Source of the DNA: an uncultured Pelagibacteraceae bacterium
GTDB lineage: Bacteria > Pseudomonadota > Alphaproteobacteria > Pelagibacterales > Pelagibacteraceae
DNA length: 59,658 bases
Assembly: GCA_902624465.1 (NCBI GenBank)
Contig: CACNXP010000004.1
Location: 1-59,658, forward strand
Reading direction: 5' to 3'
The position numbers and the translations under genes are program-made. Of this stretch, positions 1-59,658 are shown piece after piece. The notes below the pieces were generated by a model, which saw nothing but the letters and a program-made list of their open reading frames with translations, was not told the origin of the DNA and searched no databases. Position 1 is the first letter of the stretch. Every line of letters begins with the position of its first letter.

Positions 1-2279
1 GTCAATTAGGTCCTTCAGCAGCAATTACTAAAATTAGAAAATACACATTAGATTTATATAAAGAACTTGAGAAAAAAGTTGATCATTCAGCTGGATTAAG
101 ATTGAACGGTGCTCTTTCAATAGCAGAGACAAAAGGTAGATGGCAAGAACTACAAAGACAAGCAACAACAGCACAGCTTTATGATGTTGATGTAAGAATT
201 TTAGATAAAAATCAAATTAAAAAAGATTATCCAATTGTAAATACCGATGATGTTATTGGTGGAATTTTAATGCCAGGTGATGGTGCAGCTGACCCTTCAG
301 GAGTAACTCATATGTTAGCTAAAGCAGCAAGACAAGAGGGTGCGCAAATTATTGAAAAGTCACCGGTTGAGGAAATTTTGACAAAAGATGGAAAAATTTC
401 TGGTGTAAAAGTTAATGGTCAAAGAATTGATTGTGAATATATTGTTTTAGCCTCAGGTATGTGGTCAAGACAAATAGGAAAAAAAGTTGGAGTAAGTATT
501 CCACTCTATCCAGCGGAGCATTTTTATATAATAACCGAGCCAATAGATAATTTATCAAAAACTTTACCAGTAGTGAGAGATTTTGATAATAGAACATATA
601 TTAAAGAAGATGCTGGAAAGATACTAGTCGGTATATTTGAAGGACATTCAATACCCGCCTGGGACAAAACAAACAAAGTTCCAGAAGACTTTTCTTTTGG
701 TGAATTTCAAGAAAATTTCGAACACTTTGAGCCCTATTTGGCATCAGCAATTAAAAGATTTCCAGTTTTAGAAACAGCAGGAATTAGAAAATTTTTTTCA
801 GGTCCAGAGTCTTTCACTCCTGACACAAATACATTATTAGGAGAAGTGCCAGAGGTTAAAAATTTTTTTGTATGCTGTGGTTTAAATAGTATTGGAATAG
901 GAAGCGGGGGTGGTGTTGGTAAAGTAACAGCAGAATGGCTGATGACTGGTCATATAAATGAGGATATTTTTTGTTATGATATAAAAAGATTTCAAAAGTT
1001 TCATTCGGAACTGGGATTTATAAAAAAAAGAATTACCGAGTCTTTAGGTGACTTATATGGAATGCACTGGCCATTTAAGCAACATAAGACCTCAAGAAAT
1101 ATTAAAACACTTCCTTATCATGATGATTTAAAAAGTTTTGGGGCATGCTTTGGGGTTTCTGGTGGTTATGAAAGACCAATGTGGTTTGCACTTGATGGTG
1201 AAATTTCCAACTATGAATATAGTTATAACTATCAAAATTGGTATCCATCTGCAGAGTATGAGACCAGCAATACTGTAAAAAATGTTGGTTTATTTGATCT
1301 TACACCTTTCTCAAAATTTGAAATTAAATCAGACAAGGCACATCAAGAATTACAAAGAATTTGTACAGCCAATATTAAAAAAGAAATTGGAAAATGTACT
1401 TATACTCATATGCTTAACACTGACGGAGGTATCGAGACCGACCTAACAGTAGTTTGTATTGATGATAATCATTTTAGAATTATTAGTTCAGCAGCAACAA
1501 GAGAAAGAGATAAGTTTCATATAAGAAAACATCTTGCGGACGATATTGATTTAATTGATGTAACTGATGATTATTGTGTTTTTGGTTTATTTGGGCCAAA
1601 AAGTCGAGAACTAATGAAAACATTAAGCAATAATAACTTTGATAATGAAGAATTTAAATTTGGCACCGCAAAATATATTCAAATCAATGGAATAAATATT
1701 TGGGCACAAAGATTATCTTATGTTGGTGAATTAGGTTATGAATTATATGTAAAATTTAACCAGTCAAAAAAAATATATGACTCGCTAATTGAAAAAGGCA
1801 AGGATTTTAATATTTCGAATTGTGGTATGCATGCCATGGATATTATGAGAATGGAAAGTGGATTTTTACATTGGGGTCATGATATATCACCTGAAGAAAA
1901 CCAGTATCAAGCTGGTTTATCTTTTACAATTAGTTATAAAAAAAAAATAGATTTTGTTGGTAAAAAAGCATTAGAGAAAATAAAAAATAATAAAATTAAA
2001 AGCAGATTTGTAATGTTTACACTTAAAGAAAGTAAACCAGGAGAGCCATTATTGCTTCACGATGAACCAATTTACATGGAGGATAAAATTATAGGAAGAT
2101 CAACTTCTGGAAACTATTCATTCAATTTTAAAAAAAATTTATTTTTCGGATATATTAAAAATGATTTTAAAGACGACGAACTCAACTCTAAAAATTTGTT
2201 TATTGAAGTTGAGAAAAAAAAATATCCCATATTATTTCAATTAAAGCCCCTAAAACGAACAGATTTTAAAAATTCCTGA
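1..2279 (+). CDS. Dimethylglycine/sarcosine dehydrogenase-like FAD oxidoreductase with GcvT domain (5' partial)
   Basis: The open frame enters from the window edge (first full codon at base 3) and codes 758 residues. The N-terminal Rossmann FAD motif must lie upstream, so the TTG at 102 is not a true start. The first half is a DAO-type FAD oxidoreductase (for example GDGAADPSG and ASGMWSRQIG); the second half is a GcvT-like folate-binding domain (NVGLFDLTPFSKFEI, LSYVGELGYELY). This fused architecture is that of dimethylglycine and sarcosine dehydrogenases, which demethylate glycine-betaine breakdown products and pass the one-carbon unit to tetrahydrofolate. Substrate choice between dimethylglycine and sarcosine is not readable here. 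It converges directly on the BASS gene with no gap. Confidence 0.88.
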   Translation, partial: QLGPSAAITKIRKYTLDLYKELEKKVDHSAGLRLNGALSIAETKGRWQELQRQATTAQLYDVDVRILDKNQIKKDYPIVNTDDVIGGILMPGDGAADPSGVTHMLAKAARQEGAQIIEKSPVEEILTKDGKISGVKVNGQRIDCEYIVLASGMWSRQIGKKVGVSIPLYPAEHFYIITEPIDNLSKTLPVVRDFDNRTYIKEDAGKILVGIFEGHSIPAWDKTNKVPEDFSFGEFQENFEHFEPYLASAIKRFPVLETAGIRKFFSGPESFTPDTNTLLGEVPEVKNFFVCCGLNSIGIGSGGGVGKVTAEWLMTGHINEDIFCYDIKRFQKFHSELGFIKKRITESLGDLYGMHWPFKQHKTSRNIKTLPYHDDLKSFGACFGVSGGYERPMWFALDGEISNYEYSYNYQNWYPSAEYETSNTVKNVGLFDLTPFSKFEIKSDKAHQELQRICTANIKKEIGKCTYTHMLNTDGGIETDLTVVCIDDNHFRIISSAATRERDKFHIRKHLADDIDLIDVTDDYCVFGLFGPKSRELMKTLSNNNFDNEEFKFGTAKYIQINGINIWAQRLSYVGELGYELYVKFNQSKKIYDSLIEKGKDFNISNCGMHAMDIMRMESGFLHWGHDISPEENQYQAGLSFTISYKKKIDFVGKKALEKIKNNKIKSRFVMFTLKESKPGEPLLLHDEPIYMEDKIIGRSTSGNYSFNFKKNLFFGYIKNDFKDDELNSKNLFIEVEKKKYPILFQLKPLKRTDFKNS

Positions 2280-3128
2280 TTAAGATTGATTTCTTAAAAT
2301 GTAAATAAAGATAAAACCAGTAATATACATTATTAATGCATAAGCAGCAGTAGGTATTACATACGCAACATCATTAAAAATTTGAGTTGCAACAAATACA
2401 GCCAAAGTCCCATTTTGTAGCCCACACTCTAAAGAAATACATTTCTTTTGTGGAGTTGCAGCAACGAAACTTTGAGCTATAAAGTATGCTAAAGTCATCA
2501 TTGATACATTTAAAATTAAAACAGCTATTCCAGCTTGAGCTAGATATGAGAAAATATTCTCTCTTTCTTCAATCCAAATAGCAGCAAAAACAATTATAAA
2601 TAAAAATCCAGTTATTTTGTTTACTATATTGATTTTAGAAGAAATAAAATTATCTGCTAATTTTCTTATAATCATACCCATGATAACTGGCAAAGTTACG
2701 ACTAATGCCATTTTTAATGAAATGCCTGTCATATTAATATTTTTAGAAATAACATCAACCCCCATTAAATTTGCAGAAGTAAAGACGATGAAGGGTACAG
2801 AAATTATACTTACTAAACTGCCAACTGCAGTTAAAGAAATTGATAGCGCCACATCTCCATTTGCAAATTTTGTTAAAACATTGGAAGTTACTCCTCCAGG
2901 AGCTGCAGCAATAATCATCAAACCTAAAGCTATTTCAATTGGCAACCTTAAAATTAAAACTATGATATATGCAACTATTGGTAAAAGAATTAATTGACAA
3001 ATAATTCCTATAGAAAAATCTTTTGGAGACGTTATTACTCTTTTGAAGTCTGTTAAGGTTAAACCAAGTCCAAGTCCTAACATTATTAAAGCTAATGCAA
3101 TTGGTGCAATAGACGTTACTATATCCAT
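2280..3128 (-). CDS. Bile acid:sodium symporter (BASS) family transporter
   Basis: A 282-residue hydrophobic protein with about nine predicted membrane helices. The stretch AAPGGVTSNVLTKFANGD (from about residue 75) is the signature crossover helix region of the BASS/SBF family, Na+-coupled importers of organic anions such as bile acids, pyruvate, pantoate or taurocholate-like solutes. The substrate cannot be told from sequence. The stop abuts the convergent dehydrogenase stop. The regulator at 3177-4145 lies 48 bases upstream on the same strand and may be cotranscribed. Confidence 0.88.
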   Translation of the reverse strand: MDIVTSIAPIALALIMLGLGLGLTLTDFKRVITSPKDFSIGIICQLILLPIVAYIIVLILRLPIEIALGLMIIAAAPGGVTSNVLTKFANGDVALSISLTAVGSLVSIISVPFIVFTSANLMGVDVISKNINMTGISLKMALVVTLPVIMGMIIRKLADNFISSKINIVNKITGFLFIIVFAAIWIEERENIFSYLAQAGIAVLILNVSMMTLAYFIAQSFVAATPQKKCISLECGLQNGTLAVFVATQIFNDVAYVIPTAAYALIMYITGFIFIYILRNQS

Positions 3129-3176
3129 AATTTTCCCCCAAAAAAAATATGTTTCTTTGTAACAAAAAAATTAATT

Positions 3177-4145
3177 TTAGGAAATAGTAATAAGATTGAG
3201 TATTTTGCGTAAAAATTTCGCTTTATTTCTAAATATTGCTTTTTGATAGGGTAGAACCATCTTTGTATTAAAACCAGTAAGAACATATTGCTTTTTTTCA
3301 TTCAATGTAATGTAATTATTTTTCATTAGATATTTACATTTTCTTATAACTGTTGCTCTAGGAATATTTGTCATATCCGATATTGACATGGCACTAACAC
3401 CAGACTCTGATCCTTTACCTTCAATTAAACCTTTATTAAAATTTGCATAATCCGGAGTTAAAGATTGGACATTTTTACTTTTATAGTTAAAAGCTTGATT
3501 CATAGCAATAGTCCCCCAGACATGAAAAGTAGCAACGTCCTCGAACATATCATGATAACCAATTACTATTGGGATCTGCATTCGATAAAACCATCTCCAG
3601 CAAATACTAAAGTTTTTTTTAATTGTATTTTCAATTGATTTAATATCTAGTTTTTTTGAATAAATTTTTTCGCTATTAAAAACTCCTGATACTAAATGTA
3701 TATATTTTGCAGATGATTTAACTTGCCTCTCAGGCTTGATTTGAGGAAAAATTGAACGATCAATTATAATTTGTTTTTTTTGTCTTTTTAAAACACCTAA
3801 ATCTTCAAGCTCTAAAACTTTTCGTCTTACAGTTTCTTTTGGCAATTGAAGTTTTTCACAAAGCTCAGTTATGCTAAATTTATCTATTTGAAGATTTGAT
3901 TTAGAATAAAATTGATCAAAGGTATATTGGATATTCATTTGATCATAAAACTGCAAAGTCTTTTCAACTAAAGAAATAATAATTAAGTATTTATAATGAT
4001 CTTTAAACGCTGCATAGGTATTGTTTATCCAATTCCATTGATGGACAATCCAATCTCTACCAAGCTGTTCATAATTTGCCATCATATGATCGTAAACTTG
4101 ATTATCGTTAAGAACCTTTGAAAAATCGATTTGACGTAAGCTCAT
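3177..4145 (-). CDS. Putative transcriptional regulator with two winged-helix HTH segments
   Basis: I chose the ATG at 4145 (322 residues, beginning MSLRQIDFSK). An ATG at 4295 is in frame, but it would overlap the divergent gene at 4258 and add a hydrophobic stretch unlike the rest. Two helix-turn-helix segments are visible: residues 91-121 (SITELCEKLQLPKETVRRKV followed by a LEDLGVLKRQ wing) and 251-281 (SAMSISDMTNIPRATVIRK followed by MKNNYITLNEKKQYVL). Each resembles a MarR/GntR/Crp-type wHTH in which the recognition helix precedes a beta wing. The middle (about 150-240) is aromatic-rich and unrecognised. It is probably a DNA-binding regulator with a duplicated reader; the target is unknown. 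Confidence 0.6.
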   Translation of the reverse strand: MSLRQIDFSKVLNDNQVYDHMMANYEQLGRDWIVHQWNWINNTYAAFKDHYKYLIIISLVEKTLQFYDQMNIQYTFDQFYSKSNLQIDKFSITELCEKLQLPKETVRRKVLELEDLGVLKRQKKQIIIDRSIFPQIKPERQVKSSAKYIHLVSGVFNSEKIYSKKLDIKSIENTIKKNFSICWRWFYRMQIPIVIGYHDMFEDVATFHVWGTIAMNQAFNYKSKNVQSLTPDYANFNKGLIEGKGSESGVSAMSISDMTNIPRATVIRKCKYLMKNNYITLNEKKQYVLTGFNTKMVLPYQKAIFRNKAKFLRKILNLITIS

Positions 4146-4175
4146 AATTATTAAATGATGATAAGAAACCCAAAA

Positions 4176-4236
4176 TGAACAGGTGTCAACAAAAAATTGA
4201 CCCAAATTGAACTTTAGAAAAATTGTTCGATGAACA
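4176..4236. promoter_or_regulatory. Operator-like repeats in the regulator/small-gene divergent gap
   Basis: The 112-base gap between the divergent starts at 4145 and 4258 contains the perfect palindrome TGTTC-GAT-GAACA (4224-4236), the inverted pair GTCAA/TTGAC (4185-4189 and 4197-4201) and three copies of TGAAC (4176, 4208, 4231). This is what an autoregulatory site for the adjacent wHTH protein could look like. No experimental or comparative support is available from the window. Confidence 0.3.
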
Positions 4237-4257
4237 TTTTGATGTATTAATTCTAAT

Positions 4258-4479
4258 ATGAATAATAAAGGCTTTGCAGAAACACATGCTAACATCGAGA
4301 CCCCAAATGATGTTTATGTTGCTGAAAAGCCTTTAAAAACATTAAAGAAAAGAGTCGATATCAATATCCTTAAATCAAAATTAGAAGAAACAGAGGCCAA
4401 GGAACTCAAAAAAAATATTTTCATTTTATCGTTGCTGGTAATTAGTTTGGGGTCCTTTGGAATTTATCTTTCTTTCTAA
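4258..4479 (+). CDS. Small tail-anchored membrane protein, function unknown
   Basis: A 73-residue protein with a hydrophilic, charged N-terminal part (about 1-52) and one C-terminal membrane helix (about 53-72, IFILSLLVISLGSFGIYL). It is not recognised as a named family. The stretch before the helix (VDINILKSKLEETEAKELKKN) resembles the corresponding part of the next gene (SNINVLLNRIAVNKKNENRKK), including a preceding INxL and a KK at the membrane boundary, so the two look like diverged paralogues. Topology would be N-in with a tail anchor. It is transcribed away from the wHTH regulator. Confidence 0.6.
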   Translation: MNNKGFAETHANIETPNDVYVAEKPLKTLKKRVDINILKSKLEETEAKELKKNIFILSLLVISLGSFGIYLSF

Positions 4480-4519
4480 CAAATTTGCAATAATCAATTA
4501 TACGTGATTTAATAAAGTA

Positions 4520-4726
4520 ATGAAAAATTCAGGTATTAATGTTAAAGAAAAGCTTATAGCTAGATATCTTGAAAAAGATCCACCATCAACTCAATCAAAA
4601 AGTAGCAACATAAACGTTCTTCTAAATAGAATTGCAGTTAATAAAAAAAATGAAAACAGAAAAAAATTGTATTTTTCAGCAGCTGCTTCAACAGGGTTGA
4701 TTTTATTTGGTCTAATCATTTTCTAA
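4520..4726 (+). CDS. Small tail-anchored membrane protein, paralogue of the preceding gene
   Basis: A 68-residue protein with a C-terminal membrane helix (about 49-68, YFSAAASTGLILFGLIIF). The N-terminus carries NVKEKLIARYLEKD (about 7-20), nearly the same as NVKEKLVAKYLKDG at the start of the GNAT-like protein at 39408, about 35 kb away. It lies 40 bases after the preceding gene, probably in one transcript. Function is unknown. The shared motif suggests a common localisation or interaction tag rather than an enzyme. Confidence 0.6.
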   Translation: MKNSGINVKEKLIARYLEKDPPSTQSKSSNINVLLNRIAVNKKNENRKKLYFSAAASTGLILFGLIIF

Positions 4727-4819
4727 GAAAATATTAGTTAATTTTCTCTAAATTTATAACTTTTACTTAATTAATAAATATTGAATCAAATTATTAAACT
4801 ATTATAAATCTCATCAAAA

Positions 4820-4896
4820 GGCGGGGTAGCTCAGTTGGTTAGAGCGCGGGACTCATAAGCCCGAGGTCAGTGGTTCGATCCCACTTCCCGCTACCA
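4820..4896 (+). tRNA. tRNA-Met (anticodon CAT)
   Basis: A complete 77-base cloverleaf with CCA encoded. The acceptor stem closes with G-U pairs at both ends, the D stem is GCTC/GAGC, the anticodon loop is CTCATAA and the T arm is AGTGG-TTCGATC-CCACT. The strong terminal pairing and D loop argue for elongator rather than initiator tRNA. A CAT anticodon could also be the lysidine-modified tRNA-Ile2, which cannot be excluded by eye. Positions 31 and 39 of the anticodon stem are A and G, an apparent mismatch. It sits six bases from the end of the sugar island. Confidence 0.93.
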
Positions 4897-4902
4897 TTTA
4901 TT

Positions 4903-6111
4903 TTAGCTATATCGTCGCCTAGATAAAAATTTCTTAAATACGTTGCATATGAAATTTAAATCACTCTTATTCATTCCTTGGTGACAACCAAGTAAAATTC
5001 CATTTCTCATAACGTCATCGGCAACTTTATTGCATTCTGGGTGTTTTTTATATTTTTTATTTTTCATTACTGGTTGTCTTAAAATGTTTCCAGTAAAAAT
5101 AGTTCTTGTTTGTATATTATTTTTTTCAAAAAATATCTGCATATTTTTTCTGTTAAAATAATCATTTTTTTTTAAAACTAGAGGAAAAGCTAACCAGGGA
5201 GTTTTCACACCTATATATTGCTCTGGAAGTTCAAATAAATCCTTATAATTAGAAAAAAAATTTCTCAAATATTCAAAATTTTTATTTCTTATTTTTATAT
5301 TATTTCTAAGTTTTTTTATCTGTTCTATTGCAAAAGCCGCCGACAATTCTGATGGCAAAAAATTATAACCAAGTTCTGAAAAAATATATTTACCATCATA
5401 TTCAATATTTGAGATTTTTACGTTGAACCTTTTTTTTATGCTCTCAGATTCACCAAAATTTGCAGAAGATCTACCCCAACCTCTAAGTAATTGTGCTTTT
5501 TGATATAATTTGAAATCATTAAAACAAACTATTCCTCCAGTCCCAGCTCCATTAATGATATGTGAAGCGTAAAAACTATTTGTTGTAATATCAGAAAATT
5601 TTCCTGTATTTTTTTTATTTACTGTGTAACCAATTGTATCTGCAGAGTCTTCAATTATTTTTAAGTTATATTTTTTTGCAATACGATTTATTTTTCTCCA
5701 ATCAGCAATATTTCCTATTAAATTTGGTATCATAATTGCAACTGTTTTTTTATTAATACATTTTTCTATTTGTTTGCAATCAGCTACAAATTTATTTTTA
5801 TCCACTCCGATAAAGTGGGGTTTAAGACCAAGTTGATAGATTGGAGCAACAGTTGTAGAAAAAGTTAAATTTGGAGTGATTATCTCCGAATTTTTTTTAA
5901 AATTAAATGAGGCCAAAGCTAATAAATTAGCAGATGACCCAGAATTAACCATTAAACCATATTTTTTTCCAAATATTTTACTAACATTTTTTTCTAAAGC
6001 TTTAACGTTTGGTCCATCAACTAAAGATAAACTATTATTCTTGAGTACTTTTGTTACCGCATTAATTTCTTTTGTGTTATAGACCGCTTTACCGTAGTAT
6101 ATTTTTTTCAT
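4903..6111 (-). CDS. DegT/DnrJ/EryC1-fold PLP enzyme, probable NDP-4-keto-6-deoxyhexose 3-dehydratase type
   Basis: 402 residues of the sugar aminotransferase fold: NSGSSANL (56-63) for cofactor phosphate, EDSADT (154-159) with the Asp that contacts the pyridine nitrogen, then SFYASHIINGAGTGG (179-193). The residue that is Lys in aminotransferases of this family is His184. His here is the hallmark of 3-dehydratases such as ColD and RfbH/E1, which keep PMP free to remove the C3 hydroxyl. LLRGWGRSS (208-216) and KYIFSELGYN (241-250) also resemble RfbH-type enzymes, but the cysteines that bind the E1 [2Fe-2S] cluster are absent at this place. It is the last gene of the minus-strand sugar island. 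Confidence 0.75.
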   Translation of the reverse strand: MKKIYYGKAVYNTKEINAVTKVLKNNSLSLVDGPNVKALEKNVSKIFGKKYGLMVNSGSSANLLALASFNFKKNSEIITPNLTFSTTVAPIYQLGLKPHFIGVDKNKFVADCKQIEKCINKKTVAIMIPNLIGNIADWRKINRIAKKYNLKIIEDSADTIGYTVNKKNTGKFSDITTNSFYASHIINGAGTGGIVCFNDFKLYQKAQLLRGWGRSSANFGESESIKKRFNVKISNIEYDGKYIFSELGYNFLPSELSAAFAIEQIKKLRNNIKIRNKNFEYLRNFFSNYKDLFELPEQYIGVKTPWLAFPLVLKKNDYFNRKNMQIFFEKNNIQTRTIFTGNILRQPVMKNKKYKKHPECNKVADDVMRNGILLGCHQGMNKSDLNFICNVFKKFLSRRRYS

Positions 6112-6641
6112 ATGTGCTTATATTTTTTTAGAAAATCTTTAAAAGTTATATTTAATTTGTCTTTTTTTGAAATCAAAGGTTTTTTTATTGGTAATTTAAG
6201 ATTTAAATTTTTGTCATTCCAGATAATTCCTTTTTCATGATTTTTAGCTCTATAAGTTGAATTTTGGAAATATACTAAATTGAATTTATTTAAAGTAAAA
6301 TATCCATGAGCAAACCCTTTTGGTATGAATATAGATTTTCTGTTTTTTTCTGATAATACAGTCTTAAATATTTTACCAAAGGTTTTTGAATTTTTTCTAA
6401 GATCTAGGCATAAATCAATAATGCTCCCCTCTAAGACACTAACGAACTTTTCTTGTTGATTTATTGACTGAAAATGAAAGCCTCTAAAAACATATTTTTT
6501 GGATTTTGCAAAATAATGAAATATCAGGTCTTTATTAAAATTTTTTTTTTTAAAAATTTCTCTTAAATATCCCCTCTTATCATTATAAAGGTTTGATTTA
6601 AATAGTTTTAAGCCATTAAATTTAGTATCAATTATTATCAT
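6108..6641 (-). CDS. dTDP-4-dehydrorhamnose 3,5-epimerase-like cupin (RmlC family), copy 1
   Basis: 177 residues with the RmlC cupin pattern: an NDKRGYLREIF start, FRGFHFQ with the catalytic-type His56, IFIPKGFAHGYF, and a C-terminal GIIWND block. RmlC enzymes epimerise C3 and/or C5 of dTDP-4-keto-6-deoxyglucose. It overlaps the neighbouring genes by 4 bases (downstream) and 14 bases (upstream), so translation is probably coupled. It differs clearly from the second RmlC at 8735, so the two may act at different carbons or on different intermediates. A sugar 3,4-ketoisomerase is less likely because the RGxHFQ motif is intact. Confidence 0.82.
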   Translation of the reverse strand: MIIIDTKFNGLKLFKSNLYNDKRGYLREIFKKKNFNKDLIFHYFAKSKKYVFRGFHFQSINQQEKFVSVLEGSIIDLCLDLRKNSKTFGKIFKTVLSEKNRKSIFIPKGFAHGYFTLNKFNLVYFQNSTYRAKNHEKGIIWNDKNLNLKLPIKKPLISKKDKLNITFKDFLKKYKHI

Positions 6642-7512
6642 TAAGATATTTAATTAAATCATTTTCAATTTCAAAATTTTGTTTCCAATGTGGTAATGAG
6701 GTAATTTTTTTTTGAATTTTTTTTTCAATCTTTTTATTTAAGACTTTCAATTTTACTTTATTATCAATTTTGGTATTAATTTTTTTAATCAATCTAACCA
6801 TATTTGTAAACTTGCTTGATTTTATAATGTAATTTCCAGGTTTAATTTTCTTTGTTAAAAATACTTTTATAGCCTGATTTACATCTTTTACATTTAAAAG
6901 ATTCAATTCAAGTTTATTTGATGAAATTTTTACACTTTTTTTTTGTCTGTGATTTTCTAAAATTGTATGTATTATTTTTTTTCTTTTGTCATTTTCACCA
7001 TAAATATCATGCAAAAACAAATTATAAAATTTTGTATTTTTAAATGAAACTTCATAGAACTTGAGTATATCTAAAAAGCCTTTTTTTGTGGCCGCATAAA
7101 GGTTTAAAGGTAAATAATTTTCAGAATTTTTATGAATCATCACGGATGAAATATTAATATATTTTTTTAATTTCTTTTTTGGATATGCTTCTAATACAGA
7201 TGTTGTAAATAGAATATTCGAATTTATCAAATCAATCATATCCTTAAAATTATGACTTCTTAAATATTTAGATGCTAAATTTATAATTGAATTTACTTTT
7301 AATTTAGACAATTTTTTTTTTAATTCTTTTACATTGTTAATGAAAATTGGTTTATAGTTTTTATAATTTTTCTTTAAAGATTTTGCCAATGCTTTATTTT
7401 TTTTACTATTATTTAAAATTACAAAAACTTGATATTTATTATTGAGAAGGTTAATGGTTAAACTTTTTCCGATAAATCCTGATGAGCCAGTTAATAAAAT
7501 TTTGTTATCCAT
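6628..7512 (-). CDS. NAD(P)-dependent extended SDR (sugar-nucleotide ketoreductase/epimerase-like)
   Basis: The start is taken at the ATG of 7512 (294 residues). It gives MDNKILLTGSSGFIG at once and overlaps the upstream stop as TAATG; an ATG at 7548 would add 12 non-conserved residues. It has the nucleotide motif GSSGFIG and a Tyr-x3-Lys catalytic pair (LYAATKKGF). There is no RmlD in the cluster, so this SDR is the best candidate for the final C4 keto-reduction of the deoxysugar. The C-terminal third is short and Lys-rich, and its substrate specificity is unknown. Confidence 0.75.
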   Translation of the reverse strand: MDNKILLTGSSGFIGKSLTINLLNNKYQVFVILNNSKKNKALAKSLKKNYKNYKPIFINNVKELKKKLSKLKVNSIINLASKYLRSHNFKDMIDLINSNILFTTSVLEAYPKKKLKKYINISSVMIHKNSENYLPLNLYAATKKGFLDILKFYEVSFKNTKFYNLFLHDIYGENDKRKKIIHTILENHRQKKSVKISSNKLELNLLNVKDVNQAIKVFLTKKIKPGNYIIKSSKFTNMVRLIKKINTKIDNKVKLKVLNKKIEKKIQKKITSLPHWKQNFEIENDLIKYLNDNN

Positions 7513-8738
7513 TATACAATCTTTAATTTTGGAACTGGAATAATCCATTTACCATGTTGTTTTGAATAATGTTTTTCTTTTGATAAAATTTCTTTTTTAT
7601 GGTTCCATGCAAATAATACACAATAATCACTGAAAGTCTTTTTGAATTTTTTTGAGTCTTCTATTTTGATAAGACTTTTTCCAGGTGTAAATTTTCCTAT
7701 TTTTGTCGGAGTATTGTCAAAAATTTTGTCAATCAATTTAAAATTGATGTCACAAAAGTTTAAGATAGTAGTACTCTTTGCTGGTGCACCATAACCAACA
7801 ATTATTTTGTTTCTTTTTTTTAATTTTGATAATATTGATTTTAATTCTCCCCTTAAAGTGACTATTCGTTTTTGAAATTTTTTAAAAGTTGACAATTTAT
7901 TTAATCCAATTCTTTTTTCTAATTTCATTTGTGAAATAACTCTAGAGCTAATTTTTTTCTTATTTCTTTTTGCTATAAAATATCTTGAACAACCTCCATG
8001 AAGATTGTTGTTTTCAATATCATAAATTTCCATACCATATTTTTTAAACAAATAGCTCATAGAACTTAATGACCAAATATACATATGCTCTGCATATATT
8101 TGGTCATATGCATTTTTTTTTAACATTTCCTTTAAAGATGGATCTTCAGTGATAATTATTCCATCATCTTTTATTAATTCACACATACCTTTAACAACAC
8201 TGTTTATATTTTCAATATGATGCATGGTATTGGTGCTTACTATTACGTCAGCTTGACCGTATTTTAGTTTTATTTTTTTTGCAGTTTTAATATTAAAGAA
8301 ATCATTTAATGAATTTATCCCTTTAGATTTTGCGATTTCACAAACATTTTTAGATGCATCCACACCCAGATGATTAATCTTTTTTTTTGCAATATTTTTC
8401 AAAAAAATTCCATCATTAGAACCAATTTCAACTACAAATGATTTGGTATTTAGTTTTGATTTTTTTATAATTTTTTTTGACAATTTATTCCAATGTTTTT
8501 TCATTACACTGGATGTCGATGCAAGATAAGCATAATTATTATTAAACATCATTTTTGCTTTAGGAATTTTGATTAATTGAAAAGTGAAGCAAGTATTACA
8601 GAATCCAGCTTCCATATTATAAAAATACTGTTTGTTGAATTGGTTTTTCTTTAAAAAAGAATTAGCAATTGGCATTTTACCAAAAGACATAAAACTTTTT
8701 ATTTTCTTATGACAGACCCTACATTTGTTGTGTTTCAA
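7512..8738 (-). CDS. NDP-hexose C-methyltransferase (TylCIII/NovU type)
   Basis: 408 residues with the three-part layout of sugar C-methyltransferases: an N-terminal zinc-binding domain with Cys6, Cys9, Cys47 and Cys50; a class I SAM domain (VEIGSNDG, 103-110); and a C-terminal domain with VGYGAPAKSTT and ILFAWN-like elements. The central YDQIYAEHMYIWS and NNLHGGCSR segments match the active-site region of the family, which methylates a carbon next to the keto group of dTDP-4-keto sugars, usually C3. Its presence predicts a branched-chain deoxysugar. It overlaps both neighbours by 1-4 bases. Confidence 0.85.
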   Translation of the reverse strand: MKHNKCRVCHKKIKSFMSFGKMPIANSFLKKNQFNKQYFYNMEAGFCNTCFTFQLIKIPKAKMMFNNNYAYLASTSSVMKKHWNKLSKKIIKKSKLNTKSFVVEIGSNDGIFLKNIAKKKINHLGVDASKNVCEIAKSKGINSLNDFFNIKTAKKIKLKYGQADVIVSTNTMHHIENINSVVKGMCELIKDDGIIITEDPSLKEMLKKNAYDQIYAEHMYIWSLSSMSYLFKKYGMEIYDIENNNLHGGCSRYFIAKRNKKKISSRVISQMKLEKRIGLNKLSTFKKFQKRIVTLRGELKSILSKLKKRNKIIVGYGAPAKSTTILNFCDINFKLIDKIFDNTPTKIGKFTPGKSLIKIEDSKKFKKTFSDYCVLFAWNHKKEILSKEKHYSKQHGKWIIPVPKLKIV

Positions 8739-9247
8739 AGAGATTTTATTTCCTTTCTAAATTGCTCAAAAGATAAACCTTTTTTATCTCTATTTGATAT
8801 TATTATTTTTTTATTTTTGATTTTTAAATTAATTTTTTTGTCATTAAAATCTAAAACTTTTTCATATTTCTTAAACCAATAATCTGATAATAAATAGACT
8901 AACTTATTATCTTTTTTTAAACATAAATAACCATGAGCAAATCCTTTTGGTATATAAAGAATTGAGTTTTTATTAAGATTAAATTTAAATGTTTTTAAGA
9001 AAGTTTTGGATTTTCTTCTTAAATCAACGCAATAATCAATTATAGACCCTTTTAAAACAATAAGTAATTTTTCTTGTTGTTTTTTTTTCTGAAAATGAAG
9101 ACCTCGGAAAACATTTTTTTTTGAAGAAACTAAAATAGAGTATTTAAATTCAGTATTGATTTTTTTTTTTTTAAATGTTTCGACTAAGTAACCTCTGTTA
9201 TCAGTATTAACCTTAGTATCAATAACTTTTGGATAAAGATACTTCAT
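8735..9247 (-). CDS. dTDP-4-dehydrorhamnose 3,5-epimerase-like cupin (RmlC family), copy 2
   Basis: 170 residues with DNRGYLVETF, FRGLHFQ (His51), ILYIPKGFAHGY and a VLDFND block, all typical of RmlC cupins. It follows rmlA directly with no spacer and overlaps the C-methyltransferase by four bases. Being next to rmlA and closer to the canonical FRGLHFQ, it is the better candidate for a classical C5 or C3/C5 epimerase. The copy at 6108 may be a specialised relative. Confidence 0.82.
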   Translation of the reverse strand: MKYLYPKVIDTKVNTDNRGYLVETFKKKKINTEFKYSILVSSKKNVFRGLHFQKKKQQEKLLIVLKGSIIDYCVDLRRKSKTFLKTFKFNLNKNSILYIPKGFAHGYLCLKKDNKLVYLLSDYWFKKYEKVLDFNDKKINLKIKNKKIIISNRDKKGLSFEQFRKEIKSL

Positions 9248-10114
9248 CTAAATCAATTTTTTTAAATAATTAGTGTAATCACAATTACCATAGAATTTTA
9301 TAGATTTTATAATTGATTTTTTATCGATCCATTTGTTTCTTAATGCTATCTCCTCTATGCAAGCAATCTTTAGACCTTGCCTTTCTTCAATTGTTGAGAC
9401 AAATAAAGAGGCATCGAAAAGGTCTTTAGTAGTTCCTGTGTCAAGCCAAGAGCCACCTCTTCCAATTTGTTCAACTTTAAGTGAATTTTTCTTTTTATAT
9501 ATCTTTATAAGATCAGTTATTTCTAATTCATTTCTTTTTGATGGCCTTAATTTTTGAGAAAAGTTTATAACTTCATGATTGAATAGATATAAACCTGTTA
9601 TAGCTAAGTTCGATTTAGTTTTTTTTGGTTTTTCGGAAATTTTTTTAATTTTGTTTTTATTATTTAATTCCACAACTCCATACTGAGATGGATTATTTAC
9701 AGGATATAAGAAAATTGTTGATCCTTTATTTTTTTTAAGGCTGTCTTTGAGTCTTAATGTTAAACCTTGACCATAAAAGAAATTATCCCCTAAAATAAGT
9801 GCAACACCCTTTTTATTAATAAAATCTTTTCCTATAATGAAGGCTTGTGGAAGGCCCTCTGGTTTTTTTTGTTCTTTATAAGTTATATTAATACCTAGTC
9901 GACTTCCATCACCCAAAAGTTTCTTGTAAGAATTAATCTCATATGGATTAACTATAATTAAAATTTTTTTTATTCCAGCCAACATTAAAACAGATAGAGG
10001 ATAATAAATTAATGGTTTATCGTATAAGGGTAAAAGCTGTTTGTTACTTACTTTAGTTAACGGACTTAGTCTAGTCCCATGTCCGCCAGCTAAAATTATA
10101 CCTCTATCTATCAT
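9248..10114 (-). CDS. rmlA: Glucose-1-phosphate thymidylyltransferase
   Basis: 288 residues, the usual RmlA length. GIILAGGHGTRLSPLT (5-20) and KQLLPLYDKP (25-34) are the nucleotide- and sugar-phosphate-binding signatures, and LILGDNFFYG carries the metal-binding Asp. It makes dTDP-glucose from dTTP and glucose-1-phosphate, the entry step of the island. The gene lies between the glycosyltransferase and the second rmlC in the minus-strand operon. Confidence 0.95.
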   Translation of the reverse strand: MIDRGIILAGGHGTRLSPLTKVSNKQLLPLYDKPLIYYPLSVLMLAGIKKILIIVNPYEINSYKKLLGDGSRLGINITYKEQKKPEGLPQAFIIGKDFINKKGVALILGDNFFYGQGLTLRLKDSLKKNKGSTIFLYPVNNPSQYGVVELNNKNKIKKISEKPKKTKSNLAITGLYLFNHEVINFSQKLRPSKRNELEITDLIKIYKKKNSLKVEQIGRGGSWLDTGTTKDLFDASLFVSTIEERQGLKIACIEEIALRNKWIDKKSIIKSIKFYGNCDYTNYLKKLI

Positions 10115-10128
10115 AAAAATACTTTATC

Positions 10129-10944
10129 TTAATTTACTTTTATAAATGGTCTAAACCATGACTTGTTATTTGTGTAAGCATTTAATAAACCTGAAAGCCT
10201 AGCATAATAAATTTTAAATCTATTTTTATTTGTAAAAAAATAAAAAAGAGTTTTAATAAAAGATCTTATCATAAATGGAAAAGTGATTATATATGCGTAT
10301 ATCAAACCATTGTATTTTTTATAAAAATAAAATTTAGACCACATAAAATGCCAATTTTTACAAATATCAATTTCATTAATTGCGTCATTTTTATAAAAGC
10401 CACCAACTACATGTTTTACCTTAGCATTAGGAATCAAATAAATTTTTTTTTTAATTTCATTATATCTCATGCACAAATCGTGATCCTCATAAAATAGAAA
10501 AAAATTTTGATCCCATCCCCCAAATTTTTGAAATTTTTTTCTATCTACAAAAATTGCATATCCTTTGCAATTTTCAACTTCAATAAATGATTTATTTTTA
10601 GATGTATTAGTGACCGGAGACAAAAATGCGAAGTTATCATTTAATTTTTTTGCTGCAGACAACAGATTTTTAATAGTTTTATTATTTAATAAAATATCTG
10701 GAGTTGACATAAATACATATTTAGTTTTTGCTTTTTTAACACCATAGTTCATTGCCGCACCATAACCATTATTAGAAGTTAAAATTACTTTTGTTTTTGG
10801 AAATTTTTTTTCCACTTTTGTTTTCAGTCTCATATCTTTTGAGGTATCAATAATAATTTTTTTATATTTTTTTCCTAAATTTTTTAAACATTTTTGTATA
10901 CGCGAGTCGCTCTTATATGAAACAATTATGACAGTAACACTCAT
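10129..10944 (-). CDS. Family 2 glycosyltransferase (rhamnosyltransferase-like)
   Basis: 271 residues. TVIIVSYKSD at the N-terminus and the SNNGYGAAMNYGVKKAK segment are typical of GT2 rhamnosyl-type transferases. STPDILLNN takes the place of the DxD-like metal site, and GGWDQNFFLFYEDHDLCMR is the acceptor/catalytic EDxD region. A hydrophobic stretch near 215-240 may lie on the membrane. It is the only glycosyltransferase in the island, so it probably transfers the deoxysugar made by its neighbours onto a surface glycan. Confidence 0.85.
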   Translation of the reverse strand: MSVTVIIVSYKSDSRIQKCLKNLGKKYKKIIIDTSKDMRLKTKVEKKFPKTKVILTSNNGYGAAMNYGVKKAKTKYVFMSTPDILLNNKTIKNLLSAAKKLNDNFAFLSPVTNTSKNKSFIEVENCKGYAIFVDRKKFQKFGGWDQNFFLFYEDHDLCMRYNEIKKKIYLIPNAKVKHVVGGFYKNDAINEIDICKNWHFMWSKFYFYKKYNGLIYAYIITFPFMIRSFIKTLFYFFTNKNRFKIYYARLSGLLNAYTNNKSWFRPFIKVN

Positions 10945-10955
10945 CTAAAATATAA

Positions 10956-11975
10956 TTAACTTTTATTTAAACCTAATCTTTTCAAAATATCTTTTTTCTT
11001 AAAGGATGAATAATAATCTATATTATTCAAATACCAATCAAACGTCTTATTTAAACCATTTTCAAAACTAGTTTTAGGATACCATTTTAATTCTTTTTTT
11101 ATTTTTTTGCTATTGAGGGCATATCTTATATCATGTGCAGGCCTGTCTTTAACAAATTTTATTTTAACATTTTTACCAATTTTTATTTTTGATTTCGCAA
11201 TCTTAAACAGGTTTCGACAAACTTTTATATTCTCAATATTTCTATTTGAGCCAATATTATAAAAATTTCCAATTTTTCCTTTTTTTGAAATTTCTATAAG
11301 GGCTTCACAATGATCTTTAACAAAAATCCACTCTCTTGAATTTAATCCTTTTCCATAAATTGGTAAATTTATATTATTTAAGATATTGTAAATTAGTTTA
11401 GGAATAAATTTTTCAGGATGTTGTTTTGGACCATAATTATTAGAACAATTAGTGATGATTGCTGGGATTTTGTAAGTTTTTACAAAAGAAGAGACCAAAT
11501 GATCTGAAGACGCTTTTGAAGCAGCATATGGAGAACTTGGATTGTAAGAATAATTTTCATCAGATCTTCCTTTAATCACATCACCATAAACTTCGTCAGT
11601 AGAAATATGAATTAGTTTTGATTTATATTTTTTTGAAAATTGTTTGAAACATTCAAGTATATTATAAACGCCTAGAATATTACTTTTTATAAAGTTTCCT
11701 GGATTATCAATTGACCTATCAACATGTGTTTCAGCAGCTAGATTAAAAATTATATGTGGTTTAAATTTAAATAATATCTTCTTTATTTTTTTGTCATTAA
11801 TATCACATTTGATGAATCTATAGTTATGTGATTTTCTGAATTCTTTAACGTTATAAAAATTTGATGAATAGGATATTTTGTCAATATTTATTACAAAATA
11901 TTTTTTCTCAAGTAATAATTCAATTAGGTTGCTACCTATGAAACCTAACCCTCCAGTTACTAAAATTTTTTTCAT
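10956..11975 (-). CDS. rmlB: dTDP-glucose 4,6-dehydratase
   Basis: 339 residues. It has the Rossmann motif GGLGFIG (8-14), the catalytic STDEVYGD block (Thr126, Asp127, Glu128) and the Tyr150-x3-Lys154 pair (YAASKASSDHL). THVDRSIDNP and NNYGPKQHPEKFIP are further RmlB signatures. It converts dTDP-glucose to dTDP-4-keto-6-deoxyglucose, the common substrate of the other island enzymes. It is the first gene of the minus-strand operon, so the operon promoter should lie in 11976-12128. Confidence 0.96.
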   Translation of the reverse strand: MKKILVTGGLGFIGSNLIELLLEKKYFVINIDKISYSSNFYNVKEFRKSHNYRFIKCDINDKKIKKILFKFKPHIIFNLAAETHVDRSIDNPGNFIKSNILGVYNILECFKQFSKKYKSKLIHISTDEVYGDVIKGRSDENYSYNPSSPYAASKASSDHLVSSFVKTYKIPAIITNCSNNYGPKQHPEKFIPKLIYNILNNINLPIYGKGLNSREWIFVKDHCEALIEISKKGKIGNFYNIGSNRNIENIKVCRNLFKIAKSKIKIGKNVKIKFVKDRPAHDIRYALNSKKIKKELKWYPKTSFENGLNKTFDWYLNNIDYYSSFKKKDILKRLGLNKS

Positions 11976-12128
11976 TTAAACAATTGTTTATTTCTTAATC
12001 AATTTTTAGTCAAAATAAAGGCGATATATTAAATTGTATTTAAATTTATTATTAATTCTTACTTATTAAAAAATTTTTGATATAGATCGTGAATAAATTT
12101 ATTTGTTAAGATTATTATTAATCAAAAA
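11976..12128. promoter_or_regulatory. Divergent promoter region of the sugar island
   Basis: 153 bases of almost pure A/T between the divergent starts of rmlB and the SDR at 12129. Any promoter for the nine-gene minus-strand operon must lie here. I see no clear -35/-10 pair or convincing palindrome that stands out from the AT background. Confidence 0.35.
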
Positions 12129-13019
12129 ATGAAAAAAAATAAGAGAATTTTAGTCACTGGTGGTGCGGGATTTGTAGGCACAAATTTAATTAAATTTCTT
12201 TTAAAAAAGACAAATTATAAGATTATCAGTATAGACAACTACACATCAGGTACAAAATTAAACCACGTAAAAAGTTCACGAGTTAGATATTTAAGAGGTG
12301 ATACAATGAATATTTCAAAATTAATTAAAAAACCTAATCAAATTGAAACGATATTTCATTTTGGAGAGTTTGCGAGAATTTACCAAAGTTTTTTAAAAAT
12401 GGATCAATGTATATTTTCTAATTCAGTAGGATCCAACGCAATCTTTAATTTTTGCTTAAAAAATAAAATAAAATTAATCTACTCAGCTACCTCTGCGTCA
12501 TTGGGAAATACAGGCAAAGATAAAGATTTGTCTCCATATGCATTCACAAAAGCAAAAAATTTAGAGTTACTAGAAAACCTAAAAAAATGGTTTAACTTTA
12601 AATATGAAGTGATTTATTTTTATAACGTTTATGGACCAAATCAGATATGCAAAGGTGAAATGTCCACTGTAATAGGTGTATTTGAAGAACAATACAAAAA
12701 AAAAAAACCTTTATCAGTGGTCATGCCTGGTACACAATCTAGAAGATTTACACATATAAATGACACAATCAAAATTTGTTTTTTAGCATGGAAGAAAAAC
12801 TTGTGTAGACATTACAGCATTACAAGTAAAAAAAGTTATTCTATTTTAGAAGTTGCTAAAATGTTTAATTCGAAAATTAAATTTTTACCAAAAAGACCAG
12901 GCGAAAGATACGCTTCAGCTCTTACTAAAATGAACTTATCAAATAAAATTCATAAATATTATGGTAAAATTAAATTAAAAGATTATATCTCCAATTTAGT
13001 GACCAGGAAAATCAATTAA
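12129..13019 (+). CDS. NAD-dependent epimerase/dehydratase (extended SDR, UDP-glucose 4-epimerase-like)
   Basis: 296 residues. GGAGFVG (11-17) binds NAD, IDNYTSG resembles the GalE-type loop, and SPYAFTKAK carries the Tyr-x3-Lys pair. FYNVYGPNQ and RRFTHINDT are typical SDR-E sugar-binding motifs. It is probably a nucleotide-sugar 4-epimerase or dehydratase. It is oriented away from the rml operon and overlaps the end of apt by 24 bases on the opposite strand. Its base use is as AT-rich as the island, so it probably belongs to that block. Confidence 0.82.
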   Translation: MKKNKRILVTGGAGFVGTNLIKFLLKKTNYKIISIDNYTSGTKLNHVKSSRVRYLRGDTMNISKLIKKPNQIETIFHFGEFARIYQSFLKMDQCIFSNSVGSNAIFNFCLKNKIKLIYSATSASLGNTGKDKDLSPYAFTKAKNLELLENLKKWFNFKYEVIYFYNVYGPNQICKGEMSTVIGVFEEQYKKKKPLSVVMPGTQSRRFTHINDTIKICFLAWKKNLCRHYSITSKKSYSILEVAKMFNSKIKFLPKRPGERYASALTKMNLSNKIHKYYGKIKLKDYISNLVTRKIN

Positions 13020-13523
13020 GTTTTCAACCTTATAACCTTTATCTAATAATTTGTCTGTACCATTAAGATCAAATAAATTGATAACAAAAATAAAAGCTGC
13101 AACTTTTCCTTTAGAAATTTCAACAAGTTTAGCTGCCGCCTCTGCGGTACCACCAGTTGCAATTAAATCATCAATAATTAAAACATTATCATTTTCATCA
13201 ATAGAGTCTTTATGCACCTCTATTGTTGCTGTTCCATATTCTAGCTCAAAATCTATTGAGTGAACATCAGCTGGTAATTTATTTTTTTTTCTAAGCATCA
13301 CAAATGGTTTTTTTAGTATATATGAAACAGCAGATGCAAAAACAAAGCCTCTTGACTCAATAGCTGCAATTTTATCAAATTTTACTTTTTTACTCCTCTC
13401 AACTATTTGATTTATTGTTTCAGAAAATGCTTTTTCATTTTTAATTAATGTTGTTATATCTCTAAATAATATCCCTTTTTTTGGATAATCTGGAATTGAT
13501 CTAATAAAATCTTTTAAATTCAT
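12996..13523 (-). CDS. apt: Adenine phosphoribosyltransferase
   Basis: 175 residues, usual for the family. The PRPP-binding signature VLIIDDLIATGGTA and the N-terminal YPKKGILFRDIT segment identify Apt, which makes AMP from adenine and PRPP. It lies 42 bases from the divergent mtnP gene. MtnP releases adenine from methylthioadenosine, so the neighbours form one salvage route for both halves of that molecule. Start ATG at 13523. Confidence 0.95.
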   Translation of the reverse strand: MNLKDFIRSIPDYPKKGILFRDITTLIKNEKAFSETINQIVERSKKVKFDKIAAIESRGFVFASAVSYILKKPFVMLRKKNKLPADVHSIDFELEYGTATIEVHKDSIDENDNVLIIDDLIATGGTAEAAAKLVEISKGKVAAFIFVINLFDLNGTDKLLDKGYKVENLIDFPGH

Positions 13524-13565
13524 AAGAGTAAATTATATAATAATAATTAATTAAAATACTTTAAG

Positions 13566-14438
13566 ATGACAATAAATAAATTAGCAATAATTGGTGGAAG
13601 CGGTTTATATGATGTTGAGGAATTTGAAAATCGAGAGTTAGTTGATTTACAAACTCCCTGGGGAAAACCCTCAGATCAAATTTTAAAGACAAAATATAAA
13701 AATAAAGAGGTTTATTTTTTACCAAGACACGGAAGGGGGCATTTTATTTCACCTTCAAAAATAAATTTTAGAGCAAATATTGATGCATTAAAACAATTAG
13801 GTGTTTCTGACATTGTTTCGGTATCAGCTGTCGGATCTCTAAAAGAAAACTTACCACCAGGTAAATTTGTAATTGTTGATCAATTTATAGATAGAACTTT
13901 CGCAAGAAATAAAACTTTTTTTGATGACGAAATCGTTGCCCATGTTTCTATGGCTCATCCAACATCAAATGGTCTTATGAATGCGTGTGAAGAAGCTATT
14001 AAGAAAGAAAAAATTGAATATCAAAGAGGTGGAACTTATGTAGTAATGGAAGGGCCACAATTTTCAACTTTAGCTGAATCCAATCTTTATAGATCGTGGA
14101 AAGCCGATGTAATTGGTATGACAAATATGCCAGAAGCTAAATTAGCTAGAGAAGCAGAAATTAGGTATGCATCTGTTTCAATGGTAACTGATTATGATTG
14201 TTGGCATCCAGATCATGAAAATGTAGATGTGCAAAAAGTAATAAGAGTTCTTTTAGGAAATGCTGCAAAAGCAAAAAATATGATTAAAAATTTAATAGAA
14301 AATTTTGAAAATCATATTGATCCAAAAGATCCAACAAACAATTGCTTGGATGTTGCTATTATTACTTCACCTGAAAAACGAACTAAAAAAACTATAGATA
14401 AACTTAAAACAATTGCGGGTAGAGTTTTAAATCAATGA
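13566..14438 (+). CDS. mtnP: S-methyl-5'-thioadenosine phosphorylase
   Basis: 290 residues of the PNP/MTAP family. IGGSGLYD (9-16) and PRHGRGH are phosphate-binding, MEGPQFSTLAES and GMTNMPEAKLAREAEI form the substrate site, and DYDCWH is typical of MTAP rather than PNP. It phosphorolyses 5'-methylthioadenosine to adenine and 5-methylthioribose-1-phosphate. The stop overlaps the mtnA start by four bases (ATGA). It is the first of a four-gene plus-strand operon through the SpeD-SpeE fusion, whose by-product is its substrate. Confidence 0.94.
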   Translation: MTINKLAIIGGSGLYDVEEFENRELVDLQTPWGKPSDQILKTKYKNKEVYFLPRHGRGHFISPSKINFRANIDALKQLGVSDIVSVSAVGSLKENLPPGKFVIVDQFIDRTFARNKTFFDDEIVAHVSMAHPTSNGLMNACEEAIKKEKIEYQRGGTYVVMEGPQFSTLAESNLYRSWKADVIGMTNMPEAKLAREAEIRYASVSMVTDYDCWHPDHENVDVQKVIRVLLGNAAKAKNMIKNLIENFENHIDPKDPTNNCLDVAIITSPEKRTKKTIDKLKTIAGRVLNQ

Positions 14439-15505
14439 GAATAGAAGGAAAAGATTATCGTACTATTTGGTTTGAAAATAATGTTGTAAAAATTATTGAT
14501 CAAACAAAACTACCACATCAATTTATCATAAAGGATCTAAAGACAGTTAAAAATGCAATTAATGCTATAAAGACAATGGAAGTAAGGGGTGCACCTTTGA
14601 TAGGTGCTACCGCAGCTTATGGATTAGTTTTAGCTATTATTGAAAATAATGATCAATCATTTTTGAAAAAATCTGCAGATGATTTAATTAGTTCAAGACC
14701 TACAGCAATCAATTTAAAGTGGGCTGTTGATAGAATGATGAATAAATTATCAGGTTTAAATAGTGATAAAATTTTAGAAATAGCTCTTAATGAAGCAAAA
14801 GATATATGTGAAGAAGATGTAAAATTTTGTGAAAATATAGGATTAAATGGATTAGAAATTATTGAGGAAATCTATAAAAAAAAAAAAGATACAGTTAATA
14901 TACTAACTCATTGTAATGCAGGTTGGCTTGCAACGATAAATTGGGGAACAGCAACATCTCCAATATATCATGCGCATAAAAAAGGTATCCCAGTTCATGT
15001 GTGGGCGGATGAAACTAGACCGAGAAATCAAGGAGCAAATCTTACTTCATATGAATTAAATGAAGAAGGAATTAAAAATACAATCATTGCAGATAACACA
15101 GGTGGAATTTTGATGCAAAGAGGAGAGGTTGATATTTGTATTGTTGGAACAGACAGAACTCTAGCCAATGGAGATGTTTGTAATAAAGTTGGAACTTATC
15201 TAAAAGCACTAGCAGCTCATGATAATAAGATTCCTTTTTATGTTGCACTACCAAGTTCAACAATTGATTGGAATATAAAAAATCATAAAAATATTCCAAT
15301 TGAGGAGAGAAATTCAGAAGAATTATCTCATGTGGAAGGTTTAGATGAAAAAGGAAATGTAAAGAAAATACAAATTTATCCAAAAAAAAGTAAAGCTATG
15401 AATTTGGCTTTTGATGTAACTCCAGCAAAGTATGTTACAGGATTAATTACCGAAAAAGGCATATGTGAAGCATCAGAAAGAGGACTAAAAGAATTATTTA
15501 AATGA
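14435..15505 (+). CDS. mtnA: S-methyl-5-thioribose-1-phosphate isomerase
   Basis: 356 residues of the eIF2B-related isomerase family. VRGAPLIGATAAYGL, ILTHCNAGWLAT with the catalytic Cys, and GTDRTLANGDVCNKVGTY with the catalytic Asp are all present. It turns methylthioribose-1-phosphate into methylthioribulose-1-phosphate. It overlaps mtnP and the following aldolase by four bases each, so expression is tightly coupled. No mtnK, mtnB, mtnC or mtnD is nearby. Confidence 0.95.
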   Translation: MRIEGKDYRTIWFENNVVKIIDQTKLPHQFIIKDLKTVKNAINAIKTMEVRGAPLIGATAAYGLVLAIIENNDQSFLKKSADDLISSRPTAINLKWAVDRMMNKLSGLNSDKILEIALNEAKDICEEDVKFCENIGLNGLEIIEEIYKKKKDTVNILTHCNAGWLATINWGTATSPIYHAHKKGIPVHVWADETRPRNQGANLTSYELNEEGIKNTIIADNTGGILMQRGEVDICIVGTDRTLANGDVCNKVGTYLKALAAHDNKIPFYVALPSSTIDWNIKNHKNIPIEERNSEELSHVEGLDEKGNVKKIQIYPKKSKAMNLAFDVTPAKYVTGLITEKGICEASERGLKELFK

Positions 15506-16158
15506 AGAATTTAGACCAAAGAAATCAAATTATTGAGCATTCTCTAAAATTGAACTCTACAAATCTTTCACCGCTACGATCAGGAAATATATCTTTGAGA
15601 GCAGAACAAGATAATATTCAAGGTTATTTAATTACTCCATCAGGAAAAAAATATGAAACATTAAAGCCAGAAGATATTGTTTTTATGGGTTTAAATGAAG
15701 AAGCAGAATATAACGACTTAGTGAACAAACCATCCTCAGAATGGAGATTTCATAGAGATATTTATGTTAATAAAAAGGATGCTCAAGCAATTGTTCATGC
15801 ACATTCTCCACACGCAACAGCTGTATCTTCACACGGAAAATCTATACCTCCATTTCATTACATGATTGCCCTTGCAGGAGGAGAAGACATTAAATGTGCT
15901 GAATACGCTACTTTTGGGACAAAAGAACTTTCAAAAAATGTAATAAAGGCTTTGGAAAATAGAAGAGCTTGTTTGATGTCTAATCACGGACAGGTTGCTT
16001 TTGGAAAAAATCTAGATCAAGCATTTGAACTAGCGCAAGAGATAGAAAATATTTGTCATCAATACACTATTGCACTAAAGTTAGGAGAGCCAAAGATTCT
16101 TTCATTAAAAGAAATGAAAAAAGTTTTGGAAAAAGCTAAAGATTATAAAAAAGGGTAA
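15502..16158 (+). CDS. Class II aldolase, probable methylthioribulose-1-phosphate aldolase
   Basis: 218 residues of the class II aldolase/adducin family: SGNISLR, ITPSGKKYETLKPEDIV, SSEWRFHRDIY with the catalytic-type Glu, and zinc ligands in HAHSPHATA and the later NHG. The motifs fit fuculose-phosphate-type aldolases. Placed after mtnP and mtnA it most likely cleaves 5-methylthioribulose-1-phosphate to dihydroxyacetone phosphate and methylthioacetaldehyde (the DHAP shunt known from Rhodospirillum and some E. coli). The alternative is MtnB dehydratase of the same fold, but no downstream universal-salvage genes are present. Confidence 0.8.
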   Translation: MKNLDQRNQIIEHSLKLNSTNLSPLRSGNISLRAEQDNIQGYLITPSGKKYETLKPEDIVFMGLNEEAEYNDLVNKPSSEWRFHRDIYVNKKDAQAIVHAHSPHATAVSSHGKSIPPFHYMIALAGGEDIKCAEYATFGTKELSKNVIKALENRRACLMSNHGQVAFGKNLDQAFELAQEIENICHQYTIALKLGEPKILSLKEMKKVLEKAKDYKKG

Positions 16159-16159
16159 T

Positions 16160-17200
16160 ATGATAAAAGTAGGGGAGCACATTACTTTAGATATTATTGG
16201 TACTGATAAAGAATATGATCCATCAGTTTATGAAAGAGTTATCAAAGAGATTGCTAAAGTAGCTAAAGTTACAATCTTAAATATATCAAAATATAAATTT
16301 GAACCACAGGGCTTTACAATTCTTGCATTATTAGCTGAAAGTCATATCAGTTTTCATACATTTCCTGAAAAAGGAATTATAAGTTTTGATTTCTTTACTT
16401 GTGGAAAAATCAGTCCATCAGTAGCAGTTGATATTGTTAAAAAAAAATTTAAGCACAAAAGAATTGTAAAAAAAGAATTTAACAGAGATACAAGATCTCT
16501 TTATCACGATATTTACAGCTCACCAGGTTTACAAAAATCATATGTAGTAAATGAAGTTTTAGAAGATTTTAAATCAAAAGTGGGTCAACACATAGAAATT
16601 TTAGAGTTAGAGCAATTTGGAATATCATTGTTTATTGATGGTGAAATTCAAGTAGCTGAGTCTGATGAACATTTGTATAGCTCAACATTTGTGGGTGCAG
16701 GGTTGAAGTTAAATAAAAATAATGAAAGAGCTGCAATCATTGGTGGTGGCGATGGAGGCGTTGCCAGAGAATGCATATCTAAAAAATTTAATTTTATCGA
16801 TTGGTACGAGCTTGATCCTGAGGTAGTTGAAGTTTGTAATAAACATTTAGGAGACATTGGAAAAAAAGCTACAGAGAAAAATTCAGTTAAATGTGTTTGG
16901 GGAGATGCGTTTCATAGTATTAAATCAGTAAAAGACGATACATACGATCATATCTTTGTTGATTTAAATGATGATCAGTTTTGTATAGATTTGGCTGCAA
17001 AAAATATGGACTCTTTAGTGAGAATATTAAAACCAAAGGGTGTGATTACAGCACAAGTTGGCAGCCAAGATAAAAAACCTCTTCAAGTTGAAAATTGGAT
17101 GAATGTTTTTCATCATCATTTTGGAAATACCAAATTATCTAGGGTTTATGTACCCAGTTTTGATTGTTCTTGGAATTTCTCGTCTTCAATAAATCATTAG
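16160..17200 (+). CDS. S-adenosylmethionine decarboxylase/aminopropyltransferase fusion (SpeD-SpeE)
   Basis: 346 residues with two domains. Residues 1 to about 115 are a bacterial AdoMet decarboxylase: LLAESHISFHTFPE contains the Glu60-Ser61 self-cleavage site that makes the pyruvoyl group, and DFFTCG carries the Cys acid. Residues about 125-346 are a spermidine-synthase-like aminopropyltransferase with GGGDGGVARE (195-204) and YELDPEVVEV. The usual YHE of the polyamine site reads YSS here, and the VDLxDP region reads VDLNDD. It makes decarboxylated AdoMet and transfers the aminopropyl group, probably to putrescine, releasing methylthioadenosine for the preceding genes. Confidence 0.88.
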   Translation: MIKVGEHITLDIIGTDKEYDPSVYERVIKEIAKVAKVTILNISKYKFEPQGFTILALLAESHISFHTFPEKGIISFDFFTCGKISPSVAVDIVKKKFKHKRIVKKEFNRDTRSLYHDIYSSPGLQKSYVVNEVLEDFKSKVGQHIEILELEQFGISLFIDGEIQVAESDEHLYSSTFVGAGLKLNKNNERAAIIGGGDGGVARECISKKFNFIDWYELDPEVVEVCNKHLGDIGKKATEKNSVKCVWGDAFHSIKSVKDDTYDHIFVDLNDDQFCIDLAAKNMDSLVRILKPKGVITAQVGSQDKKPLQVENWMNVFHHHFGNTKLSRVYVPSFDCSWNFSSSINH

Positions 17201-17260
17201 TTTTTTCTTTTTAAAGTCTCTGATTTGTGAAATAATATTTTTTTATTAAAGGAGAGAATA

Positions 17261-18088
17261 ATGAATATATTTAAAAAAACTATTTTTTCAGTTTTGTTTT
17301 CATTGTTAATTATTGGAAACGTTAATGCTGATAAAATTAAAATTGGAACAGAAGGTGCTTATCCTCCATGGAATTCTAAAGATGCATCAGGTAAATTAAT
17401 CGGATTTGAAGTCGAATTAGCTTACACACTTTGCAGATATATTGGACAACAATGTGAGATTGTTGAACAAGATTGGGATGGAATGATACCAGCTTTAATT
17501 ATGAGAAAATTTGATGCAATTATGGCAGGTATGTCTATTACTGCAGAAAGACAAAAAGCTATTAGCTTTTCACAAGGTTATGCAGATGAAGTTGCATCTT
17601 TAGCAGTCATGAAAGGTTCTGAACTTGAAGGTATAGACACTCCAGAAGGTATCAATCTTACTTTGGGTGGTTCAGGTGTTAAAAAAACTTTAAAAACTTT
17701 AACAGGTGCACTTGCTGGCAAAACTGTTTGTACACAAACAGCAACTATTCACCAAAACTTTTTAGAATCTGGTGACGTAGGAAAAATAAATCTTAGAACT
17801 TACAAAACTCAAGATGAAGTCAACTTAGATTTAGCATCAGGAAGATGTGATGTTGCATTAGCAGCTGCAGTTGCTTTTACAGATTATGCTGAAAAATCTG
17901 GTAAACCAGTTGTTCTTGTGGGTCCAACTTTTTCAGGTGGAGCATTTGGTAATGGTGTTGGAGTTGGAATTAGAAAAGACGACACTGAATTATTAAAAGC
18001 ATTTAACAAAGCAATCGAGAAGGCGAGAAAAAACGGAGACATTAGTAGAATAGCTACTAAATGGTTTGGTTTTGATGCCTCTATGTAA
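17261..18088 (+). CDS. Polar amino-acid ABC transporter substrate-binding protein (family 3)
   Basis: 275 residues with a signal peptide cut after NVNA. The mature start DKIKIGTEGAYPPWNSKD, then GFEVELAYTLC and MIPALIMRKFDAIMAGMSIT, are standard SBP family 3 features. The closest named groups are lysine/arginine/ornithine, histidine and opine binders. The exact ligand is not readable. A strong ribosome site (AAAGGAGAG) lies just before the ATG. A GC-containing stem-loop at 18101-18127 separates it from the permease genes. Confidence 0.92.
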   Translation: MNIFKKTIFSVLFSLLIIGNVNADKIKIGTEGAYPPWNSKDASGKLIGFEVELAYTLCRYIGQQCEIVEQDWDGMIPALIMRKFDAIMAGMSITAERQKAISFSQGYADEVASLAVMKGSELEGIDTPEGINLTLGGSGVKKTLKTLTGALAGKTVCTQTATIHQNFLESGDVGKINLRTYKTQDEVNLDLASGRCDVALAAAVAFTDYAEKSGKPVVLVGPTFSGGAFGNGVGVGIRKDDTELLKAFNKAIEKARKNGDISRIATKWFGFDASM

Positions 18089-18100
18089 TTAATTTTAGAT

Positions 18101-18127
18101 TTGGCGACTATAATGTATAGTCGCCAA
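18101..18127 (+). terminator. Stem-loop between binding-protein and permease genes
   Basis: A perfect 11-bp inverted repeat TTGGCGACTAT / ATAGTCGCCAA with a five-base loop. It begins 12 bases after the SBP stop and ends five bases before the permease ATG at 18133. It lacks a U-tract, so it probably acts as an mRNA-stabilising 3' end or translation block rather than a full terminator, letting the binding protein be made in excess. Confidence 0.7.
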
Positions 18128-18132
18128 TCTAT

Positions 18133-18825
18133 ATGGAACTTCTAGCATTTGGAGATAATGGTTGGGGTGACGAGTTATTTCGTGCCACCCTAATGACTAT
18201 AGCTGTTTCAATTACAGCAATGATTATAGGTTTTCTTTTTGCGTTAATCTTTACTCCATTAAAATTATCTAAAAATAAGTTTTTAAATTTCATAGCTAAT
18301 TCTTACACAACTATAATAAGAGGTGTTCCGGAATTATTAGTAATTTATCTTTTCTTTTTTGGTGGAACTGGTGCAGTTATGTTTGTTGCATCAATATTTG
18401 GTTATAATGAGTATATTGAAATAAATGCATTTATCACAGGTGCATTTGCAATTGGAATAATTTCTGGTGCTTATTCAACTGAAGTTTTTAGAGGAGCAAT
18501 TCAATCAATTGATAAAGGCCAGTTCGAAGCTGCCAATGTATTAGGTTTAAATAAATTTGGAAAATTTTTTAAAATTATTTTACCTCAAACATTAAGATTA
18601 GCTATTCCAAATCTAAGTAATGTTTGGCAGATAACTCTAAAAGACACTTCTCTAATTTCAGTTACAGGTTTAGTTGAAATTATGAGACAATCTTATATTG
18701 CTGCTGGATCAACGAGAGATCCATTATTCTTTTATTCATTTGCTGCAGTTTTGTATTTACTACTTACTTTTGTGAGTATGAAATTAATTAACAGATTAGA
18801 AGTTAAATATAGTAGGGGGTACTAA
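18133..18825 (+). CDS. Polar amino-acid ABC transporter permease (HisQ type)
   Basis: 230 residues with several membrane helices and the permease EAA loop (QFEAANVLGLNKFGKFFKIILPQTLRLAIPN). RGVPELLVIY is the family entrance motif. It pairs with the second permease to form the channel of a type I importer for polar amino acids or opines. Its stop overlaps the next start by one base (TAATG). Start ATG at 18133, directly behind the stem-loop. Confidence 0.92.
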   Translation: MELLAFGDNGWGDELFRATLMTIAVSITAMIIGFLFALIFTPLKLSKNKFLNFIANSYTTIIRGVPELLVIYLFFFGGTGAVMFVASIFGYNEYIEINAFITGAFAIGIISGAYSTEVFRGAIQSIDKGQFEAANVLGLNKFGKFFKIILPQTLRLAIPNLSNVWQITLKDTSLISVTGLVEIMRQSYIAAGSTRDPLFFYSFAAVLYLLLTFVSMKLINRLEVKYSRGY

Positions 18826-19496
18826 TGGATCTTGAATTAATGATTAATAGTCTCCCAAAGTTACTAAATGCTGCTGTAATAACTTTAAAACTTCTTTCAG
18901 TTTCTTTATTAATTGGATTATTCATTGGCTTATTTTTTGCAATTCTAAGATTAAATAAAAATATATTTGTCAATAGATTTGCCTACGGATATTCATATGT
19001 TTTTAGAGGTACACCACTTTTAGTACAGATATTCATTATTTATTTTGGATTAGGTCAGATTGAATATTTAAGATCGACAGTTTTATGGGTAATTTTAAAA
19101 GAACCATATTGGTGTGCAATAATTGCTTTTGCTCTTAACACGGGTGCTTACACTTCAGAAATATTGAGATCAGCATTTCAAACTATTAAACAAGGAATAA
19201 TAGAGGCAGGTAAAAGCTTAGGAATTTCAAGTAAAATAATCTTTTATAAAATTCAAATACCTATTGCTATTAGACAATCATTACCTGCATACGGAAATGA
19301 AATTATCTTAATGATGAAAGGAACTTCTCTAGCTAGTACAGTTACAATAATGGACCTTACAGGTGTTGCAAAATATATAATTTCAACAACCTTTAAACCA
19401 ATTGAAGTATTTATAGTTGCTGGTGGAATTTATCTATTTATGACTTTTATTATTCATAACGTAATTAAATTTTTAGAAAAAAAATATAGTTTTTAA
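18825..19496 (+). CDS. Polar amino-acid ABC transporter permease (HisM type)
   Basis: 223 residues. RGTPLLVQIF and the EAA loop (IIEAGKSLGISSKIIFYKIQIPIAIRQSLPAYGNE) mark it as the HisM-like partner of the preceding permease, with about five membrane helices. No ATP-binding subunit follows. The next frame, again overlapping as TAATG, is a GIY-YIG protein. The ATPase must be supplied from elsewhere in the genome if this transporter is functional. Confidence 0.92.
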   Translation: MDLELMINSLPKLLNAAVITLKLLSVSLLIGLFIGLFFAILRLNKNIFVNRFAYGYSYVFRGTPLLVQIFIIYFGLGQIEYLRSTVLWVILKEPYWCAIIAFALNTGAYTSEILRSAFQTIKQGIIEAGKSLGISSKIIFYKIQIPIAIRQSLPAYGNEIILMMKGTSLASTVTIMDLTGVAKYIISTTFKPIEVFIVAGGIYLFMTFIIHNVIKFLEKKYSF

Positions 19497-20488
19497 TGCA
19501 GGGTATCCCTACAAAAATTAAATTTAGGGCAAAAACTTATAAAAATTTCACTGAATTAAGTTCTGCTTTTAATCTTACTGATGGTTGTGTAAGAGCAAGA
19601 TTAAAACGAGGTTGGAGTCTTGAAGAGGCATTAGGTTTTGTTTTCAAGAAAAGTGATTCCCCAGGAAGAGACAAAGAAATTGAAGTTAATAAAAAAGTTT
19701 ATAAATCGATTAAAATCGCATGTAAGGCTTTAAATGTTAAAAATTATTATACTGTCGCGCAAAGACTTAATAAATATAATTATACCAATGAACAAGCCTT
19801 TGGGTTAGAGCCACCACCCCAAAAAAAACCTAGTAACGCTATTAAAATTTCAATTGGTAAAAAAACTTTTAACAGCAAAAAAGAAGCAGCAAATTACCAC
19901 AATGTAAGTCAGAGACTTGTAATAACTAGATTAAATAGAGGTTGGACTGTAGAGGAGGCATATGAAATCAAAATAAGATCTCCTAATAAAGATAAAATAT
20001 TTGATCAAAAAGGAAAAAAAAAGAAAGGTTATATATATTTGATAACTAATAAATATAATCAAAAACAATATGTAGGTATTACAATTAATCCAATTAAAGA
20101 TCGTTTTAATTCTCACATATATTTGTCTGGTCCAAAAAATAATAAGGATAGTCTCGAGTATGCAATATGGAAATTTGGGAAAAATCAATTTAGCTGTGAA
20201 AAAATAAAGAAAACTTTTGTAGATAAATTAGGTTTCTTTGAGAGATTTTATATTAAAAAATTTAAAACTTTGAACCCTAAAGGATACAATATTAACAAAG
20301 GTGGAGCAGGAATTTTTGGAGGTGTGAGATATAAAATTCCAATTTTCTATGAGAATTTAATGTTTTTTTCATTAAGTGACTTAGCTAGATATAAGAAAAT
20401 TTTACCATCTACATTAGGCGCAAGAGTTCGTAGAGGGATGAGTATAAAGAATGCAATAGAAACAAAATTTCGAAAAAAAATTAACTAA
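19496..20488 (+). CDS. GIY-YIG nuclease-domain protein with four NUMOD-like DNA-binding repeats
   Basis: 330 residues. A GIY-YIG domain spans about 177-272: GYIYLI, QYVGIT, the Arg203 and His207 pair (KDRFNSH), catalytic-type Glu249 (FFERFYI) and Asn265 (GYNIN). Around it are four related repeats of about 42 residues, at 8-48, 60-103, 115-157 and 280-324, each a short beta hairpin, a small helix-turn-helix and a R(L)xRGWSxEEA-like ending. Such repeats resemble the NUMOD modules of homing endonucleases. It starts inside the permease stop codon and ends four bases into the convergent M24 gene. No intron or intein is visible nearby. Confidence 0.78.
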   Translation: MQGIPTKIKFRAKTYKNFTELSSAFNLTDGCVRARLKRGWSLEEALGFVFKKSDSPGRDKEIEVNKKVYKSIKIACKALNVKNYYTVAQRLNKYNYTNEQAFGLEPPPQKKPSNAIKISIGKKTFNSKKEAANYHNVSQRLVITRLNRGWTVEEAYEIKIRSPNKDKIFDQKGKKKKGYIYLITNKYNQKQYVGITINPIKDRFNSHIYLSGPKNNKDSLEYAIWKFGKNQFSCEKIKKTFVDKLGFFERFYIKKFKTLNPKGYNINKGGAGIFGGVRYKIPIFYENLMFFSLSDLARYKKILPSTLGARVRRGMSIKNAIETKFRKKIN

Positions 20489-21636
20489 AGTGTAACTAGG
20501 TCTAATTTTTGTCTACCTAGTCTTTCATTTCCTTTATCTGTAACTAAGTAAGTTTCTCCTAAATTCATTGCCAAACCATTATCAGAGTCCATCAATATCA
20601 TATGCATAAAAAATATATTTCCAGGTTTAATTACATATGGATTACCAGTGTATAACATTGGCCAATCCATCCAGTTAGGAGAAAAAGTTGTACCTAAGGA
20701 ATAACCACATGCATTCATTCTTGCTTTATTAAAACCAAGATCATCAAAAGTTTTTGCGTGAATATCAAAAACCTCTCCAATTTTATTTCCAGGTTTTAAT
20801 TTATTTTCGCAATTTTTTAATGCTTCAACACACGCCTCATGCATTTTATGATGTTTAGGATCTGCTTTTCCTATAGGAATTGTTCTAAACATTGCAGAAT
20901 GGTAATGCCTATAAGTACCAGCCCATTCAATAGTTAATTGATCTTTTTTATCTAAAACTTGCTTTTCTGCCTGATAACGACAAAGAAGTGCATTTTTTCC
21001 GGAACCAATTATAAATTCATTTGCAGGATAATCACCACCTCCTTCAAATATAACTTTATTCATTTCAGCTAATATCTTAGACTCACTTACACCAGCTTTT
21101 GCATGTTTCCAAACCTCATCTAAAGCTTTATCAGCAAGGTCAGCAGCTTTTTTAACATAAACAATTTCCTCTTTGGATTTAACAACTCGTAACTTAGTTA
21201 TTAAGTCTGATTTATCTTCAAGTGAACAGTAATTTTCTAAAGATTTATTTAATCGAAGAGCATTTCGTCCAGTTAAACCGTATGCCTCATATTCCACACC
21301 TAATTTTTTCCCTTTAAGATCTAATTCATCTAGAATAAATTTAAGATCATCTGTTGGATTTGATCCATCTCTATCAACCCAAATTCTAATATCTTCTATG
21401 TTAGATGTATTTTGAGCCTGTCTTAAATCAGGAGCTCTAGTTAGTAATATTATATTTCCACTTTTATCTAATACTAATGTTTGAAAAAAAACATAACCAA
21501 AAGTGTCATAACCAGTTAACCAATACATAGACTCTTGTCTAAACATTAAAAGAGCATCAAGATTTTGGTCTTTCATAGAATTTAATACTTTATTTTTTCT
21601 ATGAGAAAACTCTTCCTTTGAAAAATGAAGTGCCAT
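20485..21636 (-). CDS. M24-family creatinase/ectoine-hydrolase-like protein
   Basis: 383 residues: an N-terminal creatinase_N domain (about 1-150) and a pita-bread M24 domain (about 155-383). In metallo-aminopeptidases of this fold the two key Asp ligands lie in xxDxG and SDxTRT; here they read TIEWAG (Glu237) and SAMFRT (Ala248), and the late Glu region reads FFMHMILMDSD. This loss of metal ligands matches creatinase and ectoine hydrolase (DoeA) rather than Xaa-Pro peptidase. It is likely a metal-independent amidinohydrolase-type enzyme on a compatible solute or creatine-like compound; the substrate is unproven. Confidence 0.8.
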   Translation of the reverse strand: MALHFSKEEFSHRKNKVLNSMKDQNLDALLMFRQESMYWLTGYDTFGYVFFQTLVLDKSGNIILLTRAPDLRQAQNTSNIEDIRIWVDRDGSNPTDDLKFILDELDLKGKKLGVEYEAYGLTGRNALRLNKSLENYCSLEDKSDLITKLRVVKSKEEIVYVKKAADLADKALDEVWKHAKAGVSESKILAEMNKVIFEGGGDYPANEFIIGSGKNALLCRYQAEKQVLDKKDQLTIEWAGTYRHYHSAMFRTIPIGKADPKHHKMHEACVEALKNCENKLKPGNKIGEVFDIHAKTFDDLGFNKARMNACGYSLGTTFSPNWMDWPMLYTGNPYVIKPGNIFFMHMILMDSDNGLAMNLGETYLVTDKGNERLGRQKLDLVTL

Positions 21637-21645
21637 TAAATTAAT

Positions 21646-22035
21646 TTAGTAACTTGTATATTCTTTTATTTCTTTAATAATTGATCCAGTGTGATTATTA
21701 ATTTCTAGTTTAATTTTTGCTCGATCATCATTAAGAAAATGCACATCTCTTGAAAGTTTAACAAATTTTTCCCCAAAATCTTTGTCTTTTTCACATTGTC
21801 TTTTATCATCCTCAATAACCCATAGTTTAGAATTTATTTCTTTTAATGATTGATAAAGCTCATCAAGTTTATCGTCAGATTTTACATTCTTATCCAACTG
21901 ATCTTTTAATATAGAGTGTTCGTTGTTGATAAATTTTAGTTTTTCTGAATCTTTAATTTTTCCTTGTTTGATTTCTAAAATTGAAATTTTATCTAAAAGT
22001 TCACCTATCGAAACTTCAACTATAATTTTATTCAT
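21646..22035 (-). CDS. DUF6165-type coiled-coil protein
   Basis: 129 residues, mostly charged helix (about 20-115), starting IIVEVSIGELLDKISILEIK and containing LNDDRAKIKLEIN, the pattern of a small conserved family often found beside glycosyltransferases. There is no signal peptide or membrane helix. It lies nine bases from the M24 gene on the same strand and 32 bases from the divergent family 9 glycosyltransferase. Function unknown. Confidence 0.7.
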   Translation of the reverse strand: MNKIIVEVSIGELLDKISILEIKQGKIKDSEKLKFINNEHSILKDQLDKNVKSDDKLDELYQSLKEINSKLWVIEDDKRQCEKDKDFGEKFVKLSRDVHFLNDDRAKIKLEINNHTGSIIKEIKEYTSY

Positions 22036-22067
22036 AAAATTTAATACTATGCTATCTTGTTATAAAT

Positions 22068-23009
22068 ATGTCTAATATTTTAATTATTAAACACGGATCA
22101 TTAGGAGATATAGCTCAAGCTAGTGGTGCTATTCAAGATATATCTGAAAATCATAAAAATAATCAAATACATATTCTAACAACCAAACCTTACTTCGATT
22201 TATTTAAGAAAAATCCATTTGTTAATAATGTGATCTTAGACAAAAGACTTCCAAGATATAATCTTATCTACCTATATTTTCTAATGCGCGAATTGAAAAA
22301 ACATAACTTTTCAAAAGTTTTTGATCTACAAAATTCATCGAGAACTAATTTCTATAAAAATATTCTTTTTCCAAAATCAGGCAAAGAAGTATGGTCTAGT
22401 TCAGTCACAACTTTGCCTAAAGATAAGAATAAAGATGAATTTGATAAAAACTCTGTTCTTGAAAGGTTTGATCATCAATTAAAGGTATCTGGTTTAAATA
22501 CCAATAATACTTTGAAACCAAATTTTAATTGGGCCGTAACAGATATCAGTGAAATCAGAAATTTTTATAAAATAACGAAATATATTTTATTATTTCCTTT
22601 CTGTTCACCTCATTTAACAATTAAAAAATGGCCTTATTATAATAAACTAATTGAATTAATATCGAGTAAATATGGTGAAGAATATAAAGTTATTACAGCT
22701 CCTGGCCCAACTGAGATCAGTGAAGCAAAAAATATTAATGCATTAGCTTTACTGGACAATGGTAGGGCGCTAGATATTTCTCAACTTACCGCCTTGATTA
22801 AAGATAGTTCATTTGTTGTTGCAAATGATACTGGTCCTGCGCACATAGCAGCTCATGTTGGAGCTAAAGGTATTACATTATTCGGCAAACATACAACAGC
22901 TTACAAAGTGAGTATTGAAAGAGAAAACTTTAAACCAATTGAAGTTACAGATTTAAAAAACTTAAGTGCTGAAAGAGTTTTTGAAAGATTATCTAATTCT
23001 TTAACCTAG
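22068..23009 (+). CDS. Family 9 glycosyltransferase (ADP-heptose:LPS heptosyltransferase-like)
   Basis: 313 residues in two Rossmann-like halves. The N-terminus ILIIKHGSLGDIAQASGA is the heptosyltransferase start motif, and the C-terminal VVANDTGPAHIAAHVGAKGITLFG is the nucleotide-binding signature of GT9. It probably adds a sugar to lipopolysaccharide core; the donor is unproven. The end overlaps the convergent AbrB-type gene by 17 bases. Confidence 0.88.
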   Translation: MSNILIIKHGSLGDIAQASGAIQDISENHKNNQIHILTTKPYFDLFKKNPFVNNVILDKRLPRYNLIYLYFLMRELKKHNFSKVFDLQNSSRTNFYKNILFPKSGKEVWSSSVTTLPKDKNKDEFDKNSVLERFDHQLKVSGLNTNNTLKPNFNWAVTDISEIRNFYKITKYILLFPFCSPHLTIKKWPYYNKLIELISSKYGEEYKVITAPGPTEISEAKNINALALLDNGRALDISQLTALIKDSSFVVANDTGPAHIAAHVGAKGITLFGKHTTAYKVSIERENFKPIEVTDLKNLSAERVFERLSNSLT

Positions 23010-24072
23010 TTTTTTCAATTATTCTTAAAATCACTGGTATGATAAAGAGTATAAATAACAATCTTATAATATGATGAAAAGCAACAAAATCTGGCTCAAG
23101 GTCAAAAGCTATTGCTATTACTGCCACTTCATAAATTCCACCAGGGCAAAATGATAAGATTAATGATAAAAAATTATTATCTACAAAAAATGTTGCAACA
23201 TATGCTGCAATAAGACCTAATAAAACTAAAAGTATAGTTGCAACTAATCCATGAAAAGAATTATTTGCAACTTCTTTAAATGTTTTATTTGCAAACCTAC
23301 ATCCAACAGAAGCTCCCAAAATTAATAAACAAAAATTTATAGAAGCATCCGGTAATTTATATGATGCGATATCAGCGATCTGTAAAATGCCACTTGCAAC
23401 TAATGTTCCAGATAGGAGTGCTGCGGGAACTTTAAATTTATTAAAGAAGAATATGAATAATAAAGATACAATAATTAATATAATCAATTCCAAATGGTTT
23501 TGAGACATGTAATCAAATTTTTCTAGTTCTAAAGCCTCAGATGGGTAGAGACTGACAATTATAAAAGGAAATAAAGTTATTATTATAATTAATCTAATTA
23601 GATGTGCTGTAGCAACCTGAGATAAATCTGATTTTTCATATTCCGCTAAAATCATTAAAGGGCCCAATGCACCAGGAGCTGCAGAAAATATTGATGTTTT
23701 TTCATTATAGTCAGAAAATTTTTGTAAATATTTAGAAACAATTAGAATGCTTATCACAATATAAAAAAACATAATTATTGTTGTCCAAATCCAATTTACC
23801 ATTTGATTAAGTAAATTTTGGTCTATGTAGTTTCCAATGTGTAAACCTAAAATAATTAATATTGAGCTAAGTGCCAATCTAGGCATTATTATTTGGAAAC
23901 CTTTTAAAGCAATCAAAGAAGTTGCTATCATTGGGCCGATCATCCAGGCGAGAGGAATCTTAAAGAAATCAGCAACAATCGCACTTGGGATAGAAATAAT
24001 GATCACAATGAAAAATTTTTTGGAGAATAATTGGCTAAAACTTTCTCGGTTAAAGGGAATTATGTTCTGCAT
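22993..24072 (-). CDS. AbrB-family (duplicated) membrane protein
   Basis: 359 residues with about ten membrane helices in two similar halves; PLAWMIGPMIATSL near the N-terminus and a related PAALLSGTLVASGIL later mark the repeat, and SAAPGALGPLMIL and FCPGGIYEVAVIAIAF are family hallmarks. This membrane AbrB family has been linked to ammonia-monooxygenase-like annotations and is often next to TTT transporters, as here. Transport function is plausible; the substrate is unknown. It is divergent from tctC with an 80-base gap. Confidence 0.85.
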   Translation of the reverse strand: MQNIIPFNRESFSQLFSKKFFIVIIISIPSAIVADFFKIPLAWMIGPMIATSLIALKGFQIIMPRLALSSILIILGLHIGNYIDQNLLNQMVNWIWTTIIMFFYIVISILIVSKYLQKFSDYNEKTSIFSAAPGALGPLMILAEYEKSDLSQVATAHLIRLIIIITLFPFIIVSLYPSEALELEKFDYMSQNHLELIILIIVSLLFIFFFNKFKVPAALLSGTLVASGILQIADIASYKLPDASINFCLLILGASVGCRFANKTFKEVANNSFHGLVATILLVLLGLIAAYVATFFVDNNFLSLILSFCPGGIYEVAVIAIAFDLEPDFVAFHHIIRLLFILFIIPVILRIIEKTRLKN

Positions 24073-24090
24073 TTGCTCTATCTTTGCTTG

Positions 24091-24119
24091 TTGACTACAT
24101 TACAAAAAGTATGTTTAAT
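24091..24119 (+). promoter_or_regulatory. Predicted sigma-70 promoter of tctC
   Basis: TTGACT (24091-24096), a 17-base spacer, then TTTAAT (24114-24119). The expected start of transcription near 24126 leaves a 27-base leader with a GAGAGG ribosome site before the ATG. The same two hexamers with the same spacing precede dctP. Confidence 0.55.
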
Positions 24120-24152
24120 CTGTCCAATTAACTATAACAACGAGAGGAAATA

Positions 24153-25133
24153 ATGAAACTAATTAAATCTTTTTTTTCAGTTTTATTCTCTGCCGCTCTT
24201 TTATTATCAACAACTACAGTCAACTCAATTGCAATTGACAAAATACACTTTGTAATTGGTGGTGGTGCTGGTGGTGGTTGGGATGGAACTGCTAGAGGTA
24301 CTGGAGAAGCTTTAACAAAAGCTGGATTTTTAAAAAGCGCATCATTTGAAAACATGTCAGGTGGTGGTGGTGGTAAGGCACTTGCATATATGATTAATAC
24401 TAAGCCAGAAAATACAATCTTAGTACAATCAACACCATTAGTTTTAAGATCAATTACAAGACACAAAGGTTACGTCAGTGGAAGTGGAACTTTATCCTAT
24501 AAAGATGTTGTGCCAATCGCTGGAGTAATTGGTGATTATGGTGCTATTGCAGTTGCAAAAGACTCACCTTACAAAAACTTCAAAGATGTTGTTGATGCAT
24601 ACAAAGCAAACCCAAGTTCAATTAAAATGGCTGGTGGATCTGTTAGAGGAAGTATGGACCATCTAATAGGTGCTCTAGCATTTCAAGCTGCTGGTGCAGA
24701 TCCTAATGCTGTAGCTTACATTCCTTATGATGCAGGTGGAAAAGCATTAGCTGGACTTTTATCCGGAGAAACTCAAATTATTTCTACAGGTTTGGGCGAA
24801 CTTATGGGAGCAAGAGACCAAGTAAGAATTATTGGTATTACTGCACCTGATAGGGTTGGTGATGCACCTGATGCACCTACACTTAAAGAGCAGGGATATG
24901 ATGTACAATTCGTTAACTGGAGAGGATTTTTTGGTCCTCCGGGCATGAGTAGCAAAGATAAAAAAGCTATTGCTAAAATGTTAGGTGATGTACAAAAAAC
25001 TCCCGAGTGGGAAGCTGTAAGAGCAAGAAATGCATGGGTGAATATTTATAACCCAGATAAAAAGTTTGTTAAGTTTTTAAAAACTCAAACAAAAGAAATG
25101 ACAGCTCTTATGAAAAAACTAGGAGTTATTTAA
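24153..25133 (+). CDS. tctC: Tripartite tricarboxylate transporter substrate-binding protein (TctC/Bug family)
   Basis: 326 residues with a signal peptide (cleavage near residue 27, before IDKIHFVIGG). GGGAGGGWDGTARG and VAYIPYDAGGKALAGLLSGE are characteristic Bug-family ligand-site segments. It captures carboxylates such as citrate or other small organic acids in the periplasm for the TctAB membrane complex encoded next. The ligand is not predictable. A stem-loop pair follows the stop and separates it from tctB. Confidence 0.93.
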   Translation: MKLIKSFFSVLFSAALLLSTTTVNSIAIDKIHFVIGGGAGGGWDGTARGTGEALTKAGFLKSASFENMSGGGGGKALAYMINTKPENTILVQSTPLVLRSITRHKGYVSGSGTLSYKDVVPIAGVIGDYGAIAVAKDSPYKNFKDVVDAYKANPSSIKMAGGSVRGSMDHLIGALAFQAAGADPNAVAYIPYDAGGKALAGLLSGETQIISTGLGELMGARDQVRIIGITAPDRVGDAPDAPTLKEQGYDVQFVNWRGFFGPPGMSSKDKKAIAKMLGDVQKTPEWEAVRARNAWVNIYNPDKKFVKFLKTQTKEMTALMKKLGVI

Positions 25134-25146
25134 TCCTTTGGATTAA
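25130..25146 (+). terminator. Short hairpin over the tctC stop
   Basis: TTAATCC-TTT-GGATTAA, a 7-bp stem with a three-base loop, overlaps the stop of tctC and lies 8 bases before a larger stem-loop. It is probably a 3'-end protecting element; it is AT-rich and weak by itself. Confidence 0.4.
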
Positions 25147-25153
25147 TTAATTT

Positions 25154-25203
25154 AAAGAGCAGTGAATATAAATACGACAAAAGTTATATCACTGCTCTTT
25201 TTT
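25154..25203 (+). terminator. Terminator-like stem-loop covering the tctB start codon
   Basis: A perfect 12-bp inverted repeat, AAAGAGCAGTGA (25154-25165) and TCACTGCTCTTT (25189-25200), with a 23-base loop, followed by more T residues (six in a row, 25198-25203). The left arm contains the GTG start codon of tctB and its weak AGAG ribosome site, so the hairpin could both attenuate transcription and hide the start from ribosomes. Confidence 0.65.
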
Positions 25204-25632
25204 ATTTTCTCAGCATTTTATTTATATACAGCTTATCAAATTCAGGTTTTTGCATTTGATGAAAATGCACCATTTAATGCCAAAACCTTTCCAATTTATT
25301 TAGGTTATGCTGGTTTATTTTTTTCGGGTTTAAAATTAATTTTACCAGATCCAGATACTATTAAAGTTGAACACAAAACATTAGAATACAAAAAAACGGC
25401 ATTATTAATTGTTATTGCAATAATCTATGGAGCAACAATTTTAAAAGTTGGATACTTTTTAACTACATCTTTATTTTTATTTGCATCTTATTATTTTTTA
25501 GGGGAGAGAAGGTGGATACTAATGTTTTTACTTTCTTTTCCATTCGTTGCAGGGTTTATGTATTTACTTCATGGAGTTCTTGAAATTTACTTAAGGGATC
25601 CTTTTTTAAAATCCATTGGAGTAATGGGATGA
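25162..25632 (+). CDS. tctB: Tripartite tricarboxylate transporter small membrane subunit (TctB)
   Basis: 156 residues with four membrane helices, the usual form of TctB. The GTG at 25162 is the only start that leaves the first membrane helix intact. This start lies in the left arm of the 12-bp stem-loop. FDENAPFNAKTFPIYLG is a typical TctB loop. It overlaps tctA by four bases (ATGA). Confidence 0.87.
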   Translation: MNINTTKVISLLFFIFSAFYLYTAYQIQVFAFDENAPFNAKTFPIYLGYAGLFFSGLKLILPDPDTIKVEHKTLEYKKTALLIVIAIIYGATILKVGYFLTTSLFLFASYYFLGERRWILMFLLSFPFVAGFMYLLHGVLEIYLRDPFLKSIGVMG

Positions 25633-27131
25633 TTGAAGGAATATTAATTGGTTTAACTACAGCGTTATCATTTAAAAACATCTTTATGGTTATGATTGGC
25701 TGTTTCTTTGGAACAATCATTGGAATGCTACCTGGTTTAGGACCAATGACAGCCATAGCTCTAATGATACCAATTACTTATGGCTTTGATCCTGCAACTG
25801 GATTAATTTTAATGGCTGGAGTTTATTATGGAGCAGTATTTGGTGGTTCAACTTCCTCAATTTTATTAAATGCTCCTGGAGTTCCAGGAACAGTTGCAAC
25901 CTCTTTTGATGGATACCCGATGGCACAACAAGGAAAAGCTGGTAAAGCACTAGCGATAGCTGCTTGGAGTTCTTTTGCTGGTGGAACTTTGTCAGCAATC
26001 TATTTATTGTTTATGGCTCCAAGTTTATCAAAAGTAAGTTTATCATTTAGATCTCCAGATTATTTTGCATTAATGATTTTAGGTTTAACAGCAATTGCAG
26101 CTTTTTCTTCAAAAGGTCAATTCTTAAAAGCAATGATGATGGTTGTGCTTGGTTTAATGTTAGCATCTGTTGGTCAAGATTCACTTTCAGATATCACCAG
26201 ATTTACTTTCGATAATATGAATTTAACAGATGGTATAAGTTTCGTCCTAGTGGTTATGTCAACATTTGCTATGAGTGAGGCATTAACAATTATATTAAAG
26301 AGAAATGATCCAACAGCAGCAGCAAAGCAAGTCTCTTTAACCGAGCTTGGATCAATAAAAATTAACAAAGAGGAACGGGGTAAAATGTATAGAACAATTC
26401 CAAGATCCTCAGTTATTGGTTTCTTGATTGGAGTATTGCCTGGTGCTGGTGCAACTATTGCATCATTTTTAGCTTATGGAATGGAAAGAAATTTAGTTAA
26501 GGATGAAGAAAAAGAAAAGTTTGGAAAAGGAAGTGTAAATGGATTATCTGCACCTGAAACAGCAAATAATGCAGCATGTTCAGGTTCTTTTGTGCCAATG
26601 TTAACTTTAGGTATACCTGGTAGTGGAACAACAGCCGTGATGCTAGGAGCACTTTTGGGCTTTGGTATTCAGCCAGGTCCAAGACTTTACATGACCAATC
26701 CTGAAATTTTTTGGTCAGTGATAATGTCGATGTATATTGGAATGGTTATCTTGTTGATCTTAAACTTACCATTAATTCCTTACATCGCCAGGATACTAGC
26801 AGTTCCAAAAAATTATTTAATTCCATTGATATTATTTTTTTCAATTACAGGAATTTATGTAATGTCATTTAATAATTTTGATATTTATTTAATGATTGGT
26901 ATAGCAGTTGTTGCAACATTTTTACGACTTTATGATTTTCCCATGCCGCCTTTAATACTAGCTTTTGTTCTTGGTGGATTGATGGAGGAGAATCTAAGAA
27001 GATCATTACTTCTAAGTAATGGATCTTGGGAGTTTTTATGGGACAGAACACTTACAGTTTGTATACTGATTACAACAATTTTAATTGTTTTTTGGCATAT
27101 CTATAAAACTTTTACAAAAAATAAATATTAA
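25629..27131 (+). CDS. tctA: Tripartite tricarboxylate transporter large membrane subunit (TctA)
   Basis: 500 residues with about 12 membrane helices. GMLPGLGPMTAIALMIPITYG and GVLPGAGATIASFLAYGMER are the two inverted-repeat signatures, and LTLGIPGSGTTAVMLGALLGFG is the central family motif. It forms the Na+- or H+-coupled channel with TctB. It converges with the GT4 gene, with a four-base overlap. Confidence 0.95.
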   Translation: MIEGILIGLTTALSFKNIFMVMIGCFFGTIIGMLPGLGPMTAIALMIPITYGFDPATGLILMAGVYYGAVFGGSTSSILLNAPGVPGTVATSFDGYPMAQQGKAGKALAIAAWSSFAGGTLSAIYLLFMAPSLSKVSLSFRSPDYFALMILGLTAIAAFSSKGQFLKAMMMVVLGLMLASVGQDSLSDITRFTFDNMNLTDGISFVLVVMSTFAMSEALTIILKRNDPTAAAKQVSLTELGSIKINKEERGKMYRTIPRSSVIGFLIGVLPGAGATIASFLAYGMERNLVKDEEKEKFGKGSVNGLSAPETANNAACSGSFVPMLTLGIPGSGTTAVMLGALLGFGIQPGPRLYMTNPEIFWSVIMSMYIGMVILLILNLPLIPYIARILAVPKNYLIPLILFFSITGIYVMSFNNFDIYLMIGIAVVATFLRLYDFPMPPLILAFVLGGLMEENLRRSLLLSNGSWEFLWDRTLTVCILITTILIVFWHIYKTFTKNKY

Positions 27132-28210
27132 ATTAAAATTTTTTTATATTGTTCAATAGCATTGGACCAGTCGTATTTAGATGATAATTCTTTTGCATTT
27201 TTACCAAAATGTAAATATTTTTTATTTTCAATCATTGAATTTAATGATGAATAAATTTCATCCAGATTGTTTCCATCGCATATTAAGCCAGTTTTATCAT
27301 GTTGAATTGCATCTGCAGCACCACCATCGGCTCCACCTAAAGAAGGAACTCCGTATTGGGCGGCTTCTATATAAGCTATCCCAAAACCCTCAACTGAACT
27401 TTTATGCTTTATAGATGGCATCACAAATATATTTGATTTTGCCACTAAAGCGTTTTTAAGATCATCCGTTATTTCTTTAAAAAACATTACTTGTCCACTT
27501 AAGTCGAGTTCTTTGACTAAATCTTTTAAATTTTGCTCTTCATCTCCATAGCCAACACAAATGTAAATAATATTTGGATAAATTTGTTTTAAGTTTCTTA
27601 CAGCCATTAACACTTTTTCATGATTTTTTCTTTTATCAAATCTCGAAACTGTAATTAAACGTGGTGATTTTGTTTTAAGTAAGCTTTCAACTTTATTTAA
27701 TGATGTCTTATTTAATTCTTGAGCTGGGTTAATTCCAGGATTTATTACAATAACTTTTTCTTGTTCTGCACCATTTTCAACTGCTAAGTTTTTTGTAAAT
27801 TCAGAATTTGCTATTATTTTTTCTACACTATTTAAAACTTTATTTATTCTTTTATTTAAAGAGCTACCCTTAGGATGATTAATTTCTTTTCCATGGATTA
27901 AACAATACTTTTTTTTATCAGTCTTAATCAATTCTAAACTCTTCCAATGATCAGCTATAATGCCTTGAACTTTATTTTCTTTAACATATTCATTAATTAA
28001 TTGTGCTTTTCTTATTTTTCTTAAAAACTTAATTCCACCAACTCTTTCTATTGAGAAATTTTCATTTTTATCAAATTGGTTATGATTTTCGTAGTAATCC
28101 GCAAAAACCTTTGTCATAAAGTTTTTTGACATTTCTTTGGCTAGTCCCCACATTAAATTTTGCATACCACCCACCTCTGGTGGAAAAGATCTAGTGACAA
28201 TCAAGTACAT
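27128..28210 (-). CDS. Family 4 glycosyltransferase
   Basis: 360 residues in the GT-B fold. TRSFPPEVGGMQNLMWGLA at the N-terminus, SRFDKRKNHEKVL in the donor domain and EGFGIAYIEAAQYGVPSLGG, with the EX7E-type glutamates, are typical GT4 features. It probably builds surface polysaccharide or a glycolipid; donor and acceptor are unknown. Its start overlaps the preceding stop by one base (TAATG). Confidence 0.88.
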   Translation of the reverse strand: MYLIVTRSFPPEVGGMQNLMWGLAKEMSKNFMTKVFADYYENHNQFDKNENFSIERVGGIKFLRKIRKAQLINEYVKENKVQGIIADHWKSLELIKTDKKKYCLIHGKEINHPKGSSLNKRINKVLNSVEKIIANSEFTKNLAVENGAEQEKVIVINPGINPAQELNKTSLNKVESLLKTKSPRLITVSRFDKRKNHEKVLMAVRNLKQIYPNIIYICVGYGDEEQNLKDLVKELDLSGQVMFFKEITDDLKNALVAKSNIFVMPSIKHKSSVEGFGIAYIEAAQYGVPSLGGADGGAADAIQHDKTGLICDGNNLDEIYSSLNSMIENKKYLHFGKNAKELSSKYDWSNAIEQYKKILI

Positions 28211-28764
28211 TAATTAGTTTTCCACTTAATACTACATCCAGCACTAGGAATTTGGTTTTCAGGTCCTTTACCAGTTTCAGCAATTTGTTTCATGGCTATT
28301 AATAAATCACTATCACCATTTCTTATAGGAACTAATTTTTTTAATTCTCTTAATCTTCCTCTGTATTGAAGTTCTAAATTCTTGTTATACCCAAAGAAAT
28401 CTGGAGTACATACGGCATCATAAGTTCTTGCTATCTCTTGTGTTTCATCAACTAAATAAGGAAAAGCAAATTGATTTTTCTTGGCAAATTCAATCATATT
28501 TTCAAATGAGTCTTCAGGATAATTTTCTGCATCATTGGCACAGATTGCTACAGAACTAATTCCTAAATCTTTTAATTTTTTTGTCTCTTCAGCAATATCT
28601 TTTGTGACTGCTTTGACGTATGGACAATGATTACAAATGAACATGATTAATGTTCCATTTTCACCTTTAACATCTTCTAAAGATAAAATTTTATTATCAG
28701 TTGATTTAAGCTTAAAGTCATGGGCCTTTTGACCAAAATCACATATTGGAGTTTGTATTGGCAT
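28210..28764 (-). CDS. Thioredoxin-fold redoxin (AhpC/TSA-like, CxxC)
   Basis: 184 residues. FICNHCPYVKAV contains a CxxC pair at the peroxiredoxin/thioredoxin active-site position; AICANDAENYPEDSFENM and VCTPDFFGYNKNLELQYRGR are hallmarks of a bacterial thioredoxin-like family. No signal peptide, so it is cytoplasmic. It is likely a thiol-disulfide oxidoreductase or peroxide-reducing protein. The start lies 20 bases from the divergent gamma-carbonic-anhydrase gene. Confidence 0.8.
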   Translation of the reverse strand: MPIQTPICDFGQKAHDFKLKSTDNKILSLEDVKGENGTLIMFICNHCPYVKAVTKDIAEETKKLKDLGISSVAICANDAENYPEDSFENMIEFAKKNQFAFPYLVDETQEIARTYDAVCTPDFFGYNKNLELQYRGRLRELKKLVPIRNGDSDLLIAMKQIAETGKGPENQIPSAGCSIKWKTN

Positions 28765-28784
28765 AATGTAATAATATATAAATT

Positions 28785-29297
28785 ATGTTTTACGATTTAA
28801 AAGATAAAAAACCAAAAAACTCTGGCGAAAATTGGGTAGCACCTAATGCAGTAGTTATAGGTGATGTTACTTTAGAAAAAAATACAAGTGTTTGGTTTAA
28901 TGCTACTTTAAGAGGAGATATTGAAAATATTCATATAGGCGAGGGATCTAATGTTCAAGATGGTTGTGTACTGCACACAGATCCTGGATGTCCTTTGAAA
29001 GTCGGAAAAGATGTAACCATTGGACATTTAGTCATGCTACATGGGTGCACGATAGGGGATAATAGCTTGATAGGAATCGGTGCGGTTATACTTAACAAAG
29101 CTAAGATAGGAAAAAATTGTATAATTGGTGCTAAAGCTTTAATAACTGAGAATAAAGTAATACCAGATAATTCCTTAGTAGTTGGATCTCCAGGCAAAGT
29201 AGTAAGAGAGGTAACCGAGGAAGAAAAAAAAGCTGTTTGGGAAAACACCAAGCATTATCAGGATAATTGGAAAAAATATTCTAAATCAATTTTTTAA
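28785..29297 (+). CDS. Gamma-carbonic anhydrase-like hexapeptide-repeat protein
   Basis: 170 residues of left-handed beta-helix repeats. VAPNAVVIGDVTLEKNTSVW, LRGDIENIHIGEGSNVQDG, and three His in VLHTD, GHLVMLHGC positions match the metal site of the gamma-CA/YrdA/PaaY group. Enzyme activity in this subgroup varies between members. Genomic neighbours (redoxin, ABM protein) do not point to one pathway. Confidence 0.87.
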   Translation: MFYDLKDKKPKNSGENWVAPNAVVIGDVTLEKNTSVWFNATLRGDIENIHIGEGSNVQDGCVLHTDPGCPLKVGKDVTIGHLVMLHGCTIGDNSLIGIGAVILNKAKIGKNCIIGAKALITENKVIPDNSLVVGSPGKVVREVTEEEKKAVWENTKHYQDNWKKYSKSIF

Positions 29298-29315
29298 ATC
29301 TTAAGTAATTTATTT

Positions 29316-29618
29316 TTACAAAACCTTTTCAAAGCCTTCAAAATTTGGTGCACCTAAATATAAATCTTTATGTTTTCCAGCATCTTTGTGAGCAAGTCTA
29401 AATGCTTCTGATTTTGTCCAATTCCAAAAATCTTCTTTTGAATTCCATATGCTATGTGATGCATATAAGGTATGATCATCTTTTTCCTCACCTTTAACTA
29501 AATTAAAATTTTTAAAACCTGGCACTTCTTCTAAGTGAGTTTCTCTGTTTTTCCAAACATTTTCAAACTCTATTTCTTTACCTTTTACGATCTTAAATCT
29601 ATTCATTGCAATAAACAT
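29316..29618 (-). CDS. ABM-domain (HmoA/IsdG-like) monooxygenase family protein
   Basis: 100 residues, one ferredoxin-like ABM domain. MFIAMNRFKIVKGKEIEFENVWKNR and VPGFKNFNLVKGEE match the small heme-degrading or quinone-oxidising monooxygenase group; the YASHSIWNSKEDFWNWTKSEAF part is typical. A perfect AGGAGG ribosome site lies at 29622-29627, only three bases from the ATG and overlapping the stop of a tiny upstream ORF. Confidence 0.78.
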   Translation of the reverse strand: MFIAMNRFKIVKGKEIEFENVWKNRETHLEEVPGFKNFNLVKGEEKDDHTLYASHSIWNSKEDFWNWTKSEAFRLAHKDAGKHKDLYLGAPNFEGFEKVL

Positions 29619-29625
29619 ATTCCTC

Positions 29626-29742
29626 CTAAATTTTGCCTATACCAAAAAAAGCACCCGCAATTATTATTAACCAAATTATTCCTTTTATTAAAAAAAAAGA
29701 AAAACCACCTACTAACAAATACTTTTTAATTTTTTTTTTCAC
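29626..29742 (-). CDS. Possible 38-residue membrane microprotein
   Basis: A GTG-started frame of 38 residues, too short for usual ORF cut-offs: a Lys-rich start (KKKIKKY), then one membrane helix with two Gly pairs (VGGFSFFLIKGIIWLIII) and the end GAFFGIGKI. Its stop overlaps the ribosome site of the downstream monooxygenase gene, suggesting coupling. No good ribosome site is seen for the GTG. The regular hydrophobic pattern favours a real gene, but chance in AT-rich DNA is possible. Confidence 0.42.
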   Translation of the reverse strand: MKKKIKKYLLVGGFSFFLIKGIIWLIIIAGAFFGIGKI

Positions 29743-29817
29743 AAATTAAAATCTACCAATTAAAAAACATGTATCGATGCGATATTTAGACTTATATTAG
29801 ATATTCAATAACTTGGT

Positions 29818-30417
29818 TTATGGAACTAGCCAAGCATTTTCGCTATTTTCAAAATCAAATTTTGCTCTTCTATGTCCTTTTGCAGCAAGATAAAGCCATT
29901 CAACAGATTTTATTTTACATTTCATTACTGTAAAGTTCTTGTAACCTTCTTCACTTTGTTCCATAGAATAATCAAAATCTTCTAATTTAGATATCATTCC
30001 AGATGTTGGTTTATCTGAGGTAGTTCCTGGAGGGCTATCAGTTAAATAGCATCTTCTGCTTATATGCTGAGTTTTTTTCCAAGAAGCTTCTGTTGTAGAA
30101 TTTTGATTATTTATTTCACACTCAACTTTTACTCTTAATTGTATCTTTTCTTCTTTATCGTAAAAAACTAGAGAAGCTTTTTTATTTTTCTTAAGAATTT
30201 CTACTTTTGGTGATCTTAAATCAGTATGAAATTGTAATAGATTGTTTGCTCTATCTGATTTTCTAAGAACAACAATCCTTCCATCTACCTCATCTTGATG
30301 GGCACAAATAAAGACAGGAATTCTAAAAGGAGAAGCTCTATTAGTTACAGCATCATCGAGCATAGACCAGTACTTATTTTGAATTTCCTCAAAATTTTCA
30401 TAGTATGCCGGTTGCAT
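29818..30417 (-). CDS. Pyridoxamine 5'-phosphate oxidase-like FMN-binding protein
   Basis: 199 residues with a split-barrel flavin fold. RIVVLRKSDRANNLLQFHTDLRSPKVEILKKN matches the FMN-binding region of PNPOx-like proteins, and SVEWLYL-AKGHRRAKF resembles the C-terminal dimerisation segment. True PdxH keeps a more conserved WLxP and R-x-H end, so general FMN-dependent oxidoreductase is the safer call. It is followed by three bases and preceded on the same strand by the hydroxyacid dehydrogenase. Confidence 0.82.
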   Translation of the reverse strand: MQPAYYENFEEIQNKYWSMLDDAVTNRASPFRIPVFICAHQDEVDGRIVVLRKSDRANNLLQFHTDLRSPKVEILKKNKKASLVFYDKEEKIQLRVKVECEINNQNSTTEASWKKTQHISRRCYLTDSPPGTTSDKPTSGMISKLEDFDYSMEQSEEGYKNFTVMKCKIKSVEWLYLAAKGHRRAKFDFENSENAWLVP

Positions 30418-30420
30418 ACA

Positions 30421-31290
30421 TTACTTTCTGAATCTTTTAATTAAGCTTGAAGTGTCCCAACGATTACCCCCTAAGCCTTGAACTTCTCCATAAAACTTAT
30501 CTACAAGTTCTGTTACAGGTAATAATGAACCATTATTTTTAGCCTCATCCATTGCAATCTTTAAATCTTTTCTCATCCAATCAACTGCAAAACCAAAATC
30601 AAACTTATCATCAATCATTGTTTTATATCTGTTTTCCATTTGCCAAGATTGTGCAGCACCTTTTGAAATTACCTCAATAACATCCTCCATGTTTAAACCG
30701 GCTCGCATTCCAAAATTTATACCTTCTGATAATCCTTGAACTAATCCAGCTATACAAATCTGGTTCACCATCTTAGCTAATTGTCCAGAACCAGCGTTAC
30801 CAAGTAACTTCATTTTTTTACTGTAACAATCAATTTTATCTTTTGCTTTATCAAAGTCATCTTGATCGCCACCGATCATAACTGTGAGTGCACCATTTTC
30901 TGCTCCAGCTTGTCCACCAGATACAGGAGCATCTAATGCGCCAAATCCATTTTTCTTTGCGTAATCATAAATCTCTCTAGCAATTGTTGCTGAGGCTGTA
31001 GTGTTATCAATATAGACTGCACCATTTTTAATTGTTTTGAAAGCTCCCTTATCACCAAAAGTTACCTCTCTTAAGTCATTATCATTTCCAACACAGGTAA
31101 AAATATATTCTGCATCTTTAGCTGCATCTGCAGGAGTTTCAGCCATTTTACCTTTGTATTCTCCAATCCATTTTTCTGCTTTAGATTTTGTACGATTAAA
31201 AACAGTTACATTGTGACCGCCTTTTGATATATATCCTGCCATTGGATAGCCCATTACACCAAGACCTATGAAAGCAACATTACAGCTCAT
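30421..31290 (-). CDS. 3-hydroxyisobutyrate dehydrogenase-family beta-hydroxyacid dehydrogenase
   Basis: 289 residues. FIGLGVMGYPMAGYISKGG (about 7-25) is the NAD(P) motif plus family signature; DAPVSGGQAGAENGALTVMIGG is the substrate-binding block and GSGQLAKMVNQICIAG carries the catalytic Lys. It oxidises or reduces 3-hydroxy acids such as 3-hydroxyisobutyrate or tartronate semialdehyde; the exact substrate is open. Its start is only eight bases from the divergent MFS gene. Confidence 0.88.
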   Translation of the reverse strand: MSCNVAFIGLGVMGYPMAGYISKGGHNVTVFNRTKSKAEKWIGEYKGKMAETPADAAKDAEYIFTCVGNDNDLREVTFGDKGAFKTIKNGAVYIDNTTASATIAREIYDYAKKNGFGALDAPVSGGQAGAENGALTVMIGGDQDDFDKAKDKIDCYSKKMKLLGNAGSGQLAKMVNQICIAGLVQGLSEGINFGMRAGLNMEDVIEVISKGAAQSWQMENRYKTMIDDKFDFGFAVDWMRKDLKIAMDEAKNNGSLLPVTELVDKFYGEVQGLGGNRWDTSSLIKRFRK

Positions 31291-31298
31291 AATTTTTT

Positions 31299-32507
31299 AT
31301 GTTTAAAAGTTTAAGTTTAAAAGTAATTATATTTGGATTTATTTTTACATTTTTTTCTAGTTTTGGACAGAGTTTTTTTTTAGGGTTGTTCAATTCAAGT
31401 ATTAGAGAAACACTTTCTATTTCTCATGGACAATTTGGCTCAATCTATGCTTCTGCTACATTGTTAAGCAGCTTTCTTTTAATTTGGGTAGGTAAAAAAA
31501 TTGATGACATAAACATTTTTAGATTTGCTTTATATGTAACTCTTTTGTTGGCTTTTTCTTGTTTTTTCTTTTCAAAAATTTCATCAATAGTTTTTTTATT
31601 CATTGCTGTTTTTTTAATGAGGTTTTCTGGTCAAGGATTAATGTCTCATACAGCAACTACAACGATTTCAAGGTTTTTTACTAAATCTAGGGGTAAAGCT
31701 TTAAGTATCTGTTGGTTTGGATTATCAACTGCAGAATTTATTTTACCAGTTTTAATAGTCTATTTACTTACTTTAACTGCGTGGCAAAACATTTGGTTAT
31801 CTATTTCTGTATTAATACTATTTTTTTTACCACTTATTTCTTATGCTTTAATCAAAAATTTGAACTTTGATTCAAGAGAAGAAGTAAATGATCAAAATCT
31901 TGTTGAAAAAGAAATTAAAAATTGGACAAGAGTTGAGGTTTTAAAAGATTTTAGATTTTACATAGTTTGTTTGAATATGTTAGCAATGCCTTGGATTGCT
32001 ACAGGTGTATTTGTTTATCAATCATACATAACAGAGTCAAAAGAGTGGGGTGAATTTGTCATAGCACAATCATTTATGGCTTATTCTGTCTTATCAGTCA
32101 TTACTTTATTAGGTTCTGGTTTCTTAATTGATAAATTTACTAGCAGAAAATTATTGATCTTTATGAATATACCTTTGTTAATTTCAATGTTGGTTTTGTT
32201 TTATTTAGACATTTCTATTTCTGCTTTTATATTTCTAGGTTTAATTGGAATTTCAAATGGGCTTGCCAATGTCCTGGGGTCCTCGACTTGGGCTGAGATT
32301 TATGGTGTAAAATATATTGGATCAATTAAAGCATTAACAACAGCATTAATGGTATTTTCTACTGCTTTTGGCACTGCTTTATTTGGATTGTTAATTGACA
32401 AAGGCTTTACTATTGAACAAATAGCAGTGATTTCATTTATATATATTTTCTTGTCTTTAATTGCTCTGTTCTTGGTTAGAAATAGGTTAAATCCTGAATA
32501 TATTTAA
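31299..32507 (+). CDS. Major facilitator superfamily transporter
   Basis: 402 residues with about 12 membrane helices and a central loop near 185-210. FSGQGLMSHTATTTISRFF and GKALSICWFGLSTAEFILP resemble the MFS motif A/C region of the monocarboxylate/oxalate-like group. The substrate is unknown. The paired hydroxyacid dehydrogenase on the other strand suggests an organic acid, which is inference only. No ribosome site is possible in the eight-base gap except within the neighbouring coding region. Confidence 0.85.
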   Translation: MFKSLSLKVIIFGFIFTFFSSFGQSFFLGLFNSSIRETLSISHGQFGSIYASATLLSSFLLIWVGKKIDDINIFRFALYVTLLLAFSCFFFSKISSIVFLFIAVFLMRFSGQGLMSHTATTTISRFFTKSRGKALSICWFGLSTAEFILPVLIVYLLTLTAWQNIWLSISVLILFFLPLISYALIKNLNFDSREEVNDQNLVEKEIKNWTRVEVLKDFRFYIVCLNMLAMPWIATGVFVYQSYITESKEWGEFVIAQSFMAYSVLSVITLLGSGFLIDKFTSRKLLIFMNIPLLISMLVLFYLDISISAFIFLGLIGISNGLANVLGSSTWAEIYGVKYIGSIKALTTALMVFSTAFGTALFGLLIDKGFTIEQIAVISFIYIFLSLIALFLVRNRLNPEYI

Positions 32508-32549
32508 AAAATCCTTGCTTTTTTTAATAACAGCTTATAGATAACCGGC

Positions 32550-33077
32550 ATGGCAAGAGTAACAGTCGAAGATTGTATTGATAAAGTAGATAGTCCATAT
32601 GAATTAGTTTTGGTTGCAAAAGAAAGAGCAACTCAACTCAATACTGGAATAGAGCCAACTTTAGATCGTGATAACGATAAAAACACTGTTATTGCATTAA
32701 GAGAAATAGCTGAAGAAAATATTAAAGTAGATGATTTAACTGAAAGTGCTGTCTACAAACTTAGAAAACATGTAGAACAAGTCGACGATGGTGCTGAGGC
32801 TGATGAGGATGTTGGAGATGATTTTGAAAGTTTATATAAAGGAGAAATTTCAAAAAGTGGAACACCTATTCTCCCATCTAAAAGAGCAAGAAAAGCACCT
32901 GAAAAAATTCAAGTTTCTAAAGATGATTTAGCGGAATTGTCTGAAACTACTCAACCAGATGTGCCAGATGCTCCTGTATCTGAAGACCCCGAGTCAGAAC
33001 AGGGAGATGTTTCTTTGGATCAAGTCTCTGAAAGTGAAGATCAAGCAGCAGATGATACTGATACTTCAAATTCTTAA
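32550..33077 (+). CDS. rpoZ: DNA-directed RNA polymerase omega subunit with long acidic tail
   Basis: 175 residues. The first 70 or so are omega: [46 protein letters not shown]. Alphaproteobacterial omega is longer than that of E. coli, but here the tail (about 75-175) is long, low-complexity and very acidic ([39 protein letters not shown]), with one basic patch ([12 protein letters not shown]). Omega helps assemble the beta' subunit. A possible promoter (TTGCTT 32515-32520, 17 bases, TAGATA 32538-32543) would place the transcript start at or next to the ATG. Confidence 0.9.
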
Positions 33078-33083
33078 AGTTTA

Positions 33084-34229
33084 TTAATTACAAAATTCCT
33101 TTATTATTTTTTGTCGGTGTTCATCTAGGTCAGGTATGTCACCTCTCGTTTTTTCATCTATATAAGAAGACATTTTAATTGGATTTCCAGCTAATTTAAA
33201 ATCACCAACAACCTTATGAAATGCTTTAACAATCATATTTCTTGACTCTACTTGAGGGTTCTCAACCGCTTCCTTAATATTTAATATTGGTCCACATGGA
33301 ATTTTATCTTTTTCCATTTCATTAACCCATTCGCTTGTTTTTTTAGAAGACAGTTTGTCTTCTAAAATTTTTTTAAGTTCATCCATATTTTTTGCTCTAG
33401 ATGAGTTGTCTGAAAATTTTGGATCTTTACATACCTCTGGAATTTTAAGAAGGTTACAAAGTTTTTCAAAAAGTTTATCATTTCCAGCAGCAATTATAAT
33501 GTAGCTATCTTGAGTTTTAAAAGCTTCAAATGGAGCAATCGATGGATGTCTTGATCCCATCGGTTTTGGTATTTCATTATTTGAGAGATATCTAGCTATA
33601 GCGTTTTCTAAAATAGCAATCTGACAATCAAGCATCGAAACATCTATGAACATTCCTTTTCCAGTTTTTTGTCTATCATATAAGGCAGCATTAATTCCGA
33701 TTGCAGTAAAAAGCCCAGCTGTGATGTCCCCAATTGATGTTCCAACTCTTGTTGGTTCGGAATTAGGTTGGCCAGTAACACTCATTAAACCACCCATGCC
33801 CTGAACTACCATGTCATAAGCTGGTAATTCTTTTAGAGGACCTGTTTGACCAAACCCTGAGGCAGAAGCATAAATAAGTTTAGGATATTTTTTATTAACA
33901 TCTTTCCATCCATATCCCCATTTTTCTAAAGTTCCTGGTTTGAAATTTTCAACTAAAATATCTGCTTTAGATAAGATTTTTTCAAATATCTTTTTGTCAT
34001 CATTATTTTTTAAATTTAGTGCAATACTTTCTTTACCTCTATTTAAAGACATAAAATAAGCTGAGTAATCTTTAATAAATGGTCCAAATTTTCTTGAGTC
34101 ATCTCCTATTTCAGGTGCTTCGACTTTAATTACTCTTGCACCTAAATCTGATAATATCATGGTGCAGTAAGGACCCACTAATACCCTTGTTAAATCAATT
34201 ACTAGTAGATTTTTTAAAGGTCCATCCAT
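33084..34229 (-). CDS. Class III CoA-transferase (CaiB/BaiF family)
   Basis: 381 residues. VIDLTRVLVGPYCTMILSDLGARVIKVE at the N-terminus, LNRGKESIALNLK, and GTSIGDITAGLFTAIGI with the acyl-carrying Asp are family features. It moves CoA between organic acids. The divergent TRAP transporter operon may import the acid it activates; that link is inferred from adjacency only. The acceptor could be oxalate-, carnitine-, mesaconate- or succinate-like. Confidence 0.92.
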   Translation of the reverse strand: MDGPLKNLLVIDLTRVLVGPYCTMILSDLGARVIKVEAPEIGDDSRKFGPFIKDYSAYFMSLNRGKESIALNLKNNDDKKIFEKILSKADILVENFKPGTLEKWGYGWKDVNKKYPKLIYASASGFGQTGPLKELPAYDMVVQGMGGLMSVTGQPNSEPTRVGTSIGDITAGLFTAIGINAALYDRQKTGKGMFIDVSMLDCQIAILENAIARYLSNNEIPKPMGSRHPSIAPFEAFKTQDSYIIIAAGNDKLFEKLCNLLKIPEVCKDPKFSDNSSRAKNMDELKKILEDKLSSKKTSEWVNEMEKDKIPCGPILNIKEAVENPQVESRNMIVKAFHKVVGDFKLAGNPIKMSSYIDEKTRGDIPDLDEHRQKIIKEFCN

Positions 34230-34261
34230 ATTTTTTTTAACTAACTTGAGTTTTTGTCGAC

Positions 34262-34290
34262 TTGACTCTTATTAATAAGTTCACTTTAAT
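34262..34290 (+). promoter_or_regulatory. Predicted sigma-70 promoter of dctP
   Basis: TTGACT (34262-34267), a 17-base spacer and TTTAAT (34285-34290). The expected transcript start near 34297 gives a 28-base leader with an AGAGGG ribosome site. It matches the tctC promoter in both hexamers, spacing and leader length. Confidence 0.55.
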
Positions 34291-34324
34291 TGAATTATAA
34301 AAAATAACAATAGAGGGAAAAATA

Positions 34325-35335
34325 ATGTTAAAAAAATTATCTTTATATTTAACTTCATTAGTTTTTGTTTTTACTACTATTGGTTCTGCTTATGCGGTTA
34401 CGTTAAAAGCAAGTCACCAATGGCCTGGTACTCCAAGAGCTGATGGATCATATGATCCACGTCATGAAATGGTACAAATCATTGCTGACGAGGTTAAAAA
34501 AGCAAATGTTGGAATAGATATTAGAATTTATCCAGCTAAATCATTATATAAACCAAAAGAACAATGGAAACCGATGACAACTGGTCAATTAGATATTTCT
34601 GCTTTCCCATTAGCATATGCTTCTAAATTTCATCCAGAATTTGATGCAACTCTAATGCCAGGAACAGTAAAAAATCATGATCATGCATTAAGATTTAACA
34701 AAGGTCCAATGATGACTGAAATTAAAAAAATCATTAATGATGCTGGTGTTGTAGTTTTATCTGATGCTTGGTTAGGTGGTGGTTTTGCTTCAAAAACAAA
34801 ATGTATTAAAAATCCTAGCGACGCAAAAGGACAAGTGATGAGAGCTGCTGGTAAAGCATTTAACCAAATGCTAGAAGCTGCAGGAGCAGGTATACAAAGT
34901 ATGCCATCATCTGAAATTTATACTGGTTTACAAACAGGTGTATTAACAGGAGCTAATACTAGTTCAGGAAGTTTTGTGAGTTACAAAATTTATGAACAAG
35001 TTTCATGCGCAACACCTCCAGGAAAATTTGGATTATGGTTCATGTATGAGCCAATTCTGATGTCTAAAAAGTCTTTTGATGCTTTAAATTCTAAACAACA
35101 AAAAGCTTTGATGAAAGCAGGAAAAGTTGCTGAAAAATACATGACAGCTCAAGTTGAAAACTTAGATAAAAAGTTTGAAGAAGCTTATAAAGCTGCAGGT
35201 GTTAAATTAGTATACATGAACGAAAAAGATCATGCTGCGTGGGTAGAGATTGCAAAAAAATCATCTCACAAGGCATTTGCTGATAAAGTTCCAGGTGGCG
35301 ATAAGCTTATGGAAATGGCTTTAGCAGTTAAATAA
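34325..35335 (+). CDS. dctP: TRAP transporter solute-binding protein (DctP)
   Basis: 336 residues with a signal peptide cut after SAYA. The mature part starts VTLKASHQWPGTPR, and AGKAFNQMLEAAGAGIQSMPSSEIYTGLQTGVLTGANTS contains the conserved Arg/helix region that ends in the ligand carboxylate site of DctP proteins. It binds an organic acid or similar anion in the periplasm. A strong terminator-like stem-loop directly follows, before dctQ. Confidence 0.94.
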   Translation: MLKKLSLYLTSLVFVFTTIGSAYAVTLKASHQWPGTPRADGSYDPRHEMVQIIADEVKKANVGIDIRIYPAKSLYKPKEQWKPMTTGQLDISAFPLAYASKFHPEFDATLMPGTVKNHDHALRFNKGPMMTEIKKIINDAGVVVLSDAWLGGGFASKTKCIKNPSDAKGQVMRAAGKAFNQMLEAAGAGIQSMPSSEIYTGLQTGVLTGANTSSGSFVSYKIYEQVSCATPPGKFGLWFMYEPILMSKKSFDALNSKQQKALMKAGKVAEKYMTAQVENLDKKFEEAYKAAGVKLVYMNEKDHAAWVEIAKKSSHKAFADKVPGGDKLMEMALAVK

Positions 35336-35349
35336 AATAATATATAAAG

Positions 35350-35385
35350 AACCCCTATTTATTCTTATTAAATAGGGGTTTTTTT
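35350..35385 (+). terminator. Intrinsic terminator/attenuator between dctP and dctQ
   Basis: A perfect 12-bp stem AACCCCTATTTA / TAAATAGGGGTT (35350-35361 and 35369-35380) with a seven-base loop and a seven-T run (35379-35385) that abuts the dctQ ATG at 35386. The only ribosome-site-like sequence for dctQ (AGGGG, 35374-35378) is inside the right arm, so the element can reduce both read-through and dctQ translation. Confidence 0.85.
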
Positions 35386-35880
35386 ATGAAAAAAAAATAT
35401 CTTAAATTTTGTGATTTAATAGCAAAAGCCTGTGGTGCTTTTGCAGTATTAGCTTTACTTCTATCTATCCTAGTTATTGTGGAGTTAGTTTTCGAAAGAT
35501 ATTTTTTTCAAAGAGCAATTACATGGCAAACAGAACTTGTAACTATGTTGCTAGTTGCATCAACTTTTATAGGAAGTGTATATGTACTTAGTGAAAAAGC
35601 TCATGTTAGTATGGAATGGATTTATGATTTCTTATCTAAAAAAAATATAATTCGCCTAAAAATTTTTACTTCCTTTTTAAGCTTATTATTTTTCTTAATT
35701 TTATTTTATTTTGGATTTTTAATGGTCGAGGAAGCGTTTACAAAAAATTATTCAACTGGCACAGTCTGGGATCCGCCATTATGGATACCATATTCTTCAA
35801 TGGCTTTAGGTGCCATACTAATGATTTTTCAATATATAGCTGAAATTATAAAACTCACTGACGATAAGGATTATAATTAA
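35386..35880 (+). CDS. dctQ: TRAP transporter small membrane subunit (DctQ)
   Basis: 164 residues with four membrane helices. FFQRAITWQTELVTMLLVASTFIGSVYVL is the typical helix 2 region with Trp-Gln-Glu, and WDPPLWIPYSSMALGAILM the last helix. It pairs with DctM. Start at 35386 directly behind the T-run of the terminator; stop overlaps the dctM start by one base (TAATG). Confidence 0.9.
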   Translation: MKKKYLKFCDLIAKACGAFAVLALLLSILVIVELVFERYFFQRAITWQTELVTMLLVASTFIGSVYVLSEKAHVSMEWIYDFLSKKNIIRLKIFTSFLSLLFFLILFYFGFLMVEEAFTKNYSTGTVWDPPLWIPYSSMALGAILMIFQYIAEIIKLTDDKDYN

Positions 35881-37211
35881 TGGACCCATTGATAATAGCT
35901 TTAATCGTAGCAGTTTTTACCTTACTAGTCCTTTTTTCTGGAATCCCAATTGCTTTTGGTTTGAGTTTTGTATCGATAGTTCTTCTAGTATCATTTGAAG
36001 GTTTTCAAATGCTTGATGTTTTTGCGGAAACATTCTTTGCTGGATTAAATTCATTTGTTTTACTCTCAATTCCAATGTTTATTTTAATGGGAATGGCAGT
36101 TGCTAATTCTCCTGCAGGTAAAGATTTATACACAGGATTAGATAGATGGCTTTGGAGGGTGCCAGGTGGATTAGTTATTTCTAATATAGGAGCATGTTCA
36201 ATTTTCGCTGCATTAAGTGGATCAAGTCCTGCAACTTGCGCAGCTATTGGAACTATGGGAATACCAGAAATGAGGAAAAGGGGCTATTCAGATCAAATTG
36301 CTACTGGAACTATTGCAGCTGGTGGCACACTAGGAGTTTTAATTCCTCCAAGCATTGTTTTAATTGTTTATGGAATCGCAACTGGAACATCAATCGGAAG
36401 ATTATTTTTATGTGGGTTAGTGCCAGGTTTCATGTTAGCTGGAATGTTTGCAATTTGGGCACTAATCCATAGTTATTTTATTGATAAAGATGCTGCAAAA
36501 GCTTTGAGAAATAGAGTAAAACCAACATTAAAAGAAAAACTTGAAGTATTACCCAGAATTCTTCCATTCCTAGCAATTATTGCTGGAGTTTTATACGTTT
36601 TATATGGTGGGGTCGCAACCCCGTCTGAAGCATCTGGAGTTGGAGCGTTCTTAGTTTTTGTCTTGATTGCTGTTGTTTACAAAATTTATCAGCCAAAAAA
36701 GATTTGGAACATTGTTAAAGTATCAATGAAGGAAAGCGTAATGATAATGTTTATTATTGCAGCTTCTTATCTTTTTGCATTTACTCTTTCACAACTTTAC
36801 GTAACTCAGTCTTTAGCTCAAAGTATGGTTGAGTTAAGTTCAAATAAGTGGGTTGTATTTATTTTAATTAATATATTTCTTTTGATCGCTGGTTTCTTTT
36901 TACCTCCTGTTGCAGTGATTGTTATGACCTCTGCAATTTTGTTGCCTGTAATTACAACTTTAGGATTTGATCCTTATTGGTTTGCAATAGTGTTTACTAT
37001 CAATATGGAAATAGGATTGATAACTCCTCCTGTTGGATTGAATCTTTATATTATAAAAGGCATCACCCCAGATGTGAGTTTATCTGAAATCTTAAAAGGT
37101 TCTATTCCTTTCATGATAATAATGGCATTGGCTATTTTAATTCTATGTATTTTTCCTGAAATCGTTACATGGCTACCTGATAAAATTATGGGCAAAGCAC
37201 TTGGATACTAA
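35880..37211 (+). CDS. dctM: TRAP transporter large membrane subunit (DctM)
   Basis: 443 residues with about 12 membrane helices. GGTLGVLIPPSIVLIVYGI and EIGLITPPVGLNLYIIKGI are the two repeated DctM signatures near the Na+ sites; FAALSGSSPATCAAIGTM is a further hallmark. It uses the Na+ gradient to import the solute delivered by DctP. It overlaps the start of dusA by 11 bases. Confidence 0.95.
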   Translation: MDPLIIALIVAVFTLLVLFSGIPIAFGLSFVSIVLLVSFEGFQMLDVFAETFFAGLNSFVLLSIPMFILMGMAVANSPAGKDLYTGLDRWLWRVPGGLVISNIGACSIFAALSGSSPATCAAIGTMGIPEMRKRGYSDQIATGTIAAGGTLGVLIPPSIVLIVYGIATGTSIGRLFLCGLVPGFMLAGMFAIWALIHSYFIDKDAAKALRNRVKPTLKEKLEVLPRILPFLAIIAGVLYVLYGGVATPSEASGVGAFLVFVLIAVVYKIYQPKKIWNIVKVSMKESVMIMFIIAASYLFAFTLSQLYVTQSLAQSMVELSSNKWVVFILINIFLLIAGFFLPPVAVIVMTSAILLPVITTLGFDPYWFAIVFTINMEIGLITPPVGLNLYIIKGITPDVSLSEILKGSIPFMIIMALAILILCIFPEIVTWLPDKIMGKALGY

Positions 37212-38205
37212 AAAAAAAATTAATAGAAAAATCTCAGTTGCACCAATGATGGATTGTACCGATAGGCACGATCGTTTTTTTTTAAGATTAATGAGTAAAA
37301 ATGTAATGCTTTATACCGAGATGGTCGCTACAAAATCTGCAATTCATGGGGATAGAAATAAAATTTTATCATTTAGCCCAGAGGAAAAACCCTTAGCTTT
37401 ACAGGTCGGTGGTTCTGATAAAGCCGAATTAGCAGAGGTTGCTAAAATTGCAGAGGACATAGGCTATGATGAAATAAATATTAACCTTGGATGTCCAAGT
37501 AAAAAGGTTCAAAAAAATAAGTTTGGTGCATGTCTTATGAAAGAACCTGATTTAGTAGCAGAATGTATAAACTCAATGGTAAATTCTTGTAAAATTCCAG
37601 TTACTGCTAAAACAAGAATAGGATTTGATCAAACAGAAGATTTTGATTATTTGGATAATTTTATATCAAAAATGAATTCTGCTGGATGCAATACTTTTAT
37701 TTTACATGCTCGAAAAGCCATGCTTTCTGGATTGTCTCCAAAACAAAACTTAAATATCCCCAAATTAAATTACCAAATGGTTTATGATATAAAAAATAAA
37801 AATCCAAATTTAGAAATAATAATTAATGGGGGTATTTCTAAAATAGAAGAAATAAATAATCATTTAAAAAAATGTGATGGTGTAATGATTGGGAGATCTA
37901 TATACCAAAATCCTTATTCATTAGTAGAAATTGAAAAAGAAATATTTAAAACAAAAAATAACCCAACAAGAGAACAGGTTGTTGAAAAATTATTAGAGTA
38001 TTTAAAAAAAGAAGTAAATCTTGGGACTAAAGTAAACCATATAATGAGACATACTGTTGGTCTTTATCATGGTAAAGTTGGATCAAAAGATTGGAAAAGA
38101 TATCTTAGCGACAATATGATGGCTCGAGACTCCGATTTTCAAAAAACAAAACACATAATGACCATTGTTCAAAATAATGAAAAAGCCAATCAAGTAAGTT
38201 CGTAA
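37201..38205 (+). CDS. dusA: tRNA-dihydrouridine synthase A
   Basis: 334 residues. SVAPMMDCTDRHDRFFLRL at the N-terminus is the DusA FMN-binding start; INLGCPSKKVQ and FGACLM (with the catalytic Cys) follow, then TAKTRIGFD and INGGI. It reduces uridines in the D loop of tRNA. The TTG at 37201 is the only common start upstream of the conserved ISVAPMMD segment; it lies inside dctM, which suggests translational coupling. An ATT start at 37219 cannot be excluded. Confidence 0.92.
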   Translation: MDTKKKINRKISVAPMMDCTDRHDRFFLRLMSKNVMLYTEMVATKSAIHGDRNKILSFSPEEKPLALQVGGSDKAELAEVAKIAEDIGYDEININLGCPSKKVQKNKFGACLMKEPDLVAECINSMVNSCKIPVTAKTRIGFDQTEDFDYLDNFISKMNSAGCNTFILHARKAMLSGLSPKQNLNIPKLNYQMVYDIKNKNPNLEIIINGGISKIEEINNHLKKCDGVMIGRSIYQNPYSLVEIEKEIFKTKNNPTREQVVEKLLEYLKKEVNLGTKVNHIMRHTVGLYHGKVGSKDWKRYLSDNMMARDSDFQKTKHIMTIVQNNEKANQVSS

Positions 38206-39041
38206 TGGAAATTTTAAATTTTAGTGAATTGTTTAATCTTTTGATTGTCTTAGGCATAGCTGCGGCAGTGGCAGGTTTTATGGCTGGTTTACTGGGTGTT
38301 GGCGGGGGTATTATTATGGTTCCAGCCTTATATTATGCTTTTACTGTATTAGATTTTGATATTATTACCAGAATGCATTTATCTGTTGGCACTTCGTTAG
38401 CAATAATAATCCCAACATCAATTATATCGACAAAAACTCATATGGAATATGATGCAGTAGATTTTAAAATGGTAAAATCCTTTGGAATTTTTATCTTGAT
38501 CGGTGTTATTGCTGGAACTTTTTTAGCTGTAAATTTAAAAACACCTGCTCTGGTTTTGTTTTTTTCAATTTTTGCATTTATGGTAGGACTTTTTTTCATT
38601 TTCTTAAGGGAGAAGCTTGTTGATAATCCAAAAAAAATATCAGATTTTATTAAAAATACCTCAGGGGTAATAATTGGATTTATATCTGTCCCTTTAGGAA
38701 TAGGCGGTGGTTCATTGATGGTGCCTTTTATGAGAACATTTGGTTATGATATAAGAAAATCAATTGGTACAGCTGCTGCTGTTGGATTTTTAATTGCTAT
38801 AACTGGCACAACCACCATGATAATGGGTGGCAAAATTATCGATAATGTTAACACTCCTTATAGTTTAGGTTACATAAACTTACTTGGTTTCATAGTTTTT
38901 GTTCCTGTAACAATGATAATGGCAAGACTGGGTGCAAAAGCTGTTTACAAGATAGATAAAAAACTATTGAGTAAAATATTTGGAACTTTTTTAATATTGG
39001 TATCTATAAGATCTTTTCTTGAATATCTGTCGATTAACTAA
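38205..39041 (+). CDS. TauE/SafE-family membrane exporter
   Basis: 278 residues with eight membrane helices and two repeats of the family motif: GLLGVGGGIIMVPALYY near the N-terminus and IGFISVPLGIGGGSLMVPFM in the second half. Members move sulfite, sulfonates or other anions across the inner membrane. Start overlaps the dusA stop by one base. The ligand is unknown. Confidence 0.9.
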   Translation: MEILNFSELFNLLIVLGIAAAVAGFMAGLLGVGGGIIMVPALYYAFTVLDFDIITRMHLSVGTSLAIIIPTSIISTKTHMEYDAVDFKMVKSFGIFILIGVIAGTFLAVNLKTPALVLFFSIFAFMVGLFFIFLREKLVDNPKKISDFIKNTSGVIIGFISVPLGIGGGSLMVPFMRTFGYDIRKSIGTAAAVGFLIAITGTTTMIMGGKIIDNVNTPYSLGYINLLGFIVFVPVTMIMARLGAKAVYKIDKKLLSKIFGTFLILVSIRSFLEYLSIN

Positions 39042-39050
39042 AACCCTTAA

Positions 39051-39254
39051 CTATTGATTAGTTCCCCATTTTACTCTATTCCAAATCCTTTCATGAAAAT
39101 AGTAAAAGAAAAGTGGAATAATTGAACCAAACCCCAGTATACTTGCTCCTTTAAATGTGCCTGTGAATATATATCCAAATATCATCCAATATATAAAAAT
39201 TAACAGCCTCCAGGAAAATGTTTTTGCAACTGATCTAATTTTTTTATCTGCCAT
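39051..39254 (-). CDS. DUF2061 small membrane protein
   Basis: 67 residues with two membrane helices. KIRSVAKTFSWRLLIF, then GYIFTG and FYYFHERIWNRVKWG, is the DUF2061 pattern, a small protein found in many bacteria and sometimes fused to adenylylsulfate-kinase-like enzymes. Function unknown. It converges with the TauE-like gene and is divergent from the GNAT-like gene. Confidence 0.82.
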   Translation of the reverse strand: MADKKIRSVAKTFSWRLLIFIYWMIFGYIFTGTFKGASILGFGSIIPLFFYYFHERIWNRVKWGTNQ

Positions 39255-39267
39255 ATTGGTATTTTAT

Positions 39268-39348
39268 ATAGGAAATACGATAAAGAATGAACATCAAATA
39301 TTCATTAGAATAGACTATTATATAAAAACTTAAGTATTCGTTTCCTAT
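39268..39348. ncRNA. Candidate structured element in a divergent gap
   Basis: A long-range pairing ATAGGAAA-(TA)-CGA (39268-39280) with TCGTTTCCTAT (39338-39348), 11 bp with a two-base bulge, encloses a second hairpin AATGAA/TTCATT (39286-39291 and 39301-39306). It sits in the 153-base gap between the DUF2061 gene and the GNAT-like gene. It may be a leader RNA or a nested operator; AT-rich DNA makes chance pairing possible. Confidence 0.25.
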
Positions 39349-39407
39349 TTGAAATTGGGACAATTTTTATATTTAGTTATTTTAGTTTATAATTTATTTA
39401 ATAAATT

Positions 39408-40058
39408 ATGAGAGAAATTATTAAAAATGTTAAAGAAAAACTTGTAGCTAAATATTTAAAAGATGGCTCCATAGAAAAATATTCAAAGAAAGCTAAAAAA
39501 TTTAAACCTAGAATAAAAGCAAGAATTAGAAAAAATAAACAATTTATTGGTAAAAATATTGGTAATTTTTTTGATTGGATTAAAGGTGCAGAGTTAGTTG
39601 AATTAAAAGAGTGTAATATTAAAGAAGATCCTGTAAGGCCAGAACTTAATAATAATTTCAGAAGAAGTTATGGAAGAAAAATTTTTGGAGTGAAGTATAA
39701 AGGAGAAATTCACGCAGTAATGTGTTTTGCTTATACTAATGAAATACCAAAGTCTGTAGAGGAGCTAGATATTATGAGTCAAGATGCCCACTTACAAAGC
39801 ACATTGAGAGGACAGAATGTAGGAAAAATAGCAATTGCCTACACAGTTTGGTCAAAAAAAAAGGGTGGTGGTAAATTAATTGTCAAAGAGGTATTTAATA
39901 AAATAAAAAAATCAAATCATCTTAACAGATTAGTTACTTTGTCTCCTTTAACAGACATGGCTTATAAATTTCATATAAAAAATGGTGCTAAACTAATTAG
40001 TGTAAATGAAACAACTCAAAATTTTGAATATAAAGTTATAAAGAGTAATAAGTACTAA
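39408..40058 (+). CDS. Putative GNAT-fold acyltransferase with a basic N-terminal extension
   Basis: 216 residues. The first 55 residues are strongly basic and start NVKEKLVAKYLKDG, a motif shared with the small membrane protein at 4520. The rest has the layout of a GNAT-like domain: AVMCFAYTNEIP as a core strand, STLRGQNVGKIAIAYTVW as the acyl-CoA loop region, and LSPLTDMAYKFHIKNGAKLISVNETTQNFEY as the C-terminal block common in GNAT proteins. The assignment is by pattern only; substrate and catalytic residue are not identified. Confidence 0.55.
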   Translation: MREIIKNVKEKLVAKYLKDGSIEKYSKKAKKFKPRIKARIRKNKQFIGKNIGNFFDWIKGAELVELKECNIKEDPVRPELNNNFRRSYGRKIFGVKYKGEIHAVMCFAYTNEIPKSVEELDIMSQDAHLQSTLRGQNVGKIAIAYTVWSKKKGGGKLIVKEVFNKIKKSNHLNRLVTLSPLTDMAYKFHIKNGAKLISVNETTQNFEYKVIKSNKY

Positions 40059-40064
40059 AAAAAA

Positions 40065-40092
40065 GGGTGGTTTCAGTCTCCCTCTACCACCC
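40065..40092. terminator. Hairpin after the GNAT-like gene (first of two)
   Basis: GGGTGGT (40065-40071) pairs with ACCACCC (40086-40092), 14-base loop. It begins six bases after the stop. A run of eight A precedes it, so it reads as a terminator with a T-run for transcripts on the minus strand, while on the plus strand it would act with the second hairpin. Confidence 0.5.
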
Positions 40093-40107
40093 ATAAGTAA
40101 AAGTTAT

Positions 40108-40140
40108 TTGATTCTCCTCACGAATCAAAATATTTTTTTT
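40108..40140 (+). terminator. Terminator-like hairpin with T-tract (second of two)
   Basis: TTGATTC (40108-40114) and GAATCAA (40122-40128) with a seven-base loop, followed by AATA and a run of T. It probably ends the GNAT-like transcript. The remaining bases to 40246 hold no gene I can support. Confidence 0.6.
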
Positions 40141-40246
40141 AAAAAAAGATATCTTATGGTGCACGTACAAATTGAAATAATTAAAAAACCTCAATTTAAA
40201 CACATGGTTTATATTTAAAATAATTAAAATAGTGTTACCTTTTAAT

Positions 40247-41317
40247 ATGGCTTTAAAAAAAAGAGATAACAATAAATCTAATGGTCGAGATAATAAAAAG
40301 AGCAAATTTGATTTGAATCCATTTAATTTCATTGAGGAAAGTAAAAATAAATTAGATAATTTTTATAAAAAACTTCAAAAAGATAGAAAAATAAGCAAAG
40401 AGAGATCTGAAAAGCAGAGGATTATTAACGAAAAAAGAGAAGTTGAGAACCAAAAAAAACAAGCTCAAAGAGAAAAAGAAGAAAGAATAAAAGAGGAAAA
40501 AAAACAAATTCTTGAACAAAGAAGACTAATTATTGAAAACGAGAAGCAAATTAAAAAAAATGAGGAAAAAAGAAAAAAAATCGAGGCTAGAAGAATATTT
40601 ATTGAGGAACAAAAAATTAAAGACGAAGAAGCTAGAAAAATAAGAGAGGATACCAGAAAAATTAAAGAGGAAGAGCTTAGATTAAGAATGTTAGAGCGAC
40701 AAAGAACTCGAGAAGAAAAAATAAAAGCCAAAGAGCAAGCTTTAAAAGAAAAGGAGATCAAGGCACAGCAATTAAGAGAGCAAAAAGAGAGAGAAAGACA
40801 AGAACAAATTAGACTTAACGAAATAGAGAGACAAAAAAGATTAGAAGAAGAGCAAAGAATACGAGAAGCAGCAAAAAAACTTAAATATGAAGAAGAAAAA
40901 CTGAAAGAATCAGAATTAAGACTGAAAGAGATCGAAAATGAGAGACAAAAAGAGATAGAAAGACAAATCCTAAAAGAGCAAGCAGAACAAAGGGTAAAAG
41001 AAGAGGAACTAAGGTTAAAAGAGGAAAAAATTAAAGCCGAGGAGGAAGAGAGATTTGCACGACAAAAAGAAGAATATGAAAGAACAGAGAGATTAAGAAA
41101 AGAAGAAGAAGACCAAAAAAGAATAGAAGAGGAAAAAGAACGAGAAATTAAACAAAAACTAGAAGAAGAACAAAGAATTCAAGAGGAAGAGAGAAGATTA
41201 AAAGAATGGGAAGAAAAATTTGATTTAGAGCAAAAAAAGAAGGAAGAAGAATTAATTAAAAAATTTTATAATGACAATTCTTCAAATAAAAATGAAACCG
41301 AAGAAAAGAATGATTAA
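40247..41317 (+). CDS. Highly charged long-helix (ER/K-type) protein, function unknown
   Basis: 356 residues if started at ATG 40247 (a GTG at 40232 adds five). After a short basic head (about 1-40), almost the whole protein from about 45 to 345 is Glu/Lys/Arg/Gln-rich with i,i+4 charge alternation and few hydrophobic heptads, as in single alpha helices or TolA/IF2-like linkers. There is no signal peptide or membrane helix, so it is probably cytoplasmic. It ends next to the convergent phosphomannomutase stop. Low complexity prevents family assignment. Confidence 0.72.
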   Translation: MALKKRDNNKSNGRDNKKSKFDLNPFNFIEESKNKLDNFYKKLQKDRKISKERSEKQRIINEKREVENQKKQAQREKEERIKEEKKQILEQRRLIIENEKQIKKNEEKRKKIEARRIFIEEQKIKDEEARKIREDTRKIKEEELRLRMLERQRTREEKIKAKEQALKEKEIKAQQLREQKERERQEQIRLNEIERQKRLEEEQRIREAAKKLKYEEEKLKESELRLKEIENERQKEIERQILKEQAEQRVKEEELRLKEEKIKAEEEERFARQKEEYERTERLRKEEEDQKRIEEEKEREIKQKLEEEQRIQEEERRLKEWEEKFDLEQKKKEEELIKKFYNDNSSNKNETEEKND

Positions 41318-42772
41318 TTAAATTTTTTGGTCGTATTCACCAATTTTACCGGTTTTTTGAAGTAAAGAATCTATAAACTTAAATATTTTAAACTTTCTAT
41401 CATCAGATGTGGGGCTTTCTGTTACAATTACCAATGAAGGTTTATTAGAGGAGGCTCTAATCAAACCCCATGAGCCATCTTTAAACGAAAATCTCACTCC
41501 ATTTACTGTTAAAATTTCATCAATTTCCTGGCTATCTATTTTAATTTTATCATTTTTAATTTTTTCAATATCTTTTACAATTTTATCGACTAAAGCATAT
41601 TTTTCCTCATCCTTACAATAAGGAGCCATAGTAGGTGTTTGAAATGTTTTTGGAATTTCTTTAATGATTTCACCCATTTTTTTATTCTGATTATCTAGTA
41701 AATGACAAACTTGGATCGCCGAATTGATACCATCGTCATATCCATAACCTAAAGGTTGATTGAAAAAAAAATGTCCACTTTTTTCAAATCCAGCTAAGGC
41801 GTTTTCATTGTTAACTTTTCTTTTTATATGTGAATGGCCAGTTTTCCAATAAATTGTTTTACATTTATTAGAATTTAATAACTTATCATTTGCATATAAC
41901 CCCGTTGACTTTACATCCACTATAAAAATTGAATTTTTATATTTATTTGACAAACTTCTTGCAATTAATAATCCTATTTTATCAGAAAATATTTCATTTC
42001 CTTCATTATCAATTACTCCTACTCTATCACCATCACCATCAAATCCAAAACCAATGTCAGCATTATTTTTTTTAACAGCATCTGAAATCGCATGTAGCAT
42101 TTTTAAGTCTTCTGGATTAGGATTATATTTAGGGAATGTCCAGTCTAAATTACAATCTAGTTCAATTACGTCACAACCTATTCCGCGTAAAATATCAGGA
42201 GCAAAAATTCCTGCAGTTCCATTACCACAAGCTACCACTGCTTTAATTTTTTTTTTGATTTTATTATTATCTACTAAGCTTTGTTTATATATATCTTTAA
42301 AATTTTCTATTTTTTTTTCCTGACCTTGTCCGTTTACAAAGTTTTCACTTAATGTTATTTCTTTTAATTCTTTCATTTCCTCAGGAGCATGTGTTAATCC
42401 TTTCCTGATACCCATTTTAACACCTGTCCAACCATTATCGTTATGACTTGCAGTTACCATTGCAACAGCATCAGAATTAAAATGGAATTGTGCAAAATAA
42501 ACCATTGGTGACAAAGACAAACCTACATCGTCAACATAGCAACCTGTTGAAACTAAACCTTTTTTAAGTGCTACTTTTATATCTTCGCTATAAGACCGAT
42601 AATCATGACCAACGATTACTTTTGGATTAGTCTTGTGGGTTTGTTTTATAATTTGTGTGCCTAATCCTTTGCCAAGATTCGTTATGCCAAGGAGATTAAT
42701 GTCTTTTTCATACAACCATCGAGCGTCATACTCTCTAAAACCATAGGGGTCGATTTTTAAATTTACTGACAT
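41318..42772 (-). CDS. Phosphomannomutase/phosphoglucomutase
   Basis: 484 residues of the alpha-D-phosphohexomutase family. MVTASHNDNGW contains the phosphoserine, FGFDGDGDRVGV the Mg2+ loop, and GFEKSGHFFF the sugar-binding loop. It interconverts the 1- and 6-phosphates of mannose and/or glucose, feeding nucleotide-sugar synthesis; glucose-1-phosphate from it would supply RmlA. ManB and AlgC-like names are equally possible, so no symbol is given. Confidence 0.92.
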   Translation of the reverse strand: MSVNLKIDPYGFREYDARWLYEKDINLLGITNLGKGLGTQIIKQTHKTNPKVIVGHDYRSYSEDIKVALKKGLVSTGCYVDDVGLSLSPMVYFAQFHFNSDAVAMVTASHNDNGWTGVKMGIRKGLTHAPEEMKELKEITLSENFVNGQGQEKKIENFKDIYKQSLVDNNKIKKKIKAVVACGNGTAGIFAPDILRGIGCDVIELDCNLDWTFPKYNPNPEDLKMLHAISDAVKKNNADIGFGFDGDGDRVGVIDNEGNEIFSDKIGLLIARSLSNKYKNSIFIVDVKSTGLYANDKLLNSNKCKTIYWKTGHSHIKRKVNNENALAGFEKSGHFFFNQPLGYGYDDGINSAIQVCHLLDNQNKKMGEIIKEIPKTFQTPTMAPYCKDEEKYALVDKIVKDIEKIKNDKIKIDSQEIDEILTVNGVRFSFKDGSWGLIRASSNKPSLVIVTESPTSDDRKFKIFKFIDSLLQKTGKIGEYDQKI

Positions 42773-42850
42773 TATTGTTAATTACTTACATTTTTTTGAA
42801 TTTTTTTATTGATTTTTTTTTCTTGTGTTCTATAAATGTTCTATTGATTT

Positions 42851-42897
42851 GTTGTTTATATAGTGTATTAACGCTAAGCGCACACAACATATAGTTG
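42851..42897. promoter_or_regulatory. Probable tandem NrdR boxes upstream of nrdA
   Basis: Two 16-base sites, 42851-42866 (ending TATATAGTGT) and 42882-42897 (ACACAACATATAGTTG), resemble the NrdR consensus ACACTATATATAGTGT at 11 and 12 positions. Their ATATAGT cores lie at 42858 and 42889, exactly 31 bases apart, the three-helical-turn spacing known for NrdR sites on ribonucleotide reductase operons. Confidence 0.65.
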
Positions 42898-42923
42898 TTT
42901 TCGTACTAATAACAAAATATAAT
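42895..42923 (+). promoter_or_regulatory. Predicted nrdA promoter overlapping the second NrdR box
   Basis: TTGTTT (42895-42900), 17 bases, TATAAT (42918-42923). The -35 hexamer overlaps the second NrdR box, which suits repression. The predicted transcript start (about 42930) is next to the ATG at 42932 and there is no ribosome site, so the message would be almost leaderless. Confidence 0.45.
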
Positions 42924-42931
42924 ACAAAAAT

Positions 42932-44872
42932 ATGAATAAAATTCTATCGCAGGCCCTGAAGAAAGCTGTCTCTGAATACAGCCCTCAAGTCAAAGAAGTT
43001 GAAAAAAACAATAGACCTGATCTTTTCTCACTAAACAACGATACTGAACTTTTTCAAAACGATAAAGGCATCATAATTAAAATAGATCGTTCACGAGATG
43101 CGAATTTAACTGACTTTGGAAAAGCAACTTTAAAAGATAGATATCTTGGTCACAACGAATCTTTTCAAGATTTATTTGCAAGAGTTGCAAGCACATATGC
43201 AGATGATAATCTTCATGCTCAAAGAATTTATAATTATATAAGTAATCTCTGGTTCATGCCAGCAACTCCTGTTTTGTCAAATGGTGGAACAAAAAGAGGT
43301 TTGCCAATTTCTTGTTTTTTAAATGAGGCCTCGGATAGTTTAGGAGGTATTTTAGATCTTTGGAGCGAAAATGTTTGGTTGGCTGCAAAAGGTGGTGGTA
43401 TTGGAAGTTACTGGGGTAACTTAAGATCGATTGGAGAGAAAATTGGTAAAGTTGGAAAAACTTCAGGAATAATTCCGTTTATAAAAGTTATGGACTCTTT
43501 GACTATGGCGATCAGCCAAGGATCTTTAAGACGAGGTTCAGCTGCTTGTTATCTTCCAATTGATCATCCTGAAATTGAAGAGTTTATTGAAATGAGAAGA
43601 CCTACTGGTGGTGATCCAAATAGAAAAGCTTTAAATCTACATCATGGAGTTTTGGTTTCAGATGCGTTCATGCGAGCTGTTGAAACTGATGATCAATGGG
43701 CTTTGAAAAGTCCAGCAGACGGAACGATACAACAAACTATATCTGCAAGAAACTTATGGATAAGATTGTTAACAGCTAGAATTGAAACCGGAGAGCCATA
43801 CATTATTTATATAGATACAGTTAATAGACAAATCCCACAACATCATAAGCTTGCAAACTTAACAGTAAAAACTTCTAACCTATGTAGTGAAATAACTTTA
43901 CCGACAGGGATTGATAAAGATGGAAACGATAGAACAGCTGTATGTTGTTTATCATCCCTTAATTTGGAAAAATATGATGAGTGGAAAGATGATCCCAACA
44001 TGATTAGTGATGTTATGAGATTTTTAGATAATGTCTTGTCAGATTTTATTAATAAAGCTCCTGAACAATTTAAAGATGCAAAATATTCTGCAGAAAGAGA
44101 AAGAAGTGTTGGCCTTGGAGTAATGGGTTTTCACTCATTTTTACAAAAAAATAGAATCCCGCTTGAGTCGGTAATGGCTAAATCTTGGAACAAAAAAATA
44201 TTTAAACAAATTGATGAACAAGTTAATAAGGCTTCAAAAGATTTAGCTGAAGAAAGAGGCGCTTGTCCAGATGCGGCAGAATATGGATTTAAAGAAAGAT
44301 TTTCTAACAAGACAGCAATAGCACCAACAGCTTCTATTTCAATTATATGTGGAGGAGCTTCTCCTGGTGTTGAACCGATTGCAGCCAATAGTTATACGCA
44401 TAAAACTTTGTCAGGATCTTTTAACGTTAGAAATAGATATTTAGAAGAAATTTTAGAGAGTCATGGTAAAAATAATGATGAGACATGGTCAACAATTACT
44501 ACAAACCAAGGATCGGTATCTCATTTAGATTTTTTAACAGATTTAGAAAAAGATGTTTTTAAAACTGCTTTTGAATTAAATCAAAAATGGATTATTGAAC
44601 TGAGCGGGGATCGAACTCCATATATTTCTCAAGCACAATCAGTTAATTTGTTTTTACCAGCAGATGTACATAAAAGAGAATTACATAGAATTCATTTTGA
44701 TGCGTGGAAAAAAGGTTTAAAAAGCCTTTATTATTGCAGATCGAAATCAATTCAAAGAGCTGAAAATATCAATAATGCTAAATCAACTGATATTACAGCC
44801 AATGTATATAAATCAAAAAATCAACAAACTAACGAACAACCAGAATATGAGGAGTGTTTATCATGTCAGTAA
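42932..44872 (+). CDS. nrdA: Ribonucleoside-diphosphate reductase, large (alpha) subunit
   Basis: 646 residues. LPISCFLNEASDSLGGI and AVCCLSSLNL hold the redox cysteines, SNLCSEITLP the catalytic Cys/Glu, and the C-terminal ECLSCQ the shuttle CxxC pair. The N-terminal ATP-cone that gives dATP shut-off in E. coli NrdA is not present; conserved sequence starts near residue 50. It reduces ribonucleotides to deoxyribonucleotides with NrdB. The gene lies behind likely NrdR boxes. Confidence 0.96.
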   Translation: MNKILSQALKKAVSEYSPQVKEVEKNNRPDLFSLNNDTELFQNDKGIIIKIDRSRDANLTDFGKATLKDRYLGHNESFQDLFARVASTYADDNLHAQRIYNYISNLWFMPATPVLSNGGTKRGLPISCFLNEASDSLGGILDLWSENVWLAAKGGGIGSYWGNLRSIGEKIGKVGKTSGIIPFIKVMDSLTMAISQGSLRRGSAACYLPIDHPEIEEFIEMRRPTGGDPNRKALNLHHGVLVSDAFMRAVETDDQWALKSPADGTIQQTISARNLWIRLLTARIETGEPYIIYIDTVNRQIPQHHKLANLTVKTSNLCSEITLPTGIDKDGNDRTAVCCLSSLNLEKYDEWKDDPNMISDVMRFLDNVLSDFINKAPEQFKDAKYSAERERSVGLGVMGFHSFLQKNRIPLESVMAKSWNKKIFKQIDEQVNKASKDLAEERGACPDAAEYGFKERFSNKTAIAPTASISIICGGASPGVEPIAANSYTHKTLSGSFNVRNRYLEEILESHGKNNDETWSTITTNQGSVSHLDFLTDLEKDVFKTAFELNQKWIIELSGDRTPYISQAQSVNLFLPADVHKRELHRIHFDAWKKGLKSLYYCRSKSIQRAENINNAKSTDITANVYKSKNQQTNEQPEYEECLSCQ

Positions 44873-45879
44873 CAGATAAAATTAAGACAGAAAAGAAAGA
44901 AATAATTCAACCTAAAAAAATGGGATTATTAGTGGAGAATCCTGTTTATAAACCATTTAGATATCCTTGGTGCTATGATGCGTGGTTAACTCAACAAAGA
45001 ATACACTGGTTGCCAGAAGAGGTCCCACTTGGAGACGATGTTAGAGATTGGCAAAAAAACTTATCTCAGCCAGAAAAAAATCTAGTAACACAAATTTTTA
45101 GATTTTTTACTCAAGCAGATGTTGAAGTAAATAATTGTTATTTAAGACATTACACAACTGTTTTTAAGCCAACTGAAGTTTTAATGATGATGACAGCTTT
45201 CGCTGCAATGGAGACAGTACATGTTGCAGCTTACTCTCATTTACTTGATACTATTGGAATGCCAGAGTCAGAATACTCTGCTTTCATGAAATATAAAGAA
45301 ATGAAAGATAAATACGATTACATGCAAGGATTTAATGTTAACTCAAAAGAAGACATAGCAAAAACAGTGGCAGTATTTAGTGCCTTTACAGAGGGCTTAC
45401 AACTTTTTGCAAGTTTTGCAATCCTGTTAAATTTTCCAAGACATAATAAATTAAAAGGAATGGGACAGATAGTAACTTGGTCGGTTAGAGATGAAACTCT
45501 TCATTGTAATTCTATGATAAGAATTTTTAAAGAGTTTATAAAAGAAAACCCAGAAATCTGGACACCTAAATTAAAAAAAGAACTTTATGAAGCATGTAGA
45601 ACAATCATTTCTCACGAGGATGCTTTCATTGATTTAGCTTTTGAGATGGGTCCAATGGAAGGTTTAACAGCTCAGGAAGTTAAAGATTACATTAGATTCA
45701 TTGGAAATAGAAGATTAGTTCAACTTGGTCTTGAACCAATTTACGATGTAGAAAAAAATCCTCTAGGATGGCTTGATACCATGTTAAATGCTGTTGAACA
45801 CATGAACTTTTTTGAAGGTCGTGCAACAGAATATTCTAAAGCATCAACTCAGGGAACTTGGGTAGAAGCATTTAGTTAG
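44863..45879 (+). CDS. nrdB: Ribonucleoside-diphosphate reductase, small (beta) subunit
   Basis: 338 residues from the ATG at 44863, chosen over a GTG at 44854 because GAGGAG lies at a good distance before it. All metal ligands can be placed: Asp86, Glu117, His120, Glu177, Glu211 and His214, and Tyr124 stands at the radical position (ETVHVAAYSH), with the same spacing as E. coli D84/E115/H118/Y122/E204/E238/H241. This supports a class Ia-type tyrosyl radical enzyme. It overlaps the end of nrdA by 10 bases. Confidence 0.95.
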   Translation: MSVTDKIKTEKKEIIQPKKMGLLVENPVYKPFRYPWCYDAWLTQQRIHWLPEEVPLGDDVRDWQKNLSQPEKNLVTQIFRFFTQADVEVNNCYLRHYTTVFKPTEVLMMMTAFAAMETVHVAAYSHLLDTIGMPESEYSAFMKYKEMKDKYDYMQGFNVNSKEDIAKTVAVFSAFTEGLQLFASFAILLNFPRHNKLKGMGQIVTWSVRDETLHCNSMIRIFKEFIKENPEIWTPKLKKELYEACRTIISHEDAFIDLAFEMGPMEGLTAQEVKDYIRFIGNRRLVQLGLEPIYDVEKNPLGWLDTMLNAVEHMNFFEGRATEYSKASTQGTWVEAFS

Positions 45880-45885
45880 TATCAA

Positions 45886-46497
45886 GTGCAAGACTTTGGT
45901 CTAGTAGTTATTGGAGCACATTCAGGACTTTATTTAAAAGATCTAGTAAATCAATATCAAGATAGAAACGTACTTTTAGTTGAGCCTGTTCCTTATAACT
46001 ATGAAATACTAAATTCTGAATACAAAGATAATTCTAAAATTACAATTTGTAAAAATGCAATAATAGATAAATCTAAAAAAGATTTTTTTTATTATGTGAA
46101 AAAAGATTCGATAGCTAAACTCGGAAAGCATTGGGCGAGCCAAATAGGATCATTCGACAAAAATCATATTCTAAATCATAAGAATAAAAGATTTGACATC
46201 AAAGAAGATGATATAGAAACTATTCAAATTGAATTTATTACTTTTGATGATTTAATTCAAAAATATTCAATCAAAACAATTGATAAACTCCAAATAGATG
46301 TAGAAGGTGCAGAATATAAAATTATGAATTCAATAAACTTTCAGAAAATAGAGATAAATAAAATACTTTTTGAATCAAAACATTTTGATGGTACTTTTAT
46401 TGAGGGAAAAAAATTACAAGAGATAGAAGAAAAACTTAAGTCAAACGGCTACAAACTTCAGCAAATAGATAAAGAGAATATTTTGGCTAGCAAATAA
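45886..46497 (+). CDS. FkbM-family methyltransferase
   Basis: 203 residues with a SAM-binding fold: VVIGAHSGLYLKDLV, LLVEPVPYNYEIL and IDKLQIDVEGAEYKIM are the FkbM pattern. The gene starts with GTG six bases after nrdB. FkbM proteins O-methylate sugars, peptides or lipids, so a link to RNR is not expected; it is probably a passenger in the operon. Confidence 0.82.
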   Translation: MQDFGLVVIGAHSGLYLKDLVNQYQDRNVLLVEPVPYNYEILNSEYKDNSKITICKNAIIDKSKKDFFYYVKKDSIAKLGKHWASQIGSFDKNHILNHKNKRFDIKEDDIETIQIEFITFDDLIQKYSIKTIDKLQIDVEGAEYKIMNSINFQKIEINKILFESKHFDGTFIEGKKLQEIEEKLKSNGYKLQQIDKENILASK

Positions 46498-46501
46498 GTA
46501 T

Positions 46502-47626
46502 TTATCTCTGATTTAATTGTAATACTTTTCTGTGTTTGCTACCTTTATAGCTCGCTAGTGGTCTAATAAGTTTATTTGCAGCATGTTGCTCCATTATGTG
46601 TGCCGACCAACCTGTGATTCTTGAAATTACAAATATTGGTGTAAAAAAATCAGTATCAAAACCCATCAAGTGGTAAGTAGGTCCAGTTGGATAGTCGACA
46701 TTTGGATGAATATTTTTTCTATCAATCATTACTTTTTCAACAATATCGTAAATTTTTTCAAATTTTTTATCCTTTTTTATTTTTGCAACTTTTGCAAAAT
46801 ATTTTCTCATGGTTGGAACCCTAGAGTCTCCTGATTTATAAACTCTATGTCCAAAACCCATCACTACCTCTTTTTTATCTAATGCATTATTTATCCACTT
46901 AAGAGCATTATTTGGAGATTTAATTTTATTCATCATGTGCATTACTTCTTCATTTGCACCACCATGAAGAGGGCCTTTCAAACTAGCTATTGCTCCAGTT
47001 ATTGCCCCATGAATGTCTGACAAACTACTTGTGATCGTTCTTGCCGTAAATGTTGAAACATTAAAGCTATGTTCAGCATATAAGATTAAAGATACATCAA
47101 ATGCTTTTACAATTTCTTTCTGTGGAACTTTTCCAAAGCACATATAGAAAAAATTCTCCGCTATGTTTAGATTTTTTTTAGGTTTAATAATATTTTTCCC
47201 TTTTCTAATTCTATAAAAAGCGGCTAATGCTGTAGGGGTTTTTGCCAAAATTCTTATGGCTTTTCTCATATTTGCTTCCTCTGAGGAGTCAGTCGTCTCT
47301 TTGTCCTCAAGCCCCATTATGCTTACTGCCGTTCTAGCAACATCCATTGGATGAGATTTTTTTGGCATTTTTTTAATTATTGAATAAAGATCTTTGGACA
47401 AGTCTCTATTATTTTTTTCCTCTTTTTCAAACTTTCTTAGCTGTATTGTATTCGGTAAATCCTTATTTAAAATTAAATAAGCCACTTCTTCAAATCTACA
47501 ATATTCGCATAAATCTTGAGCTGCATAACCTCTATATGTAAGAGAGTTGATTTCAGGCATAACTTTAGAAACTTCTGTTTCATCAACAACTATTCCTAGT
47601 AAACCTTTTTTTATATCATCACTCAT
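46502..47626 (-). CDS. prpC: 2-methylcitrate synthase
   Basis: 374 residues of the citrate synthase family. GPLHGGANEEV and GFGHRVYKSGDSRVP carry catalytic His residues, and TYRGYAAQDLCE is typical of the short methylcitrate/citrate synthase group. Adjacent prpB and prpD support PrpC, which joins propionyl-CoA and oxaloacetate. It may also have citrate synthase activity. The start overlaps the prpB stop by one base. Confidence 0.92.
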   Translation of the reverse strand: MSDDIKKGLLGIVVDETEVSKVMPEINSLTYRGYAAQDLCEYCRFEEVAYLILNKDLPNTIQLRKFEKEEKNNRDLSKDLYSIIKKMPKKSHPMDVARTAVSIMGLEDKETTDSSEEANMRKAIRILAKTPTALAAFYRIRKGKNIIKPKKNLNIAENFFYMCFGKVPQKEIVKAFDVSLILYAEHSFNVSTFTARTITSSLSDIHGAITGAIASLKGPLHGGANEEVMHMMNKIKSPNNALKWINNALDKKEVVMGFGHRVYKSGDSRVPTMRKYFAKVAKIKKDKKFEKIYDIVEKVMIDRKNIHPNVDYPTGPTYHLMGFDTDFFTPIFVISRITGWSAHIMEQHAANKLIRPLASYKGSKHRKVLQLNQR

Positions 47627-48522
47627 TATTCATGTCCCTTAGTACTAAAGTTATAAATTTTTTCATCCAGACTATTGTACTTTTCATATTCAACAAGCTC
47701 ATAAAGTCTTTTTCTAGTTTGCATCTTATCTATGATATTATTTTGATGTCCATTTGCATAAATGTCTCGTAATCCATCTTCAACATTTTTCATAGCAAGT
47801 CTTTGAGTGGTTACTGGGTAAATTACAATATTGTATCCAAATTTTTCTAATTCTTTATAATTAAACAACTTTGATTTACCAAATTCAGTCATATTAGCTA
47901 GCAAGTAACAAGAAAGTTCTTTTCTTACTTTCTCAAAATCTTTTTCATCGTGTAAAGCTTCAGGGAAAATTATTTCTGCCCCAGCATCCACATAAGCTTT
48001 ACATCTTTCTATCATCTTTTCTATTCCCTCTACACTTTTTGCGTCAGATCTTGCTATAATTTTAAAATTTTCATCTTTTTTTGCCAATACACACTCTTTA
48101 ATCTTTTTAACCATAGCTTCAGTTGATATTAATTCTTTATTATCTAAATGCCCGCATCTTTTTCTTTCAATTTGGTCTTCTAGATGAACAGCTGTAATTC
48201 CAAATTCTTCAAAAGTTTCAATAGTTTCTTTACAAGATTTAAATCCAGTATCAATATCAACAATAGTTGGAAGGTTGGTCACTCGTGAAATAAGGTAAGA
48301 TCTTGTGCTAACATCCTGTAAAGTTGTTAAACCAATATCTGGAAAACCAAGATCGTTTGCCATAACTCCACCAGATACATAAACTGCATCGTATCCAATT
48401 TCTTCAATTAACTTTGCAGTTAAAGGGTTATAGGCTCCTGGAACTCTTAGAATTTTGTTAGATTTTAATTTATTAACAAAATCTTTTCTTTTTTGTGGTG
48501 GCTCTTTTTCAATAAAGTGCAT
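47626..48522 (-). CDS. prpB: 2-methylisocitrate lyase
   Basis: 298 residues of the ICL/PEP mutase family. VYVSGGVMANDLGFPDIGL at the N-terminal side, DIDTGF for metal binding and the catalytic loop RKRCGH identify PrpB. It splits 2-methylisocitrate into pyruvate and succinate. One-base overlaps with both prp neighbours mark one operon. Confidence 0.94.
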   Translation of the reverse strand: MHFIEKEPPQKRKDFVNKLKSNKILRVPGAYNPLTAKLIEEIGYDAVYVSGGVMANDLGFPDIGLTTLQDVSTRSYLISRVTNLPTIVDIDTGFKSCKETIETFEEFGITAVHLEDQIERKRCGHLDNKELISTEAMVKKIKECVLAKKDENFKIIARSDAKSVEGIEKMIERCKAYVDAGAEIIFPEALHDEKDFEKVRKELSCYLLANMTEFGKSKLFNYKELEKFGYNIVIYPVTTQRLAMKNVEDGLRDIYANGHQNNIIDKMQTRKRLYELVEYEKYNSLDEKIYNFSTKGHE

Positions 48523-50024
48523 TAAAAAATACCCTTTTTAAAATTTCTTTTTAACTTTCTTTTTTTTACTTCAATATTTAATTTATCCAATTGACCTGGT
48601 TTTAATTTTTTTAAATTTTGTACTACCTTTAAAAATCTATTACTTTCTTTTTTATCTAAAATATTTTCCGTCAAAGTTATGAATTTATTAATATAATTTT
48701 TTCTTTTAAAAGGTCGCAAACCATAAGGATGAGCATCTGCTACACCTTGTTCCTCTGTAATTTTTTTACCATTATCTAAAGTAATTACTACTTTTGCACC
48801 AAATGCTTTCTTTCGAGGATTAGGATCATGATATTTTTTAGTCCATTTTTTATCTTCATGAGTTTTTATTGATCTCCATATTTTAAGTGTACTTTTTCTT
48901 TTTGCTCTTGTTTTTGTATAAGATTTTATATGATGCCAAGTTCCATCCTCAAGTGCTACAGCAAATATATACATTATTGAGTGATCTAATGTTTCTCTGC
49001 TAGCATTAGGATCCATTTTTTGTGGATCGTTTGCACCTGTTCCGATTACATAATGAGTGTGGTGACTTGTAAAAATATCTATTTTTTTAATCTTATTAAG
49101 ATTTTTAACTTTCTTTTTAAGTTTTTTTGCTAAATCAATTAAAGCTTGAGATTGATATTCTGCAGAATACTCTTTAGTGTAAGTTTCAAGAATCGCTTTT
49201 TTTGTTTCACCTTTTTTTGGTAATGGAACTTTATATAATGCCTTCTTGCCATCAAGAATTCTTGCTATCACACTGTCTTCACCTTCATAAATTGGACTTG
49301 GTGCTCCTTCACCACGCATTACTCTATCAACAGCCTCTATAGCAAGTTTTCCTGCATGTGCGGGAGCATAAGCTTTCCAACTCGAAATTTCTCCTTTTCT
49401 AGATTGTCTTGTAGAAATTGTTGTATGTAATGCCTGCTGAACAGCTTGATAAATAGTTTCAGTTTTTAACCTTAACATTGAACCAATCCCAGCTGCAACA
49501 CTTGGACCTAGGTGAGCTATGTGATCTATTTTATGTTTATGTAAACATATTCCTTTCACTAAATTAACTTGAACCTCATAAGCAGTTATAATTCCTCTCA
49601 AAAGATCTAATCCGTTTTTTTTATTTTGTTGTGCAACACTAATAAGTGGGGGAATGTTATCACCTGGATGACTATAATCAGCAGCTAAAAAAGTATCATG
49701 GAAATCTAATTCTCTTACTGCTGTTCCATTTGACCAAGCTGCCCACTCACAATCAAATTTTAATTTACTATTGACACCAAATAATGTTGCACCATTTTTT
49801 CTTGAATGTTTTAAAGCCATCTCTCTAGACGAAACAACAGGCCTTCTGTTAAGAGATGCTATAGCAACAGATGCATTGTCTATTATTCTATTAATTGACA
49901 TTTCAATTGCATCTTTATTTAACTTAGAATTATCACTTGCAATTTCTGCAATTTTCCATGCAAGCTGATTTTTTTTTGGTAAGTGAATTTTAGATGGGTA
50001 GACTTTAATTTTATGAACTATCAA
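48522..50024 (-). CDS. prpD: 2-methylcitrate dehydratase
   Basis: 500 residues of the MmgE/PrpD family. [20 protein letters not shown] is the conserved substrate-binding region, and [16 protein letters not shown] and [20 protein letters not shown] are further family blocks. It dehydrates methylcitrate to methylaconitate; an aconitase elsewhere would finish the isomerisation. It is the first gene of prpDBC. No propionyl-CoA synthetase or PrpR regulator is next to it. Confidence 0.93.
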
Positions 50025-50078
50025 AATAACTCCTAAATAACGAAGTTGTTTTTAATAGTTAAAAAAAAATAATCAATA

Positions 50079-50762
50079 TTAAAGATATTTTGATACTATT
50101 TTTTCGATACCAATAAAGTCTTTTACTAAGTGATTATGGTAAATTTCATTAGTTTTTTTTTCAGTATATCCATCTTCCATAAGTATAACTGGTATTCCAG
50201 CATCCTTTGCTGCATTTGCGTCAGTTTCGCTATCCCCAATCATTAGCGATTTTTTTATATTACCTTGCAATATTTCAATTACAGATGTTAGGTGTCTTGG
50301 ATCAGGCTTACAATAATCGAATGTGTTATGTCCAGCAACGTATTCAAAAAAATCATAAATACCAATTTTTTTTAAAAGATCGACGGCCAGGTAATCAGTC
50401 TTATTTGTACAAACAGCCATAGATATATTATTTTTTTTTGACCATATTAGAAAATCTTTTACACCATTTATCAGAGTACTTTCGTTAACAATATTTTTCC
50501 CATAGAAGTCAGTAAAATCTTTTATCATTTCTTTTTTAATCTTTTCATCTTGTACCTTTCCAAACTCTTTTTTAGCTTGCCCCCAAATTGACCTTCCAAG
50601 CATCGCACCCGCACCTTGTCCTACAAGATTCCTTATTTCCTCAGTGGATTTTGTGGGATAACCAAATTTTTTCATTACATGATTATGTGCACGCATCAAA
50701 TCTGGTGCTGTATCAACCAAAGTTCCATCTAAATCAAAAAGAATTGTAAAATTTTGACCCAT
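50079..50762 (-). CDS. gph: HAD-family phosphoglycolate phosphatase
   Basis: 227 residues. FDLDGTLVDTAPDL (motif I), VCTNKTD (motif II), the Lys in CKPDPRH and MIGDSETDANAAKDAG (motif IV) are complete. Length and LVGQGAGAMLGR fit Gph, which removes 2-phosphoglycolate formed during DNA repair; related HAD phosphatases cannot be excluded. Confidence 0.87.
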   Translation of the reverse strand: MGQNFTILFDLDGTLVDTAPDLMRAHNHVMKKFGYPTKSTEEIRNLVGQGAGAMLGRSIWGQAKKEFGKVQDEKIKKEMIKDFTDFYGKNIVNESTLINGVKDFLIWSKKNNISMAVCTNKTDYLAVDLLKKIGIYDFFEYVAGHNTFDYCKPDPRHLTSVIEILQGNIKKSLMIGDSETDANAAKDAGIPVILMEDGYTEKKTNEIYHNHLVKDFIGIEKIVSKYL

Positions 50763-50833
50763 AAATAAAAGTTTTTTTAAGAAATATTATGTGAATTAAG
50801 AAACATATATACTTAATATAAAGAATTTCATAG

Positions 50834-51457
50834 ATGAAACAATTAAATTTACAAAAAGCTCAAAACAAACTTCGAAAAAAATTTTTAAAGGTGGGTGTAA
50901 AAATGATTGGCCCTGAAACAATTTTTTTTTCAAAAGATACAAAATTAGGAAAGAATGTGATTATTGAACCCTACGTGGTAATTGGTCCAAAAGTGAAAAT
51001 AGGAAATAATGTTACAATAAAATCTTTTTCGCATTTAGAAAATTGTAAAATAGAAAATAAAGTTGATATTGGACCATATGCAAGAATAAGACCTGGTGTA
51101 GTTTTAAAAAGTGGTTCAAAAATTGGAAATTTTGTTGAAATTAAAAAAAGTACTTTGGGTATAAATTCAAAAGTAAACCATTTAACATATATCGGTGATA
51201 GTGAAATAGGTAAATCAGTCAACATTGGTGCTGGAACGATTACTTGTAATTATGATGGAGTAAAAAAAAATAAAACTAAAATAAAAGATAATGTTTTTAT
51301 TGGTTCAAATTCATCGTTAGTAGCACCAGTTACAATCGAGGAGAATAGTGTGGTTGGGGCTGGTTCGGTTATAACAAAAAAAGTGAAGAAAAAGTCGTTA
51401 GCGTTAACGAGAAGTTTACAGACTGAAATAAAAAATTATAAAAGAAAGTCTAAATAG
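50834..51457 (+). CDS. GlmU C-terminal acetyltransferase-domain protein (no uridylyltransferase domain)
   Basis: 207 residues matching only the left-handed beta-helix half of GlmU. It begins in the linker helix (NKLRKKFLKVGVKMIGPETIFF), then IEPYVVIGP repeats, RIRPG, NHLTYIGDSEIG with the catalytic-type His, GAGTITCNYDGVKKNKT and IGSNSSLVAPV. The approx. 230-residue N-terminal pyrophosphorylase domain (GGxGTRM) is missing and no frame upstream encodes it. It sits directly before glmS (two-base gap), supporting a role acetylating glucosamine-1-phosphate. Confidence 0.87.
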   Translation: MKQLNLQKAQNKLRKKFLKVGVKMIGPETIFFSKDTKLGKNVIIEPYVVIGPKVKIGNNVTIKSFSHLENCKIENKVDIGPYARIRPGVVLKSGSKIGNFVEIKKSTLGINSKVNHLTYIGDSEIGKSVNIGAGTITCNYDGVKKNKTKIKDNVFIGSNSSLVAPVTIEENSVVGAGSVITKKVKKKSLALTRSLQTEIKNYKRKSK

Positions 51458-51459
51458 TT

Positions 51460-53280
51460 ATGTGTGGAATAATAGGAATTAATAGCAATAAATCTGTATC
51501 AGCAACTATAATTAATTCTCTAAAAAAATTAGAATATAGAGGTTATGACTCAGCTGGAATGGCAACCCTATATAATGGATTGATAAATGAAGTAAAATCT
51601 GAGGGAAGAGTAGAAAATTTGGAAAAAAATTCCTTAGTTCAAAGCATGGAGGGAACTATTGGTATTGGTCATGTTCGATGGGCAACACACGGGCTCCCAA
51701 ATAGTATTAATGCACACCCACATTCTTCTCAGAATGTTTCTGTTGTTCATAATGGAATTATTGAAAACTCAACAATTTTAAAAAAATTTTTAATTGGGAA
51801 AGGTCACAAATTCAAATCACAAACTGATACAGAGGTAATAGTCCATCTAATTACTGAAAATCTTAAGACAGAAAACATTGTTAATTCAATTCAAAAAACT
51901 TTGAAGTTGTTACATGGAAGCTTTGCACTTGGTATTATTTTTAAAGATCAACCAGATTTAATTGTTGGCGCAAGAAGAGGTTCACCATTAGCTGTTGGTT
52001 ATGGTCCTAATGAAAATTATCTAGGTTCAGACTCCTATGCGCTTAAATCGATGACAAATAAGATTACATATTTAAATGACGGTGAATTTTGTATTATTAA
52101 AAAAGATCACGTGGAATTTTTTAGTGAGGAAGGAACTAAAATTAATAAAAAAGTTTTAGAATTGTCCTCTACAGAAGAAAAATATGACAAAGGTGATTAC
52201 AAACATTTTATGGCTAAAGAAATTGAAGAACAACCAAATACAATTAGAAATGGAATTAATGAGTATATAGATATGTCAAATAAAGATATTAATATTTATA
52301 ACTTTCCTTGGAAAAGTAATGAGATTACATCAATAACCTTAATTGGATGTGGAACAGCATATCATTCATGTTTAATGGCAAAATATTGGTTTGAGGAAAT
52401 AACATCATTAGATGTAAATATAGATATAGCATCTGAATTTAGATACAGAAAAAATAGATTTAAAAAAGACACACTTTATGTATTTGTCTCACAATCTGGA
52501 GAAACAGCAGATACTTATGCTGCTTTAGATCTTTGTAAACAAAGTGGCGTTAAAACGTGTGCAGTTGTTAATGTAGTGGAAAGCTCGATTGCAAGAGACT
52601 CCGAATTTGTATTACCAATACATTGTGGAACTGAAATAGGTGTTGCTTCAACTAAAGCTTTTCTTGGACAAATATTAATTTTATATATTTTAGCCTTAAA
52701 ACTTGCTTTATTGAGAAAAGATATTGAAAAGACTCATTTTGACAAAAAAATTGATGATCTTAAAAATTTACCAAAACTTGTTGAGCAAACATTATTGATT
52801 GATAACAAAATACAAATAATTTCAAATACTTTTAATGAGGCAAAAGGTTCTATGTTTTTGGGACGTGGTTTTTCTTATCCAATTGCTCTTGAAGGTGCCT
52901 TAAAACTAAAAGAATTATCATACATTCATGCCGAAGGTTATCCAGCAGGAGAGATGAAACATGGACCTCTTGCATTAATAGAAGAGGGGATGCCAGTGGT
53001 AGTTTTGGCTCCAAGAGATAATTATTATAAAAAAACAATTTCAAATATGCAGGAGGTAATTGCAAGGGGGGCTAAAGTTTTATTAATTACAAATAAAAGT
53101 AAAGATGAAGTAATTTCGGAAAACATTTGGGAAACAATTGAAGTTGAAAGCACTAATGAGGATCTTTTACCTTTTCTTTTAACCATTCCTTTACAAAAAT
53201 TAGCTTATTATTCAGCATTAAATAAAGGCTATGATATAGATAAACCTAGAAATTTGGCAAAGTCAGTGACAGTTGAGTAA
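51460..53280 (+). CDS. glmS: Glutamine-fructose-6-phosphate aminotransferase
   Basis: 606 residues. The N-terminal CGIIGI carries the catalytic Cys of the glutaminase domain (RWATHGLPNSINAHPH is the glutamine-binding loop), followed by two SIS domains (SQSGETADT, STKAFLGQ). It makes glucosamine-6-phosphate for peptidoglycan and LPS. No glmS ribozyme is seen or expected upstream, as the gap is two bases. Confidence 0.96.
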   Translation: MCGIIGINSNKSVSATIINSLKKLEYRGYDSAGMATLYNGLINEVKSEGRVENLEKNSLVQSMEGTIGIGHVRWATHGLPNSINAHPHSSQNVSVVHNGIIENSTILKKFLIGKGHKFKSQTDTEVIVHLITENLKTENIVNSIQKTLKLLHGSFALGIIFKDQPDLIVGARRGSPLAVGYGPNENYLGSDSYALKSMTNKITYLNDGEFCIIKKDHVEFFSEEGTKINKKVLELSSTEEKYDKGDYKHFMAKEIEEQPNTIRNGINEYIDMSNKDINIYNFPWKSNEITSITLIGCGTAYHSCLMAKYWFEEITSLDVNIDIASEFRYRKNRFKKDTLYVFVSQSGETADTYAALDLCKQSGVKTCAVVNVVESSIARDSEFVLPIHCGTEIGVASTKAFLGQILILYILALKLALLRKDIEKTHFDKKIDDLKNLPKLVEQTLLIDNKIQIISNTFNEAKGSMFLGRGFSYPIALEGALKLKELSYIHAEGYPAGEMKHGPLALIEEGMPVVVLAPRDNYYKKTISNMQEVIARGAKVLLITNKSKDEVISENIWETIEVESTNEDLLPFLLTIPLQKLAYYSALNKGYDIDKPRNLAKSVTVE

Positions 53281-53352
53281 AGAAATTGTTTAATTATATC
53301 TTTAATTAAAAATTCTTTAAATAAAGTAGACAATCAAATAAACAAAAGCTTT

Positions 53353-54114
53353 ATGAAAAATAATAAAATTAATATTATAACTTCTTTTCCAAAATCAGGA
53401 AATACTTGGATGAGGTTTATTATTTACGATTTATTATTTAATGATCATAATGACATTATTGAAAACTCAAGTGAAATAAACCGATTGATACCAGACTTTC
53501 ATATGTCAAAAAACAATCAGCTTATTTTAGATAGTAGATTAAAAGATAAAGAAGTTTTTTTAAAAACTCACTCAAGTTATAATCAAATGAGCAAATTACC
53601 AATTGGTAAAATTATTTTAATAATCAGAAACCCTCTTGATGTATTTGTTTCATTATATAATTATTATGAAATTGAAAAAAAAGATAAAAGTGAAATGATA
53701 GATTTTTTTTGTGCTCATCAAACATTACCATTCTTAAAAAAAGCTAATTTTCCTAATTGGCAAGAGCATATTGAAAGCTGGGTTAATTCAGGAAAAAAAT
53801 ATCATATAGTAAAATATTCAGATCTAATTGATGATTTTGATAATCAAATTAAATATTTATGTAATTTTTTAGATTTAGAAATAACTGATAAAAAGTTAGA
53901 TCTTATTAAAAGAAATTCAAGTTTCAATAATCTTAAAAATATTGAGATTAAAGAAAGAGAGCAAAATATCGCTGGGTTCTTCTCTGGAAATATGAAGGAA
54001 AAAAAGACTAATTTCATGAATACAGGTGGTTATGGGAACTACAAATCATTCTTTAATTCCTCTGAATTATTGAAATTAGAAAATTCATTTAAAAAAAATA
54101 AGTGGATAAGTTGA
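53353..54114 (+). CDS. PAPS-dependent sulfotransferase-like protein
   Basis: 253 residues. SFPKSGNTWMR (about 10-20) is the 5'-phosphosulfate loop and IRNPLDVFVSLYNY the 3'-phosphate region; the late FMNTGGYGNYKSFF block stands where the RKGxxGDWKN motif lies. It should transfer sulfate from PAPS to a hydroxyl, perhaps on a lipid, steroid-like molecule or glycan; the acceptor is unknown. It stands alone, 72 bases after glmS and 39 before the DAHP synthase gene. Confidence 0.85.
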   Translation: MKNNKINIITSFPKSGNTWMRFIIYDLLFNDHNDIIENSSEINRLIPDFHMSKNNQLILDSRLKDKEVFLKTHSSYNQMSKLPIGKIILIIRNPLDVFVSLYNYYEIEKKDKSEMIDFFCAHQTLPFLKKANFPNWQEHIESWVNSGKKYHIVKYSDLIDDFDNQIKYLCNFLDLEITDKKLDLIKRNSSFNNLKNIEIKEREQNIAGFFSGNMKEKKTNFMNTGGYGNYKSFFNSSELLKLENSFKKNKWIS

Positions 54115-54153
54115 ATAATTACTAAACTCTGATACAACAATCCTTAGTTGAAT

Positions 54154-55533
54154 ATGAAAAATTGGAAAGTTAATAGTTGGAGAAAATATCCGGTAAAACA
54201 TATACCGGAATATCCAGATAAAAAAGAGTTGGAACAAGTTTTAAATAAAATTAAAACTTTTCCACCACTAGTTTTTGCTGGAGAAACTAGACATTTGAAA
54301 CAGCAACTTGCTGAAGTTGTAGATGGTAAAGCTTTCTTATTACAAGGAGGAGATTGTGCAGAAAGTTTTGCAGAATTTCATCCAGATAATATTCGAGACA
54401 CATTTAAAGTTATTCTTCAAATGTCATTAGTTTTGACTTACTCAGCATCTTTACCAGTTGTAAAACTTGGAAGAATAGCTGGTCAGTTTTCAAAACCAAG
54501 AAGTGCACCTACTGAAATACAGGGTGGTAAAGAATTACCAAGTTATTTAGGTGATAATATAAATGCGATTGATTTTACAGAAAAGGCTAGAAAACCAGAT
54601 CCTAAAAGGATGTTCAAAGCTTATTCACAATCTGCTTCAACATTAAATATATTACGAGCTTTTTCTAAAGGAGGTTTTGCAGATTTAAATAAAGTCCATT
54701 TATGGAACTTAGATTATATTAAGAAAAGTCCTCAGGCTAAAAAATTTAAAGAATTAGAGGATAAAATAGCTGATGCATTAGCATTCATGGAGGCTTGTGG
54801 AATAACTTCAGATTTTAATAATAGATTGTATACAGTAAATTTTTGGACTTCACATGAAGCTTTACATTTGCCTTTTGAGGAAAGCATGACCAGAATTGAT
54901 TCTACTACTGGAGAATACCATGATACCTCAGCTCACTTTGTTTGGATTGGAGATAGAACAAGACAAATTGATGGTGGTCATGTAGAATTTTGTAAAGGTA
55001 TTGAAAACCCTATTGGAATAAAATGTGGACCAACTTCTAAGCCAGATGAAATTGCAAAAATTTGTGAATTAATTAATCCGAATAACGAAAAGGGTAAAAT
55101 TACATTAATATCCAGATTTGGTCATAAAAATGTTGAGAAATTTTTACCAAAATTAATTAGAGGGATTAAAAAAGAAGGTTTAAATGTCGTTTGGTCATGT
55201 GATCCAATGCATGGAAATACAATTAAATCAACGACTGGTTTTAAAACAAGACCTTTTAACGATGTTGTAAGTGAGGTTAAAAATGTATTTGCTGTTCATC
55301 AGTCTGAAGGTTCTTACGCCGGTGGTTTACATGTTGAAATGACTGGACAAGATGTGACAGAGTGTACAGGGGGTGCAAGAAAAATATCTGATGCTGATTT
55401 ATCTAGTAGATATCATACTCATTGTGATCCTCGTTTAAACTCAGATCAAGCAATTGAATTAGCATTTTTAATTTCTGATGAGATAAAAAGGAATAGCAGC
55501 TATTCAAAAAATGCTATTCAAGCGGCATCTTAG
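54154..55533 (+). CDS. Class II 3-deoxy-7-phosphoheptulonate synthase
   Basis: 459 residues from the ATG at 54154; a TTG two codons earlier is less likely. WKVNSWRKYP starts the plant-type class II enzyme; LLQGGDCAESFAEF, RIAGQFSKPRS and WSCDPMHGNT are its signatures, with the metal-binding Cys in QGGDCAE. It condenses PEP and erythrose-4-phosphate, the first step of aromatic amino-acid synthesis. A CCGGTA/TACCGG hairpin lies in codons 13-19. Confidence 0.95.
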   Translation: MKNWKVNSWRKYPVKHIPEYPDKKELEQVLNKIKTFPPLVFAGETRHLKQQLAEVVDGKAFLLQGGDCAESFAEFHPDNIRDTFKVILQMSLVLTYSASLPVVKLGRIAGQFSKPRSAPTEIQGGKELPSYLGDNINAIDFTEKARKPDPKRMFKAYSQSASTLNILRAFSKGGFADLNKVHLWNLDYIKKSPQAKKFKELEDKIADALAFMEACGITSDFNNRLYTVNFWTSHEALHLPFEESMTRIDSTTGEYHDTSAHFVWIGDRTRQIDGGHVEFCKGIENPIGIKCGPTSKPDEIAKICELINPNNEKGKITLISRFGHKNVEKFLPKLIRGIKKEGLNVVWSCDPMHGNTIKSTTGFKTRPFNDVVSEVKNVFAVHQSEGSYAGGLHVEMTGQDVTECTGGARKISDADLSSRYHTHCDPRLNSDQAIELAFLISDEIKRNSSYSKNAIQAAS

Positions 55534-55572
55534 ACTGTTGTTTTCAAATCAACATAAATTAAATAAAAAGTA

Positions 55573-56310
55573 ATGAATTCAGGAGAAAAAGTAAAATATA
55601 TATCGAATTGGATCAAGAGTTATGTTGATCAAATGCCAAATAAAGCTCAATCTTTAGTGATTGGTATCTCAGGAGGAATTGACTCCTCTGTCTCAAGCAC
55701 TTTAAGTGCGATGACAGGTCTAAAAACAATTGTTTTAACTATGCCAATAAAACAAAAAGAAAATCAGCATGATCTAAGCTTAAAACACCAAGAATGGTTA
55801 ACAAAAAAATTTAAAAATGTTGAAGCTCATACTATTAGTTTAGATAAATTATTTGAAACATTTTCTTCTACGTTAAATAAATTTGATAACGAACATGGTT
55901 ATGCCAATTCTAGAGCCAGATTAAGAATGACAACACTTTATCAAGTAGCTGCAGCTAACAAAGGTATTGTTGTTGGAACTGGAAATAAAGTTGAGGATTT
56001 TGGCGTTGGTTTTTACACAAAATATGGTGATGGAGGTGTTGATATTTCTCCAATAGCAGATTGTAACAAAACAGAAGTATGGGAATTAGGTAAAGAACTT
56101 GGAATATTAAAAGAGATAATTGATGCTCCACCAACAGATGGCTTGTGGGATGATGGTAGAACAGATGAAGGTCAATTAGGATTTAGTTATAGCGAATTAG
56201 AAGATGCAATGAGCAACCCAAACTCACCACATAGAGATCAATACGAAAAAATTAGAAATCAAAACTTGCATAAAATGGAGCCTATTCCAGTTTGTAAGAT
56301 TCCTAGTTAA
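55573..56310 (+). CDS. nadE: Ammonia-dependent NAD synthetase
   Basis: 245 residues. GISGGIDSS is the ATP pyrophosphatase loop; GTGNKVEDFGVGFYTKYGDGGVD and PPTDGLWDDGRTDE are NadE signatures. The length excludes a fused glutaminase domain, so ammonia is the nitrogen donor. It amidates nicotinic acid adenine dinucleotide. Confidence 0.95.
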   Translation: MNSGEKVKYISNWIKSYVDQMPNKAQSLVIGISGGIDSSVSSTLSAMTGLKTIVLTMPIKQKENQHDLSLKHQEWLTKKFKNVEAHTISLDKLFETFSSTLNKFDNEHGYANSRARLRMTTLYQVAAANKGIVVGTGNKVEDFGVGFYTKYGDGGVDISPIADCNKTEVWELGKELGILKEIIDAPPTDGLWDDGRTDEGQLGFSYSELEDAMSNPNSPHRDQYEKIRNQNLHKMEPIPVCKIPS

Positions 56311-56358
56311 TCAATTAGATTAACAAATCACCAAATAAGGTATATTTCTTAATCATAG

Positions 56359-57705
56359 ATGATGGATATTTTTTTAACAAATAATTTAACTAATAAGAAA
56401 GAGCAGTTCATTCCAAAAAATAAAGAAAAAGTAGGAATGTATGTTTGTGGACCAACTGTCTATGATGATCCACATATAGGAAATGCAAGACCTTTGGTTA
56501 TATTTGATATCTTATTTAAATTACTTAAAAAGAATTATTCAAAAGTAACTTATGTTAGGAATATAACTGATATTGATGATAAAATCATAAAATCATCCCA
56601 AGAACAAAAGATTTCGACCAAAGAACTTACAGAAAAAGTAACTTCAAGTTTTTTTAAAGATTGTGAATTTTTAAATTGCGAAAATCCAACTCATCAACCT
56701 AAAGCGACAGAACATATAGATCTCATGATCGATATGATAACTGAATTGATCAAAAAAGGTTTTGCTTACGAAAATCAAAAGCATGTTTATTTTGAAGTAA
56801 AAAAATTTTCTGATTATGGAAAATTATCAAATAAAAATTTAGATGAATTGATTGCTGGATCAAGAATAGAAATTAGTGAAAATAAAAAAAATTCTGAGGA
56901 TTTTGTTTTATGGAAACCTTCAATAAATGATGAACCTTATTGGGACTCACCTTGGGGTAAAGGTAGACCTGGTTGGCATTTAGAATGTTCTGCAATGTCA
57001 AAAAAATTTTTGGGCAATGAATTTGATATTCACGGGGGTGGTGTAGATTTAATTTTTCCTCATCACGAAAATGAAATTGCTCAATCTAGATGTGCAAATG
57101 AAACAAAAGTTTTTGCTAATTACTGGATCCATAATGCCTTTATCACAATGTCTAATGAGAAAATGGCTAAGTCACAAGGCAACATTCTTAAAATAAAAGA
57201 TTTTAGAAATAAGATTAGTGGCCAAATAATTAGATTAGCTTTGATGAGTGCACATTACAAACAACCGCTTGATTGGGGCGATAAATTATTGAGTGATTGT
57301 GAAAACACATTAGATAAATGGTATCGAGTTTATTCATCTGATTTAAAATCTGTGAAAATTCCAGATGAAATTTTAAAACCATTATATGAAGATTTGAACA
57401 CACCTGGTTTTATTGCAAATCTTCATAAATTATTTGAAAAAGCCACTAAAGGTGAAGGCATAGATTTATTTATATCAGCATGCCAATTTATTGGTTTGAT
57501 GAATGAAAGTATTGAGCAATGGAATGACTATAAAAAGAATAAAGCATCCATTAGTGAGTCTGAAATTGAAAACATGCTTAATTTAAGAGATAAAGCTAGA
57601 GAAAATAAGAATTATAAAGAGGCAGATAGAATAAGAGAAGAACTTTTAGACAAAGGTGTTTTAATAGAAGACAAAGATGGTAAAACACTTTGGAAATTTA
57701 AATGA
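56359..57705 (+). CDS. cysS: Cysteinyl-tRNA synthetase
   Basis: 448 residues. YVCGPTVYDDPHIGNARP contains a zinc Cys and the HIGH-like motif; WHLECSAMS, the PHHENEIAQ zinc ligands and KMAKSQGN (a KMSKS variant with Ala) follow. The ATG at 56362 is an equally good start, one codon later. It overlaps cimA by four bases. Confidence 0.96.
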   Translation: MMDIFLTNNLTNKKEQFIPKNKEKVGMYVCGPTVYDDPHIGNARPLVIFDILFKLLKKNYSKVTYVRNITDIDDKIIKSSQEQKISTKELTEKVTSSFFKDCEFLNCENPTHQPKATEHIDLMIDMITELIKKGFAYENQKHVYFEVKKFSDYGKLSNKNLDELIAGSRIEISENKKNSEDFVLWKPSINDEPYWDSPWGKGRPGWHLECSAMSKKFLGNEFDIHGGGVDLIFPHHENEIAQSRCANETKVFANYWIHNAFITMSNEKMAKSQGNILKIKDFRNKISGQIIRLALMSAHYKQPLDWGDKLLSDCENTLDKWYRVYSSDLKSVKIPDEILKPLYEDLNTPGFIANLHKLFEKATKGEGIDLFISACQFIGLMNESIEQWNDYKKNKASISESEIENMLNLRDKARENKNYKEADRIREELLDKGVLIEDKDGKTLWKFK

Positions 57706-59303
57706 GCAAAGAAAGACTGTACATATTTGATACAACTCTTAGAGACGGAGCTCAAACTCAGGGCGTTGACTTTTCTTTAGAGGATAAAGAAAAAATTGCC
57801 ACAGCTTTAGATAATTTAGGTGTTGATTATATTGAGGCAGGATGGCCTGGTGCTAATCCAACGGATACAGAATTTTTTCAAAAAAAACATAATTTCAAAA
57901 ATTCAAAGTTAACATCTTTTGGTATGACAAAAAGATCAGGGAGAAGCGCAGAAAATGATACTGGTTTATCAGCACTCATGAATTCAAACACCACTGCTGT
58001 TTGTTTAGTGGGAAAGTCCTGGGATTTTCATGTTGATGTAGCTTTAGGAATAACAAATAAGGAAAATTTAGATAATATTTCTGAAAGTGCCAAACATTTT
58101 GTAAAAGCAAAAAAAGAATTCATGTTTGATGCAGAACATTTTTTTGATGGCTATAAAGCAAATCCAAAGTATGCATTATCTTGTATTAAAGCTGCATATG
58201 ATCAAGGTGCAAGATGGATTATTTTATGTGATACTAATGGAGGAACACTTCCCCATGAAGTTTCACTTATTGTTAAAGAAGTCTCTAAAGTTGTTCCAGG
58301 TAAGAACCTTGGAATTCATGCACATAATGATACTGGTAACGCAGTTGCAAATTCATTAGCTGCAGTATTATCTGGTGTTAGACAAATTCAAGGAACAATC
58401 AATGGTTTAGGTGAAAGATGTGGTAATGCCAATTTGATGTCATTAATTCCAACATTTTTTTTGAAAAAAGATTTTTCATCTCAATTTGAAATCAGTATTA
58501 AATCAGAAAATATTAAAAATTTAACTGAATGTTCAAGATTATTAGATGAAATTTTAAACAGAAAACCTAATCAGCATTTACCTTATGTTGGTGCTGCAGC
58601 ATTTTCACACAAAGGAGGATTACATGTATCTGCTGTACAAAAAGATCCAAAAACTTATGAACACATCAACCCAGAGGATGTTGGTAACACTAGAAATATT
58701 GTTGTTTCAGACCAATCTGGAAAATCAAATATCATATCTAGACTAAAGAGTATCAAAATTAATATTGAGGAAAGTGATCCAAAAATTAAAAAATTGTTAG
58801 ACGAAGTTAAAGATAGGGAATTTATTGGTTATAGTTATGACGGAGCTGATGCCTCGTTTGAGTTGTTAGCTAGAAGAATTATTGGAGAAATACCAAGATA
58901 TATTTCAATTAATGAATATGACGTTTCCGTAAAAAAAAATAAGTCTGGCGAAATAGTTTCTTCTGCAAAGGCCCAATTAGAAGTTGATGGAGAAAAAATT
59001 ATGTGTGAGGGAGAGGGGAATGGACCAGTAAATGCATTAGATAATGCTATTAGACAAAACGTTGATAGACTTGCAAAATATTCAAAATATCTAAAAGATT
59101 TAAAACTTGTTGATTATAAAGTGAGAATTTTAAATACTGGCACAGAGGCCGTTACAAGAGTGTCAATTGAAAGTACAGACTCAAAGGGAAAGAATTGGTT
59201 TACTATTGGTGTATCGACAAACATTATCGATGCTTCGTTTAAAGCATTAATTGATAGCTTAGATTACAAACTATTTAAGGATAATGCTCCAGCCAGTAAA
59301 TAA
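57702..59303 (+). CDS. cimA: (R)-citramalate synthase
   Basis: 533 residues. DTTLRDGAQTQGVDFS begins the TIM barrel and HAHNDTGNAVANS holds the metal site; GGLHVSAVQKDPKTYEH is characteristic of CimA-type enzymes rather than LeuA. The C-terminal part (about 390-530) is the regulatory domain. It makes citramalate from pyruvate and acetyl-CoA, a threonine-independent entry to isoleucine. The related LeuA reaction cannot be excluded without comparison. Confidence 0.9.
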   Translation: MSKERLYIFDTTLRDGAQTQGVDFSLEDKEKIATALDNLGVDYIEAGWPGANPTDTEFFQKKHNFKNSKLTSFGMTKRSGRSAENDTGLSALMNSNTTAVCLVGKSWDFHVDVALGITNKENLDNISESAKHFVKAKKEFMFDAEHFFDGYKANPKYALSCIKAAYDQGARWIILCDTNGGTLPHEVSLIVKEVSKVVPGKNLGIHAHNDTGNAVANSLAAVLSGVRQIQGTINGLGERCGNANLMSLIPTFFLKKDFSSQFEISIKSENIKNLTECSRLLDEILNRKPNQHLPYVGAAAFSHKGGLHVSAVQKDPKTYEHINPEDVGNTRNIVVSDQSGKSNIISRLKSIKINIEESDPKIKKLLDEVKDREFIGYSYDGADASFELLARRIIGEIPRYISINEYDVSVKKNKSGEIVSSAKAQLEVDGEKIMCEGEGNGPVNALDNAIRQNVDRLAKYSKYLKDLKLVDYKVRILNTGTEAVTRVSIESTDSKGKNWFTIGVSTNIIDASFKALIDSLDYKLFKDNAPASK

Positions 59304-59658
59304 ATGAGTAAAAATAACATCTCATTTATTTTACACAAACCTCAATTGTCAGAAAACATTGGTGCATGTGCTAGAGCAATAAAAAACTTTAATTTTAAAA
59401 AATTAGTTTTAATTAATCCAAAACCTATTTTCCCAAATGATAAAATCTTAGCCACATCAGTTGGGGCAAAAGACATTATTAATCAAAGTAAAAAGTATGA
59501 TAATTTAGAAAATGCTTTAGGAAAGATTGACATTTTAATAGCTACTTCAGCAAGATTCAGAAATAAGAATATAAAACATATTAGCTTAGAAGACTTAAAA
59601 AAGATTAATTTTAAAAAGAGAGTTGGGTTTTTATTTGGGTCAGAAGCATCAGGTTTAT
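59304..59658 (+). CDS. TrmJ-like SpoU family RNA 2'-O-methyltransferase (3' partial)
   Basis: 118 residues are visible before the window ends. ISFILHKPQLSENIGACARAI, LVLINPK and VGFLFGSEASGL are the three SpoU/TrmH knot motifs in order. The layout matches TrmJ, which methylates position 32 of tRNA. It begins at the ATG directly behind the cimA stop, so it is in the same transcript. Confidence 0.9.
   Translation, partial: MSKNNISFILHKPQLSENIGACARAIKNFNFKKLVLINPKPIFPNDKILATSVGAKDIINQSKKYDNLENALGKIDILIATSARFRNKNIKHISLEDLKKINFKKRVGFLFGSEASGL

Follow-up and report, generated by a model that had tools for sequence, protein, structure and literature searches.

Clade X, a Probable Cluster-Free Third Clade of Sugar 3-Dehydratases in Ocean Bacteria and Viral Contigs

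Gene Content of the Locus

The window, i.e., the whole stretch of 59,658 nucleotides analysed here, comes from an uncultured Pelagibacteraceae bacterium. Near its start lies a gene for a 402-aa protein of the DegT fold, which is read on the minus strand from 6111 down to 4903; the ORF starts with an ATG and is intact, and the plus strand of the same interval is full of stops. This gene, a member of what we call clade X (or X), is the last of a tight minus-strand run in which neighbouring ORFs overlap or lie at most 14 bases apart; from the coordinates, its ATG and the stop codon of the preceding gene share the letters ATGA. The features of the run are listed in Table 1. Promoter scans gave no more matches here than in shuffled sequences, and terminator scans gave none.

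Table 1. Features of the clade X locus, with the evidence for each assignment.
Feature	Position	Strand	Evidence
Predicted DegT-fold His-type 3-dehydratase (clade X), 402 aa	4903..6111	-	ORF list, PF01041, alignments, tree
His184 codon (= E1 H220 / ColD H188)	5560..5562	-	Counted coordinates and alignments
R214-F229, RSSANFGESESIKKRF, replacing the E1 cysteine loop	5425..5472	-	Sequence and alignments
RmlC-type epimerase 1 (dTDP_sugar_isom)	6108..6641	-	PF00908, E 4.1e-42; TIGR01221, 150 bits, below 155.75
SDR, presumed 4-ketoreductase (role inferred)	6628..7548	-	PF01370, E 2e-21
Three-domain sugar C-methyltransferase	7512..8738	-	PF08421, PF13489, PF08484
RmlC-type epimerase 2	8735..9247	-	PF00908, E 2.2e-41; TIGR01221, 127.6 bits, below 155.75
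RfbA glucose-1-phosphate thymidylyltransferase	9248..10114	-	TIGR01207, 380 bits, above the cut-off of 360.65
Probable family-2 glycosyltransferase	10129..10944	-	ORF; label by sequence appearance only
RfbB dTDP-glucose 4,6-dehydratase	10956..11975	-	TIGR01181, 396.9 bits, above the cut-off of 365.1

Active Site and Replaced Cysteines

Three 3-dehydratases are presented as characterised in the available text of a 2022 review, E1 and SpnQ with a cluster and ColD without; E1 and SpnQ hold their [2Fe-2S] cluster by four cysteines, and a histidine replaces the lysine in all three (PMC8987622). The window protein matches the DegT/DnrJ/EryC1/StrS profile PF01041 at 253.8 bits, for a cut-off of 19.8, and the NCBIfam RfbH model NF011936 at 310.6 bits, which is below the curated cut-off of 423. 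At the position of the Schiff-base lysine of DegT aminotransferases, it has a histidine, His184, aligned with H220 of E1 and with the His of the ColD-like rows. Pairwise alignment to the ColD crystal sequences shifts His184 by one residue, over a second His; we equate it with the first one, ColD H188, because of this alignment with the ColD-like rows and of a common S-x4-H spacing (S179-H184 in the window protein, S215-H220 in E1, and the first Ser of SSFYSH in ColD). The segments GWGR and KYIFSELGYN align with WGR and KYTYSHLGYN of E1. All four cysteines that bind the E1 cluster are replaced: C193, C251, and C261 by A157, S216, and I225, respectively, and C253 by N218 in the MAFFT alignment or A217 in the phmmer one. 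The initial annotation had described this site from the letters alone, with a histidine for the PLP lysine, two segments resembling RfbH, and no Fe-S cysteines, and the alignments bear out each part of that description.

The residue directly before His184 is a serine, S183, at a position that is Ser in 86% of the ColD-like rows and Ala in 97% of the E1 rows. The substitutions H188K and S187N together reportedly turn ColD into an aminotransferase. The title of PDB entry 3gr9 reads ColD H188K S187N, so the H188/S187 pair was a mutagenesis target, and S187 presumably matters in ColD. Fourteen positions distinguish the E1 from the ColD-like rows, each set being at least 80% conserved there; X agrees with ColD at five of them and with E1 at two, and goes its own way at seven, three of which are gaps in ColD. 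Residues proper to X in at least 95% of 40 rows are A157, E223, E255, L307, and Q334; by alignment, X also has a loop after His184 that is longer by one residue. When the PDB sequences were searched with this protein, E1 came out on top (212.7 bits), followed by E1 H220K and ColD (about 171 bits); entry 9wvy, titled as a putative 3-dehydratase, scored 90.8 bits.

Distribution of Clade X

We aligned 267 DegT rows (266 matches plus the window protein), loci fetched under two identifiers being counted twice. The residue-184 column holds His in 259 rows, Lys in seven, and a gap in one, and the seven Lys rows are only 25–31% identical to the window protein. The initial annotation had named close relatives with Lys at 184 as evidence against its reading: among the 203 rows of at least 38% identity, which include a cysteine-bearing E1 at 38.2% (L037), we found 202 with His, none with Lys, and one fragment without the site. 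Loop cysteines are two-valued over the 267 rows, with three or four in 40 rows, one in three, and none in 224. One has to keep in mind that the motifs used to label rows as X or E1 themselves contain the His and the cysteines, and that within-group counts are, therefore, partly true by definition; counts over the 267 rows or by identity are not, and the tree provides an independent check.

By motif, 202 rows belong to clade X (80 from GTDB, being the best 80 of 334; 80 of 85 viral; 35 under G handles; six plasmid; and the window), of which 174 are distinct between residues 30 and 380; they come from SAR11, from viral contigs, and from plasmids, which belong to other Alphaproteobacteria and to one actinomycete. 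Subject to this partly circular definition, residue 157 is Ala in 170 of the 174 distinct rows, Cys in two, and a gap in two, and residues 209–234 are free of Cys in 173, the remaining one (L128) having a single Cys; under the same proviso, His and the C193 equivalent are found in 40/40 distinct rows with three or four loop cysteines.

When 247 genomes of the family to which the window belongs were scanned, 72 had a match at E 1e-40 or better; in 35 of these, the genome of the window among them, a match reaches at least 49% identity. In the GTDB scan, the best 80 of 334 loci are all titled Pelagibacteraceae, Pelagibacterales, or Pelagibacter; a 98% identical protein is found in Pelagibacteraceae bacterium AG-447-N18. 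Viral contigs searched with the single window protein yielded no relative, but an alignment query did, and 80 of 85 confirmed loci were kept, 25 of them at 57–61% identity and 55 at 40–49%. Plasmid relatives at 45–49% identity occur in Roseibium, Labrenzia, Ensifer, Sinorhizobium, Leisingera, and Palleronia, with another in Embleya at 38%; the X active site could be read in six fetched plasmid loci (L242, L243, L245–L247, and L251), and the same site is present in seven further loci from other alphaproteobacterial genomes. The class search was run with alignment A2, and its 57 matches in 385 genomes are no count of X because this profile mixed E1 and ColD rows; its 19 loci besides the window's comprise eight X-like ones (one in the genus of the window), ten cysteine-bearing E1-like ones, and one (L291) left unread by the regular expression. 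The phylum search matched 43 of 398 genomes; of its loci, 29 were fetched in addition to that of the window, and these read as cysteine-bearing E1. A chance substitution or a decayed gene is ruled out by the intact ORF and the many conserved relatives.

The genome of the window has a second DegT protein (G000:C5:8343-9446), with the ordinary lysine and 31–32% identity. One SAR11 contig (L108) carries both an X gene (7992-9203) and, around 15583, an ORF that is nearest to E1 among the queries (188 bits).

Phylogeny

The trait columns (157, 182–192, and 211–236) were removed before tree building. In a tree of 92 rows, X (40 rows), E1 (31), ColD-like (14), and Lys-type (7) each occupy one side of a branch. 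A more careful tree was built from 55 chosen rows of the 92, without five long ones (two ColD-like and three Lys-type), and was rooted on the Lys-type; support is 100/100 for X, 99/94 for E1, 92/85 for ColD, and 95/88 for X with E1. In this tree, X is, thus, a clade of its own, the third of the His-type dehydratases, and falls outside both E1 and ColD. A sister position of X to E1 is favoured; in AU tests, the constrained groupings of X with ColD (p 0.084) and of E1 with ColD (p 0.085) are not rejected. If X is indeed sister to E1, the simplest reading would be a single gain of the cluster, in E1.

Two Streptomyces proteins annotated as RfbH (L249 and L252) group with E1 in the 92-row tree, which was built without SpnQ itself. 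Two sequences, from Synechococcus phage RB11-B (L244:7896-9194) and from a 642-kb uncultured phage record (L253:7881-9200), are of E1 type, with the cysteines kept and a longer loop, and together form the first-splitting E1 branch.

Reductase Search and Structure Model

An E3-type reductase domain (PF00970) was not found in the genome of the window (63% complete), nor in 12/12 other SAR11 genomes with X, nor in 6/6 SAR11 genomes with a cysteine-bearing E1 (L036–L040 and L042), four of which are less than 80% complete; it is present in 11/12 non-SAR11 E1 genomes. Since the SAR11 E1 genomes lack PF00970 too, its absence fails to separate X from E1.

An AlphaFold2 model was built on 56 rows (alignment A3), with a pLDDT of 90.7 and a pTM of 0.89; the lowest ten-residue block, 211–220 (56), lies in the replaced loop. 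With VIA-align, the model has its best match in E1 (3bcx; Z 49.9, rmsd 2.3, 380 aligned), then in GDP-perosamine synthase (Z 46.8) and ColD (3b8x; Z 46.5), which tie; Foldseek likewise ranks E1 before ColD. The fold alone cannot choose between a dehydratase and an aminotransferase because GDP-perosamine synthase, an aminotransferase, ties with ColD.

Genomic Neighbourhoods

Neighbours of X were scored on both strands up to a distance of 6 kb. Near the SAR11 X loci (best 80 of 334), rmlC was found at 42, rfbA at 37, rfbB at 36, an SDR at 30, the C-methyltransferase at seven, and gmd at one. The commonest order with neighbours is rfbB-rfbA-SDR-X-rmlC, in 22 of these best 80 of 334, and 27 of the same 80 are without any scored neighbour, for which contig ends are partly responsible; of the 54 among them with 5 kb on both sides, 19 have no same-strand scored gene. 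One orphan X (L081) is, from its ORFs as read by eye, in a non-sugar setting.

In ten loci of 38–51% identity (four SAR11 at 48–51% and six plasmid), rfbG is found in eight and rfbF in six. Roseibium, Leisingera, and Palleronia have the order rfbF-rfbG-X-methyltransferase-oxidoreductase, with X annotated as an aminotransferase, and the three domains of the window's C-methyltransferase recur in the methyltransferase of Roseibium. The seven further alphaproteobacterial loci show rfbF-rfbG (three), an SDR with rmlC (two), gmd with an rfbB-like gene (one), or nothing scored (one). In some relatives, X occupies the place that rfbH has in CDP operons. Among the control E1 loci (n = 27), rfbG is near 22, rfbF near 18, and gmd near five; the control ColD-like loci (n = 12) have gmd in five and rfbB or rfbG in none, against the single gmd near SAR11 X. 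Cellular X, thus, mostly accompanies dTDP or CDP pathways, unlike ColD.

Proposed Function and Alternatives

We consider it probable that the clade X protein is a nucleotide-sugar 3-dehydratase that depends on PLP/PMP and works without a cluster, and that X is a third His-type DegT clade beside ColD and E1/SpnQ. A histidine-type DegT 3-dehydratase without a cluster is supported, as a prediction, by the sequence, the tree, and the nucleotide-sugar operon; of the two readings in the initial annotation, a ColD-like route without an iron-sulfur reductase or a different reaction, the first appears to agree best with the sequence, the tree, and the neighbourhood. The clade as a whole, seen in ocean bacteria and in viral contigs, is most likely a third group of sugar 3-dehydratases, one that lacks the cluster. 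We found no paper on clade X, and no assayed member of it, among the matches listed in the open-licence literature, subscription papers being largely outside this scope.

X shares with E1/RfbH (CDP-4-keto-6-deoxyglucose 3-dehydrase) the DegT fold, the His for Lys, the WGR and KY...GYN segments, the favoured sister position, and, in relatives, the rfbF-rfbG slot; E1 differs in having the [2Fe-2S] cysteines, none of which are in X, and X has dTDP genes beside it in the window and in many SAR11 loci. With ColD (GDP-4-keto-6-deoxymannose 3-dehydratase), it shares the Ser before the His base, the lack of a cluster, and, presumably, a glutamate-dependent hydrolytic route; the neighbours in the window are RfbA and RfbB, not the GDP-mannose pathway genes of ColD. 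The substrate of SpnQ (dTDP-4-keto-2,6-dideoxyglucose 3-dehydratase) is of the dTDP class proposed for X, and, in the available text of the review, SpnQ can transaminate without its reductase; it differs in having the four-cysteine motif (PMC8987622).

The most likely substrate in the window is dTDP-4-keto-6-deoxyglucose, which RfbA and RfbB would make. PMP would form a ketimine with the C4=O of the sugar, and His184 would take a proton off the PMP carbon, with departure of O-3. There being no [2Fe-2S] cluster to supply electrons, the enamine would be released and hydrolysed in the manner of ColD into a 4-keto-3,6-dideoxy sugar and ammonia, and glutamate would convert PLP back to PMP. From this 4-keto sugar, the RmlC-type epimerase(s) and the SDR would form a dTDP-3,6-dideoxyhexose, probably an L sugar, to which the C-methyltransferase of the window may add a branch, yielding a branched 3,6-dideoxyhexose. 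The C5-epimerase of Campylobacter HS:5/HS:11 is said to be RmlC-like. The pathway proposed for X resembles the one in these Campylobacter jejuni serotypes, where, in the available text, a C3-dehydratase, a C5-epimerase, and a C4-reductase, supplied with PLP and glutamate, produce GDP-3,6-dideoxyheptoses; it differs in that the substrate there is a GDP-heptose, and the C3-dehydratase is 62–67% identical to the GDP-sugar enzymes of E. coli O55:H7 and Y. pseudotuberculosis IVA (PMC10440746).

The position of X as sister to E1, the WGR and YDxKY segments common to both, and the rfbH slot of the relatives' CDP operons would also fit a 3-dehydratase that still needs reduction, with electrons from flavin or ferredoxin in place of a cluster of its own. 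We regard this as unlikely: no invariant or nearly invariant cysteine is listed in A2 or A3 (C376 is, admittedly, nearly invariant in the narrower alignment A1), the annotated genes of the plasmid operons of Roseibium, Leisingera, and Palleronia include no reductase, and the S183-H184 pair follows the ColD pattern. Slightly more doubtful still is a different PMP reaction, such as epimerisation at C3 or a dehydration whose unsaturated or amino product would go to the neighbouring C-methyltransferase. The residues specific to X, the longer loop after His184, and the C-methyltransferase and two RmlC-type epimerases of the window could be read that way, but the commonest SAR11 operon has no methyltransferase (near X in only 7 of the best 80 of 334 loci), and X sits at the 3-dehydratase position of CDP operons. 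A 4-aminotransferase working through another lysine, which the DegT fold and the annotation in the three plasmid operons might suggest, is very improbable given the His at the Schiff-base site in all but the one fragment of the close relatives; the initial annotation had named such an activity as evidence against its reading, and nothing indicates aminotransfer. An aminotransferase of the usual kind is ruled out, with no Lys at the Schiff-base site, and so is a plain RfbH, with no cluster cysteines and a score below the NF011936 cut-off.

Whether this cluster-free 3-dehydratase represents a third, uncharacterised lineage that does the job of E1 (on dTDP- and CDP-4-keto-6-deoxyglucose) by the chemistry of ColD is, in our judgement, an even call. 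If it does, a position as sister to E1 would mean that an enzyme already working by hydrolysis acquired the [2Fe-2S] cluster in a single event, and a cluster-free clade beside E1 that acts on gluco-configured dTDP and CDP sugars would allow a direct test of how the E1 radical route evolved. The generic aminotransferase annotation would be corrected, and SAR11 cells and X-carrying viruses would gain 3,6-dideoxy and C-methyl-branched cell-surface sugars, 3,6-dideoxy sugars being thereby predicted on SAR11 cells. According to the available text of the review, bacterial LPS contains sugars of this type (PMC8987622); as viral contigs carry the same kind of enzyme, they could serve as phage receptors.

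Viral Members

None of the 25 viral X loci of the closer group (57–61% identity; 80 of 85 loci kept) has scored genes nearby, and the 55 loci of the distant group (40–49%; from the same 80 of 85) have rfbB-like ORFs at 30 and gmd-like ones at 23; viral X may, therefore, serve other nucleotides.

A split TPP-enzyme pair was seen near X in 9 of the 55 loci of the distant group (80 of 85 kept), always next after the rfbB-like gene; in one of them (L161:7140-9277), Pfam recognises E1_dh and transketolase-pyrimidine domains, and a weaker pair lies near X in L298. By analogy, such a pair hints at an acyl-branched 3,6-dideoxy sugar, of which yersiniose is an example. On another viral contig (L145:2771-6852), with portal and major-head matches, a carbamoyltransferase, a 2OG-Fe(II) oxygenase, X, and a small glycosyltransferase stand between virion-type genes.
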